Below are positions 1 through 29,868 of a stretch of DNA of 29,868 nucleotides, piece by piece. The stretch comes from a virus, in the IMG/VR virus record IMGVR_UViG_3300018080_000455, positions 1-29,868 of that record. One strand, 5' to 3'. The translations under genes were made by a program, and so were the position numbers. The notes below the pieces were generated by a model. That model saw nothing but the letters and a program-made list of their open reading frames with translations, did not search any database and had not been told where the DNA came from. Position 1 is the first letter of the stretch. Each line of letters starts with the position of its first letter.

Positions 1-49
1 GTAATTTGAAATTTACGCCTTGTATAGCGAAGTGAGATAAATGTTTGAA

Positions 50-122
50 CCCTGATTAGCTCATTTGGTAGAGCACAACACTGATAATGTTGAGGTAGTA
101 GGTTCGATTCCTACATCAGTTG
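50..122 (+). tRNA. tRNA-Ile(GAT)-like gene, imperfect acceptor stem
   Basis: A cloverleaf can be folded: D stem GCTC/GAGC, anticodon stem CAACA/TGTTG around loop CTGATAA (anticodon GAT at 83-85), a five-base variable loop, and T stem GTAGG/CCTAC around TTCGATT. The acceptor stem is weak: CCCTGAT against ATCAGTT pairs at only five of seven positions, the two outermost being C:T mismatches. No CCA is encoded. Skipping two C residues would make the stem pair perfectly (AA..CTGAT with ATCAGTT), so a small insertion may have damaged it. It shares its anticodon with the sound tRNA at 4235. It may be a decaying tRNA, an attachment-site remnant or a functional but unusual phage tRNA. Confidence 0.6.
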
Positions 123-161
123 CCCGCTAAAAATTTGGGCAAAGCCCTGTAAAGGCTATAG

Positions 162-230
162 GTTTAAAAGCTTAAAGTTCAAACATAAAAGTTTAAAGTT
201 ATTAAAGCTTAAAGGTAAAAGTTAAAAGCT
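162..230 (+). repeat. TTAAAG-rich iterated repeat
   Basis: This stretch consists of degenerate copies of a 10-13 base unit of the form AAAGYTTAAAGTT. Six TTAAAG or TTAAAAG cores occur within 70 bases. It lies between the tRNA-like gene and the hairpin leader of the first protein gene. Function is unknown; iterated AT-rich repeats of this kind can be replication or regulator-binding sites, but nothing here proves that. Confidence 0.45.
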
Positions 231-240
231 CATGCAAAAC

Positions 241-312
241 CATCGTTTTGGCGATGCTTATAGAGATATAAGTAACACACTCCAAACATGTGTGTTCTCA
301 GCCAGGTGGCTG
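241..312 (+). promoter_or_regulatory. three consecutive hairpins in leader of first CDS
   Basis: Three short inverted repeats follow one another: CATCG/CGATG (241-256, loop 6), AACACAC/GTGTGTT (274-296, loop 9) and CAGCC/GGCTG (299-312, loop 4). None is followed by a T-run, so they are not intrinsic terminators. They would form a structured 5' untranslated region ending about 33 bases before the ATG at 346. Transcript stabilisation or translational control is an inference. No strong promoter was seen in 1-333. Confidence 0.4.
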
Positions 313-345
313 CGACTACAAGGCTAATAACTTATGGAGATTCAT

Positions 346-810
346 ATGAATAAACTCCCTGAAGTATTATGGAGACCGTTAAAAGAAGATATCGTTCCAG
401 AAGATACGCCTGTTTTAGTATATATACATAATAAGGGCGCGCATTGGATGTGTGTTGCACAATACAATAAACGTGATGACTTATTTTATACTGCGCCACA
501 ACCAGAGGATAAGAAGCTTTGCTGTACGGTTTATCCGGACGCTTGGGCTGAGTTACCTGCAGGTGCACCAACTAGCAAATCTAAAAAGAATCTATGGAAA
601 CCTAAAAAAGGTAATATAGTTCCCAATAATGTGCCCAAACTCATATATGGTGGCTACAAAGATAACCCAGATCTTATATGTGTTGCAGAGTACTGCCCCA
701 GAAAAGACTTATTTTTGATAGTGCCTCGCTGTAGCGAGTGGCAGAATATCTGGGTCGACTATTGGATGGATTTACCACCTTCTCCAGGATTGCCTCCAAA
801 AGAGGATTAA
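346..810 (+). CDS. tandem DUF551-like domain protein
   Basis: This 154-residue soluble protein consists of two similar halves. Repeat 1 runs from about LWRPLKEDIVPEDTPVLVYI to the WAELPAG segment; repeat 2 runs from LWKPKKGNIVPNNVPKLIY to the YWMDLPPSPGLPP segment. Each half has an N-terminal W-P motif, a VLVYI/KLIY strand, a CVAQY/CVAEY strand and a closing aromatic plus 'LP' motif, the pattern of the small phage DUF551 family, whose function is unknown. Phage members normally carry one copy. The start at 346 is preferred to the upstream ATG at 334 because GGAG at 336-339 sits six bases before it. It precedes the portal gene, but nothing in it suggests a virion role. Confidence 0.75.
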   Translation: MNKLPEVLWRPLKEDIVPEDTPVLVYIHNKGAHWMCVAQYNKRDDLFYTAPQPEDKKLCCTVYPDAWAELPAGAPTSKSKKNLWKPKKGNIVPNNVPKLIYGGYKDNPDLICVAEYCPRKDLFLIVPRCSEWQNIWVDYWMDLPPSPGLPPKED

Positions 811-849
811 TCCTCACCCATTCTCTCCTTGAATCCGCACATTCGAAAT

Positions 850-884
850 CCTAAACTAGTTATGATTAATCATAAACTAGGAAG
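850..884 (+). promoter_or_regulatory. palindrome overlapping portal gene leader
   Basis: A perfect 16-base palindrome (TTATGATTAATCATAA, 860-875) is flanked by CTAG at 856-859 and 877-880 and by outer CCTA/TAGG, giving an almost complete inverted repeat of about 32 bases. It ends directly at the GGAAGGAAG ribosome binding site of the portal gene. It could be an operator or an RNA hairpin that limits portal translation; neither is shown. Confidence 0.45.
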
Positions 885-893
885 GAAGAAAGA

Positions 894-2975
894 ATGGCGC
901 TATTTCCACAGATCGGCCCCCAATACTACTCCACGAAAGATAAGGGGATTCTGAATCGGATGGAAGCTTTCTATAGTGAAGCAATCTCCATCAACCAGGC
1001 ATTTTGGTCAGAGGCTGATACAGATACCAGGTTCGAAGCGGGGGATCAGACCTTATGGAATGATCTATACGGCTCGTTACCTATGAATCGTCGTAGACAG
1101 TTTAGTTTTAACCGTATAAGACGTGTTAAGAACATGATAAGCGGTCACCAACGACGAAACCGTAAATCCACTGTTGTAGTTCCCGTAGATAATGGTGATG
1201 AAAGCACCGCAGATCAGTTCAGTAAGATCATGATGTGGTGTGCTGAACAAGAAGGCATACTTGAGACGATCTCTGATGCTTTTGAGGGAGCGCTTGTCAC
1301 TGGCATGAACCTGCTACAAGTTTGGGTCGATTATCGATCTGACCCCGTTTCAGGTAACATTAAAGTTGATAACTGTAGCTACAATAGTTTTCTCATTGAC
1401 CCGTTTTTTAGAAAACATGACCTGTCTGATTGCAAAGGGCTATGGAAAAGATCTTTCCTGACCAAGTCCGAGTGCATTTCTTTACTTCCAGACTTTAAAG
1501 AAGATATTATAGGCCTATCTGGCAACGATACTAAAGATAATAAGTTCCAGTTTATGCCTGAGAACTACAATTATGGCCCGAAAAACCTGCTCACATATGA
1601 TGAGTTCTATTATAGGGATTATCGGACGCAAAAAATGCTGGTCGACACGCAAACCGGCGAAACAATGGAGTGGAAAAGTCAAGATAAGGACGCGCTCAAG
1701 GAGTACTTGAGGCAGTTCCCACAAGTTACGATGATCGATCAAGAGATACCTACTGTTCGCGTAGCTATAGTTGTACAGGGTAAAGTAATTTATGATGGCC
1801 CAAATGCGCTAGGTATTGATACGTATCCTTTTGTGCCTGTCATGGCCTATTACACACCTGAAATGCCGTATTTTCCATGGCGTGTCCAAGGTGTGGTACG
1901 TGGGTTAAGAGATGCCCAGTATTTATACAATAGACGTAAGGCTATTGAGCTAGATATCCTTGAGAGCCAAATCAACTCAGGCTGGAAATACAAGGAGAAT
2001 GCGCTTGTTAACCCTAAAGATGTCTTCCTTTCTGGTCAAGGGCGTGGATTAGCGCTTAAAGAAGAAGCTATGATGACAGATGTGGAGCGAATTCCACCAG
2101 CTGGTTTTGATTCTTCAATAGTACAGATCTCAGAGATCTTGGCTCGTGAAGTGCAAGAGATATCGGGGGTAAACGAAGAGTTACTCGGTAGCGCGATCGA
2201 TGACAAAGCAGGTGTTTTATCCATGCTCAGACAGAGCTCTGGATTGACCACCCTGCAGTCTCTATTCGATCAACTGGACCGGTCTCAGAAGCTTCTTGGT
2301 AAAATTATGATCGATATTATACAGACGAACTTCACACCAGGAAAAGTACAGCGTATTATCGAAGAAGAACCTTCACCCCAATTTTATAACAAAGCGTTTG
2401 GAACATATGACGCGGCGATAGAGGAGGGGCTAAACACTACCACGCAAAGGCAGATGCAGTTTGCACAACTATTACAGATGCGTGAGGCTGGGGTTGAGAT
2501 CCCAGATGAAGTGCTTCTTAAAGCGTCTACTCTCCAGAACAAGAAAGAACTTACACAGGCTGTTCAGTCTGCTGCTGAACAAAGAGCTCAGATGGAGCAA
2601 ATGCAATTACAAGTTGCTATGAGGGAGAAAGAAGCTCAAATCGAACTGGCTCAAGCCAGAGCTATTGCAGATAAGGGCCTTGGCTTAGAGAGAGCAAGTC
2701 GAGTAGAAGAGAATGAAGCGTTTGCTACAGAGAGATACGCAGAAGCTCAAAAGGATAGAGCAATTGGTGATCTTAATGTAGTTAGAGCAATGAAAGAGAT
2801 TGAAGAAGTAGACCTTGCGCAACTTGAAAAGCTTATTACGCTATCACAAGTCGTTTCAGCTGAGAATATAGTGGACGAGAGGCGTCAAACAGCTGCTAAG
2901 CAAGGAACAGAGTCTCAAGCTATAAGAGCGGCGAAATCCGGCGTGGGACCACAACCGAAAAGGCAACAGATATGA
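894..2975 (+). CDS. portal protein, P22 type
   Basis: This 693-residue protein matches the P22-like portal family in length (P22 gp1 is 725) and layout. The family forms the dodecameric ring at the capsid vertex through which DNA is packaged and ejected. Visible hallmarks are the central helix segment around residues 344-360 (YNRRKAIELDILES), the following IPPAGFD loop, and the ISGVNEELLG segment near 422-432 leading into a long helical region. Residues about 560-650 are rich in Q, A and E and should form the coiled-coil barrel. The strong site GGAAGGAAG precedes the ATG. Its stop overlaps the next start (ATGA). No terminase gene precedes it in this window. A diverged copy of the VNEELLG segment recurs in the remnant at 3771. 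Confidence 0.93.
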   Translation: MALFPQIGPQYYSTKDKGILNRMEAFYSEAISINQAFWSEADTDTRFEAGDQTLWNDLYGSLPMNRRRQFSFNRIRRVKNMISGHQRRNRKSTVVVPVDNGDESTADQFSKIMMWCAEQEGILETISDAFEGALVTGMNLLQVWVDYRSDPVSGNIKVDNCSYNSFLIDPFFRKHDLSDCKGLWKRSFLTKSECISLLPDFKEDIIGLSGNDTKDNKFQFMPENYNYGPKNLLTYDEFYYRDYRTQKMLVDTQTGETMEWKSQDKDALKEYLRQFPQVTMIDQEIPTVRVAIVVQGKVIYDGPNALGIDTYPFVPVMAYYTPEMPYFPWRVQGVVRGLRDAQYLYNRRKAIELDILESQINSGWKYKENALVNPKDVFLSGQGRGLALKEEAMMTDVERIPPAGFDSSIVQISEILAREVQEISGVNEELLGSAIDDKAGVLSMLRQSSGLTTLQSLFDQLDRSQKLLGKIMIDIIQTNFTPGKVQRIIEEEPSPQFYNKAFGTYDAAIEEGLNTTTQRQMQFAQLLQMREAGVEIPDEVLLKASTLQNKKELTQAVQSAAEQRAQMEQMQLQVAMREKEAQIELAQARAIADKGLGLERASRVEENEAFATERYAEAQKDRAIGDLNVVRAMKEIEEVDLAQLEKLITLSQVVSAENIVDERRQTAAKQGTESQAIRAAKSGVGPQPKRQQI

Positions 2976-3229
2976 AGAGATTATTATTAGGTGCTTTATT
3001 ATTGTGTGGCACTATGGCTCAAGCTAGTCTTTCTAGCAGAGTTCATACAGTTAGAGCCAAGATACACCAAAACCGTGGAAAAGCTGGTATTGTTGTTGGA
3101 TCTGTAGGCTCTGCTATTGTAAGCTATGTATTAAGAGAGCAAATTGAATTATATATTGAGCCGCTTATCGAGAAAGCTTACAGTAAGGTATCAATATTTT
3201 TTCGATGGGCATTTAGAATTAAAAAATAA
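2972..3229 (+). CDS. small secreted or membrane protein after portal
   Basis: This 85-residue protein begins with a textbook signal-peptide pattern: MKRLLLGALLLCGTMAQAS, with probable cleavage after AQA. A second hydrophobic stretch lies near residues 38-53 (AGIVVGSVGSAIVSYVL) and the tail is basic. It is translationally coupled to the portal gene through an ATGA overlap. The family is not recognised. A role in the host envelope (superinfection exclusion or lysis accessory) is possible but is inference. Confidence 0.7.
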   Translation: MKRLLLGALLLCGTMAQASLSSRVHTVRAKIHQNRGKAGIVVGSVGSAIVSYVLREQIELYIEPLIEKAYSKVSIFFRWAFRIKK

Positions 3230-3298
3230 ACAACCTCTTATGGTTAGCGGTTGCATAACCTTGTCTACCAAGTGGTAGGCGGTTTCCAAGGAGATACG

Positions 3299-3532
3299 AT
3301 GGCAAAGTATTACGATAGCATGGACGCAAGACGTGCTGCAGAAAGACAAGACGCAGGGATGGTTCCAGGCGACAGAGGAATCGCAATGATGCCTCAATCC
3401 GTAGTGTATAGAGAGTACCCAAAGCAGTACTACAATATGCCTGAAGGTTTGAACGACACAATGACCGGTATTGATCGTCAAATCAAGGATGACATGAAAC
3501 GTAAAAAGCCTATTAATTCTGAAAAGTTTTAG
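3299..3532 (+). CDS. conserved-looking small phage protein
   Basis: This 77-residue protein is hydrophilic and Met-, Asp- and Tyr-rich, with a basic end (DMKRKKPINSEKF). I chose ATG 3299 because AAGGAG lies six bases upstream; the open frame extends further 5' (to 3251) only through leader sequence that contains a CTACC/GGTAG hairpin. No domain is recognised. It lies between the portal-linked gene and another tiny gene in the same operon, so a morphogenesis role is plausible but unproven. Confidence 0.75.
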   Translation: MAKYYDSMDARRAAERQDAGMVPGDRGIAMMPQSVVYREYPKQYYNMPEGLNDTMTGIDRQIKDDMKRKKPINSEKF

Positions 3533-3540
3533 GAGCTACT

Positions 3541-3687
3541 ATGCCTATCATGACGAGACCTAAAGGGAAAGCACAACGAATAGCGTATAAGATACTTGGC
3601 GTCCCTGCCAATATGCGCAAAAATAAAAACAAAAACAGTAAGATAAATGATAAGCTTTACTCTGAAGAGACGAGACTTGTTAGGTAA
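3541..3687 (+). CDS. 48-residue basic protein
   Basis: A small gene starts at ATG 3541, six bases after an AGGAG in the tail of the previous gene, and stops at TAA 3685. The product begins MPIMTRPKGKAQRIAYKILG and has a lysine/asparagine-rich centre (RKNKNKNSKINDK). It is very basic, with no membrane segment. Its short spacing to the previous gene and the terminator 27 bases downstream mark it as the last gene of the portal operon. Its function is unknown. Confidence 0.65.
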   Translation: MPIMTRPKGKAQRIAYKILGVPANMRKNKNKNSKINDKLYSEETRLVR

Positions 3688-3713
3688 GCTCTAGAAAAAT
3701 TAGGTAACGGCGT

Positions 3714-3734
3714 GGGGGCTTCGGCCCCCTTTTT
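3714..3734 (+). terminator. intrinsic terminator
   Basis: GGGGGC, a TTCG tetraloop, and GCCCCC are followed by five T. This perfect six-pair stem with an ultra-stable loop ends the portal operon. Confidence 0.9.
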
Positions 3735-3770
3735 GCTGGAGTAATAGCACCAAAAATAAAAGAGAAAAAG

Positions 3771-4244
3771 ATGACAATCGATCAAGAAATAATGAAAATT
3801 ATGCGCGATACAGCAACTCCAATCATGTATCATCCAGATGATGATAAACCAACAGAAATCACACGTGACGATATTGATCGCTGTATAGAAGACTGTATAG
3901 GCAGGTGGAATCACGGTTATTTTGATCACAAGTTATTAGAACGAAATATACCTCCTTTACTTAAAGAGAGGCACATGGAGGCTATTGGTGGCAGAACGCT
4001 GCGTTTTAGACGTTATGAACCACTTGATACAGTTGCGGTGCCTTTAGGTGACGGATATCCAGGACGCCAACAACTTAGAGGTGTTGATGTTGAACTTTCA
4101 GACCTTGCAGGTGTTAATGATGAATTATTAGGACCGGCCCTGTCGTCTAGTGGTCAGGACACTGCTTTTTCAAGGCAGGAACAGCGGGTTCAATTCCCCT
4201 CAGGGTCACCAGGATTTACAGAAAAACTAATGGATCCTCGGTAG
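3771..4244 (+). CDS. chimeric capsid/portal-like remnant, possible pseudogene
   Basis: The open frame encodes 157 residues, but its parts look borrowed. Residues about 52-102 (FDHKLLERNIPP, GGRTLRFRRYEPLDTVAVPLG, GVDVE) resemble residues 17-85 of the window's own major capsid protein (FSYKLL, GGTTLRMRRYNALDTAMVPLG, AVDIDA), including the RRYxxLDT motif of N4-gp56 capsids. Residues about 112-123 (LAGVNDELLGPAL) resemble the portal ISGVNEELLGSAI. The last 35 or so codons coincide with the tRNA-Glu gene, so they are unlikely to have evolved as protein. The ribosome binding site is weak. I infer a recombination remnant of virion genes from a related phage, cut by the tRNA cassette. A small genuine protein made of residues 1-120 cannot be excluded. 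Confidence 0.5.
   Translation: MTIDQEIMKIMRDTATPIMYHPDDDKPTEITRDDIDRCIEDCIGRWNHGYFDHKLLERNIPPLLKERHMEAIGGRTLRFRRYEPLDTVAVPLGDGYPGRQQLRGVDVELSDLAGVNDELLGPALSSSGQDTAFSRQEQRVQFPSGSPGFTEKLMDPR
4136..4211 (+). tRNA. tRNA-Glu(TTC)
   Basis: The acceptor stem GGCCCTG/CAGGGTC pairs with one G:T, followed by ACCA, so CCA is encoded. The anticodon stem CTGCT/GGCAG carries loop TTTTCAA with anticodon TTC at 4169-4171. The T loop is TTCAATT. The T stem (GCGGG/CCCCT) has one C:C mismatch and a terminal G:T. The GTCTAGTGGTCAGGAC D arm matches bacterial tRNA-Glu. It is the first member of a two-tRNA cassette. Confidence 0.9.
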
Positions 4245-4310
4245 CTCAGTTGGCAGAGCACACGGCTGATAACTGTGAGGTCGCAGGTTCAATTCCTGCC
4301 CGAGGGACCA
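4235..4310 (+). tRNA. tRNA-Ile(GAT)
   Basis: The acceptor TCCTCGG/CCGAGGG is fully paired with a terminal T:G, followed by discriminator A and encoded CCA. The D arm is GCTC/GAGC, the anticodon stem CACGG/CTGTG has loop CTGATAA (anticodon GAT, 4268-4270), and the T arm is GCAGG/CCTGC around TTCAATT. It lies 23 bases after tRNA-Glu and is followed by a terminator, so the two are probably co-transcribed. Confidence 0.95.
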
Positions 4311-4777
4311 GATTTTACTCTCCAAAGACCACAAAGGGCGATGGCAATAGCATCGGTTGTATCGTCTCTTTGTGGCTTTTTTATGTGAAAAAGGCGGAGA
4401 ACCACTTTCGCAACTTGTTCCTTGGTTGCTTTACCATAGCCGGTTACTCCCTGTTTCACTTCTGAAGGAGAGAACTCAGAAATTTCTAACTCATTTTGAT
4501 CTGCTATTAAATACAAAATACCTCTGACGTAACCTAACTTGAGGAACGTAGAGGCATTTCTATATAGAAAAGGAGTCTCTATAGCCAAATGAGTAGCATT
4601 ATGCTCCTTAACCTTTTCGGTTATGAACTCGTAAATCCTACCTATTTTTTTGACTAGGGTCTTTTCTTTGTGAACATCCAAGCACCCGGACTCAACGAGA
4701 AAAGTTTTTTGTTTTTCTGTCTTTAATACTCCATATCCCGCATACCTTGTACCCGGGTCTACTCCCATCATGATCAT
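4289..4777 (-). CDS. ruvC: RuvC-type Holliday junction resolvase
   Basis: This 162-residue protein matches bacterial RuvC in length and carries the complete catalytic tetrad at canonical spacing: D7 in GVDPGTR, E67 in AIETPF, and D139 and D142 in DDTTDAIAIALC (E. coli D7, E66, D138, D141). It also has the YGKATKEQV segment that precedes the last helix. RuvC dimers cut four-way junctions; in phages they resolve recombination or replication branches before packaging. The first ATG (4777) is preferred, with AGGAG 11 bases upstream; two further ATGs follow immediately, and starting at the third gives MGVDPG. The 3' end runs antisense into tRNA-Ile, so the last 8 or so residues are encoded opposite the tRNA. 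It follows the 4795 gene by 17 bases and is probably co-transcribed with it. Confidence 0.93.
   Translation of the reverse strand: MIMMGVDPGTRYAGYGVLKTEKQKTFLVESGCLDVHKEKTLVKKIGRIYEFITEKVKEHNATHLAIETPFLYRNASTFLKLGYVRGILYLIADQNELEISEFSPSEVKQGVTGYGKATKEQVAKVVLRLFHIKKPQRDDTTDAIAIALCGLWRVKSGPSGRN
4329..4382 (+). terminator. tRNA-cassette terminator embedded in antisense ruvC
   Basis: CCACAAAG (4329-4336) pairs perfectly with CTTTGTGG (4368-4375), followed by C and six T (4377-4382). The loop can fold further (CGAT/ATCG, GATG/CATC). It is correctly placed 18 bases after tRNA-Ile. The whole element lies inside the 3' coding part of the minus-strand ruvC. Confidence 0.8.
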
Positions 4778-4794
4778 CTATTAGGAATCTCCTA

Positions 4795-5136
4795 TTAGTG
4801 CTTTGCCATCTCCGGAGTTTGCCTGATGCGTGTCATCGACTGTTGTTCGATGTGTATATGGCTAGCCGTTGGTTGAATTAGTTCGCTTTGTATAATCTCT
4901 TCACGCTTAATTAGATCTTTTTGTTCTACTGCGACACTTCCAGATGCATCATCTTCAGGTGTGTCGTTTGTTGGCCTAATATAGCAAATGAGACCTTTTA
5001 AGAGTACCACAATTCCTACAACGTGTATTGCGTTTATACTATGGCGTATAATTGCGCTTTTTTTGGTTTTATTATAGATTCCGGCATTGTTAAGAGCCAA
5101 TAGCGATATTGACAATAAACTCTTTAGTAATAACAT
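4795..5136 (-). CDS. small membrane protein upstream of ruvC
   Basis: This 113-residue protein has a hydrophobic N terminus (MLLLKSLLSISLLAL, signal peptide or anchor), a second hydrophobic segment near residues 37-53 (AIHVVGIVVLLKGLICYI), and a polar acidic-to-mixed tail rich in Q, E and I. AAGGAG sits six bases before the ATG. No family is recognised. It is transcribed toward ruvC. The leader carries the 5153-5226 inverted repeat. Confidence 0.65.
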   Translation of the reverse strand: MLLLKSLLSISLLALNNAGIYNKTKKSAIIRHSINAIHVVGIVVLLKGLICYIRPTNDTPEDDASGSVAVEQKDLIKREEIIQSELIQPTASHIHIEQQSMTRIRQTPEMAKH

Positions 5137-5152
5137 ATCTTACTCCTTATAT

Positions 5153-5226
5153 GTTTGGTATATCTGAAATTTTGGGAATTTTTCCCATTTTTCCCACTTT
5201 TCTATAGTGCTTATATTATACCAAAC
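5153..5226. repeat. 10-bp inverted repeat flanking a 54-bp AT-rich loop
   Basis: GTTTGGTATA (5153-5162) is matched exactly by TATACCAAAC (5217-5226). Between them lie GGGAA/TTCCC (an inner palindrome) and a second TTTTTCCCA copy. The distal arm also holds a minus-strand TATAAT-like box, so the element covers the promoter and leader of the 4795 gene. It could be an operator pair or a large cruciform. Confidence 0.5.
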
Positions 5227-5232
5227 AAAGGT

Positions 5233-5252
5233 GGGGGCTCGCAAAAGCCCCC
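5233..5252 (-). terminator. hairpin downstream of the 5264 gene
   Basis: GGGGGCT and AGCCCCC form a seven-pair stem with a six-base loop, 11 bases after the stop of the minus-strand gene. On that strand it is followed by ACCTTTGTTTGG, a mediocre T-tract, so termination efficiency is uncertain. Confidence 0.55.
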
Positions 5253-5263
5253 TAAATAAAGGA

Positions 5264-5551
5264 TTATCGTGCTACTGAGATTATAATCTTTACTATGGCT
5301 GTAGCTAGAGTAGCTACTACTTTCCCGAAACTTAAGCAGTTGCTCATAGCCCGTGCTCTTTCCCGATCCCGTTCAAGACTTAATTCTCGTTCACGACTGC
5401 GCAAACGACTGCGACTCCTACTTCTACTTAACTCCGCACGTAGATAGTCGCGCGTTTCCATCTTCTCTTTTACCACTTTCCTACCTCTTCCCGCAGAAAT
5501 AGGCAATGACATGGTGCACAACAATATTAAAGCAAATGGTTTGTAGTTCAT
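5264..5551 (-). CDS. secreted SR/RE-dipeptide-rich protein
   Basis: This 95-residue protein has three visible zones. Residues 1-20 form a signal-peptide-like segment (MNYKPFALILLCTMSLPISA). Residues 40-68 are almost only S, R, E and L, with repeated SR and RE dipeptides. Residues 76-95 form a hydrophobic or amphipathic end (FGKVVATLATAIVKIIISVAR). The middle should be a highly charged helix. The strong site GGAAGGGGG precedes the ATG. No family is recognised; the arrangement resembles export followed by membrane or polyanion binding, but this is inference. It is transcribed divergently from the capsid operon. Confidence 0.65.
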   Translation of the reverse strand: MNYKPFALILLCTMSLPISAGRGRKVVKEKMETRDYLRAELSRSRSRSRLRSRERELSLERDRERARAMSNCLSFGKVVATLATAIVKIIISVAR

Positions 5552-5594
5552 GGAAACCCCCTTCCATTAATTGATTGATAAACCGCTTCAAGTG

Positions 5595-5649
5595 TTTACT
5601 CCGCTGGTTATCAATTATATTATAGCATAAAAGAGGCAAGAAAAGTCAA
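5595..5649. promoter_or_regulatory. overlapping divergent promoters
   Basis: On the minus strand, TATAAT (complement of 5619-5624) is preceded by TG-C, a perfect extended -10, with TTGACT (complement of 5644-5649) 19 bases upstream. On the plus strand, TTTACT (5595-5600) and TATTAT (5618-5623) are spaced 17 bases. The two -10 boxes overlap, so only one direction could be used at a time. An imperfect inverted repeat, TTGATAaACC/GGTTATCAA (about 5574-5614), lies beneath them. Confidence 0.55.
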
Positions 5650-5663
5650 CGATGGGAGAAAGG

Positions 5664-6164
5664 ATGGAAGAGAAGAAGCGCCAGACTGTGGGCAAACTCA
5701 GTACTGATCTACTCGCGAGCTCGCACGAGTATAATCACTCTGCTAGCGAACAAGCCGCTGAACAGCTTAAAGACTTCGAAAAAAATATGAATATCTGTAT
5801 AGATCGCTCCAAAAAGGAGTTTGACGGCGATTTTTATATAGTTGTCACGACTAAAAAAGAGCGTCTCATGCAGAACGTTATTAGAAACTATTTTCTAGGT
5901 AGAAAGTCATGTCCTACGCCAGAGTATGATCAGGCTGTTTACCGATACAACAGAAGGGTTGGAGATGTGCCATTCATAGAATTCTTATGGGTGGTTCCAG
6001 CAAAAGATATTTGTTCTTATATGATTACAGATGCTCTTAAGTTACCGCCAGAGCAAAGAGATTTGCTTGGATATGTAATGGATTTCACAGATGGATCATT
6101 ATTGCGGCTAGCTAAGAAGCTTAACGGAGAAGCAGATGATTCTCCGCTTTTAGTAAAGGGATAG
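5664..6164 (+). CDS. unknown protein of the capsid operon
   Basis: This soluble protein of 166 residues (from ATG 5664) has a polar, helical N terminus and a globular-looking core with FYIVVTTKKERLMQNVIRNYF and VPFIEFLWVVPAKDICSYM. The ATG at 5652 is also open, but GGGAG at 5654-5658 is correctly spaced only for 5664. The gene stops three bases before the scaffold start, so both are co-translated. Position before scaffold and capsid suggests a head-morphogenesis role, but no motif assigns one. Confidence 0.75.
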   Translation: MEEKKRQTVGKLSTDLLASSHEYNHSASEQAAEQLKDFEKNMNICIDRSKKEFDGDFYIVVTTKKERLMQNVIRNYFLGRKSCPTPEYDQAVYRYNRRVGDVPFIEFLWVVPAKDICSYMITDALKLPPEQRDLLGYVMDFTDGSLLRLAKKLNGEADDSPLLVKG

Positions 6165-6167
6165 AGT

Positions 6168-6935
6168 ATGGAAACTGAAGAGTTAAACAATGTTGTCCAA
6201 GATCAACAAGGCCAAACCGGACCGGTTCCTCAAGAAGTTGAACCAGGAAATATCGCTGCACCGCAAGATAATCAAGAGGTCCAAGCGCCTACTGAAGAGG
6301 ATTTACAAGCTAGAAATATTCGTGAGATGCGGCTAATAAAAGAACGCGCGGAAAGAGAACGTGACGAGGCTTATGCTTTGTTGCAACAAATGAAAAATAA
6401 AACTGAGGCGCCCCCTATAGCATCGGCGCCAGAACCAGAAGACGACTTTAATCTAGATGTTAGCGAATCTGAATTGGTCGAGGGAAAACACTTAAGTAAG
6501 GTAGCTAAGAAAATTAAAAAATTAGAGAAGCAGCTGCAGAGCTACCAGCAAGCTACTACTAGCGCTACTGTAGAAACTAGGTTAAAGCAAAAATATAGCG
6601 ACTTTGATAAGGTGGTGAGTAAAGAAAATGTTGAAGCTCTTGTTAGAGATCACCCAGAACTGGGAGACACACTTAGAAGTTCTAAAGATTTATATAGCCA
6701 AGCTGTCTCGGCATATACGATGATTAAGCAATTAGGGGTTTATAAAGAGGATAATTTTGCTCCTGACAGGGCTAAAGCTGAGTTAAACGCTGCAAAGCCG
6801 CGGCCATTAACCAGTGTATCCCCTCAGCAAGGCGATGGGCCTTTAACACGCGCCAACGCATTCGCTAGTGGGCTTACCGATGAGCTTAAATCACAATTAA
6901 TTAAAGAAATGAATGACGCTAGGTCAAGAATATAA
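6168..6935 (+). CDS. probable capsid scaffolding protein
   Basis: This 255-residue protein is acidic and glutamine-rich at the N terminus (residues 1-45), with a long coiled coil (about 50-75 RLIKERAERERDEAYALLQQM, and 110-130 KVAKKIKKLEKQLQSYQQA) and a helical C terminus ending in basic SRI. It lies directly upstream of the major capsid gene. Composition, coiled coil and position are those of phage scaffolds, which guide capsid assembly and leave the head. No protease motif is seen. Sequence alone does not prove the role. Confidence 0.8.
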   Translation: METEELNNVVQDQQGQTGPVPQEVEPGNIAAPQDNQEVQAPTEEDLQARNIREMRLIKERAERERDEAYALLQQMKNKTEAPPIASAPEPEDDFNLDVSESELVEGKHLSKVAKKIKKLEKQLQSYQQATTSATVETRLKQKYSDFDKVVSKENVEALVRDHPELGDTLRSSKDLYSQAVSAYTMIKQLGVYKEDNFAPDRAKAELNAAKPRPLTSVSPQQGDGPLTRANAFASGLTDELKSQLIKEMNDARSRI

Positions 6936-6995
6936 AATACTGCTTATTTTCTCGTTTTTTTATATTTATTCATATTTACTCCTTTTATTTTTGGA

Positions 6996-7031
6996 TCCCC
7001 TGGTTTTTCACTTTTTCCCAGGGGACTTTTT
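6996..7031 (+). terminator. intrinsic terminator after scaffold gene
   Basis: TCCCCTGG (6996-7003) pairs with CCAGGGGA (7018-7025), followed by CTTTTT. It separates scaffold from capsid transcription, or attenuates read-through. Confidence 0.85.
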
Positions 7032-7034
7032 ATA

Positions 7035-7063
7035 TTGATGTCTACAATTCACGGTTGTAATAT
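7035..7063 (+). promoter_or_regulatory. promoter for major capsid gene
   Basis: TTGATG (7035-7040) and TAATAT (7058-7063) are spaced by 17 bases and sit just after the terminator. The predicted start, near 7070, coincides with the first unit of the triple repeat, so the capsid mRNA would begin with these repeats. The spacer contains CTACAATTC, also found after the terminator at 18243. Confidence 0.55.
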
Positions 7064-7069
7064 AAAATT

Positions 7070-7149
7070 GGCTGTACGGGAATCGCCACCCCATCGAGCT
7101 GTACGGGCATCGCTCACCCAACTTTAGGCTGTAGGGAATCGCCTCCCCA
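7070..7149 (+). repeat. triple 23-24 nt repeat in capsid leader
   Basis: Three imperfect copies start at 7070, 7098 and 7127 (spacing 28-29). The consensus begins GGCTGTACGGGAATCGCC and ends CCCCA. Each has a GGG block and a CCC block that can form a small hairpin. They lie 44 bases upstream of the capsid ATG. No other copies were noticed in the window. Confidence 0.75.
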
Positions 7150-7192
7150 AAGAGTAATGTAAGTATTTTAAAAAATTAGGTAAGGGGAAACT

Positions 7193-8140
7193 ATGCCTAT
7201 CACAACTACAACCGTGCTTCCAGCACCGGTACAACAAAGCTTTAGTTATAAGCTATTGTCAGTTCCTGTTCCTTCCATGATTCATAAAATACCTGCAATG
7301 AAGAAGAGAATGCCTGCTAAAGGTGGTACAACCTTACGTATGAGGCGTTATAATGCGCTTGATACAGCTATGGTTCCACTTGGCAATACAGGCGTCACTC
7401 CTCCAGCACAGGTATTGACTGCTGTGGATATCGATGCAAGAATCGATTTTTATGGAACATATGTACAACTTAACGAACAAGTAACACTGCAAAACCAAGA
7501 TCCTGTTTTGAACGAAGCAGCTGCTCGTCTTGGTGTCTCTCTACGTCAAACTGAAGATCAACTTACACGTGACATGTTGGCGGCAACCGCTGGCTTCATT
7601 AACTGTGTGGGTGGGGTAAACGGAGATAATCCTACTGAAATAACCCTCACAGACGTACAAGACACAGTTCGAACCCTTCTAAACAACGATGCATACACCA
7701 TATTGGACAACCTAGAGGGCGAGGATAAATTTGGAACAGCGCCTGTACGCGACGCTTTCTTCGCGCTTGCTTCTACGCAATTGACAGGTGATCTTGATGC
7801 AACTGCTGGATTTATTCACAAGAACCAATATCCATCACCAATGAACGCGCTCAGAACTGAGTGGGGTTCTATTGGTAACTTGAGGTTCTTGGTATCTTCC
7901 ATTGGTTCCTTCAATGCAAATGCATCTAACCTCGGATCAGATGTTTATAACATCTTCTGCGTAGGTATGGAAGCGTATGCGTGTATTGAGCAAGATCAGT
8001 ATAGTGCTTCATTTATTTATAGACCACCTATATATGATGGACCATTGGCGCTTAATGCATCCGTTGGTTATAAGTTTGCAGAAGTTCCAAGGATTACTAA
8101 TGATCTTTGGGTTATTAACCTACGTGCAACCCGCGCTTAA
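7193..8140 (+). CDS. major capsid protein, N4-gp56 family
   Basis: This 315-residue protein has the N4-gp56/HK97-fold pattern: an N-terminal arm, then a GGTTLRMRRYNALDTAMVPLG segment near residues 43-63 (E-loop region, RRYxxLDT hallmark), GVTPPAQVLTAVDID, and YGTYVQLNEQVTLQNQDPVL leading into the spine helix with LTRDMLAATAGF. The C-terminal half contains FIHKNQYPSPMNALRTEWGSIGNLRFLVSS, typical of this family. It forms the icosahedral shell. AAGGGG precedes the ATG. It has its own promoter and leader. A diverged fragment of the same family lies at 3771. Confidence 0.93.
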   Translation: MPITTTTVLPAPVQQSFSYKLLSVPVPSMIHKIPAMKKRMPAKGGTTLRMRRYNALDTAMVPLGNTGVTPPAQVLTAVDIDARIDFYGTYVQLNEQVTLQNQDPVLNEAAARLGVSLRQTEDQLTRDMLAATAGFINCVGGVNGDNPTEITLTDVQDTVRTLLNNDAYTILDNLEGEDKFGTAPVRDAFFALASTQLTGDLDATAGFIHKNQYPSPMNALRTEWGSIGNLRFLVSSIGSFNANASNLGSDVYNIFCVGMEAYACIEQDQYSASFIYRPPIYDGPLALNASVGYKFAEVPRITNDLWVINLRATRA

Positions 8141-8155
8141 TGGAAAGGAATTAAT

Positions 8156-9127
8156 ATGGCTGACAATACTGCAATATTTCAGGGTCGTTTTACGTCCACT
8201 GGAACAAGATCTTTCATTGATTTCAGATCTGACATTGACTGGATGCGTGTTATAAACCTTACGACCACTACTGCGGTCGGTGCTGGTACAGGAGCAGAAT
8301 TCTACTGGCAAAAAGGGATGACAGATGACACTGGTATAGAATATCAAAAAACAGCTGTCACAAACGCGTTAACGTCTCTTTTGATAACCTCTAACGGGTT
8401 CTTATTAGAAGACACATCTACAAATCCAGATAAAGCAATTAATGCCACCGTAACTGCTATCTCTGGCGCGGCTATTCCTATTGTAAGTGCTACAAGCACA
8501 GCTGGATTAGTTGCCGGTGATATAGTTCGGTTTGTAAACGTTGGTGGTGTCCAGCAATTTGGTGGTGTCGACTTCACAATTGACACTGTTGTAGCAAACA
8601 CAAGCTTTAGGCTTCCGTTTGCTCCTCAAATTGTAGCTGGTGCACTAGCTGGTTCGTTCTACCCTGTAAAATGGGATCCTATTTACTATCCTAGACGTCG
8701 TTTCATGACGGTAGTAGCTCGTGGTGCCTCAACCACAGTTATCATGTCTGTTACACACGGATTAACAATAGGCCAAGAAGTTAGGTTCCAAGTTCCTGCA
8801 GAGTATGGAATGACAGAGCTTAACGGATTGACGGGAACAATAACAGCTACTAACGCTACGTTGAACTCGATCACTGTAGATATCGACTCTTCGACATTCA
8901 CTCCGTTCGCATTCCCAGTTACAGGAGCTGTGCCTTTCACACACGCACAAGTAATTCCTGTTGGTGAAGATGGAACATCTTCTGCTGGTATCACTCTTGA
9001 TGACGCAACAAGAAACACTGCTGTTATCAGAATGAGCCTAGGAGCAGGTGTAGACGCTCCTGCAGGTGTCTTGAACGATGTGATCTACTGGATAGCTGGT
9101 AAGTCTTTCAGTGTAGATAACCAATAG
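8156..9127 (+). CDS. capsid-associated beta-rich structural protein with two FCCH-like domains
   Basis: This 323-residue protein follows the capsid gene by 15 bases. Residues about 117-155 (LVAGDIVRFVNVGG, FTIDTVVANTSFRL) and 200-255 (THGLTIGQEVRFQVP, GMTELNGLTGTITATN, ITVDIDSSTFTPF) both follow the small beta-barrel pattern annotated in phage structural proteins as ubiquitin-activating-enzyme FCCH-like: a 'H-G-L/S-x-G-D' entry, a 'GM-x-ELNG' turn, then 'TFTID-x-S-F'. The second domain is closely mirrored by the whole 9637 protein. Capsid decoration, head fibre or accessory tail protein are all possible; abundance is suggested by its position behind the capsid gene. Confidence 0.75.
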   Translation: MADNTAIFQGRFTSTGTRSFIDFRSDIDWMRVINLTTTTAVGAGTGAEFYWQKGMTDDTGIEYQKTAVTNALTSLLITSNGFLLEDTSTNPDKAINATVTAISGAAIPIVSATSTAGLVAGDIVRFVNVGGVQQFGGVDFTIDTVVANTSFRLPFAPQIVAGALAGSFYPVKWDPIYYPRRRFMTVVARGASTTVIMSVTHGLTIGQEVRFQVPAEYGMTELNGLTGTITATNATLNSITVDIDSSTFTPFAFPVTGAVPFTHAQVIPVGEDGTSSAGITLDDATRNTAVIRMSLGAGVDAPAGVLNDVIYWIAGKSFSVDNQ

Positions 9128-9139
9128 TTATAGATATGA

Positions 9140-9160
9140 GGGGCGCCTCCGGGTGCCCCG
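9140..9160 (+). terminator. hairpin between 8156 and 9179 genes
   Basis: GGGGCGCC, loop TCCG, GGTGCCCC makes eight pairs including one G:T. The following GTTGTTAAAG is a poor T-tract, so it may be an attenuator or an mRNA 3'-end stabiliser that lowers expression of downstream genes relative to capsid. Confidence 0.55.
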
Positions 9161-9178
9161 TTGTTAAAGAGGAAAATA

Positions 9179-9628
9179 ATGGTTAGCAAAACAACAGATG
9201 TTAAGATGGTCGGCAGAACTACCGACAAAAGTAAGAAGTTAAAAGAAAGCCTTAAGTATCAAAGAGATAAAGACAGGCAGATGGTAAAAGGAATATTCCG
9301 TTTTTATGAGGTTCCTGGTGGGTCGATGAGCTTTAATTATAGAAAGTACAAAGGCGACCCTATAGAAAGATTTGATATGATCGATGGCCAAATTTATACG
9401 ATACCGCTAGGTGTCGCAAAACACTTAACAAATAACGGTTCGTATCCGGTGCATAGGTATGCAAAGGATGAGTCTGGCAGTGTATCAATGAGAGTTGGTC
9501 AAAAAGTAAATCGTTTTGGATTTGAAAGTCTTGAGTTTATGGATGTTGATGATCTTTCTGCAGGAAACAGTGAGATTGTTATAGTCGATGAAGTAAAAGA
9601 CGATAAGATTTTTAGAAAAGCTAGATAA
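9179..9628 (+). CDS. unknown structural-operon protein
   Basis: This 149-residue protein has a lysine-rich N terminus (SKTTDVKMVGRTTDKSKKLKE) and a compact core (GIFRFYEVPGGSMSFNYRKYKGDPIE, DGQIYTIPLGVAKHLTNNGSYPVHRY) and ends with acidic and basic segments. ATG 9179 has GAGGA six bases upstream; an earlier in-frame TTG lies inside the hairpin and is rejected. The strict alternation of aromatic and polar residues in the core suggests a beta-rich virion protein. It lies between two FCCH-like proteins. No family name can be given. Confidence 0.75.
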   Translation: MVSKTTDVKMVGRTTDKSKKLKESLKYQRDKDRQMVKGIFRFYEVPGGSMSFNYRKYKGDPIERFDMIDGQIYTIPLGVAKHLTNNGSYPVHRYAKDESGSVSMRVGQKVNRFGFESLEFMDVDDLSAGNSEIVIVDEVKDDKIFRKAR

Positions 9629-9636
9629 GGAGTTGT

Positions 9637-9999
9637 ATGGCAAGATTTCAGGCTATAGAAGATCCGACATTTCAGCGAGCTATGAGATTAATTAAGGCCA
9701 TAACAAATGATAATCCGGCTGAGATTACAACAACTTTTGATCACGACTACGCAACTGGTGATATTGTGCGCCTAAATATACCAAAATGGTTTGGTATGCG
9801 TGAGGCAGATAAGCTTGTTGGAACAATAACGGTAACCGGAACAACTACATTTACCATTGATCTAGATACTTCTAGCTTCAATACATTTGTGGTACCTTCG
9901 CCAGTTCCGTGGTACGTGAATAGTTATGCATCCATTACACCTGTAGGACAAATAGCGGCCAATTTAGGAAGCGCTACTCAAAATACGTTAGGTAATTGA
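9637..9999 (+). CDS. single FCCH-like domain structural protein
   Basis: This 120-residue protein aligns along residues 28-118 with residues 198-290 of the 8156 protein: HDYATGDIVRLNIP, FGMREADKLVGTITV, TFTIDLDTSSFNTFVVP, ASITPVGQIAANLGSATQNT against HGLTIGQEVRFQVP, YGMTELNGLTGTITA, ITVDIDSSTFTPFAFP, AQVIPVGEDGTSSAGITLDD. It is therefore a stand-alone copy of that C-terminal module, probably from gene duplication. AAGGAG precedes its ATG, eight bases after the previous stop. A virion accessory or connector-binding role is inferred. Confidence 0.7.
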   Translation: MARFQAIEDPTFQRAMRLIKAITNDNPAEITTTFDHDYATGDIVRLNIPKWFGMREADKLVGTITVTGTTTFTIDLDTSSFNTFVVPSPVPWYVNSYASITPVGQIAANLGSATQNTLGN

Positions 10000-10029
10000 T
10001 ATTTTTAAACTTTAAAGGTAGGAAGATTT

Positions 10030-11001
10030 ATGGCATCAGATCTCAATGCTATTCGCCTAAAGGTGAGGAGGCTAACTAGAAGTCCATCAGAGGCGCAGCT
10101 AACTAATGATAATATAGATGAGTATGTAAATACGTTTATATTGTATGATTTCCCAGAACACTTGAGACTATTTTCTCTCAGGAAGGTTTTTACGTTCTAT
10201 ACAGAGCCTTTTATCGATGAATATACGAGCGACAATCCGGCTGATGAGCTAGCTGACTTTCAAAACAAATATATATCTGTTCACGAACCGGTATTTATAG
10301 ACGGCAATAGGGTTCCTTTATACCAAGACAGAGATCAGTTTTATGGTATATATCCACGAATCAATACAAGGGAAACCATTGGCACTGGTGATGGAGTAAC
10401 GATGCAGTTTACCGGAACGCTTACCAATTCACCTGTGTTAAGAAGCAACGTTCTATTTAGTAGTATAGCGGCTGACTATAGCTCTCTAGAGGTTCATGAC
10501 CCTGAAGGAGCGCTCGATGCTACAGCTGTTCTAGAAGGTAATGGTACAGGAATTATAAATTATGTTACCGGTGCGTATACAGTAAACTTTAATACTGCTC
10601 CAGGCGCTGGCGAAGATGTTGATGTACATTACGTTCCGTATGAAGCATCGGTGCCGCAGGCGCTTTTGTTTTTTGATAACAAATTTTATGTAAGGCCAAT
10701 TCCAGATCAGGCTTATAGGATAGATATGGAGGTTTATAAAAGACCCACAGCGCTGTTACAGTCTGGTAACTCACCTGAGCTCGAGCAATGGTGGCAGTAT
10801 ATAGCATATGGAGCAGCTCTTAAAGTGTTTCAAGATAGAATGGACACCGAGAGTGTTATGCAAATAATGCCAGAGTTTAAGCAGCAGGAGCGGTTAGTAT
10901 TGAGGAAAACACTGGTTCAGCAGTCAAATGAGCGTGTGCACACTATATATACAGATAGTTTTGATACACAAAATAGCTCGTCTTGGTGGAACCAAAGATA
11001 A
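10030..11001 (+). CDS. probable head-tail adaptor protein
   Basis: This 323-residue protein begins with a helical module typical of phage adaptors that dock on the portal (residues 7-50, IRLKVRRLTRSPSEAQLTNDNIDEYVNTF). Residues about 118-202 are a beta-rich insertion (TGDGVTMQFTGTL, TGAYTVNFNTAPGAGEDVDVHYVPY), and helices resume to the C terminus (QWWQYIAYGAALKVFQDRMD). The final NSSSWWNQR is polar and aromatic. Order capsid, accessory, adaptor, nozzle fits P22-like genomes, in which gp4 fills this place. The insertion may project from the tail. Identity with a specific family is moderate. Confidence 0.75.
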   Translation: MASDLNAIRLKVRRLTRSPSEAQLTNDNIDEYVNTFILYDFPEHLRLFSLRKVFTFYTEPFIDEYTSDNPADELADFQNKYISVHEPVFIDGNRVPLYQDRDQFYGIYPRINTRETIGTGDGVTMQFTGTLTNSPVLRSNVLFSSIAADYSSLEVHDPEGALDATAVLEGNGTGIINYVTGAYTVNFNTAPGAGEDVDVHYVPYEASVPQALLFFDNKFYVRPIPDQAYRIDMEVYKRPTALLQSGNSPELEQWWQYIAYGAALKVFQDRMDTESVMQIMPEFKQQERLVLRKTLVQQSNERVHTIYTDSFDTQNSSSWWNQR

Positions 11002-11016
11002 ATAAAGAGGAATGAA

Positions 11017-11601
11017 ATGGCGTATCAACAAAATGTTCCGCAGTCTACGGATAAGATAAAGGACTCTCAAAATGATCTTTTGCAGAATTTCCAAACTATT
11101 AAGACGGGTTTTGACGAAAATCATTATGCATTCGACACAGCTAATGAGGGAAAGCATAAATATGTTTCATTTCCGGAACAGGTGGGAGCCCCCACAGTAG
11201 CAGTAGATGAGCGAGCAATATACTCTAAACTGTCAACATTAACCAGTGTTGCAGAGCTTTTTACACGAAAAGAAAATAATGGCGATGAAATAGAGTTTAC
11301 AGCCAGTTTAGATGCTACACCCGGATGGACTATTCTCCCTTCTGGAATAATTTTAAAATGGGGCGCCTCTACTAATACTGGCGCGCAGACTGTAGTATTA
11401 CCAGTTGGTGCAAGCATTCCAGTTTTTACAAATATATTTTCAGTGCAGCTTACTGTAAAGGCAGCCGGCGCGACTGATGCAGATCTTGCGGTAAGAGTAG
11501 TAGATTTTTCGAATCCAGCTCAGTTTGATGTGTATGCGTCACCAAGATCAACAACTGGATCAGCAGCAGTAACATTTGAGTATCTAGTCATAGGAGCGTA
11601 A
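11017..11601 (+). CDS. tail protein with gp53-like C-terminal domain
   Basis: This 194-residue protein has an N terminus seen in phage tail collar or short-fibre proteins (SQNDLLQNFQTIKTGFDENHYAF, GKHKYVSFPEQ). Its C-terminal domain, from about residue 102 (PGWTILPSGIILKWG ... TVVLPVGASIPVFTNIFSVQLTV), follows the gp53-like tail-fibre pattern of GW..LPSG...W. and a closing beta sandwich. It stops immediately before the nozzle ATG (TAA then ATG, no gap). It probably attaches near the tail hub. Confidence 0.75.
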   Translation: MAYQQNVPQSTDKIKDSQNDLLQNFQTIKTGFDENHYAFDTANEGKHKYVSFPEQVGAPTVAVDERAIYSKLSTLTSVAELFTRKENNGDEIEFTASLDATPGWTILPSGIILKWGASTNTGAQTVVLPVGASIPVFTNIFSVQLTVKAAGATDADLAVRVVDFSNPAQFDVYASPRSTTGSAAVTFEYLVIGA

Positions 11602-13794
11602 ATGGCTTTTGACAAGTTTCTTATAGCCCCTATAAATGAGGGTATGCGTAGAGATATTAAACCGTGGTTAATACCAGAGACAGCTTTCGAAGAGTTGAAT
11701 AATGCGTATATTTTTCGGGGAAGAGTAAAAAACAGAGTTGGCTCGATTAATACAGGCCAGTTCTTTGATGCTGCTTCTCAATCTTCTAGATTACGCATGA
11801 AGCTTGGCACAACGGATGCAATCACTGGAAACATATCTGGAACTATACCGCTAGGTGCAGCGGGCCTTGGTGCAATAGGCCAAATGTTTACAGCTGGAGA
11901 CGATGTTTTTACTGTAGTCAGCGATGCTGCAGGTGCGCAAGACATGCTTAGCACTGGAACCGCTACAGTTCATACGTTTAACGCTGCAACAGGCGCGTAT
12001 AATATTCAAGGCGCTGCAACTGGCCAAGACTTTTATTTTTATCCTGCATTACCGGTTATGGGTCTAACTAATTATGAAAAACAAGATATAAATAACGAAG
12101 ATACGTATGGATTTGATACAAGATTTTCTTATAAGCTTCTCTCAACAGGGTGGGAACGCATAGGGAATAGCATAGCTACTCCCGCAGCCGATATATGGAC
12201 CGGAACTAACAGTGACTTTTTTTGGAGTACAAACTGGATAGGAACCGACGATTACACATATATTTTATTCTCAACTAATTATAGTGCTACAGACAATCTT
12301 CGCTATTATGATGGCACTAGCTGGACCAGGTGGCAACCTCAGTATGCATCTAATGCGCTAAATACTATAGAAACAGCTCGATTAATTATACCGTTCCAAA
12401 ACAGATTGCTACTGTTAAATACAGTTGAGCGTGATGAAAGTGGAAACAACTTCACCTATGTAAATCGATGTAGATATTCACGCGTCGGCAGTCCAATCGC
12501 CGCAGACTCATATAGGGAAGATATCGATGGAGAGGGTAGCTTTTTAGATGCTCCTACAAGAGAAGCTATAGTAAGCTGTCAAAAAATTAAAAATAGGTTG
12601 ATCGTCTTCTTCGAAAGAAGCACGTATGAGCTTGTATATACGGGTAACCAAATTTATCCCTTCAGATGGCAGGAAATAAATTCTACCTTAGGTTGCGAAT
12701 CTACCTTTTCGGTTGTTCCTTTTGATAAAGCTGTGCTGGGTGTCGGTCAGACCGGCATCCATGCATGCACAGGTGCAAACGTAGAGCGTATCGATACAAA
12801 GATTCCGGATGAGGTGTTTGAGATACATAACGACGATGATGGTGTCTTTAGGGTGCATGGTATTCGTGATTATTATAATGAGATGGTCTACTGGACAATG
12901 CCGTATGAGCACAGCTATCAATCGTTTCCTAATAAGCTTTTGGTATTTAACTATCAAGAGAACACATGGGCGTTCTTTGATGATCATGTTACTGCTTTTG
13001 GTTATCACCAGATATCGGATGATCTTACCTGGTCTGAGATGGATCAAGAGTGGGAACAAAACGACGATCAGTGGAATGATGGCACCATGGAGTCTAAGTT
13101 TAGGTTTGTTATTGCTGGCAACCAACATGGATATACCTTTTTAATGCACAGAGAGTTTGAATTTAACGCTATCTCTAAGCCAGTTACTGATATTACAGAA
13201 TCATCAGGAGTTATAACCGTTAAAGTAATTGCGCACAATCTTTCTTCAGGAGATTGGATTAGCTTTGTTAATGTAAATGGCTGTCCTGAGTTAGAAGTTG
13301 GTAATTATAAAGTTAATGTACAAACTGCTGATACATTTACGATCGATCGCCCTCCGACGTTTACGGGCCCTTATACTGGTGGCGCTGGTATAATTTTGGT
13401 AAGTAAGGTAGATATATATTCGAAGCGCTTTAATTTTTATTCACGACAGGGTAATGCTACAAACATAGAAAAGACGGACTTTCTTGTTGATAAGAACGAT
13501 AATGGCGCGCTTACTGTTGACTATCTTGTATCTGCCTCTCAGTTGTCTTTGAGACAAAGCGGGATCGACAATGATTCGATCTTGGGCTCGTCTATACTCG
13601 AGATGGACCCATATAACGATCTTGAAGATGTTCAAAAGCGCTTTTGGCATGCAGTTTATCTACAGGCTCAGGGCGAATCAATACAGTTGAGACTATTTTG
13701 GACTGACGAGCAAATGAGGGATATTAATATTCCATTTGTTGGCTTTGAGATTCATGGCATATTGTTTCACGCTTCTCCTACTCAAGAACTCTAA
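11602..13794 (+). CDS. tail nozzle (tubular B / P22 gp10-like) protein
   Basis: This 730-residue protein opens with the signature of podoviral nozzle proteins: DKFLIAPINEGMRRDIKPWLIPETAFEELNNAYIFRGRVKNRVGS. A long beta-propeller-type body follows, with NRLLLLNTVERDESGNN and KNRLIVFFERSTYELVYTGNQ, and VVPFDKAVLGVGQTGIHACTG. Residues about 533-590 (GVITVKVIAHNLSSGDWISFVNVNG, TADTFTIDRPP) are an inserted FCCH-like barrel related to those at 8156 and 9637. Nozzle proteins form the hexameric distal tail tube that carries DNA. The length matches the family. Confidence 0.85.
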   Translation: MAFDKFLIAPINEGMRRDIKPWLIPETAFEELNNAYIFRGRVKNRVGSINTGQFFDAASQSSRLRMKLGTTDAITGNISGTIPLGAAGLGAIGQMFTAGDDVFTVVSDAAGAQDMLSTGTATVHTFNAATGAYNIQGAATGQDFYFYPALPVMGLTNYEKQDINNEDTYGFDTRFSYKLLSTGWERIGNSIATPAADIWTGTNSDFFWSTNWIGTDDYTYILFSTNYSATDNLRYYDGTSWTRWQPQYASNALNTIETARLIIPFQNRLLLLNTVERDESGNNFTYVNRCRYSRVGSPIAADSYREDIDGEGSFLDAPTREAIVSCQKIKNRLIVFFERSTYELVYTGNQIYPFRWQEINSTLGCESTFSVVPFDKAVLGVGQTGIHACTGANVERIDTKIPDEVFEIHNDDDGVFRVHGIRDYYNEMVYWTMPYEHSYQSFPNKLLVFNYQENTWAFFDDHVTAFGYHQISDDLTWSEMDQEWEQNDDQWNDGTMESKFRFVIAGNQHGYTFLMHREFEFNAISKPVTDITESSGVITVKVIAHNLSSGDWISFVNVNGCPELEVGNYKVNVQTADTFTIDRPPTFTGPYTGGAGIILVSKVDIYSKRFNFYSRQGNATNIEKTDFLVDKNDNGALTVDYLVSASQLSLRQSGIDNDSILGSSILEMDPYNDLEDVQKRFWHAVYLQAQGESIQLRLFWTDEQMRDINIPFVGFEIHGILFHASPTQEL

Positions 13795-13830
13795 ATAAAA
13801 CACCGTGCTGATGTGTGTAAATCAACACGG
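13792..13830 (-). terminator. hairpin terminator for the minus-strand tail gene
   Basis: CCGTG-c-TGAT (13803-13812) pairs with ATCA-a-CACGG (13821-13830), with one C/A mismatch. Read on the minus strand it is followed by TGTTTTATTT, a usable T-tract; read on the plus strand it is followed by CGAAAAAAGG. It lies 82 bases beyond the stop of the 13912 gene and 9 bases after the nozzle stop. Confidence 0.55.
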
Positions 13831-13850
13831 CGAAAAAAGGAGTTAGTTAT

Positions 13851-13876
13851 GAAGCCATAATGAGAAGCCATAATGA
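13851..13876 (+). repeat. exact tandem 13-bp repeat with mini-ORF
   Basis: GAAGCCATAATGA occurs twice back to back, followed by a degenerate third copy (AATGAGCTATAATGA, 13877-13891). AAGGAG at 13838-13843 precedes an ATG (13849) that opens a three-codon frame, Met-Lys-Pro-stop. A second ATG in the repeat opens an 11-codon frame. This is either a relic of slippage or a translated minigene. The repeat sits at the inverted tail gene boundary. Confidence 0.6.
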
Positions 13877-13911
13877 AATGAGCTATAATGACTAAATATA
13901 CTGAGAACATT

Positions 13912-14457
13912 TTACTCTTTTATAAACTCAAACACAACGTGTGACTCTGTAAAAGAAGTTCTGTCTATACCTGTGGTTATATTTACGTTAGTGTCATCTA
14001 TATTTATCTCTATATTGTTAGCCAATGTTGGAGAGGCGTATGGAAGAGGAATTTTTACTTTGTTTGTATAGTCTGATGCTGCTCCAGTTATTTTTATTGC
14101 TGTATATGTATCTGGTGTGGGAAAGGTAATTCCATGGGGTATTGTTTTTGTTGTAGCGTTTGGTAGTGCACCACACTCAATTACTATACTAACCTTTTGT
14201 CGCTCTGTTGGTTTGCGCGACGTTTGGCTCGATAAGTTAGGATCCGGAAACCAAACTTCGCCATCAACAAACTCTGTCTTGGTATATATACCTGTTTTCT
14301 TTAGATTTAACGCCATGGCGTGGTTGTTAAAGATCTGTCTTAATCTAACTAAAAAATCTCTAAACTCTGGACTGTTGATATCTATCTGGTCTAAGTTCTC
14401 TATTTCAAATACTTCAGTTAAAGGCACAAACAGGCCTTGTCTGGTATCTATAGCCAT
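13912..14457 (-). CDS. tail-fibre-like structural protein on the opposite strand
   Basis: This 181-residue protein has an N-terminal helical part (FVPLTEVFEIENLDQIDINSPEFRDFLVRLRQIFNNHAMALNLKKTG, residues 10-56) and a beta-rich C-terminal part (IECGALPNATTKTIPHGITFP, YIPLPY-like KIPLPYASPTLANNIEINID, VNITTGIDRTSF). The FGALPN...IPHGI and IPLPYAS patterns are those of small phage tail proteins. A good site (AGAGAGG) precedes the ATG on the minus strand. All neighbours for 8 kb are on the plus strand, so this virion-type gene is transcribed against the late operon, with its own hairpin terminator. An inversion is inferred. Confidence 0.75.
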   Translation of the reverse strand: MAIDTRQGLFVPLTEVFEIENLDQIDINSPEFRDFLVRLRQIFNNHAMALNLKKTGIYTKTEFVDGEVWFPDPNLSSQTSRKPTERQKVSIVIECGALPNATTKTIPHGITFPTPDTYTAIKITGAASDYTNKVKIPLPYASPTLANNIEINIDDTNVNITTGIDRTSFTESHVVFEFIKE

Positions 14458-14551
14458 ACTACATCCTCTCTAAGTAATGATTAAAATCTCACGCTAATAA
14501 TTATACTATAAAGGTGGTATTGCTTGATAATTATAAATTAAGGGAAGTATT

Positions 14552-15403
14552 ATGGCTTTAGGATCACTTCTAGGGGGCGCTATAGCGGCTTTTGGTGTTG
14601 GTAAGGTTGGAGGTTGGCTTTATGATAAGGTTTTTGGTGGAGGAAGAAGAGGTAGAAGGGGAAGAGGTAGAAGTGGAGGCCGTGGGGGAGGTCCTAACGT
14701 AACACAGGTATCTAGATATGATCCTGCAATGGAAAGGATGTTAAATCAAAGGCTTCCTCAAATATTAGAAGAGCTTATGGCTGAGCCTGAAGCATTTCCA
14801 GAATTACAAGAAACTATGCAAAAGCAGCATGAAGTTTTTGGACCTCAAGCAGAAACACCAGGTATGCCTCCAGAGGCAGATCTTTCTACGCTTGATTTCG
14901 GCCCAATAGCTGCGCAAGCTCAGCAGAGATTTCAAAGGGAAACGATCCCAACGCTAGCAGAAAGATTTACTTCTATTACCGGTGGTGGACAAAGAAGCGG
15001 CGCATTTGAAAGACAAAAAGCTAAAGCGGCAGAGGGCTTGGATACTGGTTTAGCTGCTCTTCAAGCGCAATTGCAACCTCAATACGATTTGCAGAGGGCC
15101 CAATATGGCTTGCAGCGCGGACAACTAGCAGGTCAACTGGGGCAGCTTGGACTTCAATCTCGAGGCCAAAAGCTAAGAGAGGGGCAGTTTGCTCTACAGC
15201 ACTCACTGGCAGAGCGAGCTCCTGCAGCACAGAGAACTGCAATGTTGGCTGGATTGTTGACTGGTGGCGTAGCCTCTCCATATCATCAGGTTGTACAACC
15301 TCAAGCTCCTTCATTCATGCAGTCTATGGCTCCTGGATTAGGGCAGGCTGGAATGCAATTGGGAACTCAATGGTTAGGTCAAAAGTTAGGACTGTTTAGC
15401 TAA
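14552..15403 (+). CDS. probable ejection (internal virion) protein with RGG-like segment
   Basis: Residues 1-25 of this 283-residue protein are a hydrophobic glycine-rich helix (MALGSLLGGAIAAFGVGKVGGWLYD). Residues 30-47 are a glycine/arginine tract (GGGRRGRRGRGRSGGRGGG). The rest is helical and rich in Q, A and L, with QRFQRETIPTLAERFT, SGAFERQKAKAAEGLDTGLAALQAQL and several QYxLQRxQ repeats. Membrane-active N terminus, nucleic-acid-like basic tract and amphipathic repeats are the pattern of phage proteins injected with DNA. A 94-base leader follows the divergent 13912 gene, with a TATACTATAA box near 14503-14512. Confidence 0.65.
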   Translation: MALGSLLGGAIAAFGVGKVGGWLYDKVFGGGRRGRRGRGRSGGRGGGPNVTQVSRYDPAMERMLNQRLPQILEELMAEPEAFPELQETMQKQHEVFGPQAETPGMPPEADLSTLDFGPIAAQAQQRFQRETIPTLAERFTSITGGGQRSGAFERQKAKAAEGLDTGLAALQAQLQPQYDLQRAQYGLQRGQLAGQLGQLGLQSRGQKLREGQFALQHSLAERAPAAQRTAMLAGLLTGGVASPYHQVVQPQAPSFMQSMAPGLGQAGMQLGTQWLGQKLGLFS

Positions 15404-15416
15404 TAAAGGAAAAGAA

Positions 15417-16883
15417 ATGGCTTTAATACAACTGCCTCAGCAGCAAACGTTTGGCTCCGCATTAGGAGCTGGCATGGGAAGCGGCCTAGCCGGCGGAATC
15501 TCAAGCCTTATAGATATGAAACTGAAGCGCTTACAAGACGAACAAAAGGTTAAATCGTTAGAAGAGTCACTCAAGCCACTTGTCTCACCTGAGAAAGCGG
15601 CTCTTTATGCGCAATTAGGTAAGGACGATCCTAAGGTTTTGGGTGCCTTATTGCAGCAAGATTTTGATGCTCCAGGTCGTCAGGCTTATCAACAAGCTAG
15701 GTTTGGACAGGAGGGCCTTCCAGGTATTGCCGAACCAGAACAAACTCAAGCTCCTATGCAACCAGCGCAACCTCAACTTGAGCAACCTGTTCCACCTGAG
15801 CAGCTAGCTCAACAAGCAGTTGCGCCTGCAGAACCTGCAGGAGTAGCTCCAGCACCACAAAAACCTCGAGTTATTCCAAAGAAACCGGCACAAAAGTTTA
15901 CTATGGCAGATAAGCTTCGTCGTGAGATAGCTCAAATGAAGACAGCGCTTCCTAATGTGGGTGCTAAATATTTTGACAGGCTTGCTAACGAAATATCAAA
16001 CAAAGAAGCTATGTTAACAAAATTAGTGGTTAATGAGCAGCGTGAGAAGAACGCAGAGCGTAGGTTTGAGAGGCAACAGGACCTAGCGCAACAAAAACAC
16101 GATCTACAGAAAGAAAAGCACATGGCCAATCTTTCTGCTCAAGACAGAAAAGAAAAGCGCTTAGAGCAAGAGAAAATAGACAAGAAGAACGAACCTGCTC
16201 TTGATAAAATTAGAAGTAAAGCTGAAGCAGCGCTTATGGATAAGGCGCGGTTTGCAGAGATGGAGGAAATTAATAATGAGGGCGACTTGGGAAGTAACGC
16301 GTTCAATATTTTTGTAGACGCTCTAGAACACGGTTTGTTTGGACTTGGTGTTAACTTGACCAGCCTGCAGACAGCGGACGCTCAAGCTATGAAGAAATTA
16401 AGTAAAGATTTTATCAAGAACGTTAAAGAAACGCTTGGTACTAGTAGAATTACTCAGGCTGAAGTTCAGCTGTATCTTTCAACTATACCTAACTTAATGC
16501 AAAGCCCCGAAGGGAGAGCTCGAGTTATCAAAACAAATCAGCTCATGAACGAGATTCCTATTATAAAAAACAGAATAGCTAACGACATGATAGAGAAGAA
16601 TAACGGTGAAATACCTAAGAACTTTAAGGGTAAACTATTTCAAAATATGGAGCCATACTTGAAAAAGCTTGAAAGTCAGATTAAGGGTGTTAATGATGAG
16701 GTCAAGAAGAATATGGCCGTTCAGAAGAAAGAGAAGGTTGGACTAGGAAAAGATCTAGAAAAAGCCTTTGATCAGATAGCAACTCCCGGACAGAAAGAAG
16801 CTCCACAAGGGAAAGCACCAGAGACGCTTCTAGGCTTAGAAAACGCAAGACCATTTTTAAAGCATATATTTCCCTGGGTCTAG
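15417..16883 (+). CDS. probable ejection (internal virion) protein, coiled coil
   Basis: This 488-residue protein has a glycine-rich hydrophobic N terminus (FGSALGAGMGSGLAGGISSLIDM). A proline/glutamine-rich linker follows (about residues 100-160, many PxQ and PAEP units), then a long basic-acidic coiled coil (about 200-290, NEQREKNAERRFERQQDLAQQKHDLQKEKH). The C-terminal helical domain (about 290-430) includes FNIFVDALEHGLFGLG and IKNVKETLGTSRITQAEVQLYLSTIPNLMQSPEGR. It follows the 14552 gene by 13 bases. Paired glycine-rich and coiled-coil proteins after the nozzle gene are typical of DNA-ejection sets. Its last four bases overlap the opposing RHH gene. Confidence 0.65.
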   Translation: MALIQLPQQQTFGSALGAGMGSGLAGGISSLIDMKLKRLQDEQKVKSLEESLKPLVSPEKAALYAQLGKDDPKVLGALLQQDFDAPGRQAYQQARFGQEGLPGIAEPEQTQAPMQPAQPQLEQPVPPEQLAQQAVAPAEPAGVAPAPQKPRVIPKKPAQKFTMADKLRREIAQMKTALPNVGAKYFDRLANEISNKEAMLTKLVVNEQREKNAERRFERQQDLAQQKHDLQKEKHMANLSAQDRKEKRLEQEKIDKKNEPALDKIRSKAEAALMDKARFAEMEEINNEGDLGSNAFNIFVDALEHGLFGLGVNLTSLQTADAQAMKKLSKDFIKNVKETLGTSRITQAEVQLYLSTIPNLMQSPEGRARVIKTNQLMNEIPIIKNRIANDMIEKNNGEIPKNFKGKLFQNMEPYLKKLESQIKGVNDEVKKNMAVQKKEKVGLGKDLEKAFDQIATPGQKEAPQGKAPETLLGLENARPFLKHIFPWV

Positions 16884-17035
16884 TTTGATCCACGCTCAAG
16901 CAATAACTTAGCATATAAAGCGCGTAGTACCCATTTCGTTATGGTAATATTACGCGCTTTTGCATAACATCTTATTTCATCATGAATTTTAGTTGGCACG
17001 TCCATAGACAGGCGCCTTCTTCCTTTTCTCGCCAT
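16880..17035 (-). CDS. ribbon-helix-helix (Arc/CopG-like) regulator
   Basis: This 51-residue protein, MARKGRRRLSMDVPTKIHDEI and onward, has the RHH layout: a beta strand (RRLSMDVPT), helix 1 (KIHDEIRCYAKARN), a turn, and helix 2 (ITKWVLRALYAKLLLER). Such dimers bind palindromic operators with the strand. The start at 17035 has AAGGAG six bases upstream; a longer frame to 17095 lacks a site. It converges on the 15417 gene and shares a CTAG overlap at both stops. Palindrome TGTGTACACA lies 50 bases upstream (17085-17094). It may control itself or the fibre operon at 17181. Confidence 0.85.
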   Translation of the reverse strand: MARKGRRRLSMDVPTKIHDEIRCYAKARNITITKWVLRALYAKLLLERGSN

Positions 17036-17084
17036 GAGATGCTCCTTACGCTCTTTTTCTTTAATTAAAGCATTTTTAGATTTC

Positions 17085-17094
17085 TGTGTACACA
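17085..17094. promoter_or_regulatory. TGTGTACACA palindrome, candidate RHH operator
   Basis: This perfect 10-base palindrome lies between the divergently read RHH gene and the fibre gene. RHH proteins bind such short symmetric sites. A TTGATTGATA motif at 17111-17120 is shared with 5571-5580, upstream of the divergent 5264/5664 pair. Confidence 0.35.
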
Positions 17095-17180
17095 AAAGTT
17101 TTTCAATTCATTGATTGATAGCGTTAGAAGCGATGTAATGTTGTCGATATGAAAATTAACCTACGTATAGGAGATTGAGT

Positions 17181-18218
17181 ATGCCTAGGAATCAAAAACG
17201 TAACTTAGTTTACGGTATGGGAGACAATCTTTTAGAGTTGCCTCCAATCCCTATTATTTCTCAAAGAGCACCAAATACACGCGATAAGCGTGAGATTGGT
17301 TCAATATGGATAGACCAACCAAACGATGATATTTATATATTAACGTCCATAGTTGCTAATGCTGCCTCATGGATAGGTGCAGGTGGTGGAGCTGGCTCGT
17401 TTACGAACATAACAGCTTCTGGAAATATAACCGCTGGTGGAACAATTACTTCTACTGGTGCTATTACCGCGGGCGACAGCCTTACAATGTCTTCTGGAAC
17501 TTGCACAATAACGGCTGACGATGACGTCGCACAGGCAATTTACCTGCATACCGACGCCGGCACAACCGAGACTATAGAAATTTATGCAGACCAAGGAACT
17601 GATCCTGCTTCTATTTACGTCCACTCAGATGACGGTGGTGTAACAGTCGAATCTGCTTTTGCTTCTGCAGATGCTATCAATATTTTAGCTTCTGATGCGG
17701 CAGGCGGAATTGATATGGATTGGGGAACAGGTGGTTTTTCTGCTGTTGGAGTTAACGGTGCCTTTACCTTAGAAACAGGCACTGGGACGATCAGTCTTGG
17801 CGCTGATACAGCTGCTAAAAATATAATTTTAGGAAACGCTACTGGTGCCACAGATCTTCTATTACAAGCGGGTACGGCTGGTATAACTCTTTCAGCTGCG
17901 GGTATTGTAGATATGGTTCCAGCAACTGATAGTCAAGCTGCTACAACTGTAACTATTAACGCTAACGTTGGATCGGGTACTTTCACCGGTGATACTACGG
18001 CGGCAGGTGGGTCAGTAACGTTGACTGTAACTAATAGCGTTTGTACTGTTGCGTCTTCAGTTTTTTGTTCCGTTTCTACACTGGGAACTAACGATGCGCA
18101 ACTAACAATCCAAAGAGTTGAGCCAAAAGCGGGATCTTTCGAGGTAACATGTAAGAACAATGGTGCTGCTGCTGTGAACGGTGACATCATACTCACTTTC
18201 TGGATAATTGCCGCTTAA
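17181..18218 (+). CDS. tail fibre-type protein, Gly/Thr-rich
   Basis: The N-terminal module of this 345-residue protein (IPIISQRAPNTRDKREIGSIWIDQPNDDIYILTSIVANAASWIGAGGG) corresponds to that of the 22949 and 24376 fibres (YNIGTIWLDRSGG ... ATWIQIGSG). The middle is a beta-repeat region with NITASGNITAGGTITSTGAITAGD-like units and repeated G-T-I-S patterns. The C-terminal domain (TTVTINANVGSGTFTGDTTAAGG ... GDIILTFWIIAA) is a compact beta sandwich. ATG 17181 is chosen because AGGAG is seven bases upstream; the frame extends two codons further. It is the first fibre gene and ends at a strong terminator. Confidence 0.75.
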   Translation: MPRNQKRNLVYGMGDNLLELPPIPIISQRAPNTRDKREIGSIWIDQPNDDIYILTSIVANAASWIGAGGGAGSFTNITASGNITAGGTITSTGAITAGDSLTMSSGTCTITADDDVAQAIYLHTDAGTTETIEIYADQGTDPASIYVHSDDGGVTVESAFASADAINILASDAAGGIDMDWGTGGFSAVGVNGAFTLETGTGTISLGADTAAKNIILGNATGATDLLLQAGTAGITLSAAGIVDMVPATDSQAATTVTINANVGSGTFTGDTTAAGGSVTLTVTNSVCTVASSVFCSVSTLGTNDAQLTIQRVEPKAGSFEVTCKNNGAAAVNGDIILTFWIIAA

Positions 18219-18242
18219 TCTCATCTTTAAATATCTGTTGTG

Positions 18243-18271
18243 TGCCCCGTCTATATTGATGGGGCATTTTT
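18243..18271 (+). terminator. intrinsic terminator after first fibre gene
   Basis: TGCCCCGTC and GATGGGGCA form a nine-pair stem (one G:T) with loop TATATT, followed by five T. A CTACAGTTC box with TATTAT follows at 18282-18302, resembling the promoter before the capsid gene. Confidence 0.9.
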
Positions 18272-18359
18272 GCATGGATTGCTACAGTTCGACTTGATAT
18301 TATATGAACGAAGTAACTTTTTAATCTAATAGAGGGATTAAATCCCGCAAAGGAGAACC

Positions 18360-18587
18360 ATGGAACAAATAGGAATGTTGAAATTCGTTATTGAAAAAAA
18401 CGAGCGCAACTATGAATTCACAATGCCATTTGGTGCGCCTTACGGTGAAGCTTACGATGCGTGCCATGAAATGCTTGGAAAAATTGTTGAAATGTCTAAA
18501 GAAGCTCAAGAAAGAGCGACTCGAGAAGTTGAAATAAAGACAGACGACGACAAGCAGCCTAGCGCAAAGGAAGTTCAGAGTAACTAA
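18360..18587 (+). CDS. small unknown phage protein
   Basis: This 75-residue protein has a beta-hairpin-like N terminus (MLKFVIEKNERNYEFTMPFGAPYGEAYDA), a helix (CHEMLGKIVEMSKEAQERATREVEI) and an acidic tail. AAGGAG precedes the ATG. It belongs to a run of four short-spaced genes downstream of a probable new promoter. No family is recognised. Its position in the fibre cassette suggests fibre assembly, but this is weak inference. Confidence 0.7.
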   Translation: MEQIGMLKFVIEKNERNYEFTMPFGAPYGEAYDACHEMLGKIVEMSKEAQERATREVEIKTDDDKQPSAKEVQSN

Positions 18588-18607
18588 TTAAATTCAAAGG
18601 GGAATGT

Positions 18608-18808
18608 ATGTCAGTGTGGAGTATTGTTCTTATCGTTGGGTCTATCGTTGTAGGTGTAAGTTCTACTATTGTGTTTAAATTGAAGCAAGACAATAAGATA
18701 GAAGAGTTAGCTGAAGCAGTAATAGAAAGGGAGACAGGAATTGACATTGACTTAAGTCCTGGCTCAGAAGAGAAGAAAGAAGCTGAAAAAGAAAACAAAA
18801 AGGAATAG
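18608..18808 (+). CDS. small single-span membrane protein
   Basis: Residues 3-24 of this 66-residue protein form one hydrophobic span (VWSIVLIVGSIVVGVSSTIVF), followed by a lysine anchor and a strongly charged helix (IEELAEAVIERETGIDIDL, EEKKEAEKENKKE). The layout (short outside end, long acidic/basic tail) is compatible with a holin- or spanin-like lysis accessory, but also with structural membrane peptides. No lysin is seen nearby. The site AAGGGG precedes ATG. Confidence 0.65.
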   Translation: MSVWSIVLIVGSIVVGVSSTIVFKLKQDNKIEELAEAVIERETGIDIDLSPGSEEKKEAEKENKKE

Positions 18809-18810
18809 GA

Positions 18811-19149
18811 ATGCCTGCACAAGCAATTCGTTTAGTTCCTGAGCCGGCTAGAACGCTGGCTCATGGATCGATTGGTGCCACCTATATGGGGATTGGCACC
18901 GCATTTGATCATCCAATAAGAATTTTAGTAATTCAAAATATAACTGACGCCACACTGATGTTCTCCTTTGATGGTATAAGCGACCATTTGCCTCTTCCTC
19001 GAGAGGGTTTTTTACTTCTTGATATAACAGCAAATAAATCGATAGAGCATGGTTTTTATGTACCAGAAGGAGCTCGTATATACGTGAAGCAAATTAGCGC
19101 TCCTACTCAGGGTGCCGTATATGTAACTGCATTTCATGGTGCCGATTAG
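18811..19149 (+). CDS. small beta-rich structural protein
   Basis: This 112-residue protein alternates hydrophobic strands and turns without charged helices: IRLVPEPARTLAHGSIGATYMGIG, RILVIQNITDATLMFSFDGISDHLPLP, LLLDITANKS, GFYVPEGARIYVKQIS, GAVYVTAFHG. This is a jelly-roll-like pattern common in small phage virion or fibre-hub proteins. It starts two bases after the previous stop and ends nine bases before the large fibre, within the same operon. The function is inferred from pattern and position only. Confidence 0.65.
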   Translation: MPAQAIRLVPEPARTLAHGSIGATYMGIGTAFDHPIRILVIQNITDATLMFSFDGISDHLPLPREGFLLLDITANKSIEHGFYVPEGARIYVKQISAPTQGAVYVTAFHGAD

Positions 19150-19158
19150 GAGATAACT

Positions 19159-21273
19159 ATGTCACAGTTAGGAAAATTTATAAACGCAGGGTCCATCGGT
19201 GCTGTCGGAACCATAACTGGTGACGTAGGTGGTGCAGTTGGACCAGACGGCGTAGCCAATATAAACATTGTTGGTTCTGGACCAATCCTAGTCACAGGTA
19301 ATCCAGGGGCCTTTACTTTAACTATTTCTATATCAGATGCGACGACCTCGGCTGTTGGCGTGGTAGAACTGGCGACTAACGCTGAGACCATAGCCGGAGC
19401 TGATACAACACGCGCAATTGTACCTAGTGGTTTAACCGCTAAGCTTGGAGTTCAGACTACCAATGGGATACCCTATGGCGCTGGAACGGCTTCTGCATTT
19501 GGTTGGACTGGAGCTGGGACCGATGGACAATTGGTAATAGCTGCAACAGCGGGTGTACCGGCATTCGCCTCACTGACCTCATCTGGAGGATTTATAACTT
19601 TCACCCCAGGAGCGAATTCCCTCGATCTTAATGTTGCTGGTTCTGTAGCTGTTTCATTTGACGGGGATGTTGGTACTGCTACTCCTGCACTTGGAGTTTT
19701 AAATATAGTCGGTGGTACGGGAATAAGTACATCGGGAGCGGGATCTACTATTACGATCACAAACGATAACATTGTTGATCAGGACCAGATTATCTATTTT
19801 GGCAAGCATGGTAATGATGGCAACGATGGGTTTACCATAGAGAAGGCAAAGCTAACCATTGGCGCAGCAATTACAGCAGCCTCAGCACTAACTCCGGGTG
19901 CAGCAAATAGAATAGCCGTTGTAGGATTTGATGACGGTATATATACAGAAAATATTACGCTTCCTCAATATGTTGATTTAAATGCACCAAATATAACAAT
20001 AACTGGCTCAATAGTTGCAAACGATGACACCTGTATTAATATAGGATTTTTGAATGTTGCTACTGGAGTAATTGGTGTTTCAAAAACAACCGGAACCGGT
20101 TATTGTAACGCTAGCATTAAAACTATTGTTTGCACAGGGACAGGCGTTGGCGCTCTTGCAACAGCAGGATTTATAAATATTATATGGAAACAAATATTTG
20201 TTGAAAACGGAATAGGCTTTGGAGATTTATCAACAGCCGTGTCTCATATGCACCTTACGGGTGGCGATATATATATAACTGGAAGTGGTGTTGGAGTTGG
20301 AAGAATAAATGCTGGTTCAATAGTTGGTCGTGTCGATCATATAGTTGATATAGACGCTGGAGTTGGTACTGCAATTGCAATCATAAGTGGAACTGTTGAT
20401 ATTAATGTATCACTAATTGACACAGACACTGCTTATAATATAGCCGGCGCATCATCTATCCTGCGCTTATTCTGCAATGAGATAATTGGAACAAGAACTG
20501 TTACGGGTGGCGCAACTTCAAAGGTATGGGTACCGCCCACTGAAATGCTCGATGGAGAGCTCGTTATCGGATCAACTGGTGTCGACCCTGTGGTCTCTAC
20601 ATTGACCGCGGGAACCAATATAAATATAACGAACGGCGCTGGAAGTATTACAGTCAACTCGAGCTCAGAATTTACAGATGATGTATTTAGAATTTTGGAT
20701 GATGGCGACAATACAAAAGAGTTAGCGTTTGAATGTTCCCCAATAACAACTTCTACAGTAAGAACGTGGACTGTAGATGATCGAGATATAGATTTTGATG
20801 AGGTTGCTACTACCTATACAACAGACTCAGGAAATGCGACAGCCAGTGGAGGAACTATAACCTTTGCGGGAGGCACAAATGTGACTACCTCAGGCTCTGG
20901 TTCAACTGTCACGATCAATGCATCTGGTGGAGGTGGTGGTGGAATAACTTGGAGTGAAGTTACTGGAACATCTCAGGCAGCATCTGTAGACAATGGTTAT
21001 ATAACTAATAATGCAGGACTAGTTACAGTGACGCTTCCAGATACAGCAGCGCTAGGCTCAGTTATAAGAATTTGTGGTAAAGGCGCAGGTGGTTGGAAGG
21101 TTGGCCAGAATGCTGGCGAAAGCATTATATGGGATGAAGACAGTTCGACTACAACTGGAACAGGCGGCTCTCTAGCGTCAACAGACGATTACGACGCGGT
21201 TGAGTTATTATGTACTACAGCTGATACCACATGGACAGTGATTAGTTCCAAAGGGAATATAACGATTGTTTAG
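19159..21273 (+). CDS. large multi-domain tail fibre / spike
   Basis: This 704-residue protein has recognisable modules in order. Residues 61-95 form a fibre repeat (SAVGVVELATNAETIAGADTTRAIVPSGL, the ATxxxGVVxLAT...TRAxxPxGL type). A glycine/threonine repeat module runs to about 205 (GTATPALGVLNIVGGTGISTSGAGSTITI). Residues 206 to about 440 are a right-handed beta-helix opening (KHGNDGNDGFTIEKAKLTIGAAI ... GIYTENITL), pectate-lyase-like. A second repeat module follows. Residues 595-704 are a C-terminal beta domain (WSEVTGTSQAASVDNGYITNNAG, GSVIRICGKGAGGWKVGQ). It is probably the receptor-binding spike or fibre. No catalytic residues can be assigned by eye. Confidence 0.8.
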   Translation: MSQLGKFINAGSIGAVGTITGDVGGAVGPDGVANINIVGSGPILVTGNPGAFTLTISISDATTSAVGVVELATNAETIAGADTTRAIVPSGLTAKLGVQTTNGIPYGAGTASAFGWTGAGTDGQLVIAATAGVPAFASLTSSGGFITFTPGANSLDLNVAGSVAVSFDGDVGTATPALGVLNIVGGTGISTSGAGSTITITNDNIVDQDQIIYFGKHGNDGNDGFTIEKAKLTIGAAITAASALTPGAANRIAVVGFDDGIYTENITLPQYVDLNAPNITITGSIVANDDTCINIGFLNVATGVIGVSKTTGTGYCNASIKTIVCTGTGVGALATAGFINIIWKQIFVENGIGFGDLSTAVSHMHLTGGDIYITGSGVGVGRINAGSIVGRVDHIVDIDAGVGTAIAIISGTVDINVSLIDTDTAYNIAGASSILRLFCNEIIGTRTVTGGATSKVWVPPTEMLDGELVIGSTGVDPVVSTLTAGTNINITNGAGSITVNSSSEFTDDVFRILDDGDNTKELAFECSPITTSTVRTWTVDDRDIDFDEVATTYTTDSGNATASGGTITFAGGTNVTTSGSGSTVTINASGGGGGGITWSEVTGTSQAASVDNGYITNNAGLVTVTLPDTAALGSVIRICGKGAGGWKVGQNAGESIIWDEDSSTTTGTGGSLASTDDYDAVELLCTTADTTWTVISSKGNITIV

Positions 21274-21281
21274 GAGATAGT

Positions 21282-21944
21282 ATGGCGACAAAAAATAGTA
21301 TTAATAATAAGACTCAAGACTTAACCATTGATCCCGGGAGCTCAGGTGATGCATTTACACAATATTCCATCAATGGAACCTCAGAATTTCGTATTGGTGT
21401 GGATGATGATGCTGGCGATAGTTTTAAGATTTCTCAGGGCTCGGCCTTAGGCACCAATGATTGCCTAGTGATTACCGCCGCTGGAGAAGTTACAATGCCA
21501 CTTACACCAGCATTTTTAGCAGTTGTAACATCGCAAAAATCAGGAGTAACAGGTGACAACACGGTGTACGGGTTGACCTATGATTCTGAAATCTTTGACC
21601 AGAATAACGATTTCAATGGTAGCACAACGTTTACGGCCCCGATCACAGGCCGGTATATGTTCGAATTTGGCCTAACCGTTGAAGGTGTAGTAAGTGGGCA
21701 TACGGGCGGCTTTGTTAGGCTGCAAACAAGCAATAGAAATTATATTAATAACCAGTTCAGTTGGGCTGCTATGGATAATGCGAGCACCCAGGTTGCTACT
21801 TCGTTTTCTATTATGGCTGACATGGACGCGTCAGATACCGCTTTTTTAGATATCCAAGTTGGTAACTCGACCAAATCCATAGATATCATAACAAACGGCG
21901 CTACAGACCCATATAATTGGTTCTCAGGTAGCTTGCAATGTTAG
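21282..21944 (+). CDS. C1q-like fibre protein A
   Basis: Residues 1-75 of this 220-residue protein form an N-terminal module with STDxGSSGDxFTQYSINGTxEFxIGVDD pattern (here IDPGSSGDAFTQYSINGTSEF). Residues about 77-220 form a C1q/TNF-like jelly-roll head (AFLAVVTSQKSGVTGDNTVYGLTYDSEIFDQNNDF, FTAPITGRYMFEFGLTV, DASDTAFLDIQVGNS, WFSGSLQC). C1q heads trimerise, and phages use them as receptor-binding tips. It is a tandem paralogue of the next gene, nine bases downstream. Loop sequences differ far more than the framework. Confidence 0.75.
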   Translation: MATKNSINNKTQDLTIDPGSSGDAFTQYSINGTSEFRIGVDDDAGDSFKISQGSALGTNDCLVITAAGEVTMPLTPAFLAVVTSQKSGVTGDNTVYGLTYDSEIFDQNNDFNGSTTFTAPITGRYMFEFGLTVEGVVSGHTGGFVRLQTSNRNYINNQFSWAAMDNASTQVATSFSIMADMDASDTAFLDIQVGNSTKSIDIITNGATDPYNWFSGSLQC

Positions 21945-21953
21945 GGGTAGATT

Positions 21954-22616
21954 ATGGCAACGAAAAATAGCATAAATAATGCAACGGAGTTCTTGGTCAC
22001 TGACCCAGGAAGCTCGGGTGATTCATTTACCCAATATAGTATTAATGGAACAGCTGAGTTTATCATAGGTGTCGACGATACAGATGACGACGCTTTTAAG
22101 GTCTCCCAAGGTGGAACTCTTGGCACCAATGATTGCCTAACAATTACCGCTGAAGGCGAGGTTAGGTATCCCCTAACACCCGCTGTAGCAGCAGCTATTA
22201 GCAACAATAGCAATGTAACGGGAGACTCTACGGAATATACGCTGAACTGGGCTAATGAGATATTTGATCAGGGTGGTGACTTATCTGGAACTACGTTCAC
22301 AGCCCCCATAGGGGGCCGGTACCGCATAAGATTTGGAGTATTGTTTGGTGGTGTTACCTCTAGTCATACTGATGGTTTTTTAAAAATAATCACTTCCAAT
22401 AGAACATATAGATCGTGGATGCTGAATTATGGTATCGCAAGGGTTGGTGGAACTTCTGGCCAGGTTAATGTTGGGAGTGTTAATGTTCTTGCGGATCTTG
22501 ATGCGTCAGATACGGTGACTTGTACCGTAACGGTTTCGAATTCAACAAAAGTTGTAGATGTTATAGGCGCTATAACAGACCCACGGGGTGGGTTTTTTTG
22601 CGCCTTAGTTTGTTAA
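21954..22616 (+). CDS. C1q-like fibre protein B
   Basis: It has 220 residues, the same length as protein A. The N-terminal module is strongly alike (MATKNSINN, DPGSSGDSFTQYSINGTAEFIIGVDD, LGTNDCLTITAEGEV). The C1q-like head (TPAVAAAISNNSNVTGDSTEYTLNWANEIFDQGG, FTAPIGGRYRIRFGVLFGGV, LDASDTVTCTVTVSNSTKVVDVIG) is diverged. The last codons (TDPRGGFFCALVC) contain an intrinsic terminator. Gene duplication with divergence of the exposed head is inferred. Confidence 0.75.
   Translation: MATKNSINNATEFLVTDPGSSGDSFTQYSINGTAEFIIGVDDTDDDAFKVSQGGTLGTNDCLTITAEGEVRYPLTPAVAAAISNNSNVTGDSTEYTLNWANEIFDQGGDLSGTTFTAPIGGRYRIRFGVLFGGVTSSHTDGFLKIITSNRTYRSWMLNYGIARVGGTSGQVNVGSVNVLADLDASDTVTCTVTVSNSTKVVDVIGAITDPRGGFFCALVC
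22579..22599 (+). terminator. intrinsic terminator nested in 3' coding end of fibre B
   Basis: ACCCAC (22579-22584), loop GGG, GTGGGT (22588-22593), then six more T: a compact textbook terminator. It lies 17-37 bases before the TAA at 22614, so the final residues of the protein are encoded by the hairpin. Read-through is needed to express the next three genes. Confidence 0.75.
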
Positions 22617-22630
22617 AGAAAGGAACAGAA

Positions 22631-22936
22631 ATGATAGTAAAAGTAGATGATGTAAAATTGTTTGAACTTACTGATACCCAAAAAAAGGTGATTAAGAATG
22701 ACATACCTTCAGGAATATTTGATGAGGACATGAAGCGCAGGTTGTTTTACATTATAGACCACAAATATCGTCAGTGTTTTAAAAGGTTAAAAGAAGAGTG
22801 GGATACAAAGCTAGCTGATAATGGTGTAACATCTATTCCAACGGATAAAGATGAGTATGCAGAGCTGGTGTTTGAGCAATCTAATTATAAAGATGCACAA
22901 ACAAAAAAAGATGAAGCAGAAGAAAACTTGTCTTAA
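22631..22936 (+). CDS. small fibre-operon protein
   Basis: This 101-residue soluble, charged, helical protein (VDDVKLFELTDTQKKVIKNDIP, DEDMKRRLFYIIDHKYRQCFKRLKEEWDTKL, DEYAELVFEQSNYKDAQTKKDEAEE) starts at 22631, with AAGGA seven bases upstream. The longer open frame to 22520 overlaps fibre B and is rejected. It sits between two fibre pairs and could be a fibre-assembly chaperone, but no family can be named. Confidence 0.7.
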   Translation: MIVKVDDVKLFELTDTQKKVIKNDIPSGIFDEDMKRRLFYIIDHKYRQCFKRLKEEWDTKLADNGVTSIPTDKDEYAELVFEQSNYKDAQTKKDEAEENLS

Positions 22937-22948
22937 TAAGGGGCACAC

Positions 22949-24367
22949 ATGGCTAACAGGAAAGATTCAAGGTTAACTGGACTTAATCCGTTAGCCTATA
23001 TGGGAGTAGAGCCGACTGCTCCATCATTATTCTTTTCGGCACAAAGAGAACCAACTACCAATGATTATGCTGGATACAATATTGGAACTATTTGGCTAGA
23101 TCGATCTGGTGGAGTTAATGGGAAGCTTTGGACGTTGGTTAAAAAAGATGATGCAATTGCTACATGGATACAGATAGGGTCTGGAGATGGTATCGAAACT
23201 ATCACTCCTGACGCTGGTATTCTTGTTCTTCCTGACGGAGTTGGAAACGTTAATGTGCTTGGTGGAACCAATTTGCAGACAGTAGGAACGGCAAATACAT
23301 TAACCATTAATATCGCGTTAGACACTATTGCTGATACGTATCAAACAGATGCAGGAAACGCTCAGCCAGCTCTTGGGATATTGAAAGTGTTGGGGGGAAC
23401 CAATATGGGAACCACTGGTGCAGGCAATATTGTAACGATCAACGTTGTACCTGATACCATAGCGGATACTTATGTCGCTGATGTGGGAAGTGCTACACCT
23501 GTCGCAGGCACAATAAACGTTTTAGGAGGTGCTGGGGTTACCACAACAGGATTGGGAAATACCGTAACTATATCTGCTGATGCTGCTATCGAAAGAATTA
23601 TAACGGACGCAGGAACCGCTATTCCTGTTGCAGGGGTTATAAACCTCCTAGGGGGTCGGAATATAGGGACCTCGGCTGTTGGTAATACTATCACAGTGGA
23701 TACTGATGATCCTGGTGAAGGTGTAGTTCAAAGTAGTGCAGCTGGAATATTTTCGGCTTCAAAGGGTGACGACGGAGAGCTCCTAATTGGAGCGACCGGG
23801 GGTACACCAGCCTGGAACACCTTGACTGCTGGTCCAGGTGTTACGATTGTTAATGGCCCTAACTCTATACAAATATCTGCTTCTGGTATTGCACCAACTG
23901 CTACATCTAACTTTAAAGCGTATCTAAATGCTTCTGTGTTTAATGTAACGGGTGACGGAACCGTGTACTCCATACCATTCGATCAAGAGTTTTTTGATGT
24001 TGCTGGAGAGTTTGATACGACAACGGGGAAATTTACTGCAGCCGCTAAGGGGGTATATTGCTTTATAGCCAACATTCTCTGTGAGGATACAGATCTTGGA
24101 CACGATACAGCTCAAACAAAGGTGCAAATAACAGGAACATACAACCAGACAAATGCGCAAAACAACTTCGACCCCACTCCAATTGTTGATAACATTGATC
24201 AGTATACATTTGTTATCTCTACTACAACGAGACTTGACGCAGGAGATACGGCTGAGCTAACTCTAGAGATTTCTGGTGGATCAAAGAACGTTGATATAAT
24301 TGCAACGGGTGGCGTAGGAGATATTCGTACCTGGTTTGGCGGCTTCTTGCTAGCTACATTACCGTAG
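22949..24367 (+). CDS. repeat-shaft fibre with C1q-like head, copy 1
   Basis: The N-terminal module of this 472-residue protein (TGLNPLAYMGVEP, YNIGTIWLDRSGGVNGKLWTLV, ATWIQIGSG) is probably the attachment end, shared with 24376 and partly with 17181. Four shaft repeats of about 44 residues follow, of the form Y-x-TDAGxAxPAxGxLxVLGGxNxxTxGxGNxVTI. A linker (GEGVVQSSAAGIFSASKGDDGELLIGATGGTPAW) leads into a C1q-like head from residue 319 to the end (NVTGDGTVYSIPFDQEFFDV, GKFTAAAKGVYCFI, LDAGDTAELTLEISGGSKNVDII). Confidence 0.8.
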   Translation: MANRKDSRLTGLNPLAYMGVEPTAPSLFFSAQREPTTNDYAGYNIGTIWLDRSGGVNGKLWTLVKKDDAIATWIQIGSGDGIETITPDAGILVLPDGVGNVNVLGGTNLQTVGTANTLTINIALDTIADTYQTDAGNAQPALGILKVLGGTNMGTTGAGNIVTINVVPDTIADTYVADVGSATPVAGTINVLGGAGVTTTGLGNTVTISADAAIERIITDAGTAIPVAGVINLLGGRNIGTSAVGNTITVDTDDPGEGVVQSSAAGIFSASKGDDGELLIGATGGTPAWNTLTAGPGVTIVNGPNSIQISASGIAPTATSNFKAYLNASVFNVTGDGTVYSIPFDQEFFDVAGEFDTTTGKFTAAAKGVYCFIANILCEDTDLGHDTAQTKVQITGTYNQTNAQNNFDPTPIVDNIDQYTFVISTTTRLDAGDTAELTLEISGGSKNVDIIATGGVGDIRTWFGGFLLATLP

Positions 24368-24375
24368 GAGGTGGC

Positions 24376-25788
24376 ATGGCTGAAAAAAAGACTAATAAAC
24401 GAACTGGCTTGCATCCATTTGCATATATGGGCGTTGAGCCTATTGCAACATATAACGTGCTGTCTATGGATAGGCCTCCCACCATTGATGACTATAGAGG
24501 ATATAACATAGGTGATCGCTGGCTAGATAGGTCGGCACCTCCTGATGGTAGGCTCTATGTTTTAATTCATAAAAATAATAACGTAGCGACATGGGTCAAG
24601 GTGACGACGCCTGAAGTAGTGAGCATTACCCCTGATGTTGGAATCTTAGTAGTTTCAGATGGGGCGTTTAACGTTAATATTGTTGGGGGACCAGGTATAA
24701 CTACCACTGGAACACTTAACACCCTAACAGTTGATATATCTTCCGGAACCATAGCTGAAACCTTTGAAACTGACGCTGGAAATGCTACACCAGCAGGTGG
24801 CGTACTTCAAGTATTAGGGGGACAAGACGCGGCAACTACAGGCGCGAGCAATATCGTTACAGTAAACTTTGATCCTGACTCTGTAGCTGATACATATCAA
24901 ACAGACTCAGGCGTAGCAACCCCGGCTCTTGGCGTAATAAACATGCTGGGAGGAGTAGGAGGGGGAACTTCTGCTGCTGGAAACACAGTAACTGTAACAG
25001 GTATAGTATTAGATATAGATCAGGTTATCACAGACTCTGGAGCTGCAGTAGCTGTGGGTGGAGATCTTAATGTTTTTGGGGGTCGAAACATAACAACTTC
25101 AGCTTCGGGTAATAGTGTCACTATAGACATGGATGACCCGGGCGAAGGTGTGGTGTTTAGTGACTCCACAGGTCTGTTTTCCGCTTCAAAAGGGGATGAC
25201 GGTGAGCTTATAATAGGTGCAACAGCGGCTTCACCAGCCTGGGCAAATCTGACTGAGGGTGCCGATGTAACCATTACTAATATTGCTAATCAGATAGAAA
25301 TAGCGTCGACAGGAGGGGGCGCGCCGACTGCATTCTCAAATTTTAAAGCCTACTTAACGGCTAACCTTCCAAATGTAACGGGGGGCGGGGTCCAGTATAC
25401 AATTCCTTTTGACGCAACGCTATGGGATCTTAATGGAGACGTAGACACGCTTACGGGAAAATTTGTTGCCCCTGCTGACGGAATATATTGTTTTCTTTGT
25501 CAGGTGTGGTTGCATGAGATAATTGGAGATAACACTGATTCTCGTATTATATGTACTGGAATATATGCGCAAGACAATGCTTCTGTTAATGTAAACTTAT
25601 TTAATATTAGTACTGGGCCTAACAGAGAGGTAACTGCAATAACAAACACTACTCAAAGGCTGGAGATAGGCGATACGGCAGAGTTTAACTTTACCGCCTC
25701 TGGAGGCTTTAACCGTGTTGATATTTTGTCTGGCTCAGGAAACACGATAAAAACCTGGTTTACAGGGTTCTTGTTAGCTTATCTATAA
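24376..25788 (+). CDS. repeat-shaft fibre with C1q-like head, copy 2
   Basis: This 470-residue protein has the architecture of copy 1: attachment module (TGLHPFAYMGVEP, YNIGDRWLDRSAPPDGRLYVLI), four shaft repeats (TDAGNATPAGGVLQVLGGQDAATTGASNIVTV and alike), linker (GEGVVFSDSTGLFSASKGDDGELIIGATAASPAW) and C1q-like head from residue 320 (NVTGGGVQYTIPFDATLWDL, GKFVAPADGIYCFL, LEIGDTAEFNFTASGG). It is the last gene of the plus-strand operon and ends near a hairpin shared with the minus operon. Copies 1 and 2 could be alternative receptor-binding proteins or form heteromeric fibres. Confidence 0.8.
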   Translation: MAEKKTNKRTGLHPFAYMGVEPIATYNVLSMDRPPTIDDYRGYNIGDRWLDRSAPPDGRLYVLIHKNNNVATWVKVTTPEVVSITPDVGILVVSDGAFNVNIVGGPGITTTGTLNTLTVDISSGTIAETFETDAGNATPAGGVLQVLGGQDAATTGASNIVTVNFDPDSVADTYQTDSGVATPALGVINMLGGVGGGTSAAGNTVTVTGIVLDIDQVITDSGAAVAVGGDLNVFGGRNITTSASGNSVTIDMDDPGEGVVFSDSTGLFSASKGDDGELIIGATAASPAWANLTEGADVTITNIANQIEIASTGGGAPTAFSNFKAYLTANLPNVTGGGVQYTIPFDATLWDLNGDVDTLTGKFVAPADGIYCFLCQVWLHEIIGDNTDSRIICTGIYAQDNASVNVNLFNISTGPNREVTAITNTTQRLEIGDTAEFNFTASGGFNRVDILSGSGNTIKTWFTGFLLAYL

Positions 25789-25790
25789 AT

Positions 25791-25815
25791 TAAAAGAGGG
25801 GACCGAAGTCCCCTC
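25791..25815 (-). terminator. terminator between converging operons
   Basis: GAGGGGAC and GTCCCCTC form a perfect eight-pair stem. On the minus strand the loop reads TTCG and the tail is TTTTAATTT, a good terminator for the ERF operon. On the plus strand the loop is CGAA with no T-run. A second hairpin set (GCTCC/GGAGC, 25826-25846) lies between it and the ERF stop. Confidence 0.75.
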
Positions 25816-25862
25816 AGTAAGCAGTGCTCCTTTAACCATATAGGAGCCTCCACGTATGGAGC

Positions 25863-26606
25863 TTATTTGCCATCTCTGGCTTTAACTATTTCTCTTATGC
25901 GTTTAGCTGATGCCATAAACTTACTTTTTGGCATATCCGCAAGAGTTTGAATTTTCATTTTCTCTAATATTTCTTCTGCTAAATCTGTGTGTGATGCTAG
26001 CTCATAGCGTAGCTCTTCTAGCTGTTCTTTGGTAATGGTCTCATATGACTGCTTCTTTGGATTATACTTGTGATTTAATCCGGTTCCCTTGTTAAAGTCT
26101 TCTCGATATTCATGCACAGCTGCTTCTCCGTCATCATCCTCGTCAGAGGCTACGATACCAACAAGAGCGCCATAAGCATAGCGCTTTAGGTATGTAACAT
26201 AGCTACCAAACGACTGTATATCAGCCTTTGGAGGCAACACTCTCATTCTAGACTCTGTCCATTGTCCGGAGCTGTGTTGTAATAGTGTTAAGAGTATATT
26301 GGCACCATCCTCGTCTTGTATAATCTTTTGAGATACGGATAGTCCGTTTTTACTTAAAGCTGGTCTTGATGCTCTGATCATTTCTGCAAGGTCAGCATAC
26401 CTTGATTTAAAGTATGGATTCTCTTTGGTAAGACCTGCTGGTTTAAACTCATTTTGTGCTTTAGCAAGCGCTGTAAACAACTCTTTTACTTGTTCTGACC
26501 TATGAGGTGGCACAACCCTCTTTTCCTGTTTAGGCTCTAAATTTGCTACTTGTTTTGCTAGCTTAGCGATAGCATCAAGTATTAAGATCATGTCTTTATT
26601 GTCCAT
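25863..26606 (-). CDS. erf: ERF-family single-strand annealing protein
   Basis: The 247-residue sequence follows the ERF family closely: LFTALAKAQNEF (43-54), KENPYFKSRYADLAEMI (61-77), RPALSKNGLSVSQ (81-93), LLQHSSGQWTESR (108-120), SFGSYVTYLKRYAYGALVGI (132-151) and DEDDDG (155-160). ERF proteins form rings that anneal complementary single strands, in phage recombination, end-circularisation or repair. The C-terminal part is variable and helical, as in the family. It starts within the end of the preceding gene (11-base overlap), so it is translationally coupled. With RuvC elsewhere in the window it suggests a phage recombination module. Confidence 0.93.
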   Translation of the reverse strand: MDNKDMILILDAIAKLAKQVANLEPKQEKRVVPPHRSEQVKELFTALAKAQNEFKPAGLTKENPYFKSRYADLAEMIRASRPALSKNGLSVSQKIIQDEDGANILLTLLQHSSGQWTESRMRVLPPKADIQSFGSYVTYLKRYAYGALVGIVASDEDDDGEAAVHEYREDFNKGTGLNHKYNPKKQSYETITKEQLEELRYELASHTDLAEEILEKMKIQTLADMPKSKFMASAKRIREIVKARDGK

Positions 26607-27015
26607 CTTTGTTCCTTCTTCTTTTAAATTCGTCTTTCATAGCATTGATAAGTATATCAGTCTCATCCATGGCACATCTAAACGTTTCACCATCTTCTAG
26701 TTCATATGCTTCCCAATATGGGGTTGGTTCTTTATCTGTGATTGGGCTATATATCCCGAGAGTGTTGAACCCATCTAGGTAAACGCTTATGCTTTCGTCG
26801 CCGTCGTACGCTACAAATCTAACGATAGCTGTCATATAGGGTGGTTGAAGTTGCACATCCCACTCTTTTGGGAACTTTATCTTTGGGATAATTGCCATGT
26901 ACTTGTCCCACTCAAATACTCTCTGCATCTGAGCAGCCAACATGTACTTCTCCACTGACTTCTTGTGAGTTTCTTCAAACCGCTTTCTAAATTCTTCGAA
27001 ATCAATTTTATCCAT
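26596..27015 (-). CDS. unknown early protein next to erf
   Basis: This 139-residue protein has an N-terminal helix rich in E and K (FEEFRKRFEETHKKSVEKY), a beta-rich core (PPYMTAIVRFVAYDGDESISVYLDGFNTLGIY), then an acidic part (EAYELEDGETFRCAMDETDILINAMKDEF) and a basic end. AAGGA precedes the ATG. Its end overlaps erf, which suggests a recombination or replication accessory role. No family is recognised. Confidence 0.75.
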   Translation of the reverse strand: MDKIDFEEFRKRFEETHKKSVEKYMLAAQMQRVFEWDKYMAIIPKIKFPKEWDVQLQPPYMTAIVRFVAYDGDESISVYLDGFNTLGIYSPITDKEPTPYWEAYELEDGETFRCAMDETDILINAMKDEFKRRRNKDGQ

Positions 27016-27085
27016 ATACTTCCTTGTATAGTAAGTAAAATAAAAACCCTAGCACGCTGATCATTATAGATGTAAACACAACCAC
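27008..27085 (-). CDS. 25-residue membrane micro-ORF
   Basis: It starts with GTG at 27085, preceded by AAGGA five bases upstream, and encodes MVVFTSIMISVLGFFFYLLY plus KEVYG. Nearly the whole peptide is one membrane span. Its start overlaps the stop of the preceding micro-ORF by one base, and its TAA overlaps the ATG region of the 26596 gene, so three frames are chained. Plausible but unproven. Confidence 0.45.
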   Translation of the reverse strand: MVVFTSIMISVLGFLFYLLYKEVYG

Positions 27086-27171
27086 TATCGTCCTTTATAT
27101 TTTCCTATCGAAACTATAAAATAAGCAACACCTGTTATGATTACATATATTATTGGCTTTAGAAACCCCAC
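27085..27171 (-). CDS. 28-residue membrane micro-ORF
   Basis: GTG 27171 lies inside the end of the 27159 gene and has GGAAG four bases upstream. The peptide MGFLKPIIYVIITGVAYFIV plus SIGKYKGR is one hydrophobic span with a basic end. It is coupled to the next micro-ORF by overlapping stop and start. Together they fill a 143-base gap that would otherwise be empty. Confidence 0.4.
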   Translation of the reverse strand: MGFLKPIIYVIITGVAYFIVSIGKYKGR

Positions 27172-27548
27172 TCATCTTCCATGGTTTCTATTACCTTCTT
27201 AACTTCTATCGCTTTTGCTTTGGCGAACTTTCTAAAAGCTATAAGAAATGGTCCTAGGTACTTCACGTATTCCAGTCGTAATTCCACTGGGAGCTCACAA
27301 AACGGTCTATCTACATCTTTCTCTACAACCTTCAAAAACAGACGGCATCGTTTCTTTTTGGAGTCATATAAGCGCCTCCATTCTATAAAGACGCCCTCTA
27401 TAGCGCATGCGTGGTATTTGAACTCTAGTTTAAACCTGTTCTGCCTCTCTAGCGTGTTCTCTATTGATTTTACCATGCCTGACACTCTAGATAGAGATTC
27501 TTGTAAGCTGTCTATGGCATCTACTGCCTCTAATAGCTCTTTACTCAT
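27159..27548 (-). CDS. unknown early protein, helical
   Basis: The N-terminal half of this 129-residue protein is a predicted coiled coil (ELLEAVDAIDSLQESLSRVSGMVKSIENTLERQ). The rest is mixed, with WRRLYDSKKKRCRLFLKVVEKD and a basic helix (AFRKFAKAKAIEVKKVIETMEDEWGF). It overlaps the 27541 gene by eight bases and so belongs to the same tightly coupled operon. No family is recognised. Confidence 0.75.
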   Translation of the reverse strand: MSKELLEAVDAIDSLQESLSRVSGMVKSIENTLERQNRFKLEFKYHACAIEGVFIEWRRLYDSKKKRCRLFLKVVEKDVDRPFCELPVELRLEYVKYLGPFLIAFRKFAKAKAIEVKKVIETMEDEWGF

Positions 27549-27888
27549 CGTCTCCCCACATTCCGTTTCTTCTTCTATTTTTAATTATATTAAGAACATC
27601 TCGGTTCATTTTAATAATAGCGGGAATAATATGGTAATTTTCTATATTGCGATCCTTTAAGATGCGGTAGTGCTCTTCTAAGGCAAACGTTGCGCCGTTA
27701 AGCTTTGAGCCGACTATAGCAAGGGTCTCGTTGTCTAATATTTTAAAATCTTTGTCAGTCACCTTAAGCGACAAGGTACCTTCTTCATTGTTTTCCTTTA
27801 AGTCTGACTTTGTAGCTGCAGAAATGCACCCAATTGTATCGTATATTATTCTGCCTACGATCTCATCCAGTAACTCTTGATTATCCAT
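27541..27888 (-). CDS. unknown early protein
   Basis: This 115-residue soluble protein contains LLDEIVGRIIYDTIGCISAATKSDL, a beta-like LSLKVTDKDFKILDNETLAIVGSKL and a helical, basic C terminus (IKMNRDVLNIIKNRRRNG). AAAGGA precedes its ATG. Start and end overlap both neighbours by eight bases. Function is not assignable. Confidence 0.75.
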   Translation of the reverse strand: MDNQELLDEIVGRIIYDTIGCISAATKSDLKENNEEGTLSLKVTDKDFKILDNETLAIVGSKLNGATFALEEHYRILKDRNIENYHIIPAIIKMNRDVLNIIKNRRRNGMWGDDE

Positions 27889-28120
27889 TGTTTTCCTTTA
27901 GTTGTTGTAATAATGCGTCGAATAGTTGCACCTTATCTGGATGTTGAGCTCTTATGAGTGAATCAACAGGTTCCAGCTCTTTTATTATCTTCCCCATTTG
28001 TAGATGTATCTTTTCTATCTTTTGGCTAAGCTTCTTGGCCTCTTTGCCCATGACGTTAAATGCGTCCATCTTATCGTCAATCTCAACTTGTAGTTGAGCT
28101 GCTAGTTCTTTTATTGTCAT
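27881..28120 (-). CDS. small coiled-coil protein
   Basis: The 79 residues are almost wholly helical with heptad-like spacing (AAQLQVEIDDKMDAFNVMGKEAKKLSQKIEKIHLQMGKIIKEL). AAAGGAG precedes the ATG by five bases. It lies ten bases after the 28131 gene in the same operon. No function is recognisable. Confidence 0.75.
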   Translation of the reverse strand: MTIKELAAQLQVEIDDKMDAFNVMGKEAKKLSQKIEKIHLQMGKIIKELEPVDSLIRAQHPDKVQLFDALLQQLKENNG

Positions 28121-28130
28121 CGTTGCTCCT

Positions 28131-28538
28131 TTAGATTCCAGCTTTTAGTTTTGCAGAATCGAAGTTTTTGAGTGTTATAAATAGTTCTATTTCTTTAAAG
28201 ATGTAACGTTCTTCTAGTTTGAGTATTTCCTCGTCACAAAGAAGTCGTTGTTTTAGCTTTCTAAAGCTTTCTAGTGCCCCAGTAAGCTCGTTTAGTTTGA
28301 GATCGCCGTTCTTTTTCTTCTCGAGTTCAACTTTACGCCTTTCAGCGTTGGAGTATTTAACTTTAGCTATTTCGGCTATGGCGCGTTGAACTTCATGTTC
28401 AAACTCCACCTTAATACCGTGTTCTCTATTGATGTAGTCGGTTTGTGTTTTAAGTATTCGCTCGTTAATGATATGTAGCTCTGACTTTATTTTTTGTCTC
28501 TTAGTTCTTAGATTTTTTAATTTACCTATGTATACCAT
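28131..28538 (-). CDS. coiled-coil early protein
   Basis: This 135-residue protein is rich in K, E and L, a long coiled coil interrupted once (KLKNLRTKRQKIKSELHIINERI; EIAKVKYSNAERRKVELEKKKNGDL). AGGAGG lies five bases before the ATG, and the ATG overlaps the stop of the upstream zinc-ribbon micro-ORF. Probably a structural or bridging early protein, but unassigned. Confidence 0.75.
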   Translation of the reverse strand: MVYIGKLKNLRTKRQKIKSELHIINERILKTQTDYINREHGIKVEFEHEVQRAIAEIAKVKYSNAERRKVELEKKKNGDLKLNELTGALESFRKLKQRLLCDEEILKLEERYIFKEIELFITLKNFDSAKLKAGI

Positions 28539-28657
28539 TATGACCTCCTACATCGTGAACATTTTAGTATTACCTCACGCTCACATTCGGCGCAATAGCA
28601 TCGTTTTTTCTTGAAGAATAGACACAATATTAATATGAATAAGATTAACCCCAACAT
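28538..28657 (-). CDS. 39-residue membrane protein with Cys-rich (zinc-ribbon-like) end
   Basis: It starts at ATG 28657 with AAAGGGG upstream. The product has a hydrophobic span (MLGLILFILILCLFF), a KKKR anchor, then CYCAEC and KCSRCRRS: two CxxC-type knuckles about 13 residues apart, as in small zinc ribbons. The stop TAA overlaps the next ATG (TAATG). It is the first gene after the strong minus promoter at 28734-28762. Function unknown. Confidence 0.6.
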   Translation of the reverse strand: MLGLILFILILCLFFKKKRCYCAECEREVILKCSRCRRS

Positions 28658-28733
28658 TGTTTTACCCCTTTATTTACCACCATGGCTTGTCCTTTACGGT
28701 TATTAGTTATGACTTAACTCACTATCTAATAAC

Positions 28734-28762
28734 ATTATAACTTTATAAATTTATAAAGTCAA
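28734..28762 (-). promoter_or_regulatory. near-consensus early promoter with 20-bp palindromic spacer
   Basis: On the minus strand, TTGACT (complement of 28757-28762) and TATAAT (complement of 28734-28739) are spaced by 17 bases. The spacer plus edge of the -35 (28740-28759) is a perfect 20-base palindrome, ACTTTATAAA/TTTATAAAGT. A repressor bound there would block the promoter. It drives the 28657-to-25863 operon. Confidence 0.8.
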
Positions 28763-28784
28763 GCATTTATATTAATAAAAAGGT

Positions 28785-28812
28785 TTGCATTCACAAATAG
28801 GTGTGATATACT
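28785..28812 (+). promoter_or_regulatory. divergent rightward promoter with inverted-repeat spacer
   Basis: TTGCAT (28785-28790) and TATACT (28807-28812) are spaced by 16 bases, with extended -10 TGA. The spacer is TCACA-6-TGTGA, an inverted repeat. The start should be near 28819, giving a leader of about 85 bases up to the terminator at 28873. Confidence 0.65.
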
Positions 28813-28872
28813 GATCTGGAGTAAAAGCTACACTTCCTTCTTAGCTCAATTTGCAGGATGTAATTTTTATGG

Positions 28873-28902
28873 AGGCGCCTTGCAAGGGGTGCCTATTTTT
28901 TT
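28873..28902 (+). terminator. attenuator-like intrinsic terminator
   Basis: AGGCGCC (28873-28879) pairs with GGTGCCT (28888-28894), one G:T, followed by A and seven T. It ends directly at an AGGAG (28903-28907), so read-through would yield a translated message. Leader control by antitermination is inferred. Confidence 0.8.
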
Positions 28903-29153
28903 AGGAGTAATGAGTGATAAAAAAGGTAGTGAAGGTGCCACTCGGACACCTTCAATGTGACTCTAAATGTTTTAAATCTATATTTAAGTTCTCTCTTTCA
29001 CAATTTAGTACCAATTATGTCCACCCTGAGGTTGGATACAAAAACAAAAACTCTAGAACCACGATTACAAGCATATATCATGGGCCACCCGGGTGTCAAA
29101 TATACGACAAATCCTTTCTTTTAGCACTAAAGCGAGCACATTTTAAAAAAAGC

Positions 29154-29183
29154 TTGACACAACTTTTGCGCTTTTGTTATACT
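29154..29183 (+). promoter_or_regulatory. consensus sigma70-type promoter
   Basis: TTGACA (29154-29159) and TATACT (29178-29183) are spaced by 18 bases (17 to TTATAC), with extended -10 TGT. This is the best-matching plus-strand promoter in the window. Its predicted start is near 29190, about 390 bases before the next CDS. Confidence 0.75.
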
Positions 29184-29189
29184 AAAATA

Positions 29190-29550
29190 GCTTCCTTACA
29201 GCCGCAAACGATTCACTTCGTTGTAGCGTTTGAGGGAGAAAAAAACAGATCCCTTATCTCTCTCTTCTCTCTATATATTTTTAAAAAAAAGAACGTGGCT
29301 AACGTAGTCAACGCGAAGATAGCACAAGTGAAAAAGATTTCTCTATCACTTGATATCCATCTACATTCAAAAGTTTCTCTTGAACTCGTAAGGACGGGGC
29401 TCGGGGATTTATCTAAAATACACCCTTTTTATGCTCTTTTAGCTAACACAGCGATACGCTGTAGAAGTTCAACGCTATCTAGGAGCTCATTTTCAGAGTA
29501 TTCTAGAAGAACGGCGCGTTTCACGCCAGCGCCGCGTTTTATTTCTTTTA
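29190..29550 (+). ncRNA. candidate structured noncoding RNA or long leader
   Basis: A transcript from the promoter at 29154-29183 would carry alternative hairpins near its 5' end (AACGA pairing with TCGTT, or CAAACG with CGTTTG), a perfect ACAGCG/CGCTGT hairpin, and a final GC-rich hairpin with a T-rich tail. About 360 nt. No RNA family is recognised; it may simply be the leader of the 29584 gene. Confidence 0.3.
29512..29550 (+). terminator. GC-rich hairpin with T-rich tail
   Basis: CGGCGC (29512-29517) pairs with GCGCCG (29529-29534), followed by CGTTTTATTTCTTTT. A shifted fold (GGCG/CGCC) is also possible. It lies about 35 bases before the TTG start at 29584 and could terminate or attenuate. 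Confidence 0.45.
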
Positions 29551-29583
29551 AAAAAAAGTTAAGAAGCTTAAAGAGGAAGTGTA

Positions 29584-29868
29584 TTGGACAAAAAGAGGAC
29601 GAGTCTCATTGCGGACGAGATTCAAAAGCTGCGCAAGGAGAGAGATCTTGCGTTAACGATATTTGGAGCAATAACGTTATCACCCTTTTCAAGAAAAACT
29701 ATCTTAAAATCAAAAGACAAATTCAGACAGGTGCGGGGGAAGTTTGTAAAACTAGACAAGCCATTCAACTATTTTCTTGCCCTGTGTATGGAAACAGCTC
29801 AAAACCTTGGAGAAACACCAAAATGGAAAAAAAGCCTTGAGCTATGTAAATATTATAACGTTGAACAC
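29584..29868 (+). CDS. unknown protein, 3' end beyond window
   Basis: The first 95 codons of a gene start at TTG 29584, with GAGG seven bases upstream; a stop at 29569 closes the frame 5'. The start reads (M)DKKRTSLIADEIQKLRKERDL, followed by LSPFSRKTILKSKDKFRQVRGKFV and KPFNYFLALCMETAQNLGETPKWKK. It has normal acidic/basic balance and amphipathic helices, unlike the overlapping frame. A 'PFNYFLALC' segment before a basic helix resembles helical DNA-binding or replication-initiation proteins, but this is only an impression. It lies downstream of a strong promoter and hairpin. Confidence 0.7.
   Translation, partial: MDKKRTSLIADEIQKLRKERDLALTIFGAITLSPFSRKTILKSKDKFRQVRGKFVKLDKPFNYFLALCMETAQNLGETPKWKKSLELCKYYNVEH

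Follow-up and report, generated by a model that had tools for sequence, protein, structure and literature searches.

The DNA analyzed here, referred to below as the window, is a viral record of 29,868 bases that encodes a P22-like portal protein. We found no DNA similarity of the window to cultured phages, whose closest capsids share only about 26% identity. A sequence-only reading of this DNA had called a capsid gene, and the call holds, with matches to PHROG 1357 (major head protein, E = 1.8e-30) and Pfam Phage_capsid_4. The same reading described three copies of an approximately 23-nt repeat, each with GGG and CCC blocks, in front of that gene, and the repeat is indeed present at 7070-7148. 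Its copies lie at 7071-7093, 7098-7120, and 7127-7149, the second and third being 83% and 70% identical to the first; both blocks occur in every copy, and 44 nt separate the end of the last copy from the capsid ATG at 7193. The window holds no second array of three units. The features of the region are given in Table 1.

Table 1. Features at the capsid leader of the window
Feature	Position	Strand	Details
Intrinsic terminator, upstream transcript	6996..7033	+	TCCCCTGG-14 nt-CCAGGGGA then CTTTTTAT
-35 box TTGATG	7035..7040	+	Read from sequence; 17 nt before -10
-10 box TAATAT	7058..7063	+	Predicted +1 ~7070; relatives' -10-like hexamers peak 5-7 nt before first stem
Pseudoknot unit 1 (candidate)	7070..7092	+	S1 GGC 7070-7072 / GCC 7085-7087; S2 GGG 7078-7080 / CCC within 7089-7092; covariation in relatives
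Pseudoknot unit 2 (candidate)	7096..7119	+	S1 GAGC 7096-7099 / GCUC 7112-7115; S2 GGG 7105-7107 / CCC 7117-7119
Pseudoknot unit 3 (candidate)	7126..7148	+	S1 (A)GGC 7126-7129 / GCC(U) 7141-7144; S2 GGG(A) 7134-7137 / (U)CCC(C) 7144-7148; exact register ambiguous
UCCCC, S2 3′ strand of last unit	7144..7148	+	Complementary to SD GGGGA 7184-7188; possible alternative pairing
Capsid Shine-Dalgarno (SD) AAGGGGA	7182..7188	+	Read from sequence
Major capsid protein gene, 315 aa	7193..8140	+	PHROG 1357 major head protein, Pfam Phage_capsid_4

The repeat itself was thus seen in the sequence-only reading; that its units can be drawn as pseudoknots linked to the SD sequence had gone unnoticed. Each unit of about 24 nt can fold as an H-type RNA pseudoknot in which stem S1 is interleaved with stem S2, the strands following the order S1 5′, S2 5′, S1 3′, S2 3′. 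In the window, S1 is GGC/GCC or GAGC/GCUC and S2 is GGG/CCC, and unit 2 differs from unit 1 by an S1 altered on both sides (GGC/GCC to AGC/GCU). The consensus of the unit is RRCG-UA-n-S2-nnU-CGYY-A-S2′. Nested-only folding of the window leader revealed no unusual structure, the leader being less stable than its shuffles (z = +1.4), and a nested structure was dropped since shuffles fold better. Because the nested-only fold shows nothing, ordinary folding tools miss the units, which is a caution that nested folding programs are blind to a pseudoknot array.

A capsid search of viral contigs yielded at least 597 stretches encoding a relative, and the best 80 of these at least 597 were kept. Further scans added a capsid clade at about 62% identity, and a third clade was reached via a capsid 49% identical to that of the window. 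Nearly all of the more than 90 divergent leaders from the three capsid clades (about 48-97% amino acid identity) carry units, mostly 2-4 per leader with a range of 1 to 8; relatives thus have the repeats, whose absence from close relatives with normal capsid expression would have counted against the earlier reading. Our scanner detected units in 91 of 95 thinned leaders, three being the commonest number, and variant units are visible by eye in several of the four leaders it missed. The letters of the units vary widely, as in GGCG-UAUC-GAGC-CU-CGCC-A-GCUC, GACG-UAUU-AAGC-CU-CGUC-A-GCUU, GACC-CAAUC-GAG-CCU-GGUC-CC-CUC, and GGC-UGUAUC-GCCC-CAUC-GCC-A-GGGC. Cultured phages with distant capsids have no such leader, the capsid gene following directly after the previous open reading frame (ORF).

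Several other observations were made on these relatives. In the leaders of some third-clade members (L273 and L284; 180 nt upstream of the capsid gene), the tandem repeat is a different one (GGTTGC...GGACATAGGGAGTCTTAAAAATCCTAG); it resembles a pseudoknot of more classic form, whose third loop is long and A-rich, and possibly replaces the same device. In many relatives (L086, L258, L261, L263, L267, L269, and L271), the capsid match is interrupted at several different positions of the gene, and judged by eye from the sequence (e.g., L086, about 180 onward) the inserts look like group I introns. Four genome contigs encoding relatives were binned to unrelated phyla; these assignments are probably binning errors and were not used as a clue to the host.

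The earlier reading had proposed a covariation search in related capsid leaders, and in this search both stems proved to be kept by compensatory changes. For an unbiased selection, units were picked only by the motif NNCG[T/C]A...TCGNN, ignoring pairing. Of 210 units picked in this way, 172 have the outer pairs of S1 (shuffle mean 83, maximum 99), 158 have the S2 core (shuffle mean 48, maximum 64), and 133 have both stems together; in a smaller set (n = 122), slid partners paired at most 18 and 24 times. Standard pairs fill 93.1% of the cells of alignment A2, which consists of 74 equal-length, ungapped units likewise chosen with no regard to pairing, versus 77.0% in shuffled and 29.7-51.2% in slid versions. 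Two-sided changes number 91 versus 26 and the covariation is 0.517 versus 0.211, such changes being present in the outer S1 pairs and in all S2 core pairs. Conversely, a pairing-only search with no letters fixed found 160 units versus 1-13 in ten shuffles, and the consensus RRCG-UA...U-CGYY-A emerged from it unasked. When S1 strands that differ within one leader were combined between units, only 40 of 220 combinations paired, so the pairing is within units. The strand is not fixed by the counts of G.U versus A.C (20 versus 16), and it was assigned from the promoter, the gene direction, and the SD link. The order S1-S2-S1′-S2′ that places a fold in the H-type class is found in the units, and the two-sided changes support both stems in this crossed order. 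The capsid leader almost certainly contains a conserved RNA element, and the plus-strand RNA would be expected to fold into the array in cells.

The loops of the units are the reverse of classic H-type geometry, in which a short L1 crosses S2 and a longer L3 crosses S1 (a typical rather than a strictly defining trait): here L1, measured to the S2 core, is mostly 3-7 nt and L3 is 1-2 nt. Some units have an additional hairpin in L1 (e.g., L185). These reversed proportions are the chief structural doubt, and both stems may not form fully at once. An L3 of this length is short for spanning S1, and single stems are weak (-1.3 to -3.1 kcal/mol), as would suit two mutually exclusive hairpins per unit, making the leader a multicopy bistable switch without pseudoknots. 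We regard this alternative as improbable, since the 133 units keep both stems with tight loop lengths, and hairpins that never coexist need no fixed linkers of 1-2 nt and 2-3 nt.

The copies stand head to tail, and L271:4589-4756 contains seven near-identical head-to-tail 24-bp units plus an eighth. This array is a recent expansion, a natural copy-number variant, and it shows that units multiply by duplication. Such multiplication would be compatible with a repeat acting at the DNA level (protein-binding iterons or a recombination or packaging site) or with neutral slippage, either of them without an RNA role. In most leaders, however, the letters differ among units while the interleaved pairing is kept, and the array always lies on the coding strand, starting at the +1 of one gene; we therefore give this explanation hardly any credence.

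The array had been placed at the predicted transcription start by the sequence-only reading. The spacing of the two promoter hexamers agrees with this placing, as it puts the +1 at about 7070, which is the first G of the first GGC, 6 nt after TAATAT. The predicted promoter thus lies upstream of 7070, instead of transcription starting downstream of 7150, a case in which that reading would have been abandoned. The predicted +1 of the window is supported by the same spacing in most relatives: of 74 leaders in which a clear box was seen, 52 have a -10-like box ending 5-7 nt ahead of the first base of S1, so that transcription should begin on the first base pair or beside it. Pairing would then begin within a few nucleotides of the predicted +1, as in 5′-terminal stabilizing structures. 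A terminator-like hairpin is found ahead of the leader in 40 of 92 relatives, versus 2% of shuffles. The capsid mRNA is thus likely to be a transcript of its own, made from its own sigma70-type promoter.

The array also appears to be confined to this position. In the window and six near-complete contigs, clusters of at least three units were found once per genome, only in capsid leaders and on the coding strand, and matches to a pattern of one unit class in 28 contigs fell mostly in the capsid leader. A degenerate unit pattern gave 14 matches in 2.9 million viral contigs, all directly upstream of this capsid family. A second degenerate motif scan found no locus, as expected given the sequence variability.

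An array that starts right at the +1 of a late operon could also act as a nascent-RNA antiterminator or antipausing element, binding RNA polymerase after initiation and letting it read through the structural operon as HK022 put does; putL likewise lies just downstream of a promoter and works as folded RNA (PMC9378689). We consider this quite improbable. The putRNA folds into a single 73-nt V made of two stem-loops and has no repeat array, the unit copy number varies from 1 to 8, and the window has no clear terminator directly after the capsid gene.

The last unit shows a further relationship, to the SD sequence. Within clade A, the last unit often has an S2 3′ strand that runs on into sequence complementary to the SD region, e.g., GCUUAAG...CUUAAGGA, CUUGAA...UUCAAGG, and CUUAAAG...CUUUAAGG. 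Counting stems that involve the S2 strand and score at least 15, we found strong stems with the leader's own SD region in 21 of 58 clade-A cases, versus a mean of 3.7 (maximum 9) with foreign SD regions, and in 2 of 117 cases for units other than the last. Since one strand serves S2 and the SD stem, the last pseudoknot and the SD-blocking stem would compete. Several clade-A groups (L042, L046, L068, and L075) show the link weakly or not at all, and it was unsupported in clade B in the comparison of own with foreign SD regions. In the final 35 nt before the capsid ATG, the clade-B leaders L168-L190 share a conserved TATGTACGTTTGTACTTTAGGAGTGTGTGT around the ribosome site, a region that is variable in clade A.

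We propose that the array works as a 5′-terminal armor that stabilizes the capsid mRNA, with the last knot holding the ribosome site open in part of the family, a reading that we place just short of probable. The capsid mRNA would open, at the +1 or within 1-2 nt of it, with small H-type pseudoknots arrayed in tandem, and S1 of unit 1 would take up the 5′-terminal nucleotides, leaving no single-stranded 5′ end. RppH and RNase E require single-stranded 5′ ends, and 5′ structures stabilize mRNA (PMC3997798). The hidden end would be denied to the pyrophosphohydrolase and to the 5′-end-dependent nuclease (RppH/RNase E or RNase J type), giving a long-lived, highly translated capsid message, and additional units would add stability and redundancy. 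In part of the family, S2 of the last pseudoknot would trap a CUU or UCCCC strand otherwise able to pair with the SD sequence; fast cotranscriptional folding of the array would keep the ribosome site accessible, and its unfolding would block that site. The observations, all made on sequence, are the units, their covariation, position, and exclusivity, and the alternative SD pairing; protection of the 5′ end and the direction in which translation would change are inferred. Against armor, a single stem would be enough to protect the 5′ end, and 3-8 units are more than this purpose calls for. RNA stabilization had been one of the roles offered by the earlier reading, and among the functions it appears to be the one best supported by the anatomy.

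The main rival concerns the unpaired letters of the unit, which are strongly conserved: among the 160 pairing-only units, 142 have the A in L1, 146 the U before CGYY, and 119 the A after S1. The A...U is almost invariant and so gives no covariation for or against its reading as a base pair. A protein bound to the unit could account for the conserved unpaired UA...U and A. Modeled on gp32 at the T4 gene 32 leader pseudoknot, the array would be an autoregulatory operator whose knots bind a phage protein (capsid, scaffold, or other), counting that protein and repressing capsid translation when it is in excess. The conserved letters could then be contacts, the copy number of units would permit cooperative binding, the SD-coupled last unit offers a readout, and the distance to the start codon, some 40-120 nt, is reminiscent of T4 gene 32 (PMC3014915). 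The letters of S1 and S2 are nevertheless very free, structure explains the conserved A...U equally well, and capsid proteins of distant relatives exist without any leader. We consider autoregulation unlikely.

No described element matched the array. A search of Rfam with the window and the leader gave no match to the leader at the gathering threshold and matches of chance level only at E values up to 10, and no tandem pseudoknots in phage capsid leaders were found in the literature (open-licence papers searched), in agreement with the sequence-only reading, which knew of no counterpart. Its suggestion that the capsid leader contains an RNA element not described before is well supported by the compensatory changes, the start at the +1, and the restriction to capsid leaders, together with this lack of an Rfam match. 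Like the capsid leaders, the gene 32 leader of T4, T2, and RB69 is a phage mRNA leader with an H-type pseudoknot ahead of its ribosome site, and gene 32 mRNA is unusually stable (PMC3014915). That leader, however, has a single knot bound by the single-strand binding protein and precedes a replication gene, whereas the capsid arrays have 2-8 tandem knots at the +1, with other sequence and loop geometry, and the gene downstream encodes the major capsid protein instead of a single-strand DNA-binding protein. The rpsO/S15 leaders likewise use a leader pseudoknot near the ribosome site for control (PMC3014915), but with a single knot, a bacterial gene, and a known protein ligand. HK022 put is also folded nascent RNA just after a phage promoter; it serves early operons, and its one V-shaped fold of two stem-loops has no repeat array (PMC9378689). 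That 73-nt fold binds the beta′ zinc domain of RNA polymerase, whereas the array consists of repeated 24-nt crossed stems. The 5′ stem-loops of the ompA/papA type share a structure at the extreme 5′ end, but they are single nested hairpins, whereas the array has pseudoknots with conserved internal letters. The upstream pseudoknot domain of tobacco mosaic virus RNA likewise has several small pseudoknots in a row that act in cis on a viral mRNA, but at the 3′ end of a plant RNA virus, and it is unrelated to the array by sequence, place, and host. The array perhaps works like 5′ stabilizing hairpins, and it seems to fall outside the families compared (no Rfam match, not gene 32, not put).

Our broader proposal is an undescribed RNA family in nearly all of a large uncultured podovirus-like lineage, in which the pseudoknot array at the +1 would serve as a DNA-phage "cap," armoring the message and holding the SD sequence open via the last knot; we advance it tentatively, as possible rather than probable. 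If true, structured leader RNAs would gain a new class, one that occurs in hundreds of genomes of environmental phages and belongs to the gene for their most abundant protein, and a DNA phage may raise capsid dosage by RNA structure, beyond promoters alone. According to a 2010 T4 review, gene 32 is perhaps the only viral pseudoknot in translational autoregulation (PMC3014915); in contrast to that single case, the arrays here would hold up to eight pseudoknots. The unit would also be a compact natural part (24 nt, repeatable) and a candidate mRNA stabilizer, and its freely varying letters are a rich covariation set for RNA modeling.

Two further features of the window were recorded. Neighboring ORFs at 22949-24367 (472 aa) and 24376-25788 (470 aa) each have a C1q-like domain near the C terminus and are probably tail fibers. 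The window also contains tRNA genes at 50-124, 4136-4211, and 4235-4310, with Ile(GAT) occurring twice beside Glu(TTC), and two tRNA-Ile(GAT) genes in one phage are odd.
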